Shown: in pieces, positions 1 to 64,000 of the stretch
Numbering within the stretch: position 1 is the stretch's first letter
Layout of the letters: each line of letters begins with the position of its first letter
Source: Gynuella sunshinyii YC6258
Lineage (GTDB): Bacteria > Pseudomonadota > Gammaproteobacteria > Pseudomonadales > Natronospirillaceae
Direction: 5' to 3'
Assembly (NCBI RefSeq): GCF_000940805.1
Contig: NZ_CP007142.1
Span: forward strand, 5,184,593-5,248,592
DNA: 64,000 bases
The notes under the pieces: model-generated
What the model was told of the DNA's origin: nothing
Seen by the model: the letters and a program-made list of their open reading frames with translations, nothing else
The model's database searches: none
Translations under genes and position numbers: made by a program

Positions 1-224
1 AGTTAAACCGTATTCTGGAACAGGAAAAACGGTCAAAAAATGATCTGGTCAAACTGACGATCTTTGTGCGTGATATCAGCCTGCTTGCTTCTATACGGGA
101 ACAACTTTTCAAGTTCTACGAAGGATATTTGCCAGCCTGTTCCCTGGTTGAGGTATCAAGCCTCGTCCATCCTGACCTGCAGATTGAGATTGAGGCAATT
201 GTCGCGCTGGAAAGCAGCGTCTGA
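1..224 (+). CDS. RidA/YjgF/Rid-family protein, C-terminal part (partial)
   Basis: The frame beginning at base 3 is open to a TGA at 222-224 and encodes 73 residues of the 3' end of a gene starting before the window. The residues LVKLTIFVRDISL, then FKFYEG, then EVSSLVHPDLQIEIEAIV match the C-terminal half of the Rid fold: the V-K-x-T-x-F-x-x-D helix and the closing V-E-I-E-A strand. Rid proteins hydrolyse reactive enamines/imines or act in related small-molecule chemistry. Which subfamily this is cannot be told without the N-terminus. It converges on the pullulanase gene downstream. Confidence 0.75.
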   Translation, partial: LNRILEQEKRSKNDLVKLTIFVRDISLLASIREQLFKFYEGYLPACSLVEVSSLVHPDLQIEIEAIVALESSV

Positions 225-257
225 AGGGTTCGTAGTTTTCTGTGCCGTATTTCAGTC

Positions 258-292
258 GGAGATATCCATGAAACTTTATAATGGATATCTCC
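258..292. repeat. 12-bp inverted repeat between convergent genes
   Basis: GGAGATATCCAT (258-269) and ATGGATATCTCC (281-292) form a perfect 12-bp stem with an 11-nt loop in the gap between the Rid-family gene and the convergent pullulanase gene. Neither side is followed by a strong T-run, so a bidirectional terminator is plausible but unproven. Confidence 0.5.
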
Positions 293-310
293 CGAAAACA
301 CAGACTCCGG

Positions 311-2482
311 TCAGGGTTGATACAACACGGTCACCGCAGTTCCTTCAATCCATAAATGATTCGTCACCATCCTGTCATTGCCGGCATCAGGATCGTTTCG
401 CTCGACCGCAACATACCAGGTACCAGCCGGCAGCGGATAACTAAAATCACCACCTGAGTTGTAAATCACCAGAATACGGCTCCAATCGTCATTATTGGCC
501 GCAGCATTGATGTCCGTCACGAGCACCTGATCGGAATAACGGATCGTGGAAACATAACTATCTATTTCGTTCCAGGTATTCATACGCAAGCCGGGATGAT
601 GATTACGAAGGCGGATAAGGTCCTGGTAATAACGATAAATGTCAGCGTTCTCGACTTTCCAGTTCCAACGAATCTTGTTTATTTCATCAGATGATATAAA
701 GGAGTTTTCGTCACCCTGTTTATCGCGCATCAATTCAACACCCCCATGCAGAAATGGAATGCCCTGCGAGGTCAGAATCATGCCATTGGCATAGTTTTGT
801 ATCCGCCTCAGATAGTCACTCGCCGGGTCTACAGCATATACGTCAGCCCAGGCCAGGATCTTATCGCGCAAACAAAGGTTATCATGAGCAGAAACGTAGT
901 TTATGGTCTGTTCCGGATCCGTCGCAAACATGGGATCCCAAAGATCAATGACCTGCCATGGGTCGTTGTTATAGCGAATGGCGGCACGGGAACCAAAATC
1001 CATCTTCCATGCCTCTCCCTGATTGAACGCAAAGCCTCCACCATAACCATCGTCATTATTGCCTTTGATTGCCTCACGAAAATGAGCATTAAAAATACCC
1101 ACATGAGCATCATATTCACGGGCAATCGTTCCCGGCCTGACACGCTCATTTTCGCGCACATCGTAGGCATAACCGTTCCATGGTTCACCATACAACAACA
1201 ACTTACGATCAGGAAAAACATCGTTCAGATGCCGCCCCCAGGCACCGAACTCGTCATGGTCGAAAATACCTGCCAGGTCAAAGCGAAAACCGTCAAGGTT
1301 ATATTCTGTCAACCAATATTCGAGCGAATCCTGGATCATGCGACTGACCATAGGAACATTGGCATCAATGGAATTGCCGGTGCCACTGAGATCAGTGTCG
1401 GTGTAATAACGCATGGAGATATTTTCAAACATCTCATAATCGAACGTATGGTTGTACACCACATCCATAATGACGCGGATACCGGCTTTATGAAATTCAT
1501 TCACCATGGTTTTCAATTCCCGGACCCGATCTTCATAATTCAGGGAAACGGCATACCGGTCTTCCGGCACATTATAATTTCTTGGGTCATATCCCCAGTT
1601 ATAACAGCTGGTATCGGCTAAGTCCGGGCAGGTAGCAAAGTCATAAATCGGCAACAATTGAACATGAGTGATTCCCAGTTCTTTCAGATGGTCAACACCC
1701 GTAGCAACGGATTGATAAACCGTTCCCGGCTCCACCATTCCGAGAAACTTTCCGCGTTTGTCAGCTGACACTCCTGAACTGGTATCAATGGTGAAATCAC
1801 GGACGTGAATTTCATAAATAATCGCATCCTCACGTTCCGCCAGCGGCGGGCGCTCAGCCCATCCGCCAACCGGCAATGTCCGACTCATGTCCATGACGAT
1901 ATTGGTATCCTCATTGGGAATGGCCATTTTGCCGTAGGGATCACGTACCCGACTGCCATTAATCTTGAAGAAATAAGGCTGACCATGCAGATCTCCATCA
2001 ACCCGCAGACCATAGATACCGGTATAACCGTTCTGATCATCGGCCCTGAGCATCTGATAATTCACACCGTTCAAGTTCAGCACGACATCCTGGCTTTCAG
2101 GGGACCAGACCGCAAATGTTGTACCATCGGCATCATATTCTGCTCCCAGTCGATGGATAACCAAATCATTGGGACTGGCAGCCTCCAGGGAAAACACGTG
2201 AGACTGGATATTCAAACAAATCGTATATTGAGTATTGGGATTTACGGAATAATCCTGAGCCGGGTAACTTTCCTGCCAGTTGCCATAACGATCCACTTTA
2301 AAACGGGGTCCGCCGTTTTCATCTCCGCCAGAAAATGTCTGGGTAGTGCAGTAATGAACGTTATCATCAGTAGTCATTTGCGTCGCACCCCAAGCGTTTG
2401 GGGTACCGCGAAAGTACCACTCTGCGGTCACATTGCCTGTTAATACGAAAATGACCAATAACCAGATAATCCGGGTGTTCAT
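311..2482 (-). CDS. pulA: secreted type I pullulanase (GH13, CBM48)
   Basis: This 723-aa protein should cleave alpha-1,6 branch links in pullulan, starch or glycogen. An N-terminal Sec signal (MNTRIIWLLVIFVLTGNVTA) predicts export. A roughly 80-aa starch-binding-like module comes next, then a CBM48-type domain (TTFAVWSPESQDVVL) and the GH13 barrel. Visible barrel motifs are IYEIHVRDFT, the type I pullulanase signature YNWGYDP, DVVYNHT, the nucleophile region DGFRFDLAG, the acid/base region LLYGEPW, and VSAHDN. Nearby glgB and glgX are intracellular, so this enzyme probably handles external glucan. It has no operon partner. Type I pullulanase is well supported; the exact substrate is not. Confidence 0.88.
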   Translation of the reverse strand: MNTRIIWLLVIFVLTGNVTAEWYFRGTPNAWGATQMTTDDNVHYCTTQTFSGGDENGGPRFKVDRYGNWQESYPAQDYSVNPNTQYTICLNIQSHVFSLEAASPNDLVIHRLGAEYDADGTTFAVWSPESQDVVLNLNGVNYQMLRADDQNGYTGIYGLRVDGDLHGQPYFFKINGSRVRDPYGKMAIPNEDTNIVMDMSRTLPVGGWAERPPLAEREDAIIYEIHVRDFTIDTSSGVSADKRGKFLGMVEPGTVYQSVATGVDHLKELGITHVQLLPIYDFATCPDLADTSCYNWGYDPRNYNVPEDRYAVSLNYEDRVRELKTMVNEFHKAGIRVIMDVVYNHTFDYEMFENISMRYYTDTDLSGTGNSIDANVPMVSRMIQDSLEYWLTEYNLDGFRFDLAGIFDHDEFGAWGRHLNDVFPDRKLLLYGEPWNGYAYDVRENERVRPGTIAREYDAHVGIFNAHFREAIKGNNDDGYGGGFAFNQGEAWKMDFGSRAAIRYNNDPWQVIDLWDPMFATDPEQTINYVSAHDNLCLRDKILAWADVYAVDPASDYLRRIQNYANGMILTSQGIPFLHGGVELMRDKQGDENSFISSDEINKIRWNWKVENADIYRYYQDLIRLRNHHPGLRMNTWNEIDSYVSTIRYSDQVLVTDINAAANNDDWSRILVIYNSGGDFSYPLPAGTWYVAVERNDPDAGNDRMVTNHLWIEGTAVTVLYQP

Positions 2483-2745
2483 ACAGCCTCCTTTCTTGAT
2501 GTTGTTTTTGAGTAAGCCGATACAACGCTTATGCGGGCATTTCTCGATTTATGCAGCGACTAAAGGCTATCGCCACGCGCATCAAGCATAGTACATATCC
2601 GACAATCAGCGGCTGGCTTGTGGGGTGGTGTTTAAGGGGGGATAGTTATTTCCTGAGAAGCAATCCAATAGAGGCTGCTCCGTCACAGCCACCGGATACT
2701 GATTGGATTGCCGATTAATGCAGGGTGTGCCGTTATAAGTGTGTT

Positions 2746-3021
2746 TTAAACACCGACAGAAAACATAGCTTCCAGATCATGTTTGGAATGAGTTTGAAAC
2801 GCCAGCATGGTTTCAGTTCTGATAATGGAATCGATCTGGGAAATTTTCTGCGTGACCAGATCCGCCAGATCTTCATTGGCTCTGACTCTGACAATTGCCG
2901 CAACATCGTAAGAGCCGCTGACGGAATATACTTCGGAAATACCGGGCATATTGGCCAGCTGCTCAGCGACTTCATTGATATGTTTTTTTTCTATGCTGAA
3001 CAGAATTATGGCAGTAAGCAT
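2746..3021 (-). CDS. stand-alone Lrp/AsnC ligand-binding (RAM) domain protein
   Basis: The 91-aa protein contains only the alpha-beta RAM domain found at the C-terminus of Lrp/AsnC regulators. It has the characteristic segments GISEVYSVSGSYDVAAIVRV and RTETMLAFQ and no helix-turn-helix. Such proteins bind amino acids or pair with full-length Lrp family members. Its role here is unknown. GAGGA lies a few bases before the ATG. The gene is separated by more than 150 bp from both neighbours, so it is probably monocistronic. Confidence 0.8.
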   Translation of the reverse strand: MLTAIILFSIEKKHINEVAEQLANMPGISEVYSVSGSYDVAAIVRVRANEDLADLVTQKISQIDSIIRTETMLAFQTHSKHDLEAMFSVGV

Positions 3022-3182
3022 ATCGATTCCTCGTGAGATACTTTGATGATTAAGGAGTCACGAAACCAGTTTGCATGGTTTCGTGACTCCTTACCTGAAG
3101 GTTCAATAAATCTTCCGGGATTCATTGCATGACCATTCTAAATCCGCTGCACTAAAGCCATATGTGTCAACGTATCAGAAAA

Positions 3183-5552
3183 TCAATTGCCCCGATCATA
3201 ATCAGCCATGATTTTTAACCGTTGCCAGACTCTGCCGTTAATGCTGTCAACCGGATAGTGTCCGGTACTATCGGCCTCACCAGTTTCCTCGTCCAGCAAT
3301 ATTTCCATCGCCTGTTCGACCTGGTCTACGGCATGGATGGAAAATTGGCCGGCGTCAACCGCCGCGATAACTTCATCATTCAGCATCAGGTGTTTGATGT
3401 TATCTTTCGGAATGATCACCCCCTGTTTGCCGGTCAACCCACGGTCCCGACACAATTGAAAGAATCCTTCTATTTTTTCATTCACCCCACCGATTGCCTG
3501 TACTTCGCCATGCTGATTGATCGATCCGGTGACAGCAAACGCCTGTAACACCGGCACTTCAGCAATTGCCGACACCAGGGCAACCAGTTCAGCCAATGAG
3601 GCACTGTCACCGTCAATATGACCATAAGACTGCTCCATCGCCAGATTGGCGCTGATGACCAGAGGAAACTCACGGGCATACTTCTGCCCCAGATAACCGG
3701 TCAATAACATCACTCCCTTGGAATGAATGGCCTGGCCCAGTTCCGATTCTTTTTCAATATCCACAATGCCATTGGAACCCGCATAAACCGTCGCTGTGAT
3801 CCGGGCCGGCTGACCAAAACGGGTCTCGCCGAGTTCCATAACCGTCAGACCATTGATCTGGCCGATTCGGGCACCATCGGTATCAATCAATACGGTACCC
3901 TCGGCAATCTCCTGCATCAGCTGCTCACTGATACGTCCGTTGCGGACTTCGGCAGCTTTCAAAGCCCCCAGAATATGCTGTTCATCGATGACCTCCCGCT
4001 CTTCGCGGGAACGCAGGTAATCCGCCTCGGCCATGATTTCAAACAGACTGACCATGCGTGGCGACAACCGTTCTTTGTGCTCCGCCTGGCGTAGACTGTA
4101 TTCAATCATCCGTTCGACGGCACGACGGGTCAGGTAGGCGTAATTTTTACTTTCACTATAATGTTTAAGACGCCGGATCAGGTGATCCATGGTGCCTTCA
4201 TTACGCGGAATGTAACTGTCAAAATCGACCAGTACCCGGAATAGCTCGCTGAATTCGGGATCGTAAGCCTGCAACTGATAATAAATATCCCGCGAACCGA
4301 TCAGAATGATTTTGACATTGATGTCCACGCTTTGGGGCGTCAATGTGACTGCCGAATACAGTGTGGCATCATAACCGGAAGCATCCAGTTTGATCTGACG
4401 GGTTTTCAGTGCCAGTTTCAGGGCATCCCAGGCCAGCGGCTCGATCAACAGTTTTTCCGCATCGAGAATCAGATATCCGCCAGATGCCTTAATCAGACTG
4501 CCAGGTTTGATCAACCGGTAATTGGTTACCGGTGTTCCCTGATTGATCGTGTATTCAATGCGGCCGAATAAATTGGCATAACTCGGCAGCAGCTCATAAA
4601 TCACCGGCGCACCTTCTGTCGGCGAGTGCTCAACCAGAATATTGGGAGAATAGGTTGAGACCAACACCTGCCTGCGTTCATGATCGGTACGGGATTCCAG
4701 TTGAATCTCATCACCGAACAGCTCCAGCACCACTCTTGGCAGATGCTCACGCACCTCACGGAAATAACGCAACACGCCAATGCGGTTCTGATACTTGCGT
4801 TCGAGCTTTTTGATCAGCGGCCTGACCGCCAGCGCAATGGTTTCAATATCCAATTGACGGCTCTGCTCAGATGCTTCCCGACGCCACTGCGGCAATTCCA
4901 GCAGTTGCTCATTGAGAAACTCTTCAAGCTCGGAAATTCGGCTTAAATACAGTGTTTTGGGCTCTTCCGGTAACTGCGCGAACTCGGTTTCATCGAGCGC
5001 CTTGCCTTCATATACCGGCGCAAACAGGATGGAGCCATTTTCGCCAATCACTGCGACATCCAGCCCGCTGGCTTTCCGATCCACATTGGCAATGGCCTGA
5101 TCGTATTTCTGATTGAAAGTGCGCTCTATCTGCGCTTTCCGTCGTTGATAGGACGGGTTTTCAAAGGCAGCCGGAAAGGTATCAAGCAGCTCATCAATAA
5201 AATGCTCAATATCGCTAACCAGTTTACTGGCCTGACCGGATGGCAGCTCCAGTGCCAATGGCTCTGATGTGTTGCTGAAATTATTGACGTAGCACCAGTC
5301 CGAAGGTGCGGTCTTTTGCTCCGCCTTCTCACGAACATAGCGGGACACCAGCGTCTGGCGTCCGGTACCAGGCTCACCCATTACAAACAGGTTATACCCC
5401 GATGAGGGAATATTGATTCCAAGCTCCAGTGCGGCTTTGGCCCGCTCATGGCCCAGAAAACCAATGTCGGCTTCCAGCTCGGCAGTGGTTTCAAAATTCA
5501 TATATGCCAAAGAGACATTATTTTTTAACAGATCTACAGTCAGTTTTGTCAT
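3183..5552 (-). CDS. Lon-family ATP-dependent protease (LonB/YcbZ-like)
   Basis: This 789-aa protein belongs to the Lon-related group that lacks the classical Lon N-domain. An AAA module carries GEPGTGRQT at residues 59-67, where the usual Walker A lysine is arginine. A long coiled middle region is followed by a second nucleotide-binding-like segment (SGGYLILDAEKLL). The C-terminal Lon protease domain has Ser650 in HIDGDSAS and Lys693 in GGVNEKIEGFF. Their 43-residue spacing equals that of the E. coli Lon dyad. It probably degrades or remodels proteins in the cytoplasm. It stands alone, between the RAM-domain gene and thyA. Confidence 0.87.
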   Translation of the reverse strand: MTKLTVDLLKNNVSLAYMNFETTAELEADIGFLGHERAKAALELGINIPSSGYNLFVMGEPGTGRQTLVSRYVREKAEQKTAPSDWCYVNNFSNTSEPLALELPSGQASKLVSDIEHFIDELLDTFPAAFENPSYQRRKAQIERTFNQKYDQAIANVDRKASGLDVAVIGENGSILFAPVYEGKALDETEFAQLPEEPKTLYLSRISELEEFLNEQLLELPQWRREASEQSRQLDIETIALAVRPLIKKLERKYQNRIGVLRYFREVREHLPRVVLELFGDEIQLESRTDHERRQVLVSTYSPNILVEHSPTEGAPVIYELLPSYANLFGRIEYTINQGTPVTNYRLIKPGSLIKASGGYLILDAEKLLIEPLAWDALKLALKTRQIKLDASGYDATLYSAVTLTPQSVDINVKIILIGSRDIYYQLQAYDPEFSELFRVLVDFDSYIPRNEGTMDHLIRRLKHYSESKNYAYLTRRAVERMIEYSLRQAEHKERLSPRMVSLFEIMAEADYLRSREEREVIDEQHILGALKAAEVRNGRISEQLMQEIAEGTVLIDTDGARIGQINGLTVMELGETRFGQPARITATVYAGSNGIVDIEKESELGQAIHSKGVMLLTGYLGQKYAREFPLVISANLAMEQSYGHIDGDSASLAELVALVSAIAEVPVLQAFAVTGSINQHGEVQAIGGVNEKIEGFFQLCRDRGLTGKQGVIIPKDNIKHLMLNDEVIAAVDAGQFSIHAVDQVEQAMEILLDEETGEADSTGHYPVDSINGRVWQRLKIMADYDRGN

Positions 5553-5627
5553 GGAATAGGGTTACTTCTCAATCGGATAAGAATGGTGGCTGTTCACATT
5601 CGATAGCGTAGTCAATATCTGCGGCGA

Positions 5628-6422
5628 TCAAACCGAAACTTTACCTTTAATACTTGGGTGAGCTTCGTAGCCGACAATTTCAAAATCTTCAAACCGATAA
5701 TCAAACAAGCTATCGGGTTTGCGCTGAATTTGGAGAGACGGCAGTGGATAAGGCTGTCGGGTCAGTTGCAGATCCGTTTGTTGTTGGTGATCGTTATAAA
5801 TGTGCACATCACCGCCGGACCAGACAAAATCCCCGACGTCCAGATCAGCCTGATGCGCGATCATGTGCGTCAACAGCGCATAACTGGCAATATTGAACGG
5901 CAACCCAAGAAAAACATCACAGCTACGCTGGTACAGCTGACAGCTCAACCGGCCTTCGGCCACATAAAACTGAAACAGGCTGTGACAGGGCGGCAGTGCC
6001 ATTTTTTCCACAACGCCGGGATTGTAGGCGACCACCAACATGCGCCGGCTGTCAGGGTTGGTTCGGATGGTGTTCAATACATTGCTGATCTGATCAATGG
6101 TCTCGCCATCCGGTGTTTTCCAACTGCGCCACTGCTCGCCATAGACCGGCCCGAGATTGCCATTTTCATCGGCCCATTCATCCCAGATACGAACACCATT
6201 TTCCTTCAGATAACGGATATTGGTATCACCACTGAGAAACCAGAGCAATTCGTGAATGATACTGCGCAGATGCAGCTTTTTGGTCGTGACCAGCGGAAAC
6301 CCCTGACTGAGATCAAACCTCATCTGATAACCAAAAATGCTCTGGGTACCGGTACCGGTACGATCAGTCTTCATATTGCCATGGGTTTTGATATGCCGAA
6401 TAAGATCTAAATACTGTTGCAT
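5628..6422 (-). CDS. thyA: thymidylate synthase
   Basis: ThyA methylates dUMP to dTMP using methylene-tetrahydrofolate, supplying thymidine for DNA. The protein is 264 aa, the same length as the E. coli enzyme. It has the catalytic cysteine at position 146 in [11 protein letters not shown], the phosphate-binding RTGTGT near the N-terminus, [18 protein letters not shown], and HIYNDH near residue 210. Nothing is missing. The folate genes folK and folB lie elsewhere in this window and are not in the same operon. Confidence 0.97.
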
Positions 6423-6784
6423 GTTTGTTCTGCTGATACCCTGAAGGGTTTGATTAACCGAATGAACAGGTTGTTCGCCCTGAACAATCTGTTCTTCGCC
6501 TCACATTATCGGGCGATATGTCATGGGCTGTCATGCAGAACGTTGAGCGGTCCGCATACTGCCTTTTTTATGAATCAGTGCCCGGAATATCCGGGACTGC
6601 ATCTGGTTGATAATCAACCGTGATCCATCCCTGCATCAGCTCATCAATCCCGCCTGGGTTATCACAGGATTAATCAGGCGCGAATTGTGACACGTTGGCG
6701 CGTTAGCCAAAAGCCCTGTGGCATGATGATTCACTGATCGCCATAATAGCGCTTTCATTCAGGCCACGACGAAAAAAAAATACT
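6423..6784. other. divergent intergenic region between thyA and crbS
   Basis: These 362 bp separate two divergently transcribed genes and should hold both promoters. I see no convincing coding frame, structured RNA or strong operator. An A-rich run (6772-6780) immediately precedes the crbS ATG in place of a clear Shine-Dalgarno sequence. Confidence 0.5.
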
Positions 6785-9700
6785 ATGGAAGCCTGGCAGA
6801 TTCTGGCAATTGCAACCGGCTACATCGGCATTATGTTTGCCGTGGCAATCGCCGGCGACCGTCATCTCGACAAACCATTGAAAATCCCTCCTGCTGCTGT
6901 CTATGGTCTGGCAATGGCGGTTTATTGCACGTCCTGGACTTATTACGGCGCAGTTGGTCGAGCGGCTTCAAGTGGCTGGGAGTATCTACCCATCTATCTG
7001 GCACCAATTCTGATGTTCCTGTTTGGCAACCGGATCATCTATAAGGCTTTGCTGGTATCCAAGCATCAGAACTGCTCGTCTATTGCTGACTTTCTTGCTT
7101 CCCGATTTGGTAAACGGCCAGGCATCGCCATTCTGGTCAGCGTTATTTCGTTGATGGCCATTATTCCTTACATCTCATTACAACTGAAAGCGGTGACAGC
7201 GAGTATCAATGTGATCAGCCAATCCGCCGATACCTCTCAATCCGCCTGGCTGGAGGACACCACCCTCCCAATTGCGTTCAGTATGACTATCTTTGCAATC
7301 CTGTTCGGCACCCGTCAGGTGGACGTCACAGAACATCACCGCGGCATGATGATGGCAATTGCATTTGAATCCATCGTCAAACTGCTGGCTCTGCTGACCA
7401 TAGGCCTTTTTGTAGTCTTTACCCTGTTCAACGGTCCTCAGGATTTCTGGCAGCAGTTCAATAGCAACAGCATCATGAACGCCCCCTTTGAGAACCGTCT
7501 GAATGCCAATTTCTGGACCCAGATGCTGTTGGCCGGTGGGGCTATTCTGGTGCTGCCACGGCAATTCCACATTACCGTGGTGGAAAACACCAATATTGAA
7601 CATTTCAATCTGGCTCGCTGGATATTTCCGCTCTATCTGGCTTTGATCTCCGTTGTGGTGATTCCCATTACCGCGGCCGGGCTGGTGTTGTTCGAGGGGC
7701 AGGGTCTGGATGCAGATACCTTTGTTTTGCACATTCCGATGGCCAGTCAGAATATCTGGCTGACCATTTTGGTGTTTATTGGTGGATTCTCTGCCGCCAC
7801 CGCGATGATCGTGGTAGCCACGCTGACGATGAGCACCATGCTGAGCAATGATGTTCTGTTACCGTTACTGCTCAAGACCAAGCGCTTCAAGAGCCGTGAT
7901 GGCAAAGACCTGTCTAACGCACTGATCCTGATTCGGCGTATAGCCATTGTCATGATTATCACGCTGGCCTATTTTTACCATCATACCTACGGCAGCAATG
8001 ACGCGCTCAGTACCATCGGACTGCTGGCATTCAGTCTGGTGGTGCAGTTGGTACCAGCCTTCCTCTGTGGCCTTTACTGGAAAGGTGCCAATGTCTGGGG
8101 AGCCTATGCCGGACTGATCTCAGGGCTGGCACTCTGGTTCTTTACCTTAATGCTGCCAACCCTGATTCACGGTGGTTTATGGGAGCCTCAAATTCTGGAA
8201 ACCGGAATCATGGGCAAGGACTGGCTCCGTCCAGAACACTTGCTATGGTTTGGCATTGATGATCACCTGTCTCACGGGGTTTTCTGGTCACTACTGATCA
8301 ACACTCTGGCATTGGTCTCTGTATCCAAACTGACTTCGACCCGTCTGATCGATCGTCTGCAGGCAGCTGCTTTTGTTGAAGTACTGGACCCCGGCAAGGA
8401 AGTCTCGGAATCCGGATTTCGCCGCCAAAACACCACCGTATCAGACCTGCGGGCATTGCTGGAACGATTTGCCGGAGTCCGCCGGGCTGATTTTCTTCTA
8501 AGTGAATTTGCCAGAGCACATCAGCTCAACCTGGTGGAGTCGGCAACGCCAAAACTCATTCTGATCCGGTATGTGGAACGGGTGTTATCCAGCATTATCG
8601 GCTCGGCATCGGCGCGTGCCATGGTGCACTCAATACTCTCGGGCAAATCTCTCGGCATCGAAGAAGTGGTCACTTTTTTCGACGAAACCACCCAGGCGAT
8701 TCAGTTTAATCAGAAACTGCTATCCACCACTCTGGAGAACATTGACCAGGGCGTCAGCGTCATCGATCGTGATCTCAAACTGGTGGCATGGAACCGCCGC
8801 TATATACAGATGTTTGATTACCCGGAGGGATTTATCCGGGTGGGTCGACCCATTGAAGATCTGGTTCGCTACAATGCCTCCATGGGGGAATGTGGTCCTG
8901 GCAAAATAGAGGACCACGTCAACCGCCGCCTGGAGCACCTACGCCGTGGCACTCCCCATCGTTTCATTCGTCTGCGCCGTGATGGCACTGTGGTGGAAAT
9001 GAAAGGGAACCCGTTTCCAGGCGGGGGTTTCGTTACCACGTTTAACGATATTTCCGACCACGTACGCTCACAGGAAGCCTTGCAGCGTGCCAAAGAGGAA
9101 CTGGAAGCCAGAGTCGAAGATCGCACCCGGACCATTCAGGATATCAATCTGGAGCTCAGGGCAGAAATCGCTCATCGCGAGGAAGTGGAACAGGAGCTGA
9201 TTCACGCCCGCGCCATTGCCGAAGCTGCCAATGCCAGCAAAACCCGTTTTCTGGCCCTGGCCAGTCACGATATTCTGCAACCTCTGAATGCCGCCAGACT
9301 TTACACCGCCTCACTACTTGATACCCAACCGATTGAAGGCGAACAGGAACAGCACACGATACTGCAAAAACTGAGCGATTCCCTGCAATCTACCGAAGAA
9401 CTGATCAGCATCCTGCTGGAAATCGCCCGACTTGATGATGGTGCCTTAACACCGAAGCAGGAAGCTTTCCCACTGATGGACATACTGCTGCCGCTTGAGC
9501 ATGAGTTCGATATCATCGCCAGAAAAAAAGGCCTGGCCATCAAATGGGTCAACACCCGCCATCATGTTTTCAGCGATCCGGTGTATTTACGCAGAATCAT
9601 CCAGAACCTGGTTTCCAATGCCATTAAATATACATCCCAGGGAAAAGTTCTGGTGGGATGCCGCCATCATCAGGGAACGCTGGAGTTACAGGTCTGGGAT

Positions 9701-10327
9701 ACCGGACCGGGTATTTCGAAACAGGATCAAAGTAAGATTTTTAACGATTTTTACCGCATTGAAACCACCAACCACGAACAAGGTGTCGGTCTCGGACTCG
9801 GAGTTGTGCATCGGATGAGTAATATGCTGCAGCACAATCTGAATATCTGGAGCCAGCCTGGCAAAGGCACAATGTTCTCGGTAACCATTCCCATTGTAGA
9901 CAAGAAAGCAATCGTCACACCATTCGAGATCCGTGAAGTCAGCAGTTCTCTGAACAATGATTTTGCCGGCCTGAAAGTACTGTGTGTCGACAATCAACCC
10001 GAAAATCTTCATGCCCTCGAAACCCTGCTGACCAGGTGGGGTTGTGCTACGACGACCGTCAGTCAGCGGGAAGAAGCCTTGAATGAAGCGATGCCCGATC
10101 TGCTGTTAATGGATTATCAGCTGGATCATGGACAGGATGGTATTACGTTGACGTTGGACCTGTGGCAGCAATGGAAACAACAGATTCCTACCATTTTAAT
10201 CACCGCCAATGCTGAGCATAGTATTCGACAACTGGCGCGTGAACATGGAATCGGGTATTTACGAAAACCGATCAAACCCGCACAGCTCAGATCATTGGTG
10301 ACCAGTTTTCTTCGGCAAGCCGGTTAA
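6785..10327 (+). CDS. crbS: CrbS-type hybrid sensor kinase with sodium:solute symporter domain
   Basis: This 1180-aa membrane kinase has about 13 N-terminal transmembrane segments of the SLC5/SSF fold (to about residue 560) and a linker. A PAS domain follows (TTLENIDQGVSVIDRDLKLVAWN), then a coiled coil, a HisKA domain with His828 in LASHDILQPLN, and an ATPase domain (NLVSNAIKYT, DTGPGIS). A C-terminal receiver domain has phospho-acceptor Asp1110 in LLLMDYQLD. This architecture is that of CrbS/MxtR, which with CrbR/ErdR controls acetyl-CoA synthetase in Vibrio and Pseudomonas. The matching regulator gene and acs lie 1-4 kb downstream on the other strand, which supports the call. Whether it transports anything is unknown. 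Confidence 0.9.
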   Translation: MEAWQILAIATGYIGIMFAVAIAGDRHLDKPLKIPPAAVYGLAMAVYCTSWTYYGAVGRAASSGWEYLPIYLAPILMFLFGNRIIYKALLVSKHQNCSSIADFLASRFGKRPGIAILVSVISLMAIIPYISLQLKAVTASINVISQSADTSQSAWLEDTTLPIAFSMTIFAILFGTRQVDVTEHHRGMMMAIAFESIVKLLALLTIGLFVVFTLFNGPQDFWQQFNSNSIMNAPFENRLNANFWTQMLLAGGAILVLPRQFHITVVENTNIEHFNLARWIFPLYLALISVVVIPITAAGLVLFEGQGLDADTFVLHIPMASQNIWLTILVFIGGFSAATAMIVVATLTMSTMLSNDVLLPLLLKTKRFKSRDGKDLSNALILIRRIAIVMIITLAYFYHHTYGSNDALSTIGLLAFSLVVQLVPAFLCGLYWKGANVWGAYAGLISGLALWFFTLMLPTLIHGGLWEPQILETGIMGKDWLRPEHLLWFGIDDHLSHGVFWSLLINTLALVSVSKLTSTRLIDRLQAAAFVEVLDPGKEVSESGFRRQNTTVSDLRALLERFAGVRRADFLLSEFARAHQLNLVESATPKLILIRYVERVLSSIIGSASARAMVHSILSGKSLGIEEVVTFFDETTQAIQFNQKLLSTTLENIDQGVSVIDRDLKLVAWNRRYIQMFDYPEGFIRVGRPIEDLVRYNASMGECGPGKIEDHVNRRLEHLRRGTPHRFIRLRRDGTVVEMKGNPFPGGGFVTTFNDISDHVRSQEALQRAKEELEARVEDRTRTIQDINLELRAEIAHREEVEQELIHARAIAEAANASKTRFLALASHDILQPLNAARLYTASLLDTQPIEGEQEQHTILQKLSDSLQSTEELISILLEIARLDDGALTPKQEAFPLMDILLPLEHEFDIIARKKGLAIKWVNTRHHVFSDPVYLRRIIQNLVSNAIKYTSQGKVLVGCRHHQGTLELQVWDTGPGISKQDQSKIFNDFYRIETTNHEQGVGLGLGVVHRMSNMLQHNLNIWSQPGKGTMFSVTIPIVDKKAIVTPFEIREVSSSLNNDFAGLKVLCVDNQPENLHALETLLTRWGCATTTVSQREEALNEAMPDLLLMDYQLDHGQDGITLTLDLWQQWKQQIPTILITANAEHSIRQLAREHGIGYLRKPIKPAQLRSLVTSFLRQAG

Positions 10328-10344
10328 CCTAAAAGCAATTTAAT

Positions 10345-10360
10345 TGTGACAAAATTCACA
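10345..10360. promoter_or_regulatory. CRP/Vfr-type binding site
   Basis: TGTGACAAAATTCACA is an exact match to the CRP half-site pattern TGTGA-N6-TCACA. It lies 145 bp before the start of the 136-aa gene at 10506, directly after crbS. It probably places that gene, and not crbS itself, under cAMP-CRP control. Cyclic AMP control would fit the acetate-utilisation theme of the locus. Confidence 0.65.
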
Positions 10361-10505
10361 CATAGACATCAAGTTGCTCTCAATATTGTGCAAAGAAAAA
10401 TGAATTTCCGGAGAAATATGACCTGATCACACTCATTGAGAATGTTTCAGTCTACAGTTGCTGATAAATTGCACAGCCTATCTAAATGGGTGAAGAGTAT
10501 TTCTC

Positions 10506-10916
10506 ATGATCAAGCGCGTATCCAACACTTATCTCATCAGCAATGTACCTGATCACATCATCGACAACCCCCATTTTGTAAAAGCGGGGCAATCTTACCT
10601 ATCGCATTACAATGTTGCTGTCTGGCTGAATATGACTCAGGCTCACGAGATGCCCATGCGACTTGTTTTAAAGATTCAGGATGATGTCAAAGAACAGACG
10701 ATAAAAGTAGATGAAGTTCAAATGACGCGGATTGGACAAACACTTCTGTCAGGTGTAGCCGTCATCAAAAGCAAGGGACCCATCCGGCAAATGCAGTTAC
10801 ATGTCAAAACCGAGAATAATCATCTTTCTTTTCAGATCGACGAAATTTTCGTCCAACGACATGAACAGAAGCAGCAGCTAACCAGTGCATCAGAACGCCG
10901 CAATTCCGGCAGATAA
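10506..10916 (+). CDS. hypothetical protein
   Basis: I do not recognise this 136-aa protein. It is soluble, with no signal peptide or membrane segment. It reads as alternating beta strands (VAVWLNMT, MRLVLKIQDD, IKVDEVQMTRIG, QMQLHVKTE, LSFQIDEIFV) with a charged, disordered tail. This suggests a small beta-barrel or beta-sandwich. It lies between crbS and the acs-crbR pair, downstream of a CRP-like site, so it may belong to the same carbon-responsive set. That is inference from position alone. Confidence 0.6.
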   Translation: MIKRVSNTYLISNVPDHIIDNPHFVKAGQSYLSHYNVAVWLNMTQAHEMPMRLVLKIQDDVKEQTIKVDEVQMTRIGQTLLSGVAVIKSKGPIRQMQLHVKTENNHLSFQIDEIFVQRHEQKQQLTSASERRNSGR

Positions 10917-10920
10917 AAAA

Positions 10921-10964
10921 CCCCTTGAACAACAGGATACTGCATACTACTTCCTATCAAGGGG
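10921..10964 (-). terminator. rho-independent terminator for the 69-aa gene
   Basis: CCCCTTGA (10921-10928) pairs with TCAAGGGG (10957-10964). Read on the minus strand the stem runs directly into TTTTTT. It therefore terminates the minus-strand gene ending at 10972 and may also stop the convergent 136-aa gene. Confidence 0.6.
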
Positions 10965-10971
10965 GTACAAC

Positions 10972-11181
10972 TCAACTCGCTCTAAACCGATTTCCCAACT
11001 GAACGACCTGTTTCAAAACAGGAATGCCGTCAACTGGGAGCGGTTCCAAACTATCAACTGCTAATGACTCGGGGTAACTTGAAAACTCCAAACCAGTCAG
11101 ACGATTTAAATGCTCCAGGGCTCTCTCAGGGTAATATTCAGCAATGCTGACAACCTTTCCTGATTCATTCATAACACTCAC
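10972..11181 (-). CDS. small hypothetical protein (69 aa)
   Basis: This is an unrecognised 69-aa soluble protein with the segments VVSIAEYYPERALEHLNRLTGLEF and DGIPVLKQVVQLGNRF. It has no membrane segment or metal motif. It has its own downstream terminator and lies about 200 bp downstream of crbR on the same strand, but a crbR terminator lies between them. It is therefore probably an independent unit. The coding call rests on a clean frame, a plausible start and the terminator. Confidence 0.5.
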   Translation of the reverse strand: MSVMNESGKVVSIAEYYPERALEHLNRLTGLEFSSYPESLAVDSLEPLPVDGIPVLKQVVQLGNRFRAS

Positions 11182-11296
11182 CTATCTGACCAAGTTGTAT
11201 TTATTCTCCAATAAGCGACAACCGTGCCAATTTTTAACATATTGATTTTAAAGGGTTTTATTGAATTACATGACCAATAACACAAAAAAAGGACAA

Positions 11297-11325
11297 AACA
11301 GGCTGACTCATTGGGTCAGTCTGTT
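11297..11325 (-). terminator. terminator downstream of crbR
   Basis: AACAG-g-CTGAC and GTCAG-t-CTGTT form an imperfect 10-bp stem with a 7-nt loop. On the minus strand it is followed by TTTTGTCC and then seven Ts. It lies 59 bp past the crbR stop codon. Confidence 0.6.
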
Positions 11326-11383
11326 ACCTAAATGCGATAATTAATTAAACGAACGCGGGAAAGCGGAAAACCACCAGGCAACC

Positions 11384-12043
11384 TTAGAAAGCGCCCGTGT
11401 TCTCCGGCAGTTTCAACTTGGATGCGGCTATAACGGCCTGAGTTCTGTTTTGTACACCCAACTTACGAAAAATGGCAGTAATATGGGCTTTTACAGTGGC
11501 TTCTGAAATATTGAGATCGTAGGCAATCTGTTTATTCAGACGCCCTTCGGTTAAATGCATCAGAACTTTGAACTGCTGGTCAGTCAGTGTCGCCACCCGA
11601 TCAGAAAAATCCTTTTCTTCCAATGGCAACCTTTCGAGTTCAGCCTTTATGGCTGCCGGGACCCAACAATCCCCTTCCAACACAGCGTTGATTGCCTCAA
11701 TGATTTGTTCAGCCGGACAGCTTTTGGGAATAAAACCACTGGCACCATATGCCAGAGCACGCTGGATAACCAAAGGATCCTCCATTGCAGATATCACCAC
11801 AATAGGCACTGAGGCATAACATTCACGCAGATGAATCAAACCAAAAAAACCATCGCTTCCTGGCATATTCAAATCCAGCAACAACAGATCCGGCTCACCG
11901 TCTGTCTCTATTAACTCTTTGGTGGTGGTAATGGAATCGGATGTAAGTATCCGGTCTCTGGGAAATCCTCTCTTCAGTGCCGTCGTTAAAGCATCACGAA
12001 ACAAAGGATGATCATCAGCTATTAAAAAAATCGCCATAGTCAT
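11384..12043 (-). CDS. crbR: CrbR/ErdR-type response regulator (NarL/LuxR family)
   Basis: The 219-aa protein has an N-terminal receiver domain: ADDHPLFRDAL, then the phospho-acceptor Asp in LLLLDLNMPGSDG, then the GFIPKS lysine. A C-terminal LuxR-type helix-turn-helix follows (RLNKQIAYDLNISEATVKAHITAIFRKLG). It is the expected partner of the CrbS kinase encoded at 6785 and should activate acs in response to acetate or overflow conditions. The adjacent acs gene lies just upstream on the same strand, 185 bp away. In-frame ATGs at 12043 and 12037 are both possible starts. Assignment as CrbR rests on the acs-crbS context. Confidence 0.88.
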   Translation of the reverse strand: MTMAIFLIADDHPLFRDALTTALKRGFPRDRILTSDSITTTKELIETDGEPDLLLLDLNMPGSDGFFGLIHLRECYASVPIVVISAMEDPLVIQRALAYGASGFIPKSCPAEQIIEAINAVLEGDCWVPAAIKAELERLPLEEKDFSDRVATLTDQQFKVLMHLTEGRLNKQIAYDLNISEATVKAHITAIFRKLGVQNRTQAVIAASKLKLPENTGAF

Positions 12044-12228
12044 GTCATCGGTTATTGTTTTTATCGTCCCAAGAACAACAAGGACCCGGATAAGTGGCTG
12101 CTCTGTCTGACTTCGAGTATTCCGGATCTACACATCTGGACAGAAACAGCGTTCTGACTTGGCATCTTAGACTTACATAGCTTCTGGCACAAGCAGCGTA
12201 CTGTCATGCCAGATGTTTTTGCCGGAGA

Positions 12229-14175
12229 TCAGAGATTCCGACGATTATCAATGAGCTCATCCACCACGGACGGATCTGCCAATGTGGAGGTATCACCCAA
12301 CTCACCATACTCATTTGCCGCAATCTTTCTGAGAATTCGACGCATGATTTTACCTGAGCGTGTTTTTGGTAACCCCTGAGTCCATTGAATCAGATCAGGT
12401 GACGCAATGGGGCCAATTTCTTTTCGCACCCAGGCAATCACCTCTTTGGTCAGATCCTCATCCGGATACACACCTTCCATCGGCGTGACATACACATAAA
12501 TACCCTGCCCTTTGACATCATGGGGATATCCCACCACTGCGGCTTCGGCTACTGCCGGGTGTGAAACCAGGGCACTTTCAATTTCCGCAGTGCCCAGGCG
12601 ATGGCCGGATACGTTCAACACGTCATCGACACGACCAGTAATCCAGTAGTAACCATCTTCGTCTCTGCGAGCACCATCACCGGTAAAGTACAAACCTTCA
12701 TAAGTACTGAAATATGTCTGGATGAAACGCTCATGATCACCATATACCGTACGCATCTGGCCAGGCCACGAGTCCGTGATCACCAGATTACCTTCAGCCG
12801 CTCCCTCTAAAAACTGACCGTTTGAGTCAACCAACGCAGGTTGAATCCCAAAAAACGGACGGGTGGCCGATCCTGGCTTGAGATCTGTGGCACCAGGCAA
12901 TGGCGTAATCAATGCGCCGCCGGTTTCAGTCTGCCACCAGGTATCCACAATCGGTGACCGGGATTCACCAAATTTCTCGTAATACCATTTCCAGGCTTCC
13001 GGATTGATCGGCTCACCAACCGTACCCAGTAAACGTATTGACTGCCGGCTACTGGATCCTGTCGCCACATCACTATTGGCCATCAGGGTACGAATGGCCG
13101 TTGGCGCGATGTATAGAATGTTCACCTGATGTTTGTCGACAATCTGACCAACCCGTCCGGTATCAGGATAAGTTGGGATACCTTCAAACATCAGTGTTGT
13201 CGCACCGTTCGCCAGCGGTCCATAGACGATATAAGTATGCCCGGTTACCCAGCCGACATCTGCTGCACACCAGTAAACTTCACCAGGACGATAATCAAAC
13301 ACGTACTGATGAGTCAGTGATGCATAAACGAGATAACCACCCGTCGTATGAAGAACACCTTTCGGTTTGCCAGTAGAGCCGGAAGTATAAAGAATGAACA
13401 GTGGATCTTCTGCATTCATCGGTTCAGGTTCGCACTCTGCCGGCTGACTATTAACGGCATCGTGGTACCAGGTGTCACGACCAGACTTCATGTCTACTTT
13501 TCCGTCAGTCCGCTTGACCACCAGGACATTTTCCACACATTCAATGGACGGATGTTCCAGCGCTTTGTCCACATTTCCTTTCAACGGAATGGCTTTAGAG
13601 CCCCGCAGCCCCTCATCCGCAGTAATCACCAGTTTAGATTCACAGTCGATAATACGTCCCGCCAGTGCCTCTGGAGAAAAACCACCGAACACAACGGAAT
13701 GCACAGCACCAATCCGGGCGCAGGCAAGCATGGCAAATGCTGCCTCAGGAATCATGGGCATGTACAGAGTGACCCGATCACCCTTAGTCACTCCCATGGA
13801 CTTCATTGCATTAGCCAGTTTGCACACATGCTCATGCAACTGCCGGTAAGTGATTTTTTTATCGACCGAGGGATCATCACCTTCCCAGATAAGAGCTACG
13901 TCATCTCCACGCGTTTCCAGATGACGATCAATACAGTTGTAGGCAACATTGGTCACACCATCGCCATACCAGCGAATGTGCAGGTTATTCTTGTCATAAC
14001 TGACGTCTTTGACTTCGGTATAAGGTTTGTACCAATCAATACGCTGGCCCATCTCCCGCCAGAACCCCTCGTTATCCTCCACCGATTGCTGATACATCTT
14101 CAGATAAGTGTCGTTATCCGCGTATGTATTGGCTTTTGCTGCGGCCGGAACCGGATAAATAGCTGATTCAGACAT
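12229..14175 (-). CDS. acs: acetyl-CoA synthetase
   Basis: Acs activates acetate to acetyl-CoA using ATP and CoA. The protein is 648 aa, close to the E. coli length. It has the adenylate-forming motif [42 protein letters not shown], and the acetylatable Lys609 in [17 protein letters not shown] precedes the ATG. With crbS and crbR it forms a compact acetate-assimilation locus. The enzyme should be controlled transcriptionally by CrbS/CrbR and post-translationally by acetylation of Lys609. Both controls are known for the family and not shown by this sequence. Confidence 0.97.
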
Positions 14176-14477
14176 GTTCTACCTCTCTAGATTATTGTTG
14201 TAATGCGTCCTGACAAACTAACTTAATTGTTACATGTTCTTTGTTGTTATTGTGATGTCTTGCAGATTATCAATTGTCGACAGGATTACTGAATTAGACC
14301 TTGGTCGGGCGAAGTTTCGCTTGATATGCAGAAAGCCAGTTATTCACCTGTCAGAAATACAGCGATATGCCTGTCAATTCTGTAGTCACAGGTCCCAAAT
14401 CCTGACACCCAACACAGCAAAACATTTAATATTCGAGGGAATAGAAGATAAAAAAACCAGACAAACCAGCAGTTCTA
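14176..14477. promoter_or_regulatory. acs upstream region
   Basis: These 302 bp lie between the acs start and the end of the sigma-factor gene, both on the minus strand. They should contain the acs promoter and CrbR sites. The region is AT-rich near acs. I see no promoter hexamers I would defend and no coding frame. The sigma-operon terminator occupies the far end. Confidence 0.4.
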
Positions 14478-14500
14478 TCAGGAATCATCTGTCTGTCTGG
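14457..14500 (-). terminator. terminator of the mgtE-sigma operon
   Basis: CCAGACA (14457-14463) pairs with TGTCTGG (14494-14500). On the minus strand the stem is followed by TTTTTTT. The upstream arm lies inside the last codons of the sigma-factor gene, so the terminator overlaps its 3' end. Confidence 0.6.
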
Positions 14501-15017
14501 CTTTGATTTTTTCAAGCGAGCGATAAAACTTCATCTTACAGGCACTGAGTTTCAATCCCGCTATTTCGGCAATATCCTTCAACTCCATTTCAGCCACAAA
14601 CCGCAAGGACAGAATCTGCCGCTCCTGATAGTTAAGCCCTTCGATTAATCGGCCAAACTCATCATCATGGTGATCAAACTGATGTTCGTAGCTTTCAGGT
14701 GCTTCACGTGCCCACAAGTCCTTGAAACGGGCCTCACGCTTGATTTTGTCATGCCGGGTATTACAGCGATTGATGGTAATCGCCGTTAACCAGGTCTTAA
14801 AGGCAGATTCTTTTTTAAACCCGGGCAAGGATTTATACACCCTTACCAATACCTCCTGAAGAACGTCATGACTTTCGTCTGCATCCTTCAACGAGGCATA
14901 AATCAGCCGGTATAAATACGGTTGATAGCGCTGCATCAGTATCTGATAGGAACGACTGTTATAGGGCAGTTCCTGCTGAGCCCGGTCTACCAACACTTCA
15001 TCAGATAGATCAGTCAC
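14478..15017 (-). CDS. ECF-type RNA polymerase sigma factor
   Basis: This 179-aa sigma-70-family protein has region 2 (PYLYRLIYASLKDADESHDVLQEVLVRVYKSLPGFK, then FKTWLTAITINRC) and region 4 (LNYQERQILSLRFVAEMELKDIAEIAGLKLSACKMKFYRSLEKI). It has no regions 1 or 3, as expected for an ECF sigma. It starts with GTG and overlaps the upstream channel gene by 8 bp, so it is translationally coupled. No standard anti-sigma gene is adjacent. The short protein two genes upstream is the only candidate. Its regulon cannot be read from here, but the operon suggests membrane or ion stress. Confidence 0.88.
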   Translation of the reverse strand: MTDLSDEVLVDRAQQELPYNSRSYQILMQRYQPYLYRLIYASLKDADESHDVLQEVLVRVYKSLPGFKKESAFKTWLTAITINRCNTRHDKIKREARFKDLWAREAPESYEHQFDHHDDEFGRLIEGLNYQERQILSLRFVAEMELKDIAEIAGLKLSACKMKFYRSLEKIKARQTDDS

Positions 15018-15861
15018 TATTAGGCGATGCTACTTTAATCAGTTTATAAGTTGACTGAATCAATTGCTCATTCGGGATGCTCAGCAAAGACTCATCGTCA
15101 AGGCGAATAAAGGTTTTCAAGGTGCTGACCTCTTCAACCACTCCACGTTGTCCGTCAATTTCTATTTCATCACCGACATTCAATAACTCCCGAACATAAA
15201 CACCAGAGACAATGGCCTTGGAAAGATGTTTGGTAGCCAGTCCCAGAGACAGCGACGCTGCCAGTGCAAATGCTGACAGGGTAATAATGATGACCGCATT
15301 GAGCAGTGCGGTTTCAATATCCAGTTCCCCGATGGCCAGAGAAACTACGATAATAATGATACCGGCATAGGCCAGCTTGCCCAGATTGCGGCTATATTCC
15401 AGGCCAACTCCGTGAGCAGCGGTTTCCACCAGCCCCTGTATGAACTGAGCAATAAACAGTCCAACTGCAATAATGACCAGTGCCGCCAGTACTTTAGGAA
15501 AATACAACAGCATTTCGTTGAGCGCAGAGCTCACTTTGTCCAGCCCCAAGACTTCAACCGATAACACGATGAACAGCAGAATAATCACCCAGAAGAAGAC
15601 CAGACCAACCAACTCAGGTACTTTTCGTCTGATGCGGGCGCGGCGCAGGGCTCTGGTGACGCCAATCGTATCCGCAAGGCGGCTGACCCCTAGTTTATCC
15701 ACAACACTGGTAATCACTTTATGAGCCAGACGAGCCAGAAAATAACCAACCACCATGAGTAAAATCGCCCCGGCAATATTGGGCATAAATGAGACGATTT
15801 TCTGCCAGGCTCCGGAAATGGTTCCCAACATGGGGCCGGTGGAATTGAGTGCTTCATTCAT
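15010..15861 (-). CDS. MscS-like mechanosensitive channel family membrane protein
   Basis: The 283-aa inner-membrane protein has repeated conserved-TM-helix segments (NIAGAILLMVVGYFLARLAHKVI and KVLAALVIIAVGLFIAQFIQGLVE), further membrane spans and a short MscS-type beta domain near the end. That domain includes VGDEIEIDGQRGVVEEVSTLKTFIRLDD. It is shorter than classic MscS at the C-terminus. It probably forms a small-conductance channel. It overlaps both neighbours by 8 bp, within a tight operon with mgtE and the sigma factor. Confidence 0.82.
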   Translation of the reverse strand: MNEALNSTGPMLGTISGAWQKIVSFMPNIAGAILLMVVGYFLARLAHKVITSVVDKLGVSRLADTIGVTRALRRARIRRKVPELVGLVFFWVIILLFIVLSVEVLGLDKVSSALNEMLLYFPKVLAALVIIAVGLFIAQFIQGLVETAAHGVGLEYSRNLGKLAYAGIIIIVVSLAIGELDIETALLNAVIIITLSAFALAASLSLGLATKHLSKAIVSGVYVRELLNVGDEIEIDGQRGVVEEVSTLKTFIRLDDESLLSIPNEQLIQSTYKLIKVASPNSD

Positions 15862-16090
15862 GATAATTATTCTCCCGTAACTTACTTCCCACTGATGCCG
15901 GATTTATTGCTGTCAACATTACAGCAACCGCTCCCCGGCCGAGCATGGTTACAATATCCATCACACCGCGCTGACGGTTGGCAGTATGCGATGCACTGAC
16001 AATCTGATCGGCTACATCAAGCCGCTCAATACTGTGCTGAAACAGGCCCTTGATCTCCTGTTCCAGCTTGTCTTCACCCGAATGGTTCAA
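15854..16090 (-). CDS. small protein between mgtE and the channel gene
   Basis: This 78-aa protein starts at a TTG with GAGGGG upstream, and its end overlaps the channel gene. The N-terminus (DKLEQEIKGLFQHSIERLD) is helical and acidic. A mildly hydrophobic stretch (LGRGAVAVMLTAI) lies near the C-terminus. The layout recalls a very short anti-sigma factor (cytoplasmic helices then a membrane anchor), but no ZAS motif is present, so this is speculation. Its conserved position in the operon makes coding likely. Confidence 0.6.
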   Translation of the reverse strand: MNHSGEDKLEQEIKGLFQHSIERLDVADQIVSASHTANRQRGVMDIVTMLGRGAVAVMLTAINPASVGSKLRENNYHE

Positions 16091-16100
16091 GTCATACCCC

Positions 16101-17444
16101 TCAAATCAATAACAACGTCGCCGTACCCAGAAAAGCGAAAAACCCAACAACATCCGTTACTGTCGTTAAAACCACCGATCCAGCCAGAGCCGGATCGATT
16201 TTCATCCGGTCCAGAATGACCGGTACCAGAATACCGGCGCAGGCTGCCGCCAGTACATTAATCCAGATGGCAATTGCAATTACAAAAGATAATCCCGGAT
16301 TACCAAACCACCATGACACCACCACACCGATAATCAATGCCCATATCAAACCATTGACCAGTCCAATACGAACTTCTTTATGGGCCAGCAGAGTCAGGTT
16401 GGCATTATTGATCTGACCGGTAGCCAATCCGCGTATAGTCAGGGTCAGGGTCTGACTGCCGGCAATTCCTCCCATACTGGCCACAACCGGCATCAGCACA
16501 GCCAACGCAACAATTTTTGACAACGCCAGCTCAAACAAACCTATAACCCAAGAGGCCGCCAGCGCAGTAATCAGATTAATTCCCAACCAGACAGTCCGCC
16601 TGGCTACAGAAACCTTAACCGGGGCAAACAAATCCTCGTCATTCATACCGCCCTGGGCCAGCAGTTGGTTTTCATAGTAATCCACTGCCAGTTCCAGCGC
16701 TTCACGAATAGTGATCCGTCCCAGCAGCTCATGCTGTTCATTGACCACCGGCATCATTGCAAAGCCGGAACTTTTCATATCCAACGCGGCTTCGCCATAA
16801 TCCTGGTCAGCCAGCAGCATATGTTTTTCATCGAGATCTGACAGTTCTGATAACGCCTGCCTTGCGGGTGCTGACTGTAATATCTCCAGATCAACACTGC
16901 CTTTGAAAATGCCTTTGTCGTCCACAAGCAGCAGCCGATCGGTGTACTCAGGCACCTGTTGCTGCTTTAACGCTGTCCGGGCCATCGCCGCAGTCGCTTC
17001 CGGCGTAACAGTCAATACCGCCCTGGAAACATAACGACCAATTTTCCGATCGGTATAGGACAGTGCCTTATGAACCAGTTCCTGTTCGTCAGAGTCGAGA
17101 CGTTTTATGGCACGCAACAACACGTGACTGGGCATCATCCCCAGGACTTCAACCAAGTGTTCTGATGAAGTCGATTCAGCCAGATTGTACAGCTCATTGG
17201 TACTGAGCTGCTCAATCAGCCGCCGCCGTACGTCATCATTTGTGACGGCCAGCACATCTCCACGCAATTCCAACGGTATTTCCTGGAACAACCCAAGACG
17301 GTGGTCCGGGTACATCCCTTCGATAAAAAAAGCCCAGTCATTAGAACTGAACCCCGGTGTCTCCAACGGAAGAGCCGGTACACCCTCAGCAAACTGATCT
17401 AACAGCCAGCCGAGCAAAGATTCTCTTAAATCCGGATTAACCAT
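16101..17444 (-). CDS. mgtE: MgtE-family magnesium transporter
   Basis: The protein (447 aa from the chosen start) has an N-terminal MgtE_N superhelical domain, two CBS domains (LLLVDDKGIFKGSVDLEIL and FAMMPVVNEQHELLGRITIREALE) and five C-terminal membrane helices. The pore region is conserved (PVVASMGGIAGSQTLTLTIRGLATG). MgtE imports Mg2+ and is gated by Mg2+ bound to the CBS and N domains. ATG at 17444 is preferred because GGAACC precedes it; an upstream in-frame start would add 17 poorly conserved residues. It is the first gene of an operon ending in an ECF sigma factor. Confidence 0.92.
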   Translation of the reverse strand: MVNPDLRESLLGWLLDQFAEGVPALPLETPGFSSNDWAFFIEGMYPDHRLGLFQEIPLELRGDVLAVTNDDVRRRLIEQLSTNELYNLAESTSSEHLVEVLGMMPSHVLLRAIKRLDSDEQELVHKALSYTDRKIGRYVSRAVLTVTPEATAAMARTALKQQQVPEYTDRLLLVDDKGIFKGSVDLEILQSAPARQALSELSDLDEKHMLLADQDYGEAALDMKSSGFAMMPVVNEQHELLGRITIREALELAVDYYENQLLAQGGMNDEDLFAPVKVSVARRTVWLGINLITALAASWVIGLFELALSKIVALAVLMPVVASMGGIAGSQTLTLTIRGLATGQINNANLTLLAHKEVRIGLVNGLIWALIIGVVVSWWFGNPGLSFVIAIAIWINVLAAACAGILVPVILDRMKIDPALAGSVVLTTVTDVVGFFAFLGTATLLLI

Positions 17445-17747
17445 AAACAGGTTCCTTAATTCTTTATGGTTGACTGATGTCGGTCGTGACCACAATTGGA
17501 ACGCAACTTAATACCTCGAAGCTCGTATCATCCGTTTGATACCGGGACATACGATTGGGTTGGACCACCACACACAGGCTGAGGCCACATTCCGACGATG
17601 GCAGATCCATCATTCATACACCACATCTGCTGATATTCATTTTTTTTTAATGACACCTTCAGATTGTTTCTCTTTTTTTGTACCTGAGATATTTAAGACA
17701 ATGCCCGTCAACAAATCAGTGTAACAACGTTTTTTTTGGAGAGTAAC

Positions 17748-18353
17748 ATGGCAACTTTATTACAGATTAATTCTGGTGTTTTTTCAGATAACTCCCAGTC
17801 CAGCAAACTGGCTAATCAAATTGTCTCTACCTGGGCCGCCAAGAACCCTGAAGGTGCAGTCGTCAAACATGACCTGACCTCTTTCGAAATTCCCCATCTC
17901 GACAGCGCAACCATTGGTGCTTTTTTTACACCTGCAGACCAGCGCAGTGATGAGCAGAAACAAGCTGTGGCCCTGTCTGATCAGCTGATCGCTGAAGTAA
18001 AGGCAGCCGATATCATCGTGGTTGGTGTACCAATGTACAACCTGTCAATTCCTTCTCCATTAAAAGCCTGGATAGACCACATCTGCCGTGCCGGCGAAAC
18101 CTTCAAATACAACGAACAGGGTCAACCCGTTGGTTTGGTAGGAGACAAAAAAGTCATCATCGCAGCCGCACGTGGTGGTCTTTATGAAGGTTCTGCGTAC
18201 GATACCCAGACTGAGTGGCTGAAGCACATTTTTGGCCTGATCGGCATCACCAGTCTCGAATTCGTCTACGCTGAAGGCTTGGCAATGGGCGAAGAAAAAG
18301 CCAAAGAAGGATTTGCAAACGCTGAACAGCGTATTGAATCACTGGCAATCTAA
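17748..18353 (+). CDS. azoR: FMN-dependent NADH-azoreductase
   Basis: This 201-aa flavodoxin-fold reductase carries the family motifs NSGVFSDNSQSSKLA (FMN phosphate binding), PMYNLSIPSPLKAWIDHICRAGETF and ARGGLY. It reduces quinones and azo compounds at the expense of NADH. The ATG at 17748 is preferred over one four codons upstream because GGAGAG lies 6 bp before it. It is followed after 17 bp by a GST-like gene and then a DsbA-like gene, a likely quinone/thiol-stress operon. Confidence 0.92.
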   Translation: MATLLQINSGVFSDNSQSSKLANQIVSTWAAKNPEGAVVKHDLTSFEIPHLDSATIGAFFTPADQRSDEQKQAVALSDQLIAEVKAADIIVVGVPMYNLSIPSPLKAWIDHICRAGETFKYNEQGQPVGLVGDKKVIIAAARGGLYEGSAYDTQTEWLKHIFGLIGITSLEFVYAEGLAMGEEKAKEGFANAEQRIESLAI

Positions 18354-18370
18354 TTAAACCGGAGTAAGTC

Positions 18371-19369
18371 ATGGGCCTGTTAGTAAAAGGTGAATGGAAA
18401 GATCAATGGTATGACACCGATACCAGCGATGGCGAGTTCATCCGCTCCAAGGCCCAGTTCCGCAACTGGGTTACCGCAGATGGTAACCCAGGCCCTGATG
18501 GCCGGGGAGGCTTCAAAGCCGAATCCGGGCGTTATCACCTGTATGTATCGCTTGCCTGCCCCTGGGCACACAGAACCCTGATATTCAGAAAGCTGAAACA
18601 ACTCGACGATCATATTTCAGTATCTGTGGTACACCCGGACATGCTTGAGCACGGCTGGAGTTTTGATGGCGATCCAAACGCCACTTTTGGTGTTGAAATC
18701 AAAGATCATCTGTTTAACAGCCAGCACTATTACGAAATTTACACTCGCGCCGACGAGCGCTATTCCGGCAGAGTAACCGTACCGGTTTTGTGGGATAAAC
18801 AGAACAACACCATTGTCAGCAATGAATCGTCTGAGATTATCCGCATGTTCAATTCTGCGTTTAACCACCTGACCGATGATCAGCAGGATTTCTATCCGCC
18901 ACACCTGCACGACTTGATCGACCGTTTTAACGAACGCATCTACGATACCGTCAATAATGGTGTCTACCGGTGTGGCTTTGCGACCACTCAAAGAGCCTAC
19001 GAAGAGGCATACAGCAAGCTGTTTGATTCTCTGGACTGGTTGGAAACACACCTCACCACATCTCACTATCTCTGCGGCAACGACCTGACCGAAGCTGACT
19101 GGCGTCTGTTCACCACTTTGCTGCGTTTTGACCCTGTATACTACAGTCACTTTAAATGCAACAAACTGCGGATCAGTGATTATCCGAATCTGTCTGCCTA
19201 CATGCGGGAACTATTTCAGTTGCCTGGCATCAGTGACACATTCAACCTGGAGCACTGTAAAAGACACTACTATTACAGTCACAAGACCATCAATCCGACT
19301 CAAGTAGTTCCTGTCGGGCCAGAAATTGATTATTTTGCCCCCTTTGATCGCCACCAGTTGCAAGCTTGA
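18371..19369 (+). CDS. glutathionyl-hydroquinone reductase (Xi-class GST)
   Basis: The 332-aa protein has the Xi-class active site SLACPWAHRTLI, with the catalytic Cys near residue 62. A long N-terminal extension rich in W/F precedes it, and the C-terminal GST helical domain includes YLCGNDLTEADWRLF. Enzymes of this type reduce glutathionyl-hydroquinones back to hydroquinones with release of GSSG. That fits the NADH-azoreductase just upstream. Length and motif match the E. coli YqjG family. Confidence 0.9.
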   Translation: MGLLVKGEWKDQWYDTDTSDGEFIRSKAQFRNWVTADGNPGPDGRGGFKAESGRYHLYVSLACPWAHRTLIFRKLKQLDDHISVSVVHPDMLEHGWSFDGDPNATFGVEIKDHLFNSQHYYEIYTRADERYSGRVTVPVLWDKQNNTIVSNESSEIIRMFNSAFNHLTDDQQDFYPPHLHDLIDRFNERIYDTVNNGVYRCGFATTQRAYEEAYSKLFDSLDWLETHLTTSHYLCGNDLTEADWRLFTTLLRFDPVYYSHFKCNKLRISDYPNLSAYMRELFQLPGISDTFNLEHCKRHYYYSHKTINPTQVVPVGPEIDYFAPFDRHQLQA

Positions 19370-19374
19370 CTGAC

Positions 19375-19998
19375 ATGCCCGAATCAAAACTTATTTATAT
19401 CATGGACCCAATGTGCAGCTGGTGTTTTGCCTTTGCTGATCCACTGAAACAGTTACAAAAACAGACCGGACTGGATACAGAGTGGATCATGGGAGGCCTG
19501 GCAGAGGACAGTGATGAGTCCATGAATACGGAAATGCAGTCTACGATTGCAGGATATTGGCGCAAAATCTCTGAACTCACCGGGGTAACCTTTAATCACG
19601 ACTTTTGGACCCACAATACTCCGAGGCGATCGACCTACCCATCCTGCCGGGCAGTGATAGCGGCGGAAAAAATGTCCAAAGGAATGAGTCAGACAATGGC
19701 CGAAGCTGTTCAACAGGCTTACTTTCAAGCTGCTGAGAATCCTTCGGACATTGATACATTGATTAAGTGCGCGGAAAGGATAGGGCTCAATCCTGACCTG
19801 TTTCTGAAAACAATAACAGCAGGAGAAGTTGAAACAACATTGCAGCAACACTTGCACCTGGTACAACAATGGGGGATTCAAGGATTCCCGGCCTTGCTCA
19901 TGACCAGGCAACAAAAAGCAGTGCCACTGGCAATGGGATATTGCTCAACTGAAGAACTGCTCACCCATTACCAGAAAGCGTTGACACTATTGCAATAA
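19375..19998 (+). CDS. DsbA-family (FrnE-like) thioredoxin-fold protein
   Basis: This 207-aa cytoplasmic protein has a CSWC active site (MDPMCSWCFAF, Cys14/Cys17), followed by an inserted helical domain and the cis-proline loop GIQGFPALLM. It has no signal peptide, so it is a cytoplasmic member, unlike periplasmic DsbA. It probably serves as a disulfide or glutathione-linked oxidoreductase. ATG at 19375 is used because an upstream in-frame TTG would overlap the preceding stop. Its end overlaps the convergent SPOR-like gene by 12 bp. Confidence 0.85.
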   Translation: MPESKLIYIMDPMCSWCFAFADPLKQLQKQTGLDTEWIMGGLAEDSDESMNTEMQSTIAGYWRKISELTGVTFNHDFWTHNTPRRSTYPSCRAVIAAEKMSKGMSQTMAEAVQQAYFQAAENPSDIDTLIKCAERIGLNPDLFLKTITAGEVETTLQQHLHLVQQWGIQGFPALLMTRQQKAVPLAMGYCSTEELLTHYQKALTLLQ

Positions 19999-21141
19999 GT
20001 TTTTTCTGACAAATGCTCTTAACTGATAACCGTCCTGCTTGAGGCTTTTAGCCAGTAAAACAGTTTGTTCTTTACTGGTGAATGGCCCGAGAAAAAGCTT
20101 TTCAGTCCCATCAGAATCACTAATAAACCAATCAGAACCGGATATTTTCTGGCCAATTCCGGTCATGACCCTGGCGACTTTGGCATCTTGCAATTCTATA
20201 TAGTAGTAAGGTCCGGTTGCCGGCAAGACAGAATGAATAGGAGGCTTATACTCTGAGCTTTCCAGTCGCCCGGATTTACGGAAAAAAGCCATTTTGGAGA
20301 GAGAGTTTTTCAAACCGGCGATACTGTCTCGGTTAGACAGCGGACCGATGAAAATACGGTGCCCGGACTCATACGATGTTGCGGTCAACGGCACACCAAG
20401 AGCCAACAATTGTTTGTTGGTAAAATAGCTGACCGTTGCTTTATCAGAATCTGTCACACCGAGATGAATAAAATAATGACTACCCGATTTTAACGCGGTA
20501 AATGGCTTGATATTAGTGGCCTGAGCCGTTTGGGTTTTGGCCTTTTCAGGTTTTTGGGTTTTCTCTGCTTTCGGTTTTGGCGTCCTTGGCTTGACTGAAG
20601 CGGCCCCTCCCCAACCCTGTTGAATACCCAGTGCTACCTGCAGACGCTGATCTTCTTCAAAGCCAGTCAAACTTTCCGCCCGCAACTGTAACAGCCAGGT
20701 AGGAGATACGGAGTAATCAGCTGAAAGGCCATAACGGATACCCATCGTTCCGATATCCACCAACGTCTTATCCGTCCCATCCAACACCACATCAGCCAGT
20801 GAATTTTGAATGCCCAGAGAAGGACCGACAGCGACACGCCCAAACTTCAAAAACGGCCAATCTACACCAATATCTGAATACAACAACGCATGCTCAACAT
20901 CGATTCCATCATAATCGTATTGCAGGCTGGGCAGATACTGGACAGTTGCATCAAACCTGGGCCCAACACCGGTTGTATTTCCAAACACCAGACCAACCCC
21001 AACCCCAGGCGTACCATTTGAAATGTCGGAATAGGTGACCTGCCCCTTCACACCAACGCCCACACCTCCAATAGATGCAGCTCCAACGGATACAGAAGCA
21101 GCAGAAAACAATAATACCAGGACGCAGGAGTTGGTTTTCAC
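19987..21141 (-). CDS. outer-membrane-like protein with C-terminal SPOR-like repeats
   Basis: I chose the GTG at 21141 because AAAGGA lies 8 nt upstream and the product then begins with a standard signal peptide ending SVSVGA. The next 170 residues are glycine-rich beta strands with aromatic ends (QVTYSDI, GPRFDATVQYLP, YGLSADYSVSPTW), as in a small outer-membrane beta-barrel. A Pro/Lys-rich linker (KPRTPKPKAEKTQKPEKAKT) follows, then two SPOR-like repeats (IHLGVTDSDKATVSYFTNKQLLA and YIELQDAKVARVMTGIGQKI). SPOR domains bind denuded peptidoglycan. A barrel joined to peptidoglycan-binding repeats suggests envelope tethering. The function is not known. Confidence 0.7.
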   Translation of the reverse strand: MKTNSCVLVLLFSAASVSVGAASIGGVGVGVKGQVTYSDISNGTPGVGVGLVFGNTTGVGPRFDATVQYLPSLQYDYDGIDVEHALLYSDIGVDWPFLKFGRVAVGPSLGIQNSLADVVLDGTDKTLVDIGTMGIRYGLSADYSVSPTWLLQLRAESLTGFEEDQRLQVALGIQQGWGGAASVKPRTPKPKAEKTQKPEKAKTQTAQATNIKPFTALKSGSHYFIHLGVTDSDKATVSYFTNKQLLALGVPLTATSYESGHRIFIGPLSNRDSIAGLKNSLSKMAFFRKSGRLESSEYKPPIHSVLPATGPYYYIELQDAKVARVMTGIGQKISGSDWFISDSDGTEKLFLGPFTSKEQTVLLAKSLKQDGYQLRAFVRKNLLQ

Positions 21142-21469
21142 AGTTATATTCCTTTTATAACACAGCAAATTGAGCAGCATAGACTGCAGTCAGGATAGTT
21201 ATCCGGTTACTTATCCCTTAAACAATAAGCAGATAAACAACCATCGACATAAAACCAGAGAGCACAATATATGAAAGCTGTCAGAGCGCCAATGACGAAA
21301 TCTGAATGTTGAGATTGATTTCTAAAAAAAGCTGCTCTTAAATCGATCGCGGCCAAATTAAGCGGATTGACTCCCCCTCTGAATTAGAAAATGTCTTTGA
21401 ACTGTCATTGTTGTAACCCGATTGTGCAGTTAAGATTCCGGCCATTCAAACCTACCAAAAGGCTCCGCA

Positions 21470-22276
21470 ATGCTTACCTACCCGAAAATTGACCCTGTCC
21501 TGATTCACATCGGCCCTGTGTCCGTCCACTGGTATGGAGTGATGTATCTACTTGGGTTTGTCGCCGGCCTGTGGCTTGCCAAGACCAGAGCCCGCAAATC
21601 AGGCAGCGGCTGGACAGTCGATCAGGTCGATGACCTGCTGGTTTATATCGTACTTGGAATCATCCTCGGCGGACGCATGGGTTATGTTTTTATCTACCAC
21701 ATCGACCTGTTTTTTCAGAACCCCCTGTATCTGTTTAAGATCTGGCAGGGAGGCATGTCTTTCCATGGCGGATTCATAGGCGTCACCGTTGCATTATGGC
21801 TGTTTGCCCGTAAACACAACAAAAAATGGATTGATGTTGGCGATTTCACAGCACCTCTCATCCCCCCTGGACTCGCCTTTGGCCGACTAGGCAACTTTAT
21901 CAATGGTGAGTTATGGGGAAGAACCACAGATGTTCCCTGGGGCATGATTTTCCCGAATGCCGGAGACCTGCCCAGACACCCCAGTCAACTTTACCAGTTC
22001 GCTGGAGAGGGAGTGTTGCTATTTATACTAATGTGGTGGTTCAGCTCCAAACCTCGACCACGATATGCTGTTACAGCAATGTTCATGATCGGTTATGGTG
22101 CTTTCAGGACAATGGCAGAGTTTTTCCGCCAACCAGACGATCAACTGGGTTTTCTGGCGTTTGATTTTCTGACCATGGGTATGCTGCTGTCTGTTCCCAT
22201 GGTGATCATTGGCACGATCCTAATGATCTATGCCTACCGAAAAGGAGAATTACATCAAAAACCGAACAAATTATAA
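21470..22276 (+). CDS. lgt: prolipoprotein diacylglyceryl transferase
   Basis: Lgt transfers diacylglycerol from phosphatidylglycerol to the lipobox cysteine of prolipoproteins, the first step of lipoprotein maturation. The 268-aa inner-membrane protein shows the family signatures [26 protein letters not shown] with the essential His, and [14 protein letters not shown]. Seven membrane segments are evident. It probably modifies the two lipoproteins encoded at 38.7 and 40.4 kb in this window. It is followed by a hairpin and then htpX. Confidence 0.97.
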
Positions 22277-22282
22277 CCAGAG

Positions 22283-22309
22283 TGAGACAATATATGATGT
22301 TTTGTCTCA
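22283..22309 (+). terminator. hairpin after lgt
   Basis: TGAGACAA (22283-22290) and TTGTCTCA (22302-22309) form an 8-bp stem with an 11-nt loop just past the lgt stop. No clear T-run follows, so termination is possible but weakly supported. Confidence 0.35.
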
Positions 22310-22416
22310 ACTGTGTCAAACCTGAGTAAAACACTCTGGAGCCTTATTGCGACAGTCTCATTTAACCGTTATCTAATATCCGCCTTCAAGTTTGTTATGA
22401 GAAACAACTGATATTT

Positions 22417-23286
22417 ATGATGCGCTCTGTCTTATTTCTGGCAACCAACCTCGCGGTTGTCCTAACGTTCGGTGTATTCCTGAACATCATTCTTCCGGCA
22501 CTGGGTATCCAGACCGGAAATATGATGGGTTTACTCATATTCTGTATGCTGTTTGGAGTTGGCGGCTCGTTTATTTCGCTCATGCTGTCGAAAAAAATGG
22601 CCTTGATGTCTGTTGGCGGCAAAGTCATTGACACCCCCCAGAACAGCGAAGAACGCTGGCTTGTCAACACCGTAGCCCGGTTGGCAAAACAGGCCGGTTT
22701 ACCCATGCCCGAAGTCGCGTTATACCAATCACCGGATATCAATGCTTTCGCCACAGGTTCTGGTAAAGACAAATCCCTCGTGGCGGTCAGTACCGGGCTG
22801 CTACACAGTATGAATCAGGATGAAAGAGAAGCTGTACTCGCACACGAACTCAGTCATATAGCCAATGGTGATATGGTGACAATGGCACTGATTCAAGGAG
22901 TTTTGAACACTTTCGTAATGTTTTTTGCACGTATCGTGGCAGAAATTATCAGTAATGCAGTCAGAAGTAATAATCAAAGTGGGGAAGGTCTTGGTTTTCT
23001 TGCCAGGATGGGCATCATTTTCGTCATGGAAATGGTGTTTGGACTGATTGCCAGCGTCATCGCCATGTGGTTTAGCAGGCAACGGGAATACCGGGCGGAT
23101 GCCGGAGCTGGATGTCTGGTTGGAAAAGAAAAGATGATCGCCGCTCTGCAGCGTCTGAAACAAAGTCAGCCATCACATCTTGAAGGTCAATTAACCGCAT
23201 TCGGCATTATTGGCCGGCCACGGGATCTGCTTTCCTCACATCCTAGTCTGGATGATCGTATCCGGGCGCTACAGTCAGCATCCTGA
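22417..23286 (+). CDS. htpX: membrane zinc protease HtpX
   Basis: HtpX is a heat-shock-linked M48 metalloprotease that degrades misfolded inner-membrane proteins. The 289-aa protein has two N-terminal membrane helices, the zinc site HELSH in [13 protein letters not shown], two more membrane segments ([12 protein letters not shown] and [14 protein letters not shown]) and the downstream EYRADAGA glutamate. The start MMRSVLFLA matches the family start. It is probably monocistronic with a strong terminator. Confidence 0.96.
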
Positions 23287-23293
23287 TATCCAT

Positions 23294-23333
23294 GCCGTGG
23301 AACATGCCTGAAAGATCAGTTCCACGGCTTCTT
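23294..23333 (+). terminator. terminator after htpX
   Basis: GCCGTGGAAC (23294-23303) and GTTCCACGGC (23319-23328) form a perfect 10-bp GC-rich stem with a 15-nt loop, followed by TTCTTATT. Confidence 0.7.
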
Positions 23334-23526
23334 ATTGTAATTTTCGATTTCCGTTTCGCCTTGCGATATTTTTTGCAATCCCTCCTATTTACGAGCACCA
23401 CTCACGTCAGCCAACCCGCAGATAATCTATTCCATTCACCGAAAGTTACGTTACTATCGTGTCAGGGAAGCAAAATAACAACGCAGACGCCTGATGACTT
23501 GGGCCGACGCTACATGTGGGGTTTTT

Positions 23527-25692
23527 ATGCATCTGATTAAAGATTTGGAAGCGGCACTGATAGCATGTCCATTTGATATTCTCGGCTGGCAACAGCATCA
23601 GGGGGTCGATCTTATTCGAGCCTGGATCCCCGGAGCTCAAAGCATCGCTATTAGCTCTCTGGAAGAACATAGTGAACAAATGGAGATGCAGGAATTGGGC
23701 GAAGGAGGATTATTCGAATTACCCTGGCTTGGTAATAAACCCAAATTCACCTATCGACTACACATTACCCGCTCAGATACCTCCTTCTCCATTATCGACC
23801 CTTATCAGTTCAAAGATCGCAGTTTTCAGGATTTTCCGCAGGACGAAGACCACATCTATCACAATATGGGGGCGCAGCTTTGTCAGGCTCAGGGGGTGGA
23901 CGGTCAGACTGTCGAGGGTGTCAGATTCGCGCTTTACGCTCCTAATGCCAGGGCTGTCAGCGTAGTGGGCAACTTCAATGACTGGGATGGCAGACGCACT
24001 CCTATGGCCAGCGGTAATGACGGAATATGGCGCCTGTTTATCCCTGCCCTTCAGGCAGGAGATCTCTACAAATACGAACTCAAAAACCAACAGGGGCATC
24101 TGCTGCCACTCAAATCAGACCCTGTCGGTTTTTACCATGAGCAATATCCTTCATTTGCTTCTGTGGTAACCGACCACTCCAGCTATCAGTGGCGGGATCA
24201 AAAATGGCAGCAACGACCGCTACCGGTCTGGAAAGAAACCCCCATTTGCGTTTATGAAGTTCATGCCGGCAGCTGGAAACACCATAAAGGCCAACCCCTT
24301 AGCTGGCTGGAACTCAAAGATCAATTGATCCCTTATGTCGTGGAGATGGGCTTTACCCATATCGAGCTGCTTCCGGTCATGGAATACCCTTACGATGGTT
24401 CCTGGGGGTATCAGCCCCTTGGATTGTTCGCACCAACCAGCCGATTTGGCACCGTAGACGACTTCAAAACCTTTGTCGATGCCTGTCACCAAGCTGAAAT
24501 CGGCGTCATTGTCGACTGGGTTCCAGCACATTTCCCATCCGATGCCCATGGTCTGGCAAGGTTTGATGGCACCCCTCTTTATGAATATGAAGATCCTCGT
24601 CGAGGCTGGCATCCCGACTGGAATTCCTACATTTATGATTTCGGTCGCAAGACTGTCTGCGATTTTCTGATCAGCTCTGCAGTCGCCTGGTGCGATCTTT
24701 TTCATGTCGATGGCATCCGGGTCGATGCCGTCGCCTCAATTCTGTATCTGGATTATTCCCGCGAAGAAGGAGAATGGATTCCTAACATCCATGGTGGAAA
24801 TCACAACTACGAAGCCATTAATTTTATTCGGCGTTTCAATAGTGCCGTTTACGGCCACTTCCCCAAAGCGTTCACCGTGGCCGAAGAATCAACATCATTT
24901 GATGGTGTCAGCCGGCCTGTCCATAACGGCGGTCTTGGATTTGGCTTCAAATGGAATATGGGGTGGATGCATGACACTCTGGAGTACATGAAGCACGAAC
25001 CCATACATCGGAAATACCATCACAACGAAATCTCCTTCCCAATGGTTTATGCCTATAGCGAAAACTACATACTGCCACTCTCACACGATGAGGTAGTGCA
25101 TGGCAAAGGATCGATTATCGGTAAAATGCCCGGAGACGAATGGCAGCAGACTGCCAATCTGCGGGCTTATTATGCATTCATGTACTGCCATCCCGGGAAA
25201 AAACTTAATTTCATGGGTAATGAATTTGGCCAGGTAGGAGAATGGCAGCACCAGCACAGTCTTGACTGGCACATTCTGGAGTTTGACCGTCATCATGGCA
25301 TACAAAAACTGTTTAAAGATCTAAACCACCTGTATCGCACTGAACCGTCACTTTATCGACTAGACAGCGACCCTTCAGGATTTCAGTGGCTTAACTATGG
25401 CGACGCAGATGCCAGTGTTATCAGCTTTATGCGGTTTGATCATAATCGTCAGGGGCCCCTCATCGTTATCGCAAACTTTACTCCGGTTCCCCATGAACGT
25501 TATCGCCTGGGGGTTCCGGAATCTGGATCCTATCAACTGATATTCAACTCAGATGCCAAAGAATACTGGGGCAGCGGTTTCGATACCGGCATAGACTACA
25601 TGGCTGATGAGATCGCTCAGGACGATCAACAGTTTTCCATTGAAGTCCGTTTACCCCCCCTGGCAACTATAGTTATCAGAAAGCAACCTTAA
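23527..25692 (+). CDS. glgB: 1,4-alpha-glucan branching enzyme
   Basis: GlgB builds alpha-1,6 branches in glycogen. The 721-aa protein has an N-terminal beta module, a CBM48 domain (RFALYAPNARAVSVVGNFNDWDG) and the GH13 catalytic barrel. The nucleophile lies in HVDGIRVDAVASILY, the acid/base in FTVAEESTS and the third carboxylate in LPLSHDEVVHGKGS. ATG at 23527 is chosen because GGGG lies just upstream, and an earlier in-frame start at 23494 lacks support. glgX follows after 51 bp, so the two probably form an operon for glycogen structure. Confidence 0.96.
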   Translation: MHLIKDLEAALIACPFDILGWQQHQGVDLIRAWIPGAQSIAISSLEEHSEQMEMQELGEGGLFELPWLGNKPKFTYRLHITRSDTSFSIIDPYQFKDRSFQDFPQDEDHIYHNMGAQLCQAQGVDGQTVEGVRFALYAPNARAVSVVGNFNDWDGRRTPMASGNDGIWRLFIPALQAGDLYKYELKNQQGHLLPLKSDPVGFYHEQYPSFASVVTDHSSYQWRDQKWQQRPLPVWKETPICVYEVHAGSWKHHKGQPLSWLELKDQLIPYVVEMGFTHIELLPVMEYPYDGSWGYQPLGLFAPTSRFGTVDDFKTFVDACHQAEIGVIVDWVPAHFPSDAHGLARFDGTPLYEYEDPRRGWHPDWNSYIYDFGRKTVCDFLISSAVAWCDLFHVDGIRVDAVASILYLDYSREEGEWIPNIHGGNHNYEAINFIRRFNSAVYGHFPKAFTVAEESTSFDGVSRPVHNGGLGFGFKWNMGWMHDTLEYMKHEPIHRKYHHNEISFPMVYAYSENYILPLSHDEVVHGKGSIIGKMPGDEWQQTANLRAYYAFMYCHPGKKLNFMGNEFGQVGEWQHQHSLDWHILEFDRHHGIQKLFKDLNHLYRTEPSLYRLDSDPSGFQWLNYGDADASVISFMRFDHNRQGPLIVIANFTPVPHERYRLGVPESGSYQLIFNSDAKEYWGSGFDTGIDYMADEIAQDDQQFSIEVRLPPLATIVIRKQP

Positions 25693-25743
25693 ATCACGGC
25701 CGGATCGACCGCTGATAATCGGGCAAGAGAGAATATTGGCATT

Positions 25744-27909
25744 ATGACGATCACTTACGCGCACACCATCACCCAGGGGAAACTCAAACCCCTGGGTGCG
25801 ACTCTGAATCATGTGGGATGCAACTTCGCTGTCCATGCCCCCTGGGCCACAAAAGTTGAACTGTGTTTATTCAATAATGAAGACAGTGAGACCGAACGAT
25901 TGGTTCTGCCCAGTAGAACAGGCTCCATCTGGTATGGTTTCGTTCCGGGGATACAAGCCGGACAACGTTATGGTTATCGGGTACACGGCACATTTGCACC
26001 TGGTCGCGGGATGATGTTCAATCCCAGTAAATTGCTGATCGACCCATATGCTCACGCCTTGTCAGAGCCCTGTGCATTTGGCAGTCTGCAATTCGGCTAT
26101 GATCGCAAACACCCTCATTCGATTAAAAAGTGCACCAAGGATTCCGCCAAGCAAATTCCCAAATCAGTGGTTGTTGATCATGAATTTGACTGGCAGGGAA
26201 TCACCAAGCCCGGGCACAGTTGGAACGATACCATCCTGTACGAAACCCATGTTCGCGGCATCACCAAACAATTTACTCAGATTCCGGAAGAAATCCGGGG
26301 CACCTATCTCGGGATGGCCCATCCAGCGACCGTAGCCTATTTAAAACTGCTCGGAATTACCGCCGTACAACTGATGCCGATATATGCGTTTGTATCTGAA
26401 GAGCGCCTTAATAACCTTGGCCTATCCAACTACTGGGGCTACAACCCGGTCAACTTTTTCTCACCTGATCCCCGCTATGCATACAAAGATGCAGTGACCG
26501 AGGTAAAAACTCTCGTCAGAGAGCTTCACAAAGCCGGAATTGAAGTCGTTCTGGATGTAGTCTACAACCATACAGCGGAAGGCAATACGTCAGGCCCGAC
26601 CTACAGTTTCCGTGGAATGAACCGGGGCTTCTATCGTACCCAACCTCATGATCGTACTCAGTACGTCGATTACAGCGGCTGCGGTAATACCCCCAACATA
26701 TATCGAACCTCCGTGCTGCGCATGGTTATGGACAGCATGAGACACTGGATCACCCACTATCACATTGATGGATTCAGGTTTGACCTGGCTGCAGCCCTGG
26801 GACGAGAACAATGGGATTACAACAAATCATCCTCATTTTTCAAAACCATTGCCCAAGACCCGATCCTGACCGACATCAAACTGATTGCCGAACCCTGGGA
26901 TATCGGCATGGGAGGTTATCAGCTGGGTCAGTTTCCTGAGCAATGGTATGAATGTAATGACAAGTTCCGTGATACCGTGCGTTCATTCTGGCGGGGTGAT
27001 CAGGGAAAACTGCCTGACTTTGCCACCAGAATGATGGGGAGTCGGGACATCTTCCGTAAAGGTGCCCGGGAGACCTCCACCAGTCTGAATTTTATTACCT
27101 ACCACGACGGTTTCACCCTTGAAGATCTGGTGAGTTACAACTTTCGTCACAACCATGACAACATGGAAAACAACAATGATGGGCACGGCAACAATATCAG
27201 CGCCAACTACGGTATAGAAGGTCCGACCACTAACCCCCAGATCAGACATCTTCGTGCCCGGCAAAAACGCAACATGATCGCAACCCTTATGCTGTCTCAG
27301 GGCAGCGTTCATTTTCTTGGCGGTGATGAAATCAGTCGAACCCAACATGGCAACAACAATGCATATTGTCAGGATAACGAAATCAGCTGGTACGACTGGA
27401 AACTCAATATTGAAGAACTGCGTATGCTGGAGTTTGTACGCCAGATGATCAATATTCGTAAAGCTTCAACCTTGCTGGGAGATCTGGTCCTTAATCCGGA
27501 ACAGAGCGAACACGAACCGGTTACCAGCGACGAAGTTCACTGGTTTCGTCCAGATGGCGAAGCGATGAGCATAGCTGACTGGCATAATCCAACCATGAAC
27601 TCCATCACCGTACTGCTCTCTACCAGTATTGTCAGCTTTAGCAAAGATGTTCTGAAGGAGTGCCAGGAATGTTTTTTACTACTCATTAACGCCGGTCGGA
27701 CAAAACAGACATTTACGATACCGGCCAGTCCGGCAGGTGGATGGAAAATGGTGTTCAATACGGCTGAAAACGATGGCCTTCGGCCTCCGGCCTGGTGTTT
27801 GATCAATGATCAGATTGACTTATGCGATCATTCCCTGACCTTGCTAAGCCATCCAAACTGGGTTGCCGGCACAACCTATGAGCCCCTTGACCTTATCCAT
27901 GAAGGTTGA
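25744..27909 (+). CDS. glgX: glycogen debranching enzyme, isoamylase type
   Basis: GlgX removes alpha-1,6 branches, typically the short stubs left by glycogen phosphorylase. The 721-aa protein has an N-terminal CBM48-like domain (GCNFAVHAPWATKVELCLF). The barrel has YETHVRGITK, YWGYNPVNFFSPDPRYA, DVVYNHTAEGN, nucleophile region DGFRFDLAA, acid/base region IAEPWD and TYHDGFTLEDLVSYN. It is intracellular, with no signal peptide, in contrast with the secreted pullulanase at 0.3 kb. It lies directly behind glgB. No other glg synthesis gene is present in the window. Confidence 0.95.
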   Translation: MTITYAHTITQGKLKPLGATLNHVGCNFAVHAPWATKVELCLFNNEDSETERLVLPSRTGSIWYGFVPGIQAGQRYGYRVHGTFAPGRGMMFNPSKLLIDPYAHALSEPCAFGSLQFGYDRKHPHSIKKCTKDSAKQIPKSVVVDHEFDWQGITKPGHSWNDTILYETHVRGITKQFTQIPEEIRGTYLGMAHPATVAYLKLLGITAVQLMPIYAFVSEERLNNLGLSNYWGYNPVNFFSPDPRYAYKDAVTEVKTLVRELHKAGIEVVLDVVYNHTAEGNTSGPTYSFRGMNRGFYRTQPHDRTQYVDYSGCGNTPNIYRTSVLRMVMDSMRHWITHYHIDGFRFDLAAALGREQWDYNKSSSFFKTIAQDPILTDIKLIAEPWDIGMGGYQLGQFPEQWYECNDKFRDTVRSFWRGDQGKLPDFATRMMGSRDIFRKGARETSTSLNFITYHDGFTLEDLVSYNFRHNHDNMENNNDGHGNNISANYGIEGPTTNPQIRHLRARQKRNMIATLMLSQGSVHFLGGDEISRTQHGNNNAYCQDNEISWYDWKLNIEELRMLEFVRQMINIRKASTLLGDLVLNPEQSEHEPVTSDEVHWFRPDGEAMSIADWHNPTMNSITVLLSTSIVSFSKDVLKECQECFLLLINAGRTKQTFTIPASPAGGWKMVFNTAENDGLRPPAWCLINDQIDLCDHSLTLLSHPNWVAGTTYEPLDLIHEG

Positions 27910-27922
27910 TGAGCACACTTGA

Positions 27923-28414
27923 TCAAGGCCAGTTAAACGCCACCTGCAACAATGGCTGACGGCTCTGATCATAGCTTTTCCATAAATCCGCATAACTGAT
28001 CCGACTATGCGGATGTATTGCTGTCGGAGCCAGGTCCGACAACGGTTTTAAGACGAACGCGCTGGTCAGGATTTCTGCTCTTGGCAAGGTGATACCATCA
28101 ATGTCACCCACAACATCACCATAAGTCAGGATATCGATATCGAGCGTTCTGGCACTGAAGCGGGCCATCGAGCGATCACGCCCATGCAAATCCTCAATGG
28201 CCTTTAACTGCCGGCTCAACTCACCGCAACCAATCGTGACATCCACAGCCACCACCAGATTCAGAAAATCATCACCCTCAAATCCTACTGCAGCACTTTC
28301 ATAAACCGGCGACAAATCCAGCCTGCCAAAATGTTCACGCAGCATGTTCAGGCCACTGGTCAGATGACGATAACGATCAATATTACTGCCCAGACTCAAA
28401 TACACACGAACCAT
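27923..28414 (-). CDS. folK: hydroxymethyl-dihydropterin pyrophosphokinase
   Basis: FolK transfers pyrophosphate from ATP to 6-hydroxymethyl-dihydropterin in folate synthesis. The 163-aa protein has YLSLGSNI at the N-terminus, the VYESAAVGFEGDDFLNLVV segment, and the signature RDRSMARFSARTLDIDIL. Its ATG overlaps the folB stop (TAATG), so the two are translationally coupled. Confidence 0.94.
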   Translation of the reverse strand: MVRVYLSLGSNIDRYRHLTSGLNMLREHFGRLDLSPVYESAAVGFEGDDFLNLVVAVDVTIGCGELSRQLKAIEDLHGRDRSMARFSARTLDIDILTYGDVVGDIDGITLPRAEILTSAFVLKPLSDLAPTAIHPHSRISYADLWKSYDQSRQPLLQVAFNWP

Positions 28415-28782
28415 TACTGCGCCTCCACCTGACCATAATTCCGGTAAATCTGCACACCAACAGTCTGCGCGGCTTTAACTGCACCCGGTTTATACAGTGT
28501 CAGCAGAACACCAGGAACAGCAAACTCTTCATGAATCAGTCTGGCAGTTTCTTCTGCCAGGGTTTCAATCAATCCGTATTGAGAGGCACCAATAAACGCC
28601 AGCAACCGCTGGCTCAAGCGGTCATAATCCAGTGCTAGACTCAAATCATCATGACGGGCAGCCGGGCGATTATCCCAATCCAGTTCAATATCAAGAACGA
28701 GCTTTTGGGTAATACCCCGTTCCCAATCATAAACCCCGATCACCGCCTCAACTTCCAGGCCCTTGATGAGCACCTTATCCAC
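28414..28782 (-). CDS. folB: dihydroneopterin aldolase
   Basis: FolB converts 7,8-dihydroneopterin to hydroxymethyl-dihydropterin, the substrate of FolK. The 122-aa protein has KGLEVEAVIGVYDWERGITQ with the family's glutamate, LIETLAEETARLI and the lysine-containing TLYKPGAVKAA. It begins with GTG directly after the tsaD stop and overlaps folK, giving an operon tsaD-folB-folK. Confidence 0.93.
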   Translation of the reverse strand: MDKVLIKGLEVEAVIGVYDWERGITQKLVLDIELDWDNRPAARHDDLSLALDYDRLSQRLLAFIGASQYGLIETLAEETARLIHEEFAVPGVLLTLYKPGAVKAAQTVGVQIYRNYGQVEAQ

Positions 28783-28783
28783 G

Positions 28784-29824
28784 TTATACCTCTCTGACTG
28801 CAGGAACCTGTAATTCGGTTAACGGCCAACGGGCCCGGGGGCGAACGGCCAGATCAGTACACTCGCCAGCCATGAGACGCCTGGTTCCGGCATACGCAAT
28901 CATAGCGCCATTATCGGTACAGAATTCCACTCTTGGATAAAACAACCGACTGCGCTGCTTAACAGCCATCTCAGCCAGTTTTTCGCGCAAACGCAGATTG
29001 GCACTGACACCACCGGCAATCACCAGTGTTTTATGGCCGGTATGCTGGAGTGCCCGACGACATTTGATCGCCAGTGTATCGACGACAGCTTCCTGAAAAG
29101 CCCACGCCACATCCGCCATATCCTGTTCGGCCACGACTTCGTCCACCGCCAACGCGGCGATCTGTACCCGAACAGCAGTCTTCAAACCACTGAAACTGAA
29201 ATCCATTCCAGGACGATCCACCATCGGCCTGGGAAACACAAAACGGTCCGGATTACCCTGCTGTGCCAGTTTGCCAAGCAATGGTCCTCCCGGATAAGGC
29301 AACCCCATCATCTTGGCGGTTTTATCAAACGCTTCACCTGCCGCATCATCCAGAGTTTCACCCAGCAAGGTATAGGCACCGATGCCCTCAACATTGATCA
29401 ACATGGTATGCCCACCACTGACCAGCAATGCCACAAACGGAAAATCCGGACCATCCTCCTCCAATAAAGGCGCCAGCAGATGTCCTTCCATATGATGTAC
29501 GCCGATTGCGGGCACGTCCCAGGCGAGTGCCAGCGAACGTCCGACCATGGCCCCGACCATCAACGCACCAATCAACCCCGGCCCTTCGGTATAGGCGACG
29601 CCATCAACATCGCCCCAGGCCAGGCCGGCCTCGGCAAAACATCCCCGGATCAACCCGGGCAACTTGCGAATATGATCGCGACTGGCCAGCTCTGGTACGA
29701 CTCCGCCGAACTCGGCATGCATGTCGATTTGGCTGTATAACTGATGAGCCAGCAAGCCCTGCTCACTGTCATAAATGGCGACGCCGGTTTCGTCACAACT
29801 GGATTCTATGCCCAATACCCGCAT
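28784..29824 (-). CDS. tsaD: tRNA N6-adenosine threonylcarbamoyltransferase
   Basis: TsaD, with TsaB and TsaE, adds threonylcarbamoyl to A37 of tRNAs decoding ANN codons. The 346-aa protein begins [19 protein letters not shown]. It contains the metal-binding [44 protein letters not shown] and the late [12 protein letters not shown]. It is divergent from rpsU, the classic arrangement in Proteobacteria. Confidence 0.97.
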
Positions 29825-30114
29825 TGGAACCTCGTCTGTTAATCAGGGCGGGCATAATAATCGCGCCATCTCAGACATTAAAGCGTTTATCGTGTTGAAC
29901 CCATGATTTGATGAACATCACAACCCTTAATTATCATTCTGTCAGAGAAATCTGACAGGAACCGTACAACTCAGCTTTACTTAATCGCAGCAGATCAGTA
30001 AAATCCGCCCCCCTTGGTCTGCGCATCCCTGTCGATACCCGCAAGGTATCAATGCGATAACACCAAGGAACTCACTCATTAAATTAATTTGGTTGATCAA
30101 CAAAGGTTTATTGA

Positions 30115-30330
30115 ATGCCAAGCGTAAAAGTTAAAGAAAACGAACCATTTGACGTTGCCCTGCGTCGTTTCAAACGCTCCTGTGAAAAAGCAGGTGTTTT
30201 ATCCGAAGTTCGCCGTCGTGAATTCTACGAAAAACCAACCTGGGTTCGTAAACGCAAAGCTGCAGCTGCTGTAAAGCGTCACCAGAAAAAACTGAGCCGC
30301 GAAAACCGTCGTTTACAGCGTCTCTACTAA
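30115..30330 (+). CDS. rpsU: 30S ribosomal protein S21
   Basis: This 71-aa highly basic protein ([42 protein letters not shown]) is S21, the small-subunit protein that helps mRNA initiation. It heads the macromolecular-synthesis group with yqeY, dnaG and rpoD. A hairpin overlaps its stop codon and may set relative expression of the downstream genes. Confidence 0.98.
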
Positions 30331-30346
30331 CAGTTCGATCTGTTAG
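30327..30346 (+). terminator. hairpin at the end of rpsU (possible attenuator)
   Basis: CTAACAG (30327-30333) and CTGTTAG (30340-30346) form a 7-bp stem that includes the rpsU stop codon. It has no T-run. In the E. coli rpsU-dnaG-rpoD operon a partial terminator occupies this place, so an attenuating role is reasonable. Confidence 0.45.
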
Positions 30347-30386
30347 CAATAGGTAATACCTTAATAACTTCCACACGGAGTCCGGC

Positions 30387-30830
30387 ATGAGTCTTAAAGA
30401 AAGACTACAGGAAGAAATGAAGTCAGCCATGCGGGCGAAAGACAAAGAACGTCTTTCAACCATACGCCTGATGCTGGCTGAATTGAAACGCGTGGAAGTG
30501 GACGAAAGAATTGAGCTGTCAGATGAACGCATTTTGGCCATACTGGACAAAATGCAGAAACAGCGCCGCGACTCGATAAGCCAATTCGAGCAGGCGGAGC
30601 GCGAAGATCTGGCCGCTAAAGAAAGATCCGAACTGGAGGTGATCGCTGAATTCCTGCCCGAACCGTTGGGCGAGGCTGAACTCAATGCGCTGATAGATGC
30701 AGCCATTGCAGAAGTCGGTGCCAGTTCCATGGCTGATATGGGTAAAGTTATGGCACTGGTAAAACCAAAGGCTCAAGGTCGTGCAGACATGAGTGAAATC
30801 AGCAAGGCGGTGAAAGGCCGCCTTGCCTGA
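30387..30830 (+). CDS. YqeY/GatB-tail domain protein
   Basis: The 147-aa protein matches the YqeY family: LKERLQEEMKSAMRAKDKERLSTIRLMLAELKR, then AEREDLAAKERSELEVIAEFLP, then a C-terminal MGKVMALVKPKAQGRADM. That tail resembles the C-terminal part of the GatB amidotransferase subunit. The family is frequently placed between rpsU and dnaG, and its function is not firmly known; a link to tRNA metabolism is suspected. It is soluble and shows no defects. Confidence 0.92.
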   Translation: MSLKERLQEEMKSAMRAKDKERLSTIRLMLAELKRVEVDERIELSDERILAILDKMQKQRRDSISQFEQAEREDLAAKERSELEVIAEFLPEPLGEAELNALIDAAIAEVGASSMADMGKVMALVKPKAQGRADMSEISKAVKGRLA

Positions 30831-30859
30831 ATCTTCCCATCCTGGAGTAATATCCTCAT

Positions 30860-30879
30860 CCTGATGCTTCATCAGGTTT
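30860..30879 (+). terminator. short hairpin after yqeY
   Basis: CCTGATG-CTT-CATCAGG forms a 7-bp stem with a 3-nt loop followed by TTTA. It may be a weak or partial terminator between yqeY and dnaG. Confidence 0.4.
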
Positions 30880-31040
30880 AAGATGTGATCGGTTATAGAT
30901 CTAAGAATCCTTTGCCAGATAAACTACTACTGGCATTTTTGTGATGCCGAGTTGTCGTCCACCTTTCATGATCGATTACAAAATGAAAACAAAGTTTTTC
31001 CGTTGTATCCTGTCCGATTTAACCTTGCACCGTTCCGTTT

Positions 31041-32915
31041 ATGAGCAGCGGTAGAATCCCACAAAGCTTCATTGATGACGTATTGGGCCGGGTCGACATC
31101 GTCGACGTGGTTGGTTCGCGCGTCAAACTCAAAAAGTCCGGGAAAAACTACATGGGCCTGTGCCCGTTTCATCATGAAAAATCCCCCTCTTTCAGCGTTA
31201 ACTCAGACAAGCAGTTTTATCACTGTTTTGGATGCAGCGCCGGCGGTGATGCCATTCAGTTTCTGATTGATTATGAACGCCTGGATTTCACTGCGGCCGT
31301 AGAAGAACTGGCCCGCTTTGTCGGTATGGAAGTGCCTCGGGAAGAGAGCCCACAACAACGGGAACAGCACAAACTTCAGGGCCAGTTATATGAAGTCCTG
31401 AAACGGGCTGGTGAAATTTATTACCAGAACCTCAAAGACCATGAACACCGCCAACAGGCGGTGAATTATTTGAAAAACCGGGGATTAAGCGGCCAGATCG
31501 CCAAACATTTTCAAATTGGTTTTGCACCTGAAGGCTGGCAACGCCTGAAAGAGCAACTGCTCAAAGAAAACCATAGCAACGAACAACTTTTGCTTGCCGG
31601 GCTAACGGTTGAATCGGAACAGGGCACCCAGTACGACCGCTTCCGCAACCGCATTATTTTCCCGATCCGTGATGCCAGAGGCAGAACAATAGGTTTTGGG
31701 GGACGGGTTCTGAATGATGACAAACCCAAATACCTCAATTCCCCCGAAACACCGGTATTTCATAAAGGTCAGGAATTGTACGGCCTGTATGAAGCCAAAC
31801 AGGCCAAAGGCAAACTTGAACGTATTCTGATTGTCGAAGGCTACATGGATGTCGTTGCACTTAGTCAGCATGGTATCCACTATGCGGTTGCCACACTCGG
31901 AACATCCACCAGCGATACCCATCTGCAACGACTGTTCAAACTGGTTGATGATGTTACGTTTTGCTTTGATGGCGATGCCGCAGGTCGTAACGCCGCCTGG
32001 CGGGCGCTGGAGATAGCGATCAACCACTTACAGGATGGTCGTCAGATCCGGTTCTTATTCCTGCCAGATGGAGAGGATCCGGATTCACTGATACGGAAGG
32101 AAGGTCCAGAACAATTTGCCCTGCGAATTCGTGAAGCAACACCACTAATCGACTTCCTGTTCAACAAAATCAGAGAAAACATCAACATCAACACTCTGGA
32201 TGGCAAGGCCAGTTATGCCAAGCAGCTACTGGGCTGGCTGGATCAGTTACCAGGCAAGAGCCTGATCCGCGCGCTGGCGACCACGCGTCTGGCAGATATT
32301 ACCGGATTGGCCGAAGAAACCCTGAAATCACTGACTGCCACCAAACCCGAACAAACTGCGGACCCAGTCAGAGAAGTGAATCAGCCGCAAACCCAGGAGC
32401 AGGCTTTTGTACCTGCCAAAAATACTCGCGTTGATTTATTTGAGGTGAATCATAAACCCAAAAAATCCGCGCTCAATCAGGCCCAAAAGTTAGTTGCCAA
32501 CCTGCTCAGACAACCACGACTGGCCAGAGATCTGAAACTTCCCGACGACTTCCAAAACACCACTGATGTCGACACCCAGTTGCTACTACAAGTTATCGAG
32601 CTACTGAACCAGGCACCGGCCGAACACCTCAAAAATCCCTACCTGACCTGTGACTGGCTGCACAACCAGGGGCTGGACAAAATTCTCCGACACATAGAAA
32701 ACTCCGATTACTTCTGGCTGGTGAAATACAAGAAGCCAGAGGAACAGACTGGCTGGGTGGAATCGGAATTACAAAAAAATCTGCAGGATTTACAAGAAAA
32801 ATTGCCGGATAAGGAGTATCTGCACTTGAAAAACCGCATCACACACCATAGTTCTGAGGTCACGGAAGAGGAACGCAATCGCTACAAAGAACTGTTGGTT
32901 CAACGTAAGCGCTGA
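31041..32915 (+). CDS. dnaG: DNA primase
   Basis: DnaG synthesises RNA primers at the replication fork. The 624-aa protein has the N-terminal zinc ribbon (CPFHHEKSPSFSV, then FYHCFGC), the RNA polymerase core (IGFGGRVLNDDKPKYLNSPET) and the TOPRIM site (LIVEGYMDVVAL, then TFCFDGDAAGRNAAWRA). A variable C-terminal helicase-binding domain follows. It may also prime the neighbouring IncQ-like element, in which I see no separate primase gene. Confidence 0.97.
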   Translation: MSSGRIPQSFIDDVLGRVDIVDVVGSRVKLKKSGKNYMGLCPFHHEKSPSFSVNSDKQFYHCFGCSAGGDAIQFLIDYERLDFTAAVEELARFVGMEVPREESPQQREQHKLQGQLYEVLKRAGEIYYQNLKDHEHRQQAVNYLKNRGLSGQIAKHFQIGFAPEGWQRLKEQLLKENHSNEQLLLAGLTVESEQGTQYDRFRNRIIFPIRDARGRTIGFGGRVLNDDKPKYLNSPETPVFHKGQELYGLYEAKQAKGKLERILIVEGYMDVVALSQHGIHYAVATLGTSTSDTHLQRLFKLVDDVTFCFDGDAAGRNAAWRALEIAINHLQDGRQIRFLFLPDGEDPDSLIRKEGPEQFALRIREATPLIDFLFNKIRENININTLDGKASYAKQLLGWLDQLPGKSLIRALATTRLADITGLAEETLKSLTATKPEQTADPVREVNQPQTQEQAFVPAKNTRVDLFEVNHKPKKSALNQAQKLVANLLRQPRLARDLKLPDDFQNTTDVDTQLLLQVIELLNQAPAEHLKNPYLTCDWLHNQGLDKILRHIENSDYFWLVKYKKPEEQTGWVESELQKNLQDLQEKLPDKEYLHLKNRITHHSSEVTEEERNRYKELLVQRKR

Positions 32916-33005
32916 GGGCTATGACCCAGGACACTTCTGGCTGAGAGAAATCATAATCCAGCCACTCCACCGGCATTCCATGTTCGCCAGTTTAATATTT
33001 TCAAC

Positions 33006-33035
33006 TGGAAAATGAACCAGAAAAAACGTTATAAT
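33006..33035 (+). promoter_or_regulatory. rpoD: sigma-70 promoter upstream of rpoD
   Basis: A perfect TATAAT -10 (33030-33035) lies 18 bp after TGGAAA (33006-33011), a 4/6 match to the -35 consensus. It overlaps an upstream in-frame ATG at 33012. This argues that the rpoD message begins downstream of that codon and that translation starts at 33093. Confidence 0.55.
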
Positions 33036-33092
33036 GCGCGGCTAAATTTTTCCCTTCCGATTTCATTAACCAAACATGGATCCACAGTTTAT

Positions 33093-34952
33093 ATGGCGGA
33101 TAAGCAAAAACAGCAGTCACGCCTCAAGGTTCTGATTGCCCGGGGTAAAGAGCAAGGTTACCTTACCTACGCCGAAGTGAACGACCACTTGCCGGATGAT
33201 ATAGCCAGCCCGGAACAAGTGGAAGAAATCATTCAAATGATCAACGACATCGGCATTCAGGTGTTTGAGCAGGCACCCGATGCTGACCAGCTCATGATGG
33301 AAGGCGCCTCGTCACCGGCCGATGACGATGACGCAAGTGAAGAAGCTGCAGCCGCACTTGCAGCGGTAGAGTCCGATACCGGTCGTACCACTGACCCGGT
33401 ACGCATGTACATGCGAGAAATGGGTACGGTCGAACTGCTGACCCGCGAAGGCGAAATTGTTATCGCCAAACGTATCGAGGAAGGTCTGCGTGATGTCATG
33501 CAGGCGCTGGCCCTGTTCCCGGGTAACGTCGAACAGATTCTGGCCGCCTATGCCATGTCACAGGAAGAGGAAGGGCGGCTGTCAGACGTTCTCGTCAGCT
33601 TTCTGGACCCGGATGACAACAGCAGCATTGCTGTACCTGTCACAGATGACTCTCAGGATGACATTGCCAGCGAAGATGATGATGACATCAGTACTGACGA
33701 TGACGACGATGACACCACCACCACGGATGAAGAAGAAGATGTCGGCATCGATCCCGAATACGCCAAAGAGCGCTTTAATGAGCTTGCGAATATCTATAAG
33801 CAATGCAATTCGATTATCGAAAAACACGGTCGTGCATCCAAAGAAGCCGGTGTAGCCCTCAAAGAACTCGGTGAAATTTTTGCTCCGTTCAAGCTCGCAC
33901 CCAAACAGTATGATGACATTATGCTGCGGACCCGTGGCGCAATGGCGATTATTCGCGAGCAGGAACAGAAGTTCCTGGAGATCTGTGTTCGTAAAGTCAA
34001 AATGCCGAGAAAAGAGTTTCTGTCCGGCTTTATTGGCAACGAAATGAATGAGGAATGGTTGGAAAGTCTGCTCAACAACCCTGCCTACGAAGATGCCCTG
34101 GTACGCTACGAAGTGGAACTGCGCCGGGCACAGCGAAAATTACGACAATTGCAGGACAAAGTCGGTCTCAGCATTGCTGAAATCAAAGACATCCACCGCA
34201 GTATCTCCATTGGTGAGGCCCGTGCACGCCGCGCCAAGAAAGAAATGGTGGAAGCCAACCTGCGTCTGGTCATTTCCATCGCCAAAAAATACACCAACCG
34301 CGGCCTGCAGTTCCTGGACCTGATTCAGGAAGGTAACATCGGTCTGATGAAAGCCGTGGACAAGTTCGAATATCGCCGTGGTTATAAGTTCTCCACATAT
34401 GCGACATGGTGGATTCGTCAGGCCATTACCCGTTCAATTGCCGATCAGGCCAGAACGATCCGTATTCCGGTTCACATGATCGAAACGATCAACAAACTGA
34501 ACCGTATCAGTCGTCAGATGCTGCAGGAAATGGGACGCGAACCCACACCGGAAGAATTGTCCGAACGCATGGATATGCCGGAAGACAAAATCCGCAAGGT
34601 GCTGAAAATTGCCAAAGAACCTATTTCTCTGGAAACGCCAATTGGTGATGACGAAGATTCCAGCCTGGGCGATTTCATCGAAGACGGTTCCATGGACAGC
34701 CCGGTGGATACTGCTACCGGTTCAAGCCTGGAAGAGTCAACTCGTGAAGTACTGGCTGGCCTGACGGCTCGTGAAGCCAAGGTACTCAGAATGCGTTTTG
34801 GTATCGATATGAACACTGACCACACCCTTGAGGAAGTGGGCAAACAGTTCGACGTAACCCGTGAACGTATTCGCCAGATTGAAGCCAAGGCACTGAGAAA
34901 ACTCAGACACCCAAGCCGCAGCGATCACCTGCGCAGCTTCCTGGACGAGTAA
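33093..34952 (+). CDS. rpoD: primary sigma factor RpoD (sigma-70)
   Basis: The 619-aa housekeeping sigma factor contains region 1.1 ([26 protein letters not shown]), region 1.2 ([21 protein letters not shown]) and a very acidic non-conserved insert. Region 2 follows ([48 protein letters not shown]), then region 3 and region 4 ([31 protein letters not shown]). The ATG at 33093 is preferred over 33012 because it yields the family N-terminus and because the earlier codon lies inside the promoter. It is followed by a strong terminator. Confidence 0.97.
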
Positions 34953-34980
34953 TACGGTTAGATCAATAACCCATACGGAA

Positions 34981-35010
34981 AAAAGCCGGCTATATAAGCC
35001 GGCTTTTTTA
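34981..35010. terminator. bidirectional terminator between rpoD and the SPFH operon
   Basis: AAAAGCCGGCT and AGCCGGCTTTT form an 11-bp stem around a 5-nt loop, with T-runs on both strands. It terminates rpoD on the plus strand and the convergent three-gene SPFH operon on the minus strand. Confidence 0.85.
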
Positions 35011-35035
35011 TGCCTGACGGTCCGTCATCAGCGTC

Positions 35036-35935
35036 TTATTCAGTTCGACCCGGCGGCAATACCTTCACACTGGCAGGTGCCATAATCCGCTCCAGCATTT
35101 CCATATGCTGGCGTTGCGCAGTCAACGCCGGTGCTTTCTGGTACTCCGCGTAGTTCAACATCAACCGCTGAGTATCGCCTTCCGCTTTCTCCCGTAATTC
35201 AGACACCCAGGCCTGAGACTGCAACGTGGTCCGATTGGCCTGACTGCGGGCTTCCGCCAGCCTCGAACTGCGTTCCCCCTGCTCTTCCTGTACCAGGCGC
35301 TGGCGTTCAGACCGGGCACTGTCCACATCATCGAAGGCACGTTGAATGGATCCCGGCGGATCCAGTTTCTGAATCTGTACCGCCGTTACCTTCACCCCCA
35401 GATCCAAATCATAAGCCTGCTTCTGGATCGATTGCCGCAACGTCTGCTGTAACTCGTTACGACCGGTCGTCAGCAAGGTATCAATATCCAGTTGCAGCAG
35501 ACTGACAACCGCGGAAGACATGGCAACCTGTTTCAATAATGCTTCCGGAGCCTGACTGTGAGTCGCAAAAATGCCGGGCTGCTGAATCGTATACTGAACA
35601 TTCAATACCAGATTTACCAGATTCTGGTCGCCCGTTGTCACCTCACTCTGCACGTCCACATCGCTCAGCTCATTGAAATCCAGCAGCATTGACCGAACCG
35701 ATGACACAGACAACAACTGAACGCGCTCCAGCGGCCACGGCAGGTGATAATGAATGCCCGGCGGCACCCGGTCATCAATGATACGACCAAACCGGTACAG
35801 AATGCCGGCCTGTTCGGCACCCACCGTATAAAATCCACCCAGAACATACAGCCCGGGCAACACTCCAAGTATCAACACCCATGCCAGCTTACGGGTCTGC
35901 CGCCAAACCCGGCTGACATCTGTTTCAGCGCTCAT
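35036..35935 (-). CDS. HflK-like SPFH membrane protein (third gene of CDF-SPFH operon)
   Basis: The 299-aa protein has a short cytoplasmic N-terminus, one membrane helix (LAWVLILGVLPGLYVLGGFYTV) and an SPFH/band-7 domain (GAEQAGILYRFGRIIDDRVPPGIHYHLPWPLERV, then LNVQYTI). A coiled-coil C-terminus rich in E/R/Q follows. It resembles HflK, which with HflC cages the FtsH protease in the periplasm. It lacks the Gly/Pro-rich N-terminus usual for HflK, and no hfq, hflX or purA lies nearby, so it is a paralogue of the housekeeping gene. It overlaps the HflC-like gene by 11 bp. Its partners probably include the fusion protein two genes upstream. Confidence 0.82.
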   Translation of the reverse strand: MSAETDVSRVWRQTRKLAWVLILGVLPGLYVLGGFYTVGAEQAGILYRFGRIIDDRVPPGIHYHLPWPLERVQLLSVSSVRSMLLDFNELSDVDVQSEVTTGDQNLVNLVLNVQYTIQQPGIFATHSQAPEALLKQVAMSSAVVSLLQLDIDTLLTTGRNELQQTLRQSIQKQAYDLDLGVKVTAVQIQKLDPPGSIQRAFDDVDSARSERQRLVQEEQGERSSRLAEARSQANRTTLQSQAWVSELREKAEGDTQRLMLNYAEYQKAPALTAQRQHMEMLERIMAPASVKVLPPGRTE

Positions 35936-36821
35936 GATCCGACTCCACTGGCGGGGACCAGAAGTACTTCAATAACGGCGAATCCGTCGACAATATAAAC
36001 TGAGTGTCTTTATTGAGGATTTTGTCGTAAGCATCCATCAGACGATAAAACCGATAATATTCCGCATTCTGCTGATAGGCATCCGCATAAATTTTGGCCG
36101 CCTCTGCCTCTCCCTGACCTTTGACAATCTGGCTGTCACGCCGGGCTTCCGCCAGCAGCTTGCGCACTTCCAGTTCGGTCTCAGCCTTGATACGGGCCGC
36201 CTGTTCCTGCCCTTCAGCCCGATACTGGCGAGCGATTTTCTCCCGCTCGGAGGACATGCGGTTGTAGATCGCCTTAAGATTCTGCTGCGGAAAACCAATA
36301 CGACTCGAACGTACCGCCAGAATGTCGATACCAAAGGATTCCGTTGAACGCGCCCGTACCGATTCAGTCACCCCGGCAAACAGTGATTCGGTTTGATTCT
36401 GCTCCACCTCAGCGGTCAGCAGACTGCTCAGTGGCGTACGACCAATGGCACTGCCGACCTCAGAGCCGGCCAGATCCGCGAGACGGATTTCAGCGGTGGT
36501 TGCATCCCGTACCGAGGCCAGAAACTTTTCCGGATCCTGTACCCGCCAAACCACAAAACTGCGCACCACCAGATTACGACGGTCACGGGTAACAAACTCT
36601 GCCGGCTCCAGTTGCAGCAATTGCAACCGGCTGTCGACCCGCACGGCAGTCTGGATGGGATCCGGCCATTTGAATGCCAGGCCGGAATCCGCGATGACCC
36701 GCACCGGCTTACCAAACTGAGTGATCACCACCTGCTCTGTGGCCGGAACCGCCAGCATCGAGGTCGACGCCAGATAAACCAGTACAATCAACACACCCAA
36801 AAAGATCAGATATTTTCGCAT
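35925..36821 (-). CDS. HflC-like SPFH membrane protein (second gene of CDF-SPFH operon)
   Basis: The protein (298 aa from ATG 36821) has an N-terminal anchor (RKYLIFLGVLIVLVYLASTSM), an SPFH domain (ATEQVVITQFGKPVRVIADSGLAFKWPDPIQTAVRVDSRLQ, with VVWRV) and a coiled-coil tail with RQYRAEGQEQAARIKAETE. These are HflC features. The start is set by a TAATG junction with the preceding fusion gene, so translation is coupled. A longer frame upstream would extend into that gene. Together with the flanking genes it gives three SPFH domains from one operon. Confidence 0.84.
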   Translation of the reverse strand: MRKYLIFLGVLIVLVYLASTSMLAVPATEQVVITQFGKPVRVIADSGLAFKWPDPIQTAVRVDSRLQLLQLEPAEFVTRDRRNLVVRSFVVWRVQDPEKFLASVRDATTAEIRLADLAGSEVGSAIGRTPLSSLLTAEVEQNQTESLFAGVTESVRARSTESFGIDILAVRSSRIGFPQQNLKAIYNRMSSEREKIARQYRAEGQEQAARIKAETELEVRKLLAEARRDSQIVKGQGEAEAAKIYADAYQQNAEYYRFYRLMDAYDKILNKDTQFILSTDSPLLKYFWSPPVESDHER

Positions 36822-38536
36822 TACGGCTTTAACCTTATATCCGGTAACAACACATCTTGTTTTGCCCCACCCCAAACCCGCAGATCGCGGTTATCGAATG
36901 ACTGGTCAATAATGGTCAGCTGACGATCTGCCAGGGTGTTCTGAATGTGCTCAAGATAACGATTGAATTCGATGAGTTTCGGAAATGTCCGAAAGATATC
37001 AGCCATGCTGGCGAACCTGCCGGCGTCACCCGTGGCAATAATCTGCTGTTCGAGCTGACTGGCACTGGCTTCAGAAGCCAGCAGGATTTTCTCTGCCGAA
37101 GCGGTATGTACCTGCTGAAAGTTCTCGGCTTCTGCCAACAGTTTCAAACGGACACTTTCCTGCTGTGCCACGAACATATCCCGATACAGGGCCACGGTCT
37201 GGCTGGGTGGCTGCACCTTGAGTAAACGGAGATTAAGAACATTGGCCGTCAAACCAACGGTTGCCAGAGATTGTTCAACCTGGCGCTGTATGGTCGATAA
37301 AAAATCATCCGGAACATCATTGAGCAAATCATCAAATCGATAACGGGCTACCGCCTGGGATAAAGCACTGGTCGCGTAAGCATTGATCATCGCCTCGATC
37401 TGATTGGCCGAGGTCCACTGCCGGCCCCAATCACTCAACTGATATTGCATGGCCAGGGTGACGTTGACCAGGGCCTCATCAGCGGTGATGAAGTGCTCGG
37501 TGATATCGCGCGGTTCATCAGTGGATTCACGCCACTGCTGCCACAACAAAGGACTGCCCGACTGCTCAACCGTCAGCGGTGTACCAATCAGTGCGCGATG
37601 CACTTGTTGTTGCGATAACTGTTTTATCGCCCCCACCGGCCACGGCCAATGGTAATGCAGCCCGGTATCGAGCGGCTCTCCCACGACCCGTGCAAACACC
37701 AGTTTGACACCCACATAACCAAGTGGCACCTGAGTAATGCCCGATGCGGCATACAACAGCAGCAGACCAACGACATACAACACCGGAGGAACCCTTCTGA
37801 CACCCCCCCAGCAGCGCCAGACAGTGTCAACCAGCTTCTGCCCCGCAACCGACTTCTGCAGCAACGAAAAAAAAGCATCCGAAGCTGATAACTGCACCAG
37901 CTCCTGACCCAATAGCAGACTTCGAAGACCGGAAATCAATAACTCTATACCGGCAATACCTACCAGTACGGCAATCAGCACCGCCACCAGGTGATCGAGA
38001 TACAAGCCCATCAGCAATCCCACAAACGACAGCAGCACCGCCATCGACGACAGCACATCCAGGTGACTATGATAACCATCGGCTTCCAACGCGGGTGATT
38101 GGGTGTCGCGCCCAACGGAGGTTTTTAACTGAGCCATAAAATAGGCAACGAGAATCGTGATCAGCACACCAATGATGCCAACCCAGATGCCACTGACACT
38201 TTCTGCTGCGCTGGCACCGGCCTGACGCACCTGGCTGATAATCTCGTATGGGACATACAAAATACTCAGCGCCACAAACAGCGCCATCACGGACTCAATC
38301 CGATAGACTTTTTCGACACCGCTGGCTGCCACCTTGCGCTCTTGTAAATGACGAATAACCAGACTGGCCAGCAGCACCAGTGAGACCAGTAGATCTGTCC
38401 CTGAATGCAGAGCATCAGCCCATAGCGCCTTACTACCGGTAAACACAGCGAGTCCGGCTTTCAGTCCGATCAACAGACTATCTGCGGCTATGGCGACAAG
38501 GGAGGTACGAATACGGCGATCAGACAAAAACGACAT
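36821..38536 (-). CDS. cation diffusion facilitator fused to an SPFH (HflK-like) domain
   Basis: The 571-aa protein joins two families. Residues 1-210 are a six-helix CDF transporter with both metal motifs intact: HxxxD at 44-48 (DALHSGTD) and DxxHxxxD at 153-160 (DGYHSHLD). In place of the usual CDF cytoplasmic domain, a seventh membrane helix (251-268) leads into an SPFH domain from about 270 (VPLGYVGVKLVFARVVGEPLDTGLHYHWPWPVG). A coiled coil with VAQQESVRLKLLAEAENFQQ ends the protein. CDF proteins export Zn2+, Fe2+ or Mn2+; SPFH proteins form ring scaffolds. By topology the SPFH domain should be periplasmic, as in HflK. It is first in an operon with two more SPFH genes. Confidence 0.85.
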   Translation of the reverse strand: MSFLSDRRIRTSLVAIAADSLLIGLKAGLAVFTGSKALWADALHSGTDLLVSLVLLASLVIRHLQERKVAASGVEKVYRIESVMALFVALSILYVPYEIISQVRQAGASAAESVSGIWVGIIGVLITILVAYFMAQLKTSVGRDTQSPALEADGYHSHLDVLSSMAVLLSFVGLLMGLYLDHLVAVLIAVLVGIAGIELLISGLRSLLLGQELVQLSASDAFFSLLQKSVAGQKLVDTVWRCWGGVRRVPPVLYVVGLLLLYAASGITQVPLGYVGVKLVFARVVGEPLDTGLHYHWPWPVGAIKQLSQQQVHRALIGTPLTVEQSGSPLLWQQWRESTDEPRDITEHFITADEALVNVTLAMQYQLSDWGRQWTSANQIEAMINAYATSALSQAVARYRFDDLLNDVPDDFLSTIQRQVEQSLATVGLTANVLNLRLLKVQPPSQTVALYRDMFVAQQESVRLKLLAEAENFQQVHTASAEKILLASEASASQLEQQIIATGDAGRFASMADIFRTFPKLIEFNRYLEHIQNTLADRQLTIIDQSFDNRDLRVWGGAKQDVLLPDIRLKP

Positions 38537-38707
38537 GGAATGAGAATGATTGGCAACCTGATTTCTGACAGGCTACCAATCCAATATGACACAACCATGA
38601 CAATGTCATGAATTCGTCACATTATGTTCTTTTCGGTGCTTCGCCGCTGTCCCCGTTGAGAAACAGCAGCGTGCAGGTTTTCGCCTCTGACGGACGAAAA
38701 TCAATGA

Positions 38708-40093
38708 TTAATCGAGCAGTTCGATCAGCTTTTCCCGACAGATCTGCGCCAGCTCCCTGGGCTCCGAACTGGACAGCTCGTTTGCTTCCGGTATTACAAA
38801 CATCCAGACACCTATATCATAACGACTGCGCCAGATTCCCCGTTGACCGACAAAATACTTAATGAATTCACCCGTGTCATAGTCACCGTAGCAATCCGGA
38901 ATAATTTCTGTGGCTTTGGCATAACCATTAGCATCAGTAATGGCGGATGCCACCACCGCATCCTCACCCAATATGGGCAGAGAATATAAAAACTTAATTG
39001 TGGCACCGCTGACACCCTCACCGGCAGAATCGGTCAGCCTGGCCTGCCAGTTCAGCTCGTTGTGTACCTGGATGTAAGGACTCGCACCATAGGGCAATCC
39101 AACCAGAGTTTCCGTGGTATCGATATCAAAGTTACTGAAAGATTTTATCGGCGTGATCATGTTCAGGTAGTAATACTGGGTTGGGTCATTTTCTACACCT
39201 GATTTCTGCGTCACCCGAAAATACAGAACATCTCCGGCGGCCGGTGTCAGTGTGTAGTTTTTGCCAGCCTCAAGCGCGTACCATTGAGCATTGAGATACA
39301 CAGCAGTATCCTGACCGGCACCGGAATACCCGAACGTCACTTCTTTACTATGGGTGAGCGCATAACGGTAATAATCCACATCACCGCTCCAGTCCAGATT
39401 GGCTTCGATGTAATTCATATCGCTCTGCATATCATAGGCCGTAGCTGCCGAATCATTTGCCTCATAACCATCCACTTCGGTATTCACCGCTACAGCAAAA
39501 TGCACATCGGCACCGTCTGCCGCAACTGTAATCATCTGCATATAGTAGTGACCGCTTTCAGCATAAATAAATACAGAATCCTCCGCCGTAGATGCACTGG
39601 AAGCTCCCAATTGGGTAAACTCGTAATTCCCCTGAATATCCTGATACACCTCCAGATCCATTTGCCGGCCATCAGCCTGGTCGTAAACAAAAAACTCGGC
39701 TCTGGCATTCTCAGGCATATCGAAATAGGCGCAATAGACACCATCGGTTTCCGGTGTCAGTGTATAAATGGTATTGCTCTCCAGTTGCGTACAGGCGGGT
39801 GTGTATTCATTGCTGTAACTGCGGGCATGGAGCTGTTTACTCGTGGTGGAACGGGTCCATGAATAACTCTCGGTATCATCCTCCTTCATCTCAGCCACAA
39901 CTGCGGCGTCAAGATCCAGAGAGACGGAAGGCAATTGAAAATTATCTTCGGCCGTCGCAGGTGTACTACCAGCCATTCGATCTGTCACTCTGATGGATGG
40001 CTGCGCCGAACTGTCAACCTGCTGACCACTCTCCTGACAGGACAGCAGCAACAAGCCACTGGACATCAATAGAAATGTTGTTTTTATATTCAT
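38708..40093 (-). CDS. lipoprotein with PPC-like beta domains
   Basis: The 461-aa protein has a lipoprotein signal (MNIKTTFLLMSSGLLLLSC, lipobox LLSC at Cys19). Two beta-sandwich stretches resembling bacterial pre-peptidase C-terminal domains follow: TIYTLTPETDGVYCAYFD, and YEANDSAATAYDMQ with VDYYRYALTHSKEVTFGYSG. An Ig-like region comes after (LTDSAGEGVSGATIKFLY, then SAITDANGYAKATEI). No protease domain is present. It is predicted to sit at the outer membrane. The role is unknown; carbohydrate or protein binding is possible. Confidence 0.72.
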   Translation of the reverse strand: MNIKTTFLLMSSGLLLLSCQESGQQVDSSAQPSIRVTDRMAGSTPATAEDNFQLPSVSLDLDAAVVAEMKEDDTESYSWTRSTTSKQLHARSYSNEYTPACTQLESNTIYTLTPETDGVYCAYFDMPENARAEFFVYDQADGRQMDLEVYQDIQGNYEFTQLGASSASTAEDSVFIYAESGHYYMQMITVAADGADVHFAVAVNTEVDGYEANDSAATAYDMQSDMNYIEANLDWSGDVDYYRYALTHSKEVTFGYSGAGQDTAVYLNAQWYALEAGKNYTLTPAAGDVLYFRVTQKSGVENDPTQYYYLNMITPIKSFSNFDIDTTETLVGLPYGASPYIQVHNELNWQARLTDSAGEGVSGATIKFLYSLPILGEDAVVASAITDANGYAKATEIIPDCYGDYDTGEFIKYFVGQRGIWRSRYDIGVWMFVIPEANELSSSEPRELAQICREKLIELLD

Positions 40094-40415
40094 CTATGTC
40101 TATCTCCATGTTAAAAAACTGCAATTCCTTTAAGGGTATATAAACATTCTGTTAAATCAATAATTGCTAATTTAAAAACACCTAAGGCATTTACGATACA
40201 ACAAAAAAACTCCAGACATGGTTGAAAAAACCTGTCTGAAACACGGGTATTTGCAGCATAACCGCATGTTTTTAATTAACGGCAATAATCCGTTATCAGC
40301 AATTAGAATGAGATGAAAAATCCCCAAGACATTTACAGACAGGAAACGGCCGACACCTGCTCAAAAACCGTCGAACTCCACGACGATGAATCACAGGTGC
40401 CGGCCGATTTGGCCG
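40094..40415. other. intergenic region with structured hairpin
   Basis: This 322-bp gap between two minus-strand lipoprotein genes holds the lipoprotein promoter region (AT-rich, 40094-40310) and a large hairpin. CGGCCGACACCTG (40347-40359) pairs with CAGGTGCCGGCCG (40394-40406) with one mismatch, and CGTCG/CGACG form an inner stem. The hairpin lies just after the stop of the diheme lipoprotein gene and is probably its terminator, although its T-run is short. Confidence 0.5.
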
Positions 40416-42134
40416 TTAACGGGCCGAGAGGATTTGTGTCAGACCGGTTTTATCGCCATCTTCCAGAGTCTGATGAACCGTATCAAACAAGGGCTCAATC
40501 ACGCCATCACGCCCCTCAACATAGCTCTGCTCATTGACGATCACCTTATATGCCTTGTTCAACATAATGGCACGTTCAGGGCTCGGCACCAGCAGCTCGC
40601 TGATATCGGTTCGCAATCTCGCAAACGCATCAGGTTTCGGCTGACCGTATTGATCGAAAAACCGGGCAATCACCTCATCATTGGTACGGAACTCGTTGCC
40701 CGATAAATTAGCCTTCAGATAATAACTGTACTCTGGCTCACCATCGGACTCGCGCAATGGATCAGGAATGCCGGCAAGGCCTTTTTCCTGCCAGTGATAC
40801 CAGCCAGACCGATAGGCCTCAAAATCAAACTTACGGTCGAACGCAAACGTAGTGTCCACCGTGACCCCGATACCACCATGGCAGCCAAGACAGAACCCGT
40901 GCTCTTCATAGGTTTGGGGGCGTAATTGTCCGTCTTTTTCTTCGATAAATCCCTGCAACACCCAACCCTGAAGGTTTTCCACCCCCTCTTCCGGATTACC
41001 ATAAATGGTTTTAGTGCGCGCGGGAAAATCATGGCGTTCCTTGGTTTCGTTATCCGCAATTACCCGATTGTCATAATAATTACGCCACAGTTTTTTACGG
41101 GAATAACGCAACTCTTTCATCCGCGGTGCCAGCACCACCTCATCACTGGCATTCACATCCAGATAACGGACGCTGTGCAAAAATTCAGTTCCCAGTGGAT
41201 ACAATCCACCAGATAAATGCTCATCCCCTTTCTCAAACAACACCCTGGCCTTGCCAACATAAGACATAAAGTGCTTTTCCTTGGGTGCCCAGTCATAGGT
41301 CACCTGAGTGGCCGTCGCCAGTTGACCATCTTTATCCAGATCAACCTTGAGCACCCGCTCATCCACAGCGGCAATACCCACATTCCGGCGCTTGATTAAG
41401 GCCTCTACAATCGCCAGATTCACTTTATACACCTGCAGATCAAACTGTCCGGCCTCATTCTGCTGAAAACGCTCCGGCAGCCGGATCATCACATCATCCA
41501 TGGAACCATTGGTCGGCATAAAGGTGCCCGGGAAAGGATAATACGCAAACACCCGCCAGCCGCTGTAATCACCATTGGGTTTATGATCAAAGCCATCCTG
41601 ATCAAAGTGATAATACATATCCGGCGTATAACCATCCCACTGGCCATTCTGATTCACATCCCACTGCGGCAGGTTGTTCTGAATACGCTGCGCCAACAGC
41701 AACTGACCATTGGCATCGATATAATTACTCTCCTTCACATAATCCATCATGCTCAAGTCCGACATCATGGCAACTTCATGAGTTCTGTCCTTAAACAGAT
41801 TGGCCCAGTGATTTTCACTCGCCGGTTCCGGTAATGTCAGTTCAACCTGAAGACCGCTGTCATCCAGATAGTTAGGCGCCTTATTTTGGGTATGACAGAT
41901 ATAACAGGGGTTATGACCATAACCATGACTGTCGATGGTCTTGGTATAACACTGCGGCACCAGATACGAGGTAGGATTATGCAGCGCCGTAGATGCCAAC
42001 CGGGCATCCACCTTGCCCAATACCGGGGCCACGGCGGCTTTTGGCTCAGGGTTCTGAACCGGATCGGAGGATTCACAAGCGGACAAAACCGCCATCATTG
42101 CGAGACACACAAAACTGAAGGGATGTTTGATCAT
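40416..42134 (-). CDS. diheme c-type cytochrome lipoprotein
   Basis: From ATG 42134 the protein has 572 aa. It begins with a lipoprotein signal (MIKHPFSFVCLAMMAVLSAC, lipobox Cys20). Two c-type heme sites are present, CYICH at 77-81 and CLGCH at 415-419. The intervening region is rich in aromatics and acidic loops (DVNQNGQWDGYTPDMYYHFDQDGFDHKPNGDY). An upstream start would bury the signal peptide, so I reject it. It should be an outer-membrane or periplasm-facing electron carrier or oxidoreductase. It follows the PhoX-like gene by 82 bp on the same strand, and they may work together. Its reaction is unknown. Confidence 0.75.
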   Translation of the reverse strand: MIKHPFSFVCLAMMAVLSACESSDPVQNPEPKAAVAPVLGKVDARLASTALHNPTSYLVPQCYTKTIDSHGYGHNPCYICHTQNKAPNYLDDSGLQVELTLPEPASENHWANLFKDRTHEVAMMSDLSMMDYVKESNYIDANGQLLLAQRIQNNLPQWDVNQNGQWDGYTPDMYYHFDQDGFDHKPNGDYSGWRVFAYYPFPGTFMPTNGSMDDVMIRLPERFQQNEAGQFDLQVYKVNLAIVEALIKRRNVGIAAVDERVLKVDLDKDGQLATATQVTYDWAPKEKHFMSYVGKARVLFEKGDEHLSGGLYPLGTEFLHSVRYLDVNASDEVVLAPRMKELRYSRKKLWRNYYDNRVIADNETKERHDFPARTKTIYGNPEEGVENLQGWVLQGFIEEKDGQLRPQTYEEHGFCLGCHGGIGVTVDTTFAFDRKFDFEAYRSGWYHWQEKGLAGIPDPLRESDGEPEYSYYLKANLSGNEFRTNDEVIARFFDQYGQPKPDAFARLRTDISELLVPSPERAIMLNKAYKVIVNEQSYVEGRDGVIEPLFDTVHQTLEDGDKTGLTQILSAR

Positions 42135-42216
42135 GGAATTATTCTTACAGAAAAAGGAGTTCAGATAGCTCTGAACTCCGAACGCGATTAACCTCGACAT
42201 TAATCGAATGTTTTTA

Positions 42217-44052
42217 CTATTTCATTTTCTTGGCAGGAAACGGTCCAATATATCCGGTGTAAGCCGCTGCTTCACCATGACCGGTGTTCTTGTCTTCATC
42301 AGACTCGCCATAAGGATGCTGTACCACGCTCATCAGATACGCCCAACCGTTGATATCAGGGTACCAGTAAGGAGAAGTGGTCTCAGAACCGTAAGGAGTC
42401 GTTTCAATACGAGTCAGTTGAGAAGTTTTCAGGTTATACGCCCAGATTGCGTCATTCTGGTGACCAGAACCGGTATCTTCACCGATGATCAAGGTGTCAT
42501 AACCGCTCATGTACGTCAGGTTATCAGGGTTGGCGATACCATTGATATGACAGCTGTTGTTCGCCTCAAAACCTTTAACCTGTGGCGCACGGTCAGTCAC
42601 AGGACGCCCCACCACCAGACCGGTCATGCTTTTCACGACATAGTCAGAACCGATATTTTTGTCTGTTCCAACCGGCAACTGATACACAGCACCACACTTA
42701 TTAGGGCTATCCAGACGAATGTCATTCGATCCACCCAGGTCATAAGACTTGCTTGGCTTACCGCCTTTTTTGAAGTCTTCCATGCCACGCTCAACTTCAG
42801 ACATAGCCATGAAAATACTGTTGTATTCCGGCGCAAAGGTAATGCCTTCTTCTTTCCGGAACTCTGTGGTCGCACCCATCATCGCGGCATAACGACGAGA
42901 TTCCAGACGTGAAGCCACTTTCTCCATACCCGGCTTGACCTGCAGACACTCAAAACCGTAACCACCCGTGTTCACACCGGTAAAGCCCGTTGGGCACTGA
43001 CCCTCTTTACTGCCTTCAGCAGTTGCGAAGATATCATCGAAGGTGACTTTCTTAGGACCATCCAGATAAGGTTTGATCTCTTCATCGGTCGCATGACCCA
43101 GATTGATCCATTCGATATCCGCTGCACCCACGCCGTAAGAACTGGTTTGATTCCACTTCAGGGCATACAAAGTACCGGCAGACAAATCTTTCTTCTTATC
43201 AGCCACAAACATGAACAGGCTGACGTTAGTACCGTCATCAGTGATATAAGCCGTTTTCTGATCCGGCATAACATACGCCAGCTCAATCGCCATACGGCCC
43301 ATGGCAAAGTGTTTTTCAATCGTTGTGGTGGGATCGCTCTTACCCTTGGCCTTAACCGTGATTTCAGTGTTCCAGCCATAATAATAAGGGTTCCACTCCA
43401 TACCGCTGGTGTAATAATCCAACTGGGTTTTGGAGTAATCGTCTTTAGCCACATCGGCATTGGTTTTCAGTACCGCCGCATTCGGCTCATATTCTTCTGA
43501 TGCCAGATGAGTGTTCCAAGGCGTTACCGACGCCGCACAATGCACCCAACCACCCCAGGTATTGGACTGATCCAACTGCCACTGATTAATCGGTGTCAGC
43601 TCACCGGTTTTTTTATTCTGATCCAGCTCCAGCAGGAAGAACGCACCCGGACGGGTTTCATGCTGGGAAACAGAGAACAAGCGCTTACCAACAGGCAACA
43701 AAGACGTGTGCTCATTGGCATTGGAAATTCTGATTTCACCGTCTTCGCCGCGGATAGGATTACCATCGGCATCGATAATCTGACCAAACTTAATACCATT
43801 CAGCTCCTGACCAGAGCGCATCAACGTATGAAAACCAAAATTGGCAACGGGCTGGCCATCGATCTCAGCCGCAGAAACACGCACTTCACGCTTTTCTGCA
43901 TCCGTCAGTGGAGCCGAAACACCATCGAAAGTCAGGACCGCGTCGGCGCCCAGCTTCTTGGCGGCATATGCAGCTGTTGCCACAGACATGCCAACAACGC
44001 CAGCCAGCGCAACGGCAACCGCCAGGCCCTTCACAGCAAATTGCTTGTTCAT
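42217..44052 (-). CDS. PhoX-like (DUF839) exported protein
   Basis: The 611-aa protein starts at ATG 44052, with AGGAG 8-12 nt upstream, and has a Sec-type signal ending VATAAYA. The body shows the PhoX/DUF839 signature HCAASVTPWNTHLASEEYEP, NANEHTSLLPVG, AIELAYVMPDQKTAYITDDG and DNLTYMSGYDTLIIGEDTG. PhoX enzymes are calcium/iron phosphatases exported by Tat. Here no twin-arginine motif is visible, so export should be by Sec and phosphatase function is uncertain. It may share a transcript with the diheme lipoprotein. Confidence 0.82.
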   Translation of the reverse strand: MNKQFAVKGLAVAVALAGVVGMSVATAAYAAKKLGADAVLTFDGVSAPLTDAEKREVRVSAAEIDGQPVANFGFHTLMRSGQELNGIKFGQIIDADGNPIRGEDGEIRISNANEHTSLLPVGKRLFSVSQHETRPGAFFLLELDQNKKTGELTPINQWQLDQSNTWGGWVHCAASVTPWNTHLASEEYEPNAAVLKTNADVAKDDYSKTQLDYYTSGMEWNPYYYGWNTEITVKAKGKSDPTTTIEKHFAMGRMAIELAYVMPDQKTAYITDDGTNVSLFMFVADKKKDLSAGTLYALKWNQTSSYGVGAADIEWINLGHATDEEIKPYLDGPKKVTFDDIFATAEGSKEGQCPTGFTGVNTGGYGFECLQVKPGMEKVASRLESRRYAAMMGATTEFRKEEGITFAPEYNSIFMAMSEVERGMEDFKKGGKPSKSYDLGGSNDIRLDSPNKCGAVYQLPVGTDKNIGSDYVVKSMTGLVVGRPVTDRAPQVKGFEANNSCHINGIANPDNLTYMSGYDTLIIGEDTGSGHQNDAIWAYNLKTSQLTRIETTPYGSETTSPYWYPDINGWAYLMSVVQHPYGESDEDKNTGHGEAAAYTGYIGPFPAKKMK

Positions 44053-44341
44053 GGAAAGTACTCCTAAATTATTGTGCTGCACGAATTGCAGTCTTGTAGT
44101 CGGGGGAAATCCGAGTCGTTCAAATATCCGGATGGCGACACACTAAAGGGAAAAAATGACAGAAATATTGCAGAACGCTGACAAGATGGCATTTCAGCCA
44201 GAAAATCCAAAAACGCCCGGATTTGCCCCGAAAACCAGCCAAACCCCACAATCCAGGGAGCTTGCAACCCTCACCAGGCCCTAAACGACGTGAAACAAAC
44301 CCTTTTAAATCAAAGCACTAGCACTTCGGCAAAAGCCCCGT

Positions 44342-44347
44342 TATAAT
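44342..44347 (+). promoter_or_regulatory. -10 element of the tRNA promoter
   Basis: TATAAT is followed by a GC-only stretch (CCCCGCCCGC), a discriminator typical of stringently controlled stable-RNA promoters. It lies 72 bp before the broken tRNA. No good -35 match is evident at the expected distance. Transcription from here would run through the tRNA half into the intact tRNA at 44489. The rest of the 367-bp gap 44053-44419 shows only the promoter region of the PhoX-like gene. Confidence 0.6.
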
Positions 44348-44419
44348 CCCCGCCCGCAGCTGACCGAGGCACTCGCCTCAAGCAATACCAGACCTCAGCT
44401 GAACCTACCAAGGTTAAAT

Positions 44420-44460
44420 GGGCCCATAGCTCAGTTGGTTAGAGCATCCGACTCATAATC
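44420..44460 (+). pseudogene. 5' half of a disrupted CAU-anticodon tRNA gene
   Basis: GGGCCCA, TA, a complete D arm (GCTC...GAGC) and the anticodon arm through ACTCATAATC are present. After base 44460 the sequence no longer resembles a tRNA. The 3' half at 59388-59434 ends in TGGGCCC-ACCA, which pairs perfectly with this 5' GGGCCCA. The two pieces are therefore the same tRNA split by the island. Joined, they give a tRNA with full acceptor, D and T arms. Confidence 0.85.
44450..44460 (+). repeat. left attachment core of the island
   Basis: GACTCATAATC, the anticodon loop and 3' stem of the split tRNA, is identical to 59388-59398. It is the 11-bp crossover core at the left end. The intact tRNA at 44519-44529 carries the same 11 bp. 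Confidence 0.8.
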
Positions 44461-44488
44461 AATAGGCCAGGGGTAAAAAAGTTTAAAT

Positions 44489-44565
44489 GGGCCTGTAGCT
44501 CAGTTGGTTAGAGCACACGACTCATAATCGTTAGGTCCTCGGTTCAAGTCCGAGCAGGCCCACCA
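44489..44565 (+). tRNA. intact tRNA, anticodon CAU (probably tRNA-Ile2, else elongator Met)
   Basis: The 77-nt gene folds fully: acceptor GGGCCTG/CAGGCCC, D stem GCTC/GAGC, anticodon stem ACGA/TCGT (the 27-43 position is C-T), loop CTCATAA with anticodon CAT, T arm CTCGG-TTCAAGT-CCGAG, and encoded CCA. Pairs C4-G69 and C5-G68 and the TTCAAGT T loop match E. coli tRNA-Ile2 rather than elongator tRNA-Met, so it probably receives lysidine and reads AUA. It lies 28 bp inside the left end of the island and differs in several stems from the tRNA the island disrupts. Confidence 0.85.
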
Positions 44566-44628
44566 TTTAAACCTTTAAAATCAATAAGTTACAAAATTTC
44601 TTGCGGTTTCGCCGGGGTCTGAAACTAC

Positions 44629-44709
44629 GTAACCCCACGTCACTCCCCCTCTCGACTACTAAACTCCTCCTGTAAGAACTATATTTGCGGGGTTACACTG
44701 GGGTTACAT
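44629..44709. repeat. GGGGTTAC arm-type repeats, left end
   Basis: GGGGTTACA occurs twice 11 bp apart within 44689-44709. An inverted copy (GTAACCCC) lies at 44629-44636. The 21-bp block 44689-44709 is identical and in the same orientation at 59252-59272, next to the integrase start. These are candidates for integrase arm sites or AlpA/excisionase sites. The remainder of the gap 44566-44810 has no gene; AAGGAG before the gene at 44811 is its ribosome site. Confidence 0.7.
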
Positions 44710-44810
44710 TAGGTGGTCACATAACCGGGTTGAAGCATCACCTTGAAATGCTCTTTTGACCTTCAGCAATAGCGGTCCAGCAAGAGCCGTAAAGGAGATA
44801 GCCCATAACA

Positions 44811-45512
44811 ATGTCTAACAAAAGGGCTAATACGAATATGAACAAAGTTTTCATATGCATGGCGAATTCAAGAAAGCTATCTGGCAGATGCATTGCCGGG
44901 AAAGAGTTTGAAAATAATCAGGTGGGAAACTGGGTAAGACCTATTAGTGCGAGAGCTGAGCATGAGATATCCGAAAATGATCGACGTTATTCGGACGGAA
45001 GCACCGCACAAGTCTGGGACATTATAGATGCCCCTTTTAAAAATAAGTCACAACATGCCGCCCAGGAAGAAAACTATTTGATAGACGACGGTTACTATTG
45101 GGAAAAAGTCGGACAATATTCAGGAAGCATAGACGCACTCATCGACTCACCACCTACCTTATGGCAAAACGGCAGCTCAGGTTACAACGGTACCAACGAT
45201 CGCGTTCCTGTAGCTTCAATATCCCAACCAGTTCAGTCTCTGTACTTCATTGCTCCCAGCAGCATCGATATCATTGTGAGGACAGAGGGTGCTGAATTTA
45301 ATAATGCAAAACGAAAAGTAAGGGCTGACTTCACCTACAATGGGGCATCTTACTTGCTATCGATTACAGACCCTGTAGTTGAGCAAACGTATCTAGCACA
45401 AGGTGAAGGCACCTACCAACTATCGGGCAATATATATATGACAATAAGCTTGGGTGAGGCGCTAAATGGATATTACTACAAACTAGTTGCGGGACTTTTT
45501 GAGGCGAAATAA
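44811..45512 (+). CDS. hypothetical protein, possible dual OB-fold (cargo operon gene 1)
   Basis: The 233-aa protein starts with AAGGAG upstream and has the segments NKVFICMANSRKLSGRCIAGKEF, VGNWVRPISARAEHEI, VWDIIDAPFKN and YWEKVGQYSG. It reads as mostly beta strand. It resembles a small family that I recall as a dual-OB-domain protein found beside DUF488, but I cannot verify that here. OB folds bind nucleic acid or nucleotides. Its stop overlaps the next start as TAATG, so production is coupled to DUF488. It has no membrane segment. I infer a role with the two following genes in an island defence or nucleic-acid-processing system. Confidence 0.65.
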   Translation: MSNKRANTNMNKVFICMANSRKLSGRCIAGKEFENNQVGNWVRPISARAEHEISENDRRYSDGSTAQVWDIIDAPFKNKSQHAAQEENYLIDDGYYWEKVGQYSGSIDALIDSPPTLWQNGSSGYNGTNDRVPVASISQPVQSLYFIAPSSIDIIVRTEGAEFNNAKRKVRADFTYNGASYLLSITDPVVEQTYLAQGEGTYQLSGNIYMTISLGEALNGYYYKLVAGLFEAK

Positions 45513-45949
45513 TGAACGTATACTCTATTGGATTCACACAAAAAAAAGCTGAAAAATTCTTTTCGCTCCTTCGAAATGAAGAAATAACAAGATTAGTTGA
45601 CGTACGACTTAACAATGTATCTCAGTTGGCAGGTTTTGCAAAAAAAGACGACTTGATTTTCTTCTTAAAGGAACTCTGCCAAATTCAGTACATTCATATG
45701 CCAGATTTGGCTCCAACAAAGGACATACTCGATCCATACAAAAAGGGAAATATGGAATGGCGAGAATATGAGGACAAATTTATAAACTTAATGATAAGAA
45801 GGAACATCGAGAGAATCGATCACTCCATCATTAAAGATAGCTGCCTTTTGTGTAGCGAACACAAGCCTCACCACTGCCACAGACGCCTTGTCATTGAGTA
45901 CCTGAACAAAGAATGGGGCGAAAATTTCGAAGTGAAACACTTATTTTAA
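45512..45949 (+). CDS. DUF488 family protein (cargo operon gene 2)
   Basis: The 145-aa protein starts YSIGFTQKKAEKFFSLLR and contains RLVDVRLNN and MEWREYEDKF. It ends with the DUF488 motif LLCSEHKPHHCHRRLVIEYL, where Cys, His and Cys-His-Arg residues may bind metal or form an active site. The family has no settled function. It is coupled (TAATG) to the gene before and 12 bp from the gene after. The neighbouring protein has a related C-x-C...CH-GDVL motif. Confidence 0.85.
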   Translation: MNVYSIGFTQKKAEKFFSLLRNEEITRLVDVRLNNVSQLAGFAKKDDLIFFLKELCQIQYIHMPDLAPTKDILDPYKKGNMEWREYEDKFINLMIRRNIERIDHSIIKDSCLLCSEHKPHHCHRRLVIEYLNKEWGENFEVKHLF

Positions 45950-45961
45950 AGCACAATATTT

Positions 45962-46564
45962 ATGAAATTACTGATCCTCTACCCCAGTGAGTTTAAGAGC
46001 TTTAGCAAGTTCACCAGAAAGCTAGACAAAATCCTTTCTGACCGGGAAGCTGATGAAGTCATATTTTTGCTCGACCCCAATAACTTCATTGAGGAATATT
46101 TCAGAGAGAACAAGCCAAACACTAGATCCCGGCAATGCAAGTCATGGCCAGAAATCAATGCAACTCATGCCATTATATTTGACGATGGCGAAGAATTTCC
46201 TATTGAATACAGAAATCTAAAAGAAAGCGGTGTTGATACAAGAAGAATTAAAATTCCTATTACAAGGGTCATCAATATCAAAAAAGAAGACCAGTATAAA
46301 AACTTAAAATCCACCTCTGAATATGAATATATTGGCCGTGGTTCTTACTGGGGAAACCCGTATGCAATGCATGAAGATGGCGCATCAAGAGACGAGGTTA
46401 TTCGAAAATTTAAATATGACTTTGACTATGAAAAATTTCCAAATAAAGAAAAATCGGAAGTGTACAAATTGGCAGGTAAACGACTAGGCTGTTTTTGCAA
46501 GCCAGAAGCCTGTCACGGAGACGTGTTAGCCGATTTTTTGAATAGCTGGGATGATGGAAATTAA
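45962..46564 (+). CDS. DUF4326-type protein with N-terminal Rossmann-like domain (cargo operon gene 3)
   Basis: The 200-aa protein has an N-terminal alpha/beta part (KLLILYPSEFKSFSKFTRKLDKIL, then INATHAIIFDDGEEFPIEYRN), possibly SLOG-like. A C-terminal DUF4326-type domain follows, with YIGRGSYWGNPYAMHEDGASRDEVIRKF and LGCFCKPEACHGDVLADFLN. The GRGSYWGNP and CFC-CHGD motifs are the family hallmarks. Members often occur in phages and mobile elements, and their chemistry is not known. It closes the three-gene cargo operon. I infer action on a nucleotide or nucleic acid. Confidence 0.78.
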   Translation: MKLLILYPSEFKSFSKFTRKLDKILSDREADEVIFLLDPNNFIEEYFRENKPNTRSRQCKSWPEINATHAIIFDDGEEFPIEYRNLKESGVDTRRIKIPITRVINIKKEDQYKNLKSTSEYEYIGRGSYWGNPYAMHEDGASRDEVIRKFKYDFDYEKFPNKEKSEVYKLAGKRLGCFCKPEACHGDVLADFLNSWDDGN

Positions 46565-46603
46565 TCTATTTCCTTTAAGCAAGCACATAGTAACGAGCAC
46601 CTA

Positions 46604-46804
46604 ATGACCGAAAGATATTTTCCCAGATTTCTGGTTACCAAGGCTGAATATGATGCAGCCTCCTCTGAAGAGCGGAGCCGCTATAACTATGTCGTGGTGC
46701 CAGATGAGCCAATCTCATTGCCTAACATCTGCTGCGCCATGAAAACTGAGCGGGAAAGTGCCGAAAACCGCACTAAAACCCGCCCACTCAATGAAAGGAA
46801 ATGA
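46604..46804 (+). CDS. small hypothetical protein
   Basis: This 66-aa reading frame (MTERYFPRFLVTKAEYDAASSEERSRYNYVVVPDE, no known motif) starts 37 bp after the cargo operon. The composition is plausible for a real soluble protein, and it runs into the convergent small gene at 46827. It has no recognised family, and the coding call is moderate. Confidence 0.45.
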   Translation: MTERYFPRFLVTKAEYDAASSEERSRYNYVVVPDEPISLPNICCAMKTERESAENRTKTRPLNERK

Positions 46805-46826
46805 CGAAAACCGCATGAGTGCAGTT

Positions 46827-47072
46827 TCAGTCTTCAAAAATACGGGATAAATCCTCCAATTCATCTATTTTCGAGCTGAAAAGCGCTTTACTGCGGTTTT
46901 CGGCAATTTCTACCTGTCGCCTCTCTTGATTCCGCTCTTCCGCCTGGCGCATCACTTGCCTCAGTTTGAAACGCTCCAAGCCGTTGGCCAGGCACTCATT
47001 GTGAATTGTCTGAGGGCTGTGCAATGCAGACCTCAACGTGTCCAGGATCGTTCCATCTTGGTTAGACGCCAT
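46827..47072 (-). CDS. small helical protein downstream of the relaxase genes
   Basis: From ATG 47072 this is an 81-aa, highly charged helical protein (ERFKLRQVMRQAEERNQERRQVEIAENRSKALF). The start overlaps the preceding gene's stop by 11 bp. A longer frame upstream exists but lies wholly inside that gene. It is the last gene of the minus-strand group behind the relaxase. The function is unknown. Confidence 0.55.
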   Translation of the reverse strand: MASNQDGTILDTLRSALHSPQTIHNECLANGLERFKLRQVMRQAEERNQERRQVEIAENRSKALFSSKIDELEDLSRIFED

Positions 47073-47541
47073 CAGCCACCTCCGCACCCAGGTATTCTTG
47101 CTTAATAAGCGCCAATTGCTGGTCATTAAGTTTTCCTGCCTCACAGGCGGAGTTAACCAGGCTTTCAAGCTCATCAACGGTCAACATGCTGGTCACTACG
47201 CTGGCCAGGGCTGCCGGGGCGAGCGCACGACTGCTGAACACTTCGGCTTCGCCCTTATCCTCGCCGTTTTCAAAATAGGCCGTTTCACACATGAGGGCAT
47301 AGGGGATCTCTCCCAGCCCTTCAGCAACAACACGCACAGAAAAAATCTCTCCCTGGGTGTCTCCCCATTCATCGCTATCAGACTTAAACGTAACCATCGA
47401 CATACGACAATCTCTAGCAGCCTGATTGAAGTCATCATCATTTAATCCGCTGTTATAGATCGTTACCTGAAGTTTGCAATTTAGCCGACTCTGGAGAGAG
47501 GCCACTTGATCCTTTACCAGTTCAATTTTTGATTTACTCAT
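47062..47541 (-). CDS. hypothetical protein in mobilization operon
   Basis: This is an unrecognised 159-aa acidic protein (KSKIELVKDQVASLQSRL, SVRVVAEGLGEIPYALMCETAYFE, SALAPAALASVVTSMLTVDELESLVNSACEAGKLNDQQLALIKQEYLG once the family-like pieces are put in order). It has no membrane segment. It begins 18 bp after the relaxase stop, so it is almost certainly cotranscribed with it. It could be an accessory mobilization factor or cargo. Confidence 0.62.
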   Translation of the reverse strand: MSKSKIELVKDQVASLQSRLNCKLQVTIYNSGLNDDDFNQAARDCRMSMVTFKSDSDEWGDTQGEIFSVRVVAEGLGEIPYALMCETAYFENGEDKGEAEVFSSRALAPAALASVVTSMLTVDELESLVNSACEAGKLNDQQLALIKQEYLGAEVADGV

Positions 47542-47559
47542 TGGTTTTCTCCTGATTCA

Positions 47560-49011
47560 TTACATTTTCGGACTACGTGAGGAACTGGAATTTGTGTTGT
47601 CCGGTGTATTGGTTGCGCCGTTGTTTTTCTCGAACTTGTTCTGATATTTTTGATCTTGCTGGAAGCGGCTTTGAGCGGCTTCTGCCGCTGATTTTTGATC
47701 CGCCGCCAACCCTTGGGCAGGCGCTTGTCCATATTTCGCCAGCTCTTCTTTCGTAGGCTTATAGCCCTCGACCTGAATCCCCATTGTTTGCCCCTGAATC
47801 CACACGGCTCGGCGGTATTCTTCGGAGCCGAACGCGCGAATTTCCTTCCACTCTCTATCCTGTACTTTCTGCTGAGCCAGTTCCAACTCAGCCGCCAGAG
47901 CCCATGAATTTAAAGTCTGGCTGTGAATTGCCTTTCCAGAATCGCGGAAGGCCTCCGCGCCCTCATTTTTCCCTTTCGTCCAGCGGTATACACCTTGAGT
48001 ATCAGCCTGAAACATGCTGATCACGCTGCCCCGGTTAGGGTCGATCTGTGCAGGTTTCCAACGCTCCTCATTAGCCTGTTCCGTAACTTGTTTTTGCTGT
48101 GCCTCCATACGTTTTTTAGCCTGCTGGTAAGCCTCGTCTGCTGCCTCCTGTGAAGCGGCAAGGCCGCCAAAACCGGCTGCTGGTTTTTGAGATGCCTGAG
48201 CATCGTTTGTTTCAATGGTTTGTTGTTGGCTTTGCATACGTGCAATCCTCGCGGTTTGAATATCAATAATGTTGTTTTGAGCCTTGATTGCTTCATTTAG
48301 CTGCCAGCGAGAGGCCCGCTCGTGGTAGCCCATCCTGGCCAGTTGCATGTTCAACGGGCCAACGTGGATTTCAGGAATTTTGTCTGTGATTCCCTGCTCC
48401 TGTAGGGATAGGTGAGAGATGCGCTCATCGAGACCGGCAGCCTCCAATTCGGAGTTCACAATGGAACTCCACTTTTCCCTGATCGCATCTATTTGTTGTC
48501 GCCCTGTTGGTAATCCATTTTTTCGGAGTTTGGCATCGCTCCATTCAAGGAATGTTTTCAGTTTTCCCAGTTCTCCAGCCGCGTCCATTGGGCGAGTAGT
48601 CATCAATAAATGGGCGTGCAAATTTCGGTTGTCTCCTCCTCGACCTGGCGCATGCACGCAAACGTCAATAGCAACCTGGTATTGAGCAATAAGCGCTTGA
48701 GAAAATTGCTCAATAATTCGGTGATGCGCATCTCTTCGAAGTTCATGTGGCAGCGCAAGAATCCACTCTCTGGCCACCCTGGAATCTGAGCGCTTCTCTG
48801 ATATTTCTGCCAGATTCCATAACTCTTCTCGGGACAGTCCAGCACTGTTAAAAACAAACTTATTCAACACACCTTTTTTGCGTTCGTAATCGTTAATAAT
48901 TCCGGTTCTTTCATCCATGATTTTTTCCGCTGCGCGATACGCCGCCGCAGCCGTAGCGCTTCGCCCTTTCGAACGAGCAATGAGCGATGTTTGGCAATAA
49001 AAAATGGCCAT
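47560..49011 (-). CDS. mobA: MobA/MobL (MOB-Q) relaxase with LPD7-like tail
   Basis: The 483-aa protein has the MOB-Q relaxase layout. Motif I carries the likely catalytic Tyr25 in AAAAYRAAEK. The metal-binding histidines are His120, His132 and His134 (HAPGRGGDNRNLHAHLLM). It should nick oriT and lead the transferred strand. The C-terminal half has no primase-like domain, unlike RSF1010 MobA-RepB. It has an LPD7-like stretch (WKEIRAFGSEEYRRAVWIQGQTMG). ATG 49011 is chosen because an upstream start would overlap oriT. The gene is divergent from the 118-aa gene across oriT, as mobA and mobC are in IncQ plasmids. Confidence 0.88.
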   Translation of the reverse strand: MAIFYCQTSLIARSKGRSATAAAAYRAAEKIMDERTGIINDYERKKGVLNKFVFNSAGLSREELWNLAEISEKRSDSRVAREWILALPHELRRDAHHRIIEQFSQALIAQYQVAIDVCVHAPGRGGDNRNLHAHLLMTTRPMDAAGELGKLKTFLEWSDAKLRKNGLPTGRQQIDAIREKWSSIVNSELEAAGLDERISHLSLQEQGITDKIPEIHVGPLNMQLARMGYHERASRWQLNEAIKAQNNIIDIQTARIARMQSQQQTIETNDAQASQKPAAGFGGLAASQEAADEAYQQAKKRMEAQQKQVTEQANEERWKPAQIDPNRGSVISMFQADTQGVYRWTKGKNEGAEAFRDSGKAIHSQTLNSWALAAELELAQQKVQDREWKEIRAFGSEEYRRAVWIQGQTMGIQVEGYKPTKEELAKYGQAPAQGLAADQKSAAEAAQSRFQQDQKYQNKFEKNNGATNTPDNTNSSSSRSPKM

Positions 49012-49056
49012 GAAAAGAACCTCGGTTTTCTCTTTTTCGCGCAGCGAAAAACGCAT

Positions 49057-49084
49057 GACTTGGAACAAGTCGTATATGCGCCCT
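49057..49084 (+). other. IncQ-like origin of transfer (oriT) with nic region
   Basis: GACTTG-GAA-CAAGTC (49057-49071) is a perfect inverted repeat. One base later comes TATATGCGCCCT (49073-49084), which matches the Q-type nic consensus (TAAATGCGCCCT in R1162/RSF1010 as I recall it). It lies 46 bp upstream of the relaxase start, between relaxase and the divergent 118-aa gene, exactly where IncQ oriT is found. Nicking should occur within GCGCCC. Confidence 0.75.
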
Positions 49085-49270
49085 TCAGTTGCCAGGGAGG
49101 CTTGCTCCGTGCCAGCTTTAAAGTCTGTGCAATGCTCGCTCCCGCTCGCCCAACGTGCCGTTTAATTGCGCGTTAACTTGTTGATATTTAAGGACTTTTT
49201 CCTTTACCCGAAAACTATCAGGCATTAATCTGGATGGGAAGAAAATTTGTTCATTTAGTGGAGGTTGTAA

Positions 49271-49627
49271 ATGTCTTTAAAGCCAAAACAGCGGCGCCTT
49301 TTGGAAGAGGAAGCCCAACGTAACCCTGGAGGGCCAGCAGCCCAGATTCTCAAGAACCTTGCTCAGGAAGAAGCGAAGGCAATTGACCTAATGCGACAAG
49401 CCAGCGAACAAGCAAAAAAAGATATGACCCGACAGAAAATTCTGATCGGTGTAGCCGTTCTCTCAGAGTGCGAGAAAAACCCCACGTTTAGAGAGCGTTT
49501 TGAAAAAGTTTTATCCAGGCATTTAACCGCGACACGAGACAAAGAAATCATGAGCCGATTTGGCTGGGAGATGGAAAATGAAAACACTGAAAATAATATT
49601 GATTCTGCTCCCGCTACTGCTGAGTAG
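49271..49627 (+). CDS. probable mobilization accessory protein (MobC position)
   Basis: The 118-aa basic helical protein (KPKQRRLLEEEAQRNPGGPAAQIL, then RQKILIGVAVLSECEKNPTFRERFEKVL) begins after GGAGG. It is divergent from the relaxase over oriT. Small proteins at this place in IncQ-type systems (MobC) help melt oriT. The family match is by position and composition only, and the sequence has no motif I can name. It overlaps the start of the TraY-like gene by 50 bp in a different frame. Confidence 0.6.
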   Translation: MSLKPKQRRLLEEEAQRNPGGPAAQILKNLAQEEAKAIDLMRQASEQAKKDMTRQKILIGVAVLSECEKNPTFRERFEKVLSRHLTATRDKEIMSRFGWEMENENTENNIDSAPATAE

Positions 49628-51893
49628 TTCGGGGGCCTTTGCATCGATCACCGATGTTGATCCGCAGGATAAAAGCCTCGAATATCTGCGCTACATTTTT
49701 GGTTCAACTGTTGATGTCATAACAGGTGGAACCGGACCAGCCAATCCAGATTCTGTTCTTGGTGCAATGTCACAAATTCTCAACACAGGAATGCTCGTTT
49801 TTACCGGCCTTATTATTGGCTATGTGTTTCTGACTGGAGTGCTGAATTCGGCACACGAAGGCAATCCATTAGGCCGAATGTATTCAACCATGTGGGTGCC
49901 TTTGAGAATGGTTGTCGCGCTGGCTTTAGTTTTGCCATTTAGTGGTGGTTATTCGACTATGCAGATCGGTGTTATGTGGTTAGCCGGGCATGGTATCGGG
50001 CTCGCCAATTCAACCTGGAATGCAGCTCTGGATCACATCACAGGCACCGGTACTCTATACCCGCCACAGATCACTGTCGATTATGAAAATACCGCTATGA
50101 GAATCCTCGAATCGAGGGTGTGCATGCACGGCATTAACACGGCAGACAGACACATAAACGTGGAAGAAAAACCGGTCGAAATTGTTGATGATGATCAGGT
50201 GGTATCAGTCCGTTCCTCTGGGACAACAGAAGCCCCGCTTGTGCCTGTCCAGCATCGTGTAATGCAGCGCTATGATTCGGTGTATGGATTGGCCGGAGCG
50301 GGTATTGCTTACGGTGCTGCCTGGCTTAGCGGCTTCCCAAATGGCATTCCCAGATCTTACGGCTCAAATCCGTGCGGATCTATCACGTTGGAGTTTGCGG
50401 AAATAGACGAAGGCACCGCGATAGATACACCCGTTCGGAGTTTCCAAAATAAGGTGATTGCGGCACATGCACAGCTTGATGAGGACCTTGATTCCCTGGC
50501 TCGTGAAATTGTTCTGAGCACTGTGGATGAAACCGCCCCCGCACCGGATCAAACAGCCTACAATCTGGCCGTTAATAATTTTAAAATGGAATACCAAAAG
50601 GCCATCTCAGATGCTTTGAGTGAGATTGCCAGTGCTCGCGTTAATAAGTGGGCAGGGGGCAACCCGGACGCCGCTGGAATGACTGTAGGGGCTCGTGATG
50701 CCGGATGGATCTCAGTGGGTGCCTGGTACTGGGATTTGCAGCGAGTTAATGCAGAAACCCAGAAAATGGTTTCAGTTAAAGCGGAACTCGTGGGGCCGAC
50801 AGAGGCAGCGCTGGAGCATGACGACTACCAGTCGTTCATGGATGGTCTGGCAGCATACTCTCAGAATATGCTGGTCACAGATCCAGCCACAGGCACACCG
50901 GTAAATGCGCTGGAACGCAGCACCTATGCCGACGATAACGCTACTTTAGGTTTTGTAATGGGTCGCGTTGAATCCGTTATCAATTTTGCGTTATCCGAAC
51001 CCGATCCAGTAGCAGGGCTGGCCAACGTCGGGCATGTGATCATTGGGACGTTTGAAACGGCACTGACCGCTGCATTCGTCTCCGATCTGGCGGCCTGCGT
51101 TGCTGACGACACCAGTGAGGCAGTGGGCGGTTTGATTGGTGGTGCGGCCCGTCCCGTCACCAGTACGCTATGCCGGATGACAAACAAGGCGTTGTGGTCA
51201 TTGGTCGGCGCTGGCCTGCTGCTGATCCCTATTGCGTTAATGCTGGCCTTTTATCTGCCTGCCACACCTATGATTCTCTGGATTATGGGGGTCGCCGGTT
51301 GGTTCGTGATGCTCATCGAGGCCGTGATAGCGGCTCCTATATGGGCTGTAAGTCATGCCATGCCGGAAGGTTCCGGGTTCATCGGGGAAAGAGCCAAAGC
51401 GGGTTACATGGTCGCGTTGAGTGTGTTCCTTCGACCTGCGTTAGCCATATTCGGGTTTTTCGCATCCATGCTCCTGGTTATCGTAATGCTGAAGGTGGTC
51501 ATGCTCATATTTTTGCCTGCCATGAGTGGCATGATCGGCGACTCAATCAGCGGCGTGGTAACCGCAGTCGCAATGCTGGGAATTTTCACCGTGCTGATAA
51601 TCCAGATCGCTCATCGAGCGTTTGGATTGATACATGAAGTACCGGACAAAGTGCTGCGTTACATCGGCGGGGGATCTGAAAATCTCGGTGAAGCGAGCCA
51701 GGAGCAGCAGAGCCGCTCCGTATTCGTTGGTGGCGCGGCTAAAGTTGTTGGAGGAGCTGGCCACACCATGCGGGATAAAACGCGCGGAGGCGCTCAAAGC
51801 ATGGCTGACGCGGCTGGAAGTGGGCTAAAAAATGCGGCTGGGGCAGCCAAAACAGGCATGAGTAAAATCTCTAAAATGCTCAGCCCGAAATAA
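49578..51893 (+). CDS. traY: orphan DotA/TraY-family type IVB secretion membrane protein
   Basis: The 771-aa protein has a signal peptide (MKTLKIILILLPLLLSSSGAFA) and DPQDKSLEYLRYIFGSTVDVI. The DotA/TraY hallmark GNPLGRMYSTMWVPLRMVVALALVLPFSGGYSTMQIGVMWLAGHGIGLANSTWN follows, then a long soluble loop and at least five C-terminal membrane helices. In IncI plasmids TraY is an inner-membrane channel-like component and the target of entry exclusion. No other type IVB gene is present, so it may replace or modify the helper's TraY during transfer. ATG 49578 follows GGGAG. Confidence 0.86.
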   Translation: MKTLKIILILLPLLLSSSGAFASITDVDPQDKSLEYLRYIFGSTVDVITGGTGPANPDSVLGAMSQILNTGMLVFTGLIIGYVFLTGVLNSAHEGNPLGRMYSTMWVPLRMVVALALVLPFSGGYSTMQIGVMWLAGHGIGLANSTWNAALDHITGTGTLYPPQITVDYENTAMRILESRVCMHGINTADRHINVEEKPVEIVDDDQVVSVRSSGTTEAPLVPVQHRVMQRYDSVYGLAGAGIAYGAAWLSGFPNGIPRSYGSNPCGSITLEFAEIDEGTAIDTPVRSFQNKVIAAHAQLDEDLDSLAREIVLSTVDETAPAPDQTAYNLAVNNFKMEYQKAISDALSEIASARVNKWAGGNPDAAGMTVGARDAGWISVGAWYWDLQRVNAETQKMVSVKAELVGPTEAALEHDDYQSFMDGLAAYSQNMLVTDPATGTPVNALERSTYADDNATLGFVMGRVESVINFALSEPDPVAGLANVGHVIIGTFETALTAAFVSDLAACVADDTSEAVGGLIGGAARPVTSTLCRMTNKALWSLVGAGLLLIPIALMLAFYLPATPMILWIMGVAGWFVMLIEAVIAAPIWAVSHAMPEGSGFIGERAKAGYMVALSVFLRPALAIFGFFASMLLVIVMLKVVMLIFLPAMSGMIGDSISGVVTAVAMLGIFTVLIIQIAHRAFGLIHEVPDKVLRYIGGGSENLGEASQEQQSRSVFVGGAAKVVGGAGHTMRDKTRGGAQSMADAAGSGLKNAAGAAKTGMSKISKMLSPK

Positions 51894-51900
51894 AATAGGA

Positions 51901-52287
51901 CTACAGCCTAAACCAGCCAGCAAAAGCCAGGAAGTCCAGTGCTTCCGCCAGTGGTTCCAGCACGGATGCCGGAACCGTTGTATTGATCCAGTAAGCTACA
52001 ACGCCACTGCTGAAAATCGCTGGATGCCCCATGATTCCCACCAGGTTAGTAATGATCAGAACTGCGATCGCAATATTCCAGGGCAGGTAAATCCCTGTCC
52101 ATGAGTGAATCCTGCGACGAATCGGCGGAACAAGGCAGCCAACTAAAACTAAGATACACAGCAGCCACAATGCGCCACAGCCTACCCCGAGTGCGATTGA
52201 CTCCCAAGTCTGTCTGCCCCAATCATCAGCGGCCAGACGCTCGGCCCATTTAGCCAGCTCTCGCTGGCTCATCAAAAAGTCACTCAT
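51901..52287 (-). CDS. small multi-helix membrane protein
   Basis: The 128-aa protein has a charged N-terminus and a predicted helix (SIALGVGCGALWLLCILVLVGCL). A second helix (NIAIAVLIITNLVGIMG) and a C-terminal hydrophobic segment follow. It is the last gene of the KfrA operon and converges on the TraY-like gene 7 bp away. Position and size would suit an entry-exclusion or transfer-modifying protein. That is a guess; I do not recognise the family. Confidence 0.6.
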   Translation of the reverse strand: MSDFLMSQRELAKWAERLAADDWGRQTWESIALGVGCGALWLLCILVLVGCLVPPIRRRIHSWTGIYLPWNIAIAVLIITNLVGIMGHPAIFSSGVVAYWINTTVPASVLEPLAEALDFLAFAGWFRL

Positions 52288-52394
52288 GATGCGACATTCC
52301 TCTCTATATTTTTATGGCAGTTTGCTTCAACGTACCGCTATATAGATACCTGTCAAATCAACTGGAAACCCGGCTTGCACCGGGTTATAAAAGC

Positions 52395-52622
52395 TCACTT
52401 TTCGTCTATGAAAGCGGCGGCAGAGTTGGCCAGGCGATCCTGCCCTCGCAACACGCGAACAGTTACCCAGGCAACCGTGGCACAGTAAAAAATGGCCGCT
52501 CCAGTTAGCACCTCACTTGAAACACTTCCTGCCAGGGCATTCATAATTCCCAGGCAAATAGTCATCGCAACTGCCACGCCTACGCAGTGGATTAGAATCG
52601 CTGAAATTTTTCCTTTAGTCAT
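52395..52622 (-). CDS. small two-helix membrane protein
   Basis: The 75-aa protein has two membrane segments (ILIHCVGVAVAMTICLGIMNALA and VLTGAAIFYCATVAWVTV). Its ATG overlaps the stop of the preceding gene (ATGA), so translation is coupled in the kfrA operon. The function is unknown. Confidence 0.6.
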   Translation of the reverse strand: MTKGKISAILIHCVGVAVAMTICLGIMNALAGSVSSEVLTGAAIFYCATVAWVTVRVLRGQDRLANSAAAFIDEK

Positions 52623-52903
52623 TGTAAGGTCACCTCATGATTGTATTGATTAATGACCCTAAAATAGTGGTCAGCCTGTATATATTCGGCAAGCGTTAAC
52701 TGCACATTTCCGTAAAAACCTGATTCACCAAAGCTCAATACTCCCCCCTCGTAATCGCCTTTTTCTACATGCTGTAAAACGGCTGAATGCAATGGTGCTG
52801 TAACCGAGGCCTGACGGCCGAAGAGCCGTATTACCTCGTTGTCGGTATCAAACACGATTTGTTCATCATCTGAATTGCAACGCTGTATAGAAAAAACGGC
52901 CAT
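52619..52903 (-). CDS. hypothetical protein in kfrA operon
   Basis: The 94-aa soluble protein of beta-rich appearance (DEQIVFDTDNEVIRLFGRQASV, FYGNVQLTLAEYIQADHYFRVI) has no recognised motif. Its start lies one base past the preceding stop, and its own end overlaps the next gene. This gives the coding call good support. Confidence 0.58.
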   Translation of the reverse strand: MAVFSIQRCNSDDEQIVFDTDNEVIRLFGRQASVTAPLHSAVLQHVEKGDYEGGVLSFGESGFYGNVQLTLAEYIQADHYFRVINQYNHEVTLQ

Positions 52904-52904
52904 G

Positions 52905-53177
52905 TCATACCTCCTGACTACTGGACTGGTGGCGAACGATTATTCCCCAATTTTTGACGGTAAGGCAGCCATCGTTGCGTGATCGCTCAATGACAACCTG
53001 ATAGTTACTCTGCAATTGTTTAAAACGGGATTCAAGTTCCCTCTCAGTTAGACCGGTACTTGATGCCAACCCCGCCACTGTAGGACGCTCGATGCGCTCC
53101 AACGCCACTATGACAGGCAAAACCCGTTTGAACTCTCGTGAGTGAATATCTCTTACTGTAAGATCGGCATCAGCCAT
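52905..53177 (-). CDS. small winged-helix-like protein
   Basis: The 90-aa protein has a helix-turn-helix pattern (RPTVAGLASSTGLTERELESRFKQL) followed by beta strands (YQVVIERSRNDGCLTVKNWGIIVRH), as in winged-helix DNA-binding proteins. It lies between kfrA (68 bp upstream) and the two small genes. It may regulate the element's operons. The fold is inferred from pattern only. Confidence 0.6.
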   Translation of the reverse strand: MADADLTVRDIHSREFKRVLPVIVALERIERPTVAGLASSTGLTERELESRFKQLQSNYQVVIERSRNDGCLTVKNWGIIVRHQSSSQEV

Positions 53178-53244
53178 GAATCACCTCCTGGTTAGGTGGT
53201 TGTGGTTAGTCCTGGTTGAGTGTGTCCGCACTCAGCCAGGATGC

Positions 53245-53853
53245 TTATGCTTTTTTACCCGGAGCATTTGTTTTGATGCTCTCAGAAAGTTTTTCGAGCT
53301 GTGCCAGTAATTTTTCCTCTCTTTCCTGGGCAGCCTGCAAGCTCTTTTCATACTGGCTACAGCGCTCTGCCAATACGGCAGCCTGGGTACCGGATTCTGC
53401 CAGCTCCGCTTTAGCAGATTGTGAAGCCTGATCCAGCTCATCGACTTTTTGCTCCAGGCTTTTAACCTGGTCTTTGAGATCATCGATTTGCTGCTCCTGC
53501 TGCTCGCTTACCGCGATGGTTTCATCCAGCTTTTCCTGCATCAGGCTACGTTCTTGCGCAAGCTTTTCACGGTCAGCTTGGATTTCTTCATCCGCAGCTA
53601 CTCTTGCCTGCCTCCATATTTGCTGAATTAGTGTCTGAGCATCCGCAGCCAATTGCTCGGGCATCTCAGGTACTTGCGAGGCTTCAGCATCTTTCCCATC
53701 CGCTTCACGCCATGAATCCAGATGCTTTTGAATGGTGGCCATTCCACCGCGATCACCCAACAACTTGCGAATCTTTGGAGCGCTGGGGCGCTCACCACTC
53801 TCGACCAACCTACGGGCGGCGGTAGAAACATCCTCAAAAGTAATTCTGCTCAT
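53245..53853 (-). CDS. kfrA: KfrA-like DNA-binding coiled-coil protein
   Basis: The 202-aa protein has the KfrA N-terminal DNA-binding domain (ITFEDVSTAARRLVESGERPSAPKIRKLLGDRGGMATIQKHLDSW). A coiled coil runs from about residue 85 to the end (REKLAQERSLMQEKLDETIAVSEQQEQQIDDLKDQVKSLEQKVDEL). In IncP and IncW plasmids KfrA binds its own promoter and aids stable inheritance. A 12-bp palindrome 64 bp upstream is the likely operator. Its presence supports plasmid ancestry for this island. Confidence 0.87.
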   Translation of the reverse strand: MSRITFEDVSTAARRLVESGERPSAPKIRKLLGDRGGMATIQKHLDSWREADGKDAEASQVPEMPEQLAADAQTLIQQIWRQARVAADEEIQADREKLAQERSLMQEKLDETIAVSEQQEQQIDDLKDQVKSLEQKVDELDQASQSAKAELAESGTQAAVLAERCSQYEKSLQAAQEREEKLLAQLEKLSESIKTNAPGKKA

Positions 53854-54236
53854 ATTTGGATTCCTGCAATAACTTAGCTTTCCGTAATTATCCGATCAAA
53901 GACCATTAAAGTCAAGTGTAATTACCGTATTTACGTAATTACGGTAATTACCAATAAAGGAAATAAAAATTGTCACTACCAGGCGCATGTCTATTTCATG
54001 GGGAGTATGTAATTACGCTCAGCGTCGGCGCCACCTTCATCAGCCTTGCCAAAACCGGTCAATCTGGTATCTTGAATATCGGAGCTGAATGCCAAGGCTG
54101 TAAGTGACCTAAAAGACAGCAAGCTGAACTACCTGCCAATTGCAGTTGATCTTTATTAACCCTGCTGGCAAGCGTAGTGATTTAAACACTTACCACTACC
54201 TTCAAAGTCCAGCATTGTTAAGAAAGGATCACTCCT
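53854..54236. promoter_or_regulatory. kfrA divergent regulatory region with palindromic operators
   Basis: The 383-bp gap separates kfrA from the divergent 380-aa gene. GTAATTACCGTA (53918-53929) and TACGGTAATTAC (53940-53951) form a perfect 12-bp inverted repeat with a 10-bp spacer. The 8-bp palindrome GTAATTAC occurs at 53918, 53935, 53944 and again at 54009. This is a strong candidate KfrA operator controlling both directions. No gene is present. A clear ribosome site (GGATCACTCCT region) precedes 54237. Confidence 0.75.
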
Positions 54237-55379
54237 ATGAGTACTGATCTCTCAAAACTGTGTGCAGATTTCCTGCGTCAAAATCATACGTCTCGTTCTA
54301 CTGAAAAGCTGAAAGCGTCCCATGCCAGAGAGCTGGTGGCGGCATTTTTTGGGTATAAGAGCCATGCAGCACTTATGGCCGAGAAGGCCTATCCACTGGA
54401 TCGGCTCGAAGAGGCATATATCTTCGTTCCCGATATACCGCTCATGAATGACAGGCGTGCAAAGCTAGGCGGCCTGCCAGATGATCTTACCTCGTCAATC
54501 GACATCGCCAAGCTCTTATCAGGCATGCTTTCCGATGAGGGGTTATGCGGTGGAAATATCTGGCTCTATGACTCGCTGGAAACCTACATTGCCGAGGTCT
54601 TACTTCCTGATTGTCAAACGCTGATAGATGATCAACTGTCGGGCACGATGGCAGAAACAAACGCGGGATTTTTCGATTCACCATATTATGACGATGTGCA
54701 GATCGAAGATCGTGGTGATGAGCTGGTAGCAATCGCCAAAACCCAGTACAAGGGCGAGCCACTGGATGACAAGCCCTTCTGTGGGGACACCATTGATATG
54801 GTTGTCCAGGTGGCATTGCCCCGTATGGCTGGTAAACGCGGTTTCTACGATTTCGAGCTGGAAGTTGGTGGCAGCGTCAATGACGACTGGGTTGATCCTG
54901 AACTGCGATACGGCAAACGCCCTCGGAGCAATTTAGCAGCAGAGCTTGGTATTACGAACGATGATCTGGAATTGCTGGAATGGGAAACACTGGAAAACAG
55001 TAGTGATGATGGTCTGCTCTATGACTATGTGTTGACCTTTGATGAAAGCTGTCCACTTGAGATATTGGAAAAGATCGATGGCTTGAATGACGACCGAACC
55101 ATCCGAGTGAGCGTCAATGCTTTTGATAACCCCTATCCAGATGAGCCGGATGAAGCTATGCATTACGAGGTTCCAAACGTCCGCCCCAAGGATCAGTGGC
55201 TTGAAATGACTGGCGGATTTCGGTTCGGTGAAACCCTGGAGCAGTTTCAACACAGGCAGGCTGAAATCCATGCTTTGCGTAACCGCATTGCTCAGGGGCA
55301 AGCTACGCCAAACGATATTGATCGTTTATCGCACCTGTTGGGCACCGATCAGGACGATGAGTTCGGTGATATGTTCTAA
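54237..55379 (+). CDS. large acidic hypothetical protein of the island
   Basis: I cannot assign this 380-aa protein. The N-terminus (LSKLCADFLRQNHTSRSTEKLKASHARELVAAFFGYKSHAALMAEK) resembles a short helical module seen at the start of several plasmid-borne proteins. The rest is highly acidic (EDRGDELVAIAKTQYKGEPLDD, NDDLELLEWETLENSSDDGLLYDY) with no catalytic motif visible. It is divergent from kfrA and likely shares its operators. The low pI could suit a DNA mimic, but that is speculation. Confidence 0.6.
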   Translation: MSTDLSKLCADFLRQNHTSRSTEKLKASHARELVAAFFGYKSHAALMAEKAYPLDRLEEAYIFVPDIPLMNDRRAKLGGLPDDLTSSIDIAKLLSGMLSDEGLCGGNIWLYDSLETYIAEVLLPDCQTLIDDQLSGTMAETNAGFFDSPYYDDVQIEDRGDELVAIAKTQYKGEPLDDKPFCGDTIDMVVQVALPRMAGKRGFYDFELEVGGSVNDDWVDPELRYGKRPRSNLAAELGITNDDLELLEWETLENSSDDGLLYDYVLTFDESCPLEILEKIDGLNDDRTIRVSVNAFDNPYPDEPDEAMHYEVPNVRPKDQWLEMTGGFRFGETLEQFQHRQAEIHALRNRIAQGQATPNDIDRLSHLLGTDQDDEFGDMF

Positions 55380-55503
55380 CGGCTGATAACGCATGCCGGA
55401 CCAAAAATGGCTGTTTGCGGGGATTTTTGAAGGGGCAACGCTCCTTCCACTAAATGATTTTTCTTCCAAACTTTTCTTCCCGTTCTTGTAGAAACCCAAG
55501 GCC

Positions 55504-55526
55504 AGTCGCCGCACCCAGCGGCGGCT
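55504..55526. repeat. GC-rich hairpin near the iterons
   Basis: AGTCGCCGC and GCGGCGGCT form a 9-bp stem (one G-T pair) around ACCCA. It lies 38 bp from the first iteron. IncQ origins carry hairpins used for single-strand initiation (ssi), so it could be part of the replication origin. Confidence 0.45.
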
Positions 55527-55563
55527 GCGCCGGATCTGAATATCCTATATATCCTGCCAACTT

Positions 55564-55641
55564 CGGGCGGGTGTGCGACGTTTCGGGCGGCTGTGCGACA
55601 CCTCCGGGCGGGTGTGCGACGCTATCGGGCGGGTGTGCGAC
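55564..55641. repeat. four iteron-like direct repeats (probable oriV)
   Basis: CGGGCGGGTGTGCGAC occurs at 55564, 55605 and 55626 and, with one change (CGGGCGGCTGTGCGAC), at 55584. Spacing is 20, 21 and 21 bp. Tandem repeats of this period next to a RepC-like gene match IncQ-type iterons. The last copy overlaps the 3' end of that gene and encodes its last residues. Confidence 0.72.
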
Positions 55642-56395
55642 GATCTGAAGGGACTGCACTTACTTTTCGGACTCTGCCTCCATCAATAACAATACCAATT
55701 TGCTCTAGCCTCTCAACATCCTCCCTCAAGCGAAAGCGGGCATCCCTCAACGCCTTTCCTGAAATCTCTCCAGACACCGCCAGAATTACGGTATCCAGAA
55801 ACCAGCCCCCTGCTGGCTCGTTTTTGTGACTCAGGACATGCCTGGCAACCGCCTGACCGATTCCATGCCGCAGCCGAGCAATTGGAGCCGGATTGTAGTA
55901 AAGGGCCAAATCGCGCTCCAGAAGCTCTACCAGCGCCTTTCCCAGGCGTACTTTCCACAGATTTCGAGTGCCTCCCGTTAGTGGATCGGGACGGGTCTTA
56001 ATAGAAGGATCACGGTGATCAATCAGATGGCCGGCGATGGGCACGTCAAACTGTGGTCTTTTGATGGTGATAATTGCTGCGCACAGCTCAACCAACAGTT
56101 TCTCCATCTGCGCGAAGCTATACCGACTGTCTGACAGGGTTTTTCGCACGTTAGCCGGGTCAACCAATAACTCAACCCCACCATCCGAAATAGCTCGACT
56201 ATCCTCAGCGCAGTAGAGAATTGCCTCCAACAAATCAGCGTGGCGCTGGCCTAACCTACCAATTACCCGGCAACGCCCAAATGGGGTTTCCAGCCAATTC
56301 CCCTCCCGGTATTTGGGCCGTTGGCTGGGCTGGAACAGCATCAGTCGGGCCTGTGTGATTGTGCTGGTTGGGGCGACCAGGTTACCACTCTTCAT
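55622..56395 (-). CDS. repC: RepC-like iteron-binding replication initiator
   Basis: The 257-aa protein directly follows repA (14-bp overlap), the same order as repA-repC in RSF1010. It contains winged-helix-like pieces (GQRHADLLEAILYCAEDS, YSFAQMEKLLVELCAAII, LRHGIGQAVARHVLSHKNEPAGGWFLDTVI). RepC binds iterons at oriV to open DNA for the RepA helicase. Four iterons overlap its 3' end. Similarity to RSF1010 RepC itself is weak by eye, so the name rests mainly on gene order and iterons. Confidence 0.65.
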   Translation of the reverse strand: MKSGNLVAPTSTITQARLMLFQPSQRPKYREGNWLETPFGRCRVIGRLGQRHADLLEAILYCAEDSRAISDGGVELLVDPANVRKTLSDSRYSFAQMEKLLVELCAAIITIKRPQFDVPIAGHLIDHRDPSIKTRPDPLTGGTRNLWKVRLGKALVELLERDLALYYNPAPIARLRHGIGQAVARHVLSHKNEPAGGWFLDTVILAVSGEISGKALRDARFRLREDVERLEQIGIVIDGGRVRKVSAVPSDRRTPAR

Positions 56396-57272
56396 TAGCT
56401 TCCCCGACCTTAAAAGGAGTGGCCTTTTTGCCGCTATCGCTGCTTTTGGCTGCTATCAAATCCACAGGCAGGAGTACCCCTCCATTTCGCCGCTCATACC
56501 ACGTATCGGGCTGATCCATTGTATAGTTCTGTTTACTAACACCGAACCGCACAAAAGATTTTCTGCGATCATTATTTATAGGTTGCCGGTCATAAGCCCT
56601 ATCACTTAACTTCCTGGCTTCCACCTCTGACATTCGCGCTACAAATCCGCACCAACGCGCGTTGTCAACCAATGCTGAAGCACCTCGTGCAGCCTGCTGC
56701 TGATCGGCCTGCCCCTCTCTGGCCGCCCCTTTATTGACGTGGTGCAGATAAAGAATCGATGCACCTGTTTCCACCGCAATATACTCAAGTGTTGAAACAA
56801 GTCGTGACATATCTCCATTGCTATTTTCGTCGAGCGAGTGAACACGACTTAATGTGTCCAGGACGATTAATCTAGCCCCAGCACCCAACTCAATAAGCCA
56901 ATCACTGTGCTTTTTGTCCATGACGTTCAAGCGGCGGCCCATGATCGACTCAAGCGCAAGATTGCTCGCAATTGCCTCACGGGCCGGATTTTTTAAATGC
57001 TGGCCAATTGCGTGAATCCGCCCCACTAAAACAGATTCAGGATCCTCTCCAGCTAAGTAAACTACGCGCCCAGTTTGCTGGGGCTTAATCTGTAAAAGAT
57101 CGCCGCCGGCAACGCTGCAAGCAATTGACATAACCGCTTCCAAAGCCCAAAAGCTCTTTCCTGTTGCACCAGGTGCAACCAGTGCCCCGACCGTTCCAGA
57201 CAAAAAGCCTGGCCAAATAAAATCAAGCGGCGGCGGCTGATTAGAAAACGCTGCTAGAATATCAATCGCCAC
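56382..57272 (-). CDS. repA: IncQ-type RepA replicative helicase
   Basis: The 296-aa protein closely follows RSF1010 RepA: ILAAFSNQPPPLDFIWPGFLSGTVGALVAPGATGKS with Walker A GATGKS at 35-40. It continues with GRVVYLAGEDPESVL, RLIVLDTLSRVH, ILYLHHVNKGAAREG and QQQAARGASALVDNARW, ending FGVSKQNYTM. RepA is a hexameric 5'-3' helicase. It starts with GTG directly after the stop of the AlpA-like gene. This is the strongest single indicator that the island derives from an IncQ-like plasmid. Confidence 0.92.
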   Translation of the reverse strand: MAIDILAAFSNQPPPLDFIWPGFLSGTVGALVAPGATGKSFWALEAVMSIACSVAGGDLLQIKPQQTGRVVYLAGEDPESVLVGRIHAIGQHLKNPAREAIASNLALESIMGRRLNVMDKKHSDWLIELGAGARLIVLDTLSRVHSLDENSNGDMSRLVSTLEYIAVETGASILYLHHVNKGAAREGQADQQQAARGASALVDNARWCGFVARMSEVEARKLSDRAYDRQPINNDRRKSFVRFGVSKQNYTMDQPDTWYERRNGGVLLPVDLIAAKSSDSGKKATPFKVGEANEEW

Positions 57273-57479
57273 TTAGTTACTCCCCTGAGTCAACAGCCCA
57301 CCTTGCTCGGCGAGCCATTTATGCAGTTCAGATTGAGGGAATAATCGACGGCGACCCACCTTGACAGAGGGTGGCATAAGCTCCCCTCTGCTCATGCGGT
57401 TGCGCAGGCCACCAGTTGACATACAAAGCAGGTCTGCGACCTGCTCATAAGTCAAATATTTTTCATTGGTTGTAGGCAT
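57273..57479 (-). CDS. AlpA/excisionase-type helix-turn-helix protein
   Basis: The 68-aa protein has the AlpA/MerR-like helix-turn-helix fold (YLTYEQVADLLCMSTGGLRNRMSRGELMPPSVKVGRRRLFPQSELHKWLAEQ). In integrative elements these proteins act as excisionases or as repA/int regulators. It lies directly upstream of repA, with TAA followed immediately by the GTG start, so it probably also controls replication genes. Confidence 0.82.
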   Translation of the reverse strand: MPTTNEKYLTYEQVADLLCMSTGGLRNRMSRGELMPPSVKVGRRRLFPQSELHKWLAEQGGLLTQGSN

Positions 57480-57792
57480 CTTGCAGTTCCCCCAAAAACT
57501 TAGGTAAAGCGACTAAACGATCTTCAGCCTCTTCCTCCTTACCAGCACTTAACAGTGCATAAACTTCCCCCAAATATTTTTTTAGGTCAGCTTTAAATAA
57601 CGGGAAAAAACCATCAATTTTCGGGGTGTAGTTATCCCAATGTTGATTTTGGTGGTAAGTGTCACACCCTAATCCAGAACCATCAGAATACAGGTAGACT
57701 CTCAAACTCCATTCAATCCGTCGTAAAGGGTTAAGCGGGCGCAATTCTTTTTCCAACTTCAAAATTTCTGACCAGTCTTCAGAAAAGCTCAT
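57463..57792 (-). CDS. hypothetical protein
   Basis: From ATG 57792 this is a 109-aa protein with GAGG upstream; a TTG six codons earlier is the alternative. It has segments DWSEILKLEKELRPLNPLRRIEWSLRVYLYSDG and DLKKYLGEVYALLSAGKEEEAEDRLVALPKFLGELQ, apparently a beta then alpha fold. Its end overlaps the AlpA-like gene by 17 bp, so it heads the repA-repC operon. The function is unknown. The 57793-58006 gap holds the operon promoter and nothing else I can see. Confidence 0.6.
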   Translation of the reverse strand: MSFSEDWSEILKLEKELRPLNPLRRIEWSLRVYLYSDGSGLGCDTYHQNQHWDNYTPKIDGFFPLFKADLKKYLGEVYALLSAGKEEEAEDRLVALPKFLGELQDAYNQ

Positions 57793-58006
57793 CAACAATT
57801 CCTCACTCAATGATTTAAATTATGGCAATACATGTTGCCGTATTGCGTATGCTTATATTGAGTGACAGTCAACGTCCGATGCATTAAAAAAGTGGAGAAA
57901 AGTGAAGATAATTCCAAGAGAATTTCCCATCATGCTTTTGAGTTGCACGATGGGAACTTACCGAATGATGGGCAAAGGAAATTAATCAGAAATAGAGATC
58001 AGGTTT

Positions 58007-59242
58007 TTAATTTCTTAACGCTGTTTTTATGTCGACAACTTTACTTTTGAGCATCATACCAATAAGAAAATTTTGTATTTTTTCTGCTGATGGGCGAAGA
58101 GTTTCAGCCGTCAAGATGACATACCCTGCTGTCACATCATCCCGCCCTGTGGAGTGATTCATCAGGCGCTTAAGCTTATAACTTCCTACATCCAGATGCT
58201 CCGCTGTGGTGGCAAATGTCCGCCTTAAATCGTGAAAATCACAACGGGTTCCCGACAGGGTTTTAACCTTGGCCACCACTTTCTTGGGCTCCCGCACCTG
58301 GCCATATTCATTTTCGGCGGCGAATACATATTCGGAGGAAATACGGCTTTTCTGCTTCTGAAAAAGTTTGTCAATTTGCTTGGTGATTGGCAGCTCTAAA
58401 GGCAACCCGTTTTTTGTTTTATGACCAGGGATAGTGAAGATTGCCGCTCTTAGATTCACCTCTGACCATTTCAGTCCAAATATCTCCCCACGTCTTAATC
58501 CAGTCAGTAGAGCGAACAACATGGCATCACAGACAGACTGGCCAGTTGGCGTTTCTTGAGATCTTACCGTGCTCAACGCTTCATAAAAATCAGACAGCTC
58601 CTTGGGCCGTATATGAGTATGTCGGCGCGGAACGTTATTCCACTGCTTGCGGTGGGACAAAACCTCTGTTGGGTTTTCCGGAAAGATAGATGAACCATCC
58701 TTATAGCGGTACTCATCCTTAGCAAAATTGAATATTGCCCGCAGCACCCGCATGGTCAAGTCTGCCTGGGCTTTGGAGGCGATGCCCGCATGAATGTCGG
58801 CAACCACCCGGCGATCAATGTCCTTGAGCGATTTATCCACGAGCTTCTTAAGGTGATTACTTACCACGCCCTCATATCCCCTCAATGTGGACACCTTGAG
58901 TTTACGAGAGAGCTTGTAGCCTTCAAAGGCTTCTCCCAGAGTCACAGCCGACATAGCCTCAACACGTCGCTGCTCATTCGGGTTCACCCCGTCGCAGAGA
59001 TCAGCCAAGTGTTTCAGGGCCAGCGTGCGTGCCCTGACTGGCGACAGACCTGGATACTTGCCAAGCGTGATCCGTACCGGGCTGCCACCGGATACACGTT
59101 TGAACACCGAGAAACTTTTCACCCCGGTTGCCGTAACCCGCAGGCGCAGTTCAGGGATCTTCTCATCCCGGTACTCAATCCGGGTCTCAGGCAGGGGCAG
59201 GTCTTCTATGGCCTGCTTGGTGAAGTTGAATTGTCGTTCCAC
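58007..59242 (-). CDS. int: tyrosine-recombinase integrase
   Basis: The 411-aa integrase has an N-terminal arm-binding domain, a core-binding SAM-like domain (TLGEAFEGYKLSRKLKVSTLRGYEGVV) and the catalytic domain. Active residues are Arg in TGLRRGEIFGLKW, Lys in HKTKNG, HDLRR, His in LMNHS and Tyr in TAGYV. It starts with GTG 10 bp from the 21-bp end repeat and points inward from the right att site. It should recombine the GACTCATAATC core in the tRNA anticodon loop. Confidence 0.95.
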   Translation of the reverse strand: MERQFNFTKQAIEDLPLPETRIEYRDEKIPELRLRVTATGVKSFSVFKRVSGGSPVRITLGKYPGLSPVRARTLALKHLADLCDGVNPNEQRRVEAMSAVTLGEAFEGYKLSRKLKVSTLRGYEGVVSNHLKKLVDKSLKDIDRRVVADIHAGIASKAQADLTMRVLRAIFNFAKDEYRYKDGSSIFPENPTEVLSHRKQWNNVPRRHTHIRPKELSDFYEALSTVRSQETPTGQSVCDAMLFALLTGLRRGEIFGLKWSEVNLRAAIFTIPGHKTKNGLPLELPITKQIDKLFQKQKSRISSEYVFAAENEYGQVREPKKVVAKVKTLSGTRCDFHDLRRTFATTAEHLDVGSYKLKRLMNHSTGRDDVTAGYVILTAETLRPSAEKIQNFLIGMMLKSKVVDIKTALRN

Positions 59243-59251
59243 GTTTGCTCC

Positions 59252-59272
59252 GGGGTTACACTGGGGTTACAT
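59252..59272. repeat. GGGGTTACA arm-type repeats, right end
   Basis: This 21-bp block is identical and in the same orientation to 44689-44709 and contains GGGGTTACA twice, 11 bp apart. It lies immediately upstream of the integrase start. Between it and the right core are ACATAG/CTATGT (59292-59309) and ATAACT/AGTTAT (59333-59345) inverted repeats, possible promoter or excisionase elements. Confidence 0.7.
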
Positions 59273-59387
59273 CACAATAAGATTTCATATTACATAGCGT
59301 GACCTATGTGTATATAAAAACCTTTAGAAACAATAACTTAGTTATATATTGTGATTTTGTGTGATACCGGATTATATGTTTTACGCA

Positions 59388-59398
59388 GACTCATAATC
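59388..59398 (+). repeat. right attachment core of the island
   Basis: GACTCATAATC is identical to the left core at 44450-44460 and forms the start of the 3' tRNA half. The island boundary lies within it. Confidence 0.8.
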
Positions 59399-59434
59399 GG
59401 CAGGTCCCCCGTTCAAGTCGGGGTGGGCCCACCA
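59388..59434 (+). pseudogene. 3' half of the disrupted CAU-anticodon tRNA gene
   Basis: From GACTCATAATC the sequence continues through GGCAGG, a perfect T arm (CCCCG-TTCAAGT-CGGGG), the 3' acceptor strand TGGGCCC and ACCA. The acceptor strand pairs with GGGCCCA of the 5' half at 44420. No promoter or 5' half lies on this side, so the piece is not a functional tRNA. Confidence 0.85.
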
Positions 59435-59795
59435 CTTAACCCAGTGTTTATGCGGGTTTCAACACATAGGTACTGGAAATAACAACAGTGTCACAATCCC
59501 TTAAAACGGGCTATTAGTGTCACATGAGTGCCACTCAGAAAATCTGTTTTAGACCAGACCCCACGGGGGTTTCACTGTTTTCTTACTATTCTGCCTGTGC
59601 AACCATGCGCTTTATCGTTGCACAACGTGCAAACCAAACCTACAGACTCACCCAAAACCCGCTCCACGCGCTGCCTAGGCCGTTCTCGATGCACATATAA
59701 AAACTACACAAAAAAGCGTCACACGAAAGCCGAACAGGGGGAGTGTTTTTTTCCGCCGACTTTTATTTTTTGTGAGCGGCCACCAGGGCTACGGG
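59435..59795. other. non-coding stretch after the island
   Basis: These 361 bp follow the tRNA 3' half. Reading frames exist but show no family resemblance and unusual residue composition (for example Cys-, Arg- and Thr-rich). A short CCCC-ACG-GGGG hairpin lies near 59560. I see no other supported feature. Confidence 0.4.
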
Positions 59796-60226
59796 TTATC
59801 GGCTTGGCACTAACTTGAGCAATGGTAATTCTCCGTAGTCGGGCGCTGTATCCCGCTTCACGTTGTCCTTTAGGATGGCTTGCATCTTGGCCGCCAGTTC
59901 ACCCCACTCATCAACAGACACAAGGCGCGAGAACATAGCCACAGGTCGATTCTTCTGCAAGCCCCGATCCTTGATGACTTTCTCGGCAAGCTTAATGAGT
60001 GCGGCTGGAATTCGTTTGCGCAGGCCATATCCGACAGGTCTGCTATTGCTTTCACCCTGACGCCATGCGAGGGGTGATGTTGTGCTAGAAATTCAAGCGA
60101 TCCATACTCTTCTTTAAGAAAGTATTTCCCGTATCGGCTAAGACTCTCTGTCTATACCGCACAAAGGATAACGTCAGTCTTAATATCAGGACCAAGGTAT
60201 TCCCTGAGAAGCTCGGCCGATGGCAG
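59796..60226 (-). pseudogene. decayed gene, unknown product
   Basis: On the minus strand a protein-like reading runs LPSAELLREYLGPDIKTDVILCAV, then an in-frame TAG (60152-60154), then SRYGKYFLKEEYGSLEFLAQHHPSHGVRVKAIADLSDMACANE. Near 60020-60035 the coherent frame changes to RKRIPAALIKLAEKVIKDRG and on to DEWGELAAKMQAIL and DYGELPLLKLVPSR, ending at TAA 59796. One stop and one frameshift indicate decay. I do not recognise the family. It follows the truncated ATPase on the same strand and may belong to the same lost operon. Confidence 0.45.
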
Positions 60227-60237
60227 GCAACTTGTCA

Positions 60238-60549
60238 GAGTGAGAGGCAGCCACCATCAGCCACTACATTGTGGACAAATATCAGAGTAAAGGGTTTGTC
60301 GAAATTAATGGTTAAAGGGTTCGACACACCTCGCAGCCCAGAAATGGATAAGCTTTTAAGATTAGTGTTCGAGGTCATTATTTTCTCCTTCCTTGAGATG
60401 GGTATTTTCCAAGGCGGTAAGGCAGTCTCCTCTTTTATTTTTCCTGACGGGATAAGTTTCTCAATAGACTTGATCTCGGAAGCGCAGAGTAATCCCTCAG
60501 TCTCAACGGCTTCCATAATCTGCCCTAATAAAACTTTGGAATTACTCAT
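60238..60549 (-). pseudogene. remnants: small protein and truncated AAA/SMC-like ATPase N-terminus
   Basis: The single frame merges two pieces. The first (SNSKVLLGQIMEAVETEGLLCASEIKSIEKLI) continues naturally in another frame (CLTALENTHLKEGENNDLEH), so it appears frameshifted. The second begins at ATG 60378: MTSNTNLKSLSISGLRGVSNPLTINF and DKPFTLIF, the start of an SMC/RecF-like ATPase just before Walker A. It then turns into unrelated sequence at about 60277, so the Walker A motif is lost. Such ATPases accompany restriction-modification loci. Confidence 0.6.
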
Positions 60550-60563
60550 TTAATTAGCCCCTT

Positions 60564-63314
60564 TTATATTGCCGAAATGAATCCAGGTAAATCTCTATTT
60601 TCCGTTACCTCATCGTGAGGAATCAGCCAATACTCCCAAGGTTTTCCACCATGCTTAGCCAAGTATTCAGATGCATTGCCACACCACTTTTTAGCCGCCT
60701 CTGCTTTAGCCACCACAACGGCATCCGAGACATCACCGCGTGCTTTAGTTTCGACCATAATGACCTTATCCGTCAGCTCCGCCACAAAGTCTGGCTGATA
60801 CTCACGTTGATTGACGCCATCTTTGTAAAAGATTTGAAACTGACCACTGACTGGCTTAAACCATTTCTCTGACTCTCGCTCCAAAATAAGAGCGAAGGTA
60901 CGCTCGGTATCTGAATCAAATTTCTGCACATCATATAAGCATCGCTTGAAACCACCGAAAAGCATTTTTTTAATTTTTCCTTTATCCTGCACGGTGATAC
61001 GCACGTTATGAATTTCTTTATCAACCGTGGTATAGGCGGCATCTTTGAGCGGGATAAATCCGGCGGTAACCGTTACTTCGTAAGCGCTGGCCTTTTCCCA
61101 GTAATGCTCGGCCATTTGTGCATGAATGGTGTCAGCGATCCGCTTACCAAAGCCAAAGAAAATGTTGTGGAGTTCATCTTCTGAATATTCACGAACATCC
61201 CGAAAGTAATTTACGGCCTGAGTCGCCAAGTCATAAATAAGTTCGGCATGTTCGTCATAAGAGATGTCGTCGTAATCAACTAAATGCTCTACGACGTAGT
61301 CTTCCAATCGCTGATACTTATGGCTCATTTGGCTAGACAGGCTGATTTGTTCATCCGTCTGCAGGCTGCGGATAATCAAGTCTCTGTTGGATGGCTGAAG
61401 GTTGAGATTCCCCATGTCTAACATAAATGGTGTGTAGCCATACGTAACTTCTCCGGAGGGTACAACCATAATTCTGGGAATATCGATGGTTTGCTCTATC
61501 ACAAGCTTAGTGGTCTTGCTGATCAGCTCGTGCAGATCAATTTTCTCTTCTTCCTCCAGTAGCGATTGCTGTTTTCCGCTTAAATGTTCCGAAACAGCCT
61601 TATAAGCTTGCTGCTGAATCTCGTCGTTTAACAGTGACTTACTTGTTGGGGCTATATCAGGCTTGTTCTGAAAGCTTTGCAGCACTCGCAGGGCAGCTAT
61701 TGCTGCTTCCTTCTCTGCTACACCATTGAATATCGGCTTTTCGCTCTCCTTGTCACCACCCGATTCTTTCAGGGCATTGACTCCCTTAATATCATAGTGG
61801 TGGCCAGTAGCGCTTTGAACCGACACTCCAGATACCAGCGCCTCAAGTTTGGAGGTGACCGCCACGCTGTCTTTAGGCTGTTCGCCATTATCCTTTTCCA
61901 GTATGACCTGGCGCATGCGTAATGGATTGTTGGGATTATTGGCCTCGTCAACGATCTCTTGAAAACGGTCATGGGCTACAATGTTAAGCCGATCTACCGC
62001 ATCAACACCGGTGCGTTTTCCATAAGGTAGTCGTAAGCCCCGGCCAATGGATTGTTCAATCAGAGTGCGTGCATTTGCTGCTCGAAGCGGGACAATGGTG
62101 TACAAGTTGGTAACGTCCCAACCTTCCTTGAGCATATTTACATGAATAACGATTTCCGTAGGTTCATCAACGCTCTCGACCGCCAATAGACGTAGGATCA
62201 TTTCCTCTTCTGCAGCACCACTCTTGGAGCTATCGACTTGAATGGCTTTACCTTGGTAGCGACCATTGAAAAATCCGTCGGACTCAATCAGCTCTAACAA
62301 TTGAGCAGCATGGGTCGTGTCTCGGGCAATCACCAACATAAACGGCTTAACTTGCTTTACGTTATGCTGTTTCGCATAGGTAAAGAGTTCTAACTTCGTC
62401 GCCTCATGAAGCCTTACGCCATCTTCCAATTTGACCCGTTCCAACTGCTCCTGGCTATATTGCTTCGGGTCGAAATTCCTTTGTGTAACGACGGCGGGCT
62501 CTTTCACAAAACCATCATCCATCGCACATGCCAACGGATAATCGACGATGACGTTTTCAAATGGAACCGGGCCTTTATTCGACTCTGTGAACGGCGTGGC
62601 AGTAAGCTCTAATCCCAAGCGAGGCTTAAGCTCATTAATCGCCCTCATGCCGGCACTGGCTCGATAGCGATGAGATTCATCCATCAGCAGCACTAGATCA
62701 TCCAGCTCTGCAAGATAACTAAAATAGCTATCTCCAAGGTATTCAGACAAACGCTTGATTCGAGGCGCCTTACCACCACGCACCTCGGAGACAATTTTTG
62801 AGATATTGAAAATATTGATGGTCACTGGGCTTAATATACCCAAGTTTCGGCCACGCTCTTCATAGTTATCGCCGGTAATTATTTCTGGTGGATATGCCGA
62901 AAACTCTGCAATCCCCGTAAACACATACTTAGGCGTATTTGGGGTAAAGTCCGTAATGAGCTTGTTGTAGATAGTCAGGTTAGGCGCCAAGACAAAGAAG
63001 TTCTTAATACCATACGCCAGATGAAGGTAGCTGATAAAGGCCCCCATCAATCGCGTTTTACCTACACCGGTTGCCAAAGCAAAGCACAACGAGGGAAATT
63101 CTCGCTCGAAATCAGCCAAGGTCGGGAATTCAGCACTCAAGGTTTTTAGCAGCGCGGGAACATCTTGAGTGGGCGAAAGCACGTCTGGTGCAGCCTCAAT
63201 AGCTTTGGCGAGCGCATGAAGCGATTGCTCCTGAGGCTTGCGCAAGCTCAATCGGCCAGTGATGGCATTCAGGATGCGGGACTTATTGGCATTGTTCATA
63301 TTGTTTGCAGTCAT
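60564..63314 (-). CDS. res: type III restriction endonuclease, Res (helicase-nuclease) subunit
   Basis: The 916-aa protein has an SF2 helicase core: Walker A ATGVGKTR at 81-88, FFVLAPNLTIYNKLI, LLMDESHRYRA, LTATPF, a second RecA domain (VHVNMLKEGWDVTNLYTIVPLRA) and SIGRGLRLPYGKR. A C-terminal PD-(D/E)xK nuclease follows (YQPDFVAELTDKVIMVETKARGD). With the Mod subunit it should cut DNA with two inversely oriented unmethylated sites. It follows mod by 6 bp. All motifs are intact, so it is probably active. Confidence 0.93.
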   Translation of the reverse strand: MTANNMNNANKSRILNAITGRLSLRKPQEQSLHALAKAIEAAPDVLSPTQDVPALLKTLSAEFPTLADFEREFPSLCFALATGVGKTRLMGAFISYLHLAYGIKNFFVLAPNLTIYNKLITDFTPNTPKYVFTGIAEFSAYPPEIITGDNYEERGRNLGILSPVTINIFNISKIVSEVRGGKAPRIKRLSEYLGDSYFSYLAELDDLVLLMDESHRYRASAGMRAINELKPRLGLELTATPFTESNKGPVPFENVIVDYPLACAMDDGFVKEPAVVTQRNFDPKQYSQEQLERVKLEDGVRLHEATKLELFTYAKQHNVKQVKPFMLVIARDTTHAAQLLELIESDGFFNGRYQGKAIQVDSSKSGAAEEEMILRLLAVESVDEPTEIVIHVNMLKEGWDVTNLYTIVPLRAANARTLIEQSIGRGLRLPYGKRTGVDAVDRLNIVAHDRFQEIVDEANNPNNPLRMRQVILEKDNGEQPKDSVAVTSKLEALVSGVSVQSATGHHYDIKGVNALKESGGDKESEKPIFNGVAEKEAAIAALRVLQSFQNKPDIAPTSKSLLNDEIQQQAYKAVSEHLSGKQQSLLEEEEKIDLHELISKTTKLVIEQTIDIPRIMVVPSGEVTYGYTPFMLDMGNLNLQPSNRDLIIRSLQTDEQISLSSQMSHKYQRLEDYVVEHLVDYDDISYDEHAELIYDLATQAVNYFRDVREYSEDELHNIFFGFGKRIADTIHAQMAEHYWEKASAYEVTVTAGFIPLKDAAYTTVDKEIHNVRITVQDKGKIKKMLFGGFKRCLYDVQKFDSDTERTFALILERESEKWFKPVSGQFQIFYKDGVNQREYQPDFVAELTDKVIMVETKARGDVSDAVVVAKAEAAKKWCGNASEYLAKHGGKPWEYWLIPHDEVTENRDLPGFISAI

Positions 63315-63320
63315 CTTCCT

Positions 63321-64000
63321 TTACCCCTGAGCGCCTTCATTATCAAATAGACCTGCCTGCCGTTGCATTGCCGGGGCGTCTTCCTTTGGCTTTTCTCTCA
63401 TAGGCAGATTTTCCACATTTAGGCTGTAGTCATCGTGGCCCCATTCACAGCGAGACAACACCATTTTAGGGATCTTCTTGAGTGTCAGATTCGGGAATCG
63501 ATCGGCCTTGCAACGGAAAGCACTACAGCAGACCAACAGGGTTCGGTCTTCGCCCACTTCCTCACTGAGCGCTTGTAACTGCTCAACAGACAGGGTCTGC
63601 GTGGTCACATAGATACGATCCTGCTCAGTGGAATAGCCGTGATTCCACCATTCAGTATCCGAAGGTAAATATGAAAAGCCTTCGAGCTTGCAAATAGCTT
63701 CCGCTAACATGGTCGCATCATAATCTTTACTGATTACCCAACGACCCCAGCGGTCTTGCTCAAGAAGAGATGGCGCAAGCTTGAAGTAACGAAAACCTCC
63801 GCCACCTTGCCAGTTGACAGCTGTTGAGATTCCGCCTTGATCTTCACCGTCAATAACCTTTTTGAGACGAGGGATGATATGGGTATGGCAACTATCTTCA
63901 AGCTCAACCAGAATCCATTTTCTACCCATCTTATGCGCGACAGCTCCAGTTGTTCCCGACCCGGCAAATGAATCTAAAACTAAATCGCCTGGATTTGTCG
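63321..64000 (-). CDS. mod: type III DNA methyltransferase (Mod), C-terminal part (partial)
   Basis: The frame runs off the window end. It includes the AdoMet-binding motif I (DLVLDSFAGSGTTGAVAHKMGRKWILVELED) at its visible start, so the ATG at 63929 is internal and not the true start. In beta-class amino-methyltransferases the DPPY catalytic motif comes before motif I, beyond this window. The remaining 200 residues form the C-terminal domain (GGGFRYFKLAPSLLEQDRWGRW, then LLVCCSAFRCKADRFPNLTLKKIPKMVLSRCEWG). It recognises and methylates the site for Res, directly downstream. Confidence 0.9.
   Translation of the reverse strand, partial: TNPGDLVLDSFAGSGTTGAVAHKMGRKWILVELEDSCHTHIIPRLKKVIDGEDQGGISTAVNWQGGGGFRYFKLAPSLLEQDRWGRWVISKDYDATMLAEAICKLEGFSYLPSDTEWWNHGYSTEQDRIYVTTQTLSVEQLQALSEEVGEDRTLLVCCSAFRCKADRFPNLTLKKIPKMVLSRCEWGHDDYSLNVENLPMREKPKEDAPAMQRQAGLFDNEGAQG

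Follow-up and report, generated by a model that had tools for sequence, protein, structure and literature searches.

To our knowledge, most bacterial SPFH complexes still lack an agreed cargo or function. In Escherichia coli, HflK and HflC are partners of the protease FtsH and form a cage (SPFH3) around it. Transporters of the CDF family normally export metal, and a C-terminal cytoplasmic dimer domain is usual, though not universal, among them. SPFH proteins and metal transport meet in an operon of Pseudomonas aeruginosa, PA2434-PA2439, which is induced 5.6-14.4-fold when zinc is depleted (PMC4542158). Its PA2439 promoter is bound by Zur (PMC8531726), and the encoded proteins rise as well (PMC11761036). 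HmtA, the P1B ATPase of this operon, has been published as an importer.

A three-gene SPFH operon headed by a CDF-SPFH fusion

The window analysed here is a stretch of 64,000 nucleotides from Gynuella sunshinyii YC6258, and all coordinates refer to it. Three SPFH genes follow one another on its minus strand, all of them where the original prediction had placed such an operon. The first (P0001; 36821..38536) encodes a 571-aa fusion of a CDF transporter to an HflK-type SPFH domain, as judged from its open reading frame, Pfam matches, predicted model and 24 full-length relatives. It is followed by genes for an HflC-like SPFH protein of 298 aa (P0002; 35925..36821) and an HflK-like SPFH protein of 299 aa (P0003; 35036..35935), which score above the NCBIfam cut-offs for HflC (equivalog TIGR01932, 190.8 bits, cut-off 134.4) and HflK (TIGR01933, 164.1 bits, cut-off 159.4), respectively. 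The genes overlap, as had been proposed: the start codon of the HflC-like gene lies within the stop codon of the fusion (TAATG, a 1-nt overlap), and the HflC-like and HflK-like genes share 11 nt. An imperfect dyad at 38583..38623, upstream of the fusion start codon, is a candidate operator (20-nt arms, 75% complementary, 1 nt apart), and no Zur-type palindrome or site above chance was found within the window. Nor is there a linked P1B ATPase of the HmtA type among the genes around the triad, which carries the fused CDF domain instead. The neighbours, also on the minus strand, include a 594-aa protein with the haem c-type motifs CYICH and CLGCH and no Pfam family (40416..42200), the predicted model of which is unusable (mean pLDDT 38.8), and a 621-aa secreted protein of the PhoX family (42217..44082; PF05787, E 1.6e-19). 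At 5 gammaproteobacterial loci both of them lie close to the triad.

The N-terminal part of the fusion is the complete CDF transmembrane domain that had been predicted. Residues 13-208 (37913..38500, minus strand) match Pfam Cation_efflux (PF01545, E 9.6e-26, 91.2 bits, cut-off 26.6), and in the predicted model this domain superimposes on YiiP (8f6k_B) with a Z score of 23.2 and an rmsd of 2.6 over 200 residues. Both HxxxD metal sites are intact, namely site A (HSGTD, residues 44-48, H44-D48; 38393..38407, minus strand) and site B (HSHLD, residues 156-160, H156-D160; 38057..38071, minus strand). The cytoplasmic dimer domain is missing, again in line with the original prediction: the match to a profile of solved FieF/YiiP structures ends at residue 212, the model continues with a linker and then the SPFH domain, and Pfam gives no dimer-domain match. 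The fusion scores under the NCBIfam cut-off for the CDF superfamily (TIGR01297, 76 bits vs 82.35), with only the first 201 of the 285 model positions aligned.

In the predicted model, the six CDF helices are followed by one more before the SPFH domain. This seventh membrane helix (residues 249-267; 37736..37792, minus strand) is indicated by hydropathy, by a model helix at 251-264 and by loop charges; the K/R counts of the loops agree with a cytoplasmic N-terminus and a periplasmic SPFH domain, the location originally put forward for the latter. The SPFH/Band_7 domain itself spans residues 269-470 (37127..37732, minus strand; Pfam E 3e-16) and resembles HflK in both profile (8.1e-70) and predicted fold (residues 249-549 vs 7vhq_E, Z 16.0, rmsd 10.5), while two model helices (448-517 and 519-534; 36935..37195, minus strand) match the HflK coiled-coil region. 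The score of the fusion against the NCBIfam HflK equivalog is 73.4 bits, under the cut-off of 159.4.

Recurrence of the fusion and exchange of its transporter

Single-frame CDF-SPFH fusions were found in 25 genomes from several phyla, that of the window and 24 others. Each of the 25 is followed by an HflC-like gene and then, wherever the contig allows, by an HflK-like gene, and both HxxxD sites are intact in every one. Relatives thus keep the fusion and the triad rather than carrying two separate, unlinked genes, and no frameshift or sequencing error was found at the junction. This system is rare, occurring in 2 of 391 genomes from the order and in 1 of 398 from the phylum. The relatives search, the order-wide HflC search and the whole-genome hflC count returned mostly canonical HflK/HflC and ordinary CDFs. 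Database labels can conceal the transporter: that of the Aquibium member reads only 'FtsH protease activity modulator HflK'.

The same triad also occurs with other transporters. An HflK-type domain is fused to a P1B metal ATPase at 11 loci and to an SO_0444-type Cu/Zn permease at 5, and where the contig allows the gene order is that of the CDF triad. All 11 ATPase fusions keep the CPx and DKTGT activity motifs. Four kinds of triad component contain His-rich segments with 11-16 His per 30 residues (canonical median 2), which form tails or loops in several of the variants. Metal-related neighbours of the triads include P1B ATPases with HMA domains, PCuAC, CopM, SCO1/SenC and Nramp. A literature search limited to open-licence full text yielded no paper that we recognised as describing exporter-SPFH fusions, and taken together these loci suggest a little-noticed class of metal-transport domes spread across phyla.

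In a tree of 67 rows, built with a quick method, the fused and partner HflK-type domains form one group apart from canonical HflK (SH-aLRT 96). Canonical HflC forms a separate group (support 95/84), although P0002 scores above the HflC cut-off. A single clade of triad HflC proteins, recovered with support of 96 in the quick tree, did not reappear in the mixture-model tree, where one clade is not rejected (p-AU 0.134).

A Pseudomonas-type operon (locus L147) combines three SPFH genes with an overlapping, unfused P1B ATPase gene, and one HflC-like subunit of L147 has a His-rich N-terminus; PA2434-PA2439 (hmtA and paFlo5-7) is apparently its P. aeruginosa counterpart. In our trees the Pseudomonas-type proteins are distant from those of the window. 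No clear transporter domain is evident in the first Pseudomonas SPFH protein, the membrane region of which lacks HxxxD motifs; a match of the PaFlo5-like N-terminus to a degenerate CDF was too weak to accept (hhalign probability 0.7, E 0.085). Kinship of the HmtA-like ATPase with the fused ATPases was not adopted either, its placement in the tree being unsettled on a long branch.

A proposed metal-transport dome and its alternatives

We favour, at a probability of roughly 0.55, the reading that the three proteins form a heteromeric periplasmic dome of the HflK/HflC type that incorporates metal transporters and functions in Zn/Cu homeostasis. HflC-like and HflK-type subunits would alternate, following the arrangement of the E. 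coli cage, and the HflK positions would be taken in part by the plain HflK-like protein and in part by the fusion, whose complete Zn-type CDF transporter would replace the cytoplasmic tail of HflK. Clustering through SPFH oligomerisation would stand in for the missing CDF dimer domain, a replacement that we regard as plausible. Metal, most likely Zn2+, would cross the inner membrane at the dome, beside or into a periplasmic lumen, so that transport may be placed in a local compartment, perhaps supplying periplasmic metalloproteins as clients. The original idea of a cage containing metal transporters gains weight from the fusion of two unrelated kinds of Cu/Zn transporter to this one SPFH lineage, with the gene order unchanged. 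Against the dome stand the sub-threshold scores of the fusion for both HflK and CDF, the lack of a Zur-type site above chance, the distance of the Pseudomonas proteins, whose first SPFH member is without a clear transporter domain, and the rarity of the system; against a common direction of transport stands the reported import by HmtA, given that CDFs are normally exporters. More tentatively, and with distinctly less confidence, we envisage a general class of bacterial SPFH 'transport domes'. A dedicated HflC/HflK lineage might have accepted, always at one HflK-type position, metal transporters from no fewer than three superfamilies that are unrelated to one another (CDF, P1B ATPase and SO_0444 permease); the resulting periplasmic chamber, bounded by membrane, would take up or release Zn/Cu and would load client metalloproteins.

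SPFH oligomers might instead merely cluster exporters in a membrane microdomain, raising Zn/Cu/Cd efflux with no functional lumen. Export predominates in the CDF, P1B and SO_0444 families, and some triads adjoin ZntA-like or HMA-bearing P1B ATPases, but a separate ordinary CDF is present in the window's genome, and we consider such a detoxification scaffold unlikely. The original prediction survives in part: the cage with transporters has gained ground, whereas efflux as its purpose is doubtful, since zinc shortage rather than excess induces the Pseudomonas relative, whose ATPase has been described as importing.

An alternative in which a variant HflK/HflC cage encloses FtsH, and metal transport by the fused CDF, or zinc supply to this zinc protease, tunes FtsH, has the E. 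coli partnership in its favour and seems to us quite improbable. FtsH was present in 18 of 18 triad genomes tested, with one copy in most of them, that of the window included, which says little because FtsH is near-universal. An M41 protease gene adjoins none of the triads examined, a canonical-context hflK-hflC pair lies at another site in the window's genome, and every alternative fusion partner is a metal transporter. Arg191, published as an HflK-FtsH contact, corresponds to Ala in the E. coli sequence used, so this comparison is uninterpretable. The proposed control of FtsH thus found no specific support.

That the CDF part is a vestigial membrane anchor which has lost transport would fit the missing dimer domain and the Pseudomonas membrane region devoid of HxxxD motifs, yet is very improbable given the invariance of both motifs across phyla and of the ATPase motifs in the P1B fusions. 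An assembly error or a chance gene fusion in one genome is refuted by recurrence of the architecture in 24 independent genomes and by the open frame in a single-contig genome.

With the cargo tied covalently to the cage and different Cu/Zn transporters in one slot, these loci offer a direct answer, open to testing, to the question of which purpose some SPFH domes serve. The dome reading would also account for the zinc response of the three-SPFH operon of P. aeruginosa. If such a chamber exists, it would represent a new way of handling transported metal after it has crossed the membrane.

Comparison with known systems

The window triad shares with the E. coli HflK/HflC cage the SPFH fold, the periplasmic orientation and the coiled-coil region. 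It has one gene more, three against two, a whole CDF transporter is part of its first HflK-type protein, and it belongs to a lineage different from canonical HflK, outside the hfq-hflX-hflKC context. With the CDF transporters YiiP/FieF and ZnT, the fusion has in common the six-helix transmembrane fold and the HxxxD metal sites, but in place of the C-terminal cytoplasmic dimer domain it has an additional helix and the SPFH domain. PA2434-PA2439 likewise places a metal transporter in an operon with three SPFH genes, for which regulation by zinc has been published; its transporter is an unfused P1B ATPase (described as an importer) rather than a fused CDF, its first SPFH protein lacks a clear CDF domain, and the sequences are very distant. 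The SPFH oligomer system of red cells is also associated with membrane transporters, which are separate, non-covalent cargo there, whereas in the window the SPFH polypeptide itself includes the transporter.

A recurrent fusion of a CDF transporter to an HflK-type domain

Three open reading frames occupy the minus strand exactly where the original prediction had placed them: a gene for a CDF-SPFH fusion (571 aa; 36821-38536), an HflC-like gene (298 aa; 35925-36821) and an HflK-like gene (299 aa; 35036-35935), joined by a TAATG junction and an 11-nt overlap, respectively. According to Pfam, the fusion possesses Cation_efflux at residues 13-208 and Band_7 at 269-470, and Band_7 is the sole domain in each partner. 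The two partners clear NCBIfam cut-offs; the fusion falls below those for CDF and for HflK. Upstream of the fusion start, at 38583-38623, lies an imperfect dyad with core CATGACAATGTCATG, whose 20-nt arms are 75% complementary.

The fusion is not an artefact of a faulty junction: 25 single-frame CDF-SPFH fusions were retrieved (from a GTDB scan, a plasmid of Aquibium oceanicum and the window itself), with hosts including Gamma- and Alphaproteobacteria, Chloroflexota, Planctomycetota, Lentisphaerota and Synergistota. Since the scan (release 220, one genome per species) used only two short peptide patterns, this count is a lower bound. In 25/25 loci the HflC-like gene lies 3' of the fusion on the same strand, and the HflK-like gene follows in all except L046, whose contig ends. 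Both CDF sites carry the HxxxD motif in every fusion, as had been proposed for the window protein. The fusion is rare among sampled genomes (2/391 of the order; 1/398 of the phylum, the remaining matches there being SPFH-only). It is absent from 21 sampled relatives of the same family as the window genome (a single 6.48-Mb contig) and present at ~40% identity in another family of the same order (genome G193, loci L026/L102).

In an AlphaFold2 model of the fusion (20-row alignment, mean pLDDT 78.5, pTM 0.46), the six CDF helices are followed by a linker and a seventh helix, and then by the SPFH domain and a long helix. In this predicted model, residues 1-211 match YiiP (8f6k_B; Z 23.2, 200 residues aligned at rmsd 2.6). 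The match to HflK (7vhq_E; Z 16.0, 267 aligned) spans residues 249-549, its large rmsd of 10.5 being due to domain placement. A fusion-derived profile gives 8e-70 with E. coli HflK and 5.5e-15 with FieF, the latter through the transmembrane part only; the cytoplasmic CDF dimer domain is therefore missing, as initially surmised.

Fusions with other transporters and common origin

Several matches to the SPFH half alone proved to be long proteins in which the same HflK-type domain is fused to other transporters (Pfam, NCBIfam). P1B metal ATPase fusions occur at loci L051, L052, L053, L055, L056, L057, L059, L061, L062, L063 and L096, some identified by family searches and the others recognised from their CPx and DKTGT motifs together with length and similarity. 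ArsP_1-type permease fusions occur at L073, L089 and L146, all three of which, the ones tested with NCBIfam, clear the cut-off of the 'SO_0444 family Cu/Zn efflux transporter', and at L072 and L081, which were classified by Pfam or by similarity together with helix pattern. The full triad is present at five permease and seven ATPase loci; the remaining ATPase loci are cut short by a contig end or yielded only one of the two partner genes. In their last transport helix, the fused ATPases have HQx(A/S)S or a near variant in place of the DTGAT seen in most neighbouring canonical P1B ATPases. Three of them (L051:6006-9065, L053:1508-4525, L057:3782-6847) pair CPC with HQxxS, and judging by these motifs such proteins possibly form a distinct P1B subgroup.

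In a quick tree, the HflK-type domains fused to all three transporter kinds cluster with the partner HflK-like proteins, away from canonical HflK (SH-aLRT 96). A mixture-model HflC tree sets canonical HflC apart (95/84) but does not recover triad HflC as a single clade, although the AU test does not reject such a clade (p 0.134). A single origin of the triad thus appears likely on these trees, albeit not proven.

Triad components include His-rich segments (11-16 His per 30 residues, against a canonical median of 2) in HflK-like proteins (L051, L063), ATPase-SPFH linkers (L052, L055, L056), a permease loop (L146) and the N-terminus of the HflC-like protein of a Pseudomonas-type operon (L147:7584-8639; 16 His in 30 residues). 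Around the alphaproteobacterial and Chloroflexota triads lie genes for, among others, a two-component system, a PPIase, a P1B ATPase with HMA domains, PCuAC, CopM, SCO1/SenC and Nramp. Near the triad, five gammaproteobacterial loci, each from a different genus, encode a member of the PhoX family together with a conserved protein bearing a pair of haem c-type motifs; in the window, the latter (40416-42200; CYICH and CLGCH, no Pfam family) adjoins the former (42217-44082). The pair may be metalloprotein clients of the triad or mere neighbours. In G193, a gene for an AAA+ ATPase of non-FtsH type lies immediately upstream of the fusion (L102:11883-13376), and a Candidatus Abyssobacteria contig has its CDF-SPFH triad between genes for two ferredoxin-bearing ATPases of ParA/MinD type (L086:6239-7132 and 10900-11850).

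Possible function and relation to known systems

By analogy with the E. coli HflK/HflC cage, the triad would form a dome carrying a transporter at some HflK positions. CDF proteins usually transport metal from cytoplasm to periplasm, in which case it would be released at or inside the dome. A role connected with FtsH is possible: each of the 18 triad genomes tested encodes FtsH, usually as a single copy, and the window genome has one besides hflK-hflC in canonical context. Second hflK-hflC-like pairs, distinct from canonical and triad copies, occur at L113:8884-10931 (in the window's own genome, at 3.63 Mb) and L116:4963-8473, adjoining a gene that by eye resembles an NhaA-type antiporter; at L149:6571-8150, an HflK/HflC-like pair precedes a short ORF whose start resembles, by eye, the FtsH N-terminus.

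At L147, in a Pseudomonadaceae-like genome, three SPFH genes precede an unfused, overlapping P1B ATPase gene. The corresponding arrangement in P. aeruginosa is PA2439-PA2435, comprising paFlo5-6-7 (PMC13086221) and hmtA; gene order and annotation lead us to equate paFlo5-7 with PA2437-PA2439. In a znuA mutant, PA2434, PA2435 and PA2437-PA2439 are up 5.6-14.4-fold (PMC4542158), and proteins of the operon are more abundant in zinc-depleted cells (PMC11761036). Zur binds the PA2439 promoter when zinc is present, and the same study found hmtA mRNA not to be repressed by zinc (PMC8531726). Deletion of paFlo5-7 is reported to give small phenotypes, in tests without metal stress (PMC13086221). Because this relative is induced by zinc shortage, comparison with it suggests that the triad may serve metal supply or redistribution rather than detoxification. 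The description of HmtA as a Zn/Cu importer (PMC8456098) complicates a single model with one direction of transport.

In the literature searched, we found no description of the fused architecture, of its recurrence with three transporter types or of its probable unity with the Pseudomonas zinc operon. The parts of the triad belong to known families, and the fusion triad and the zinc-regulated Pseudomonas operon are likely to represent one kind of system.
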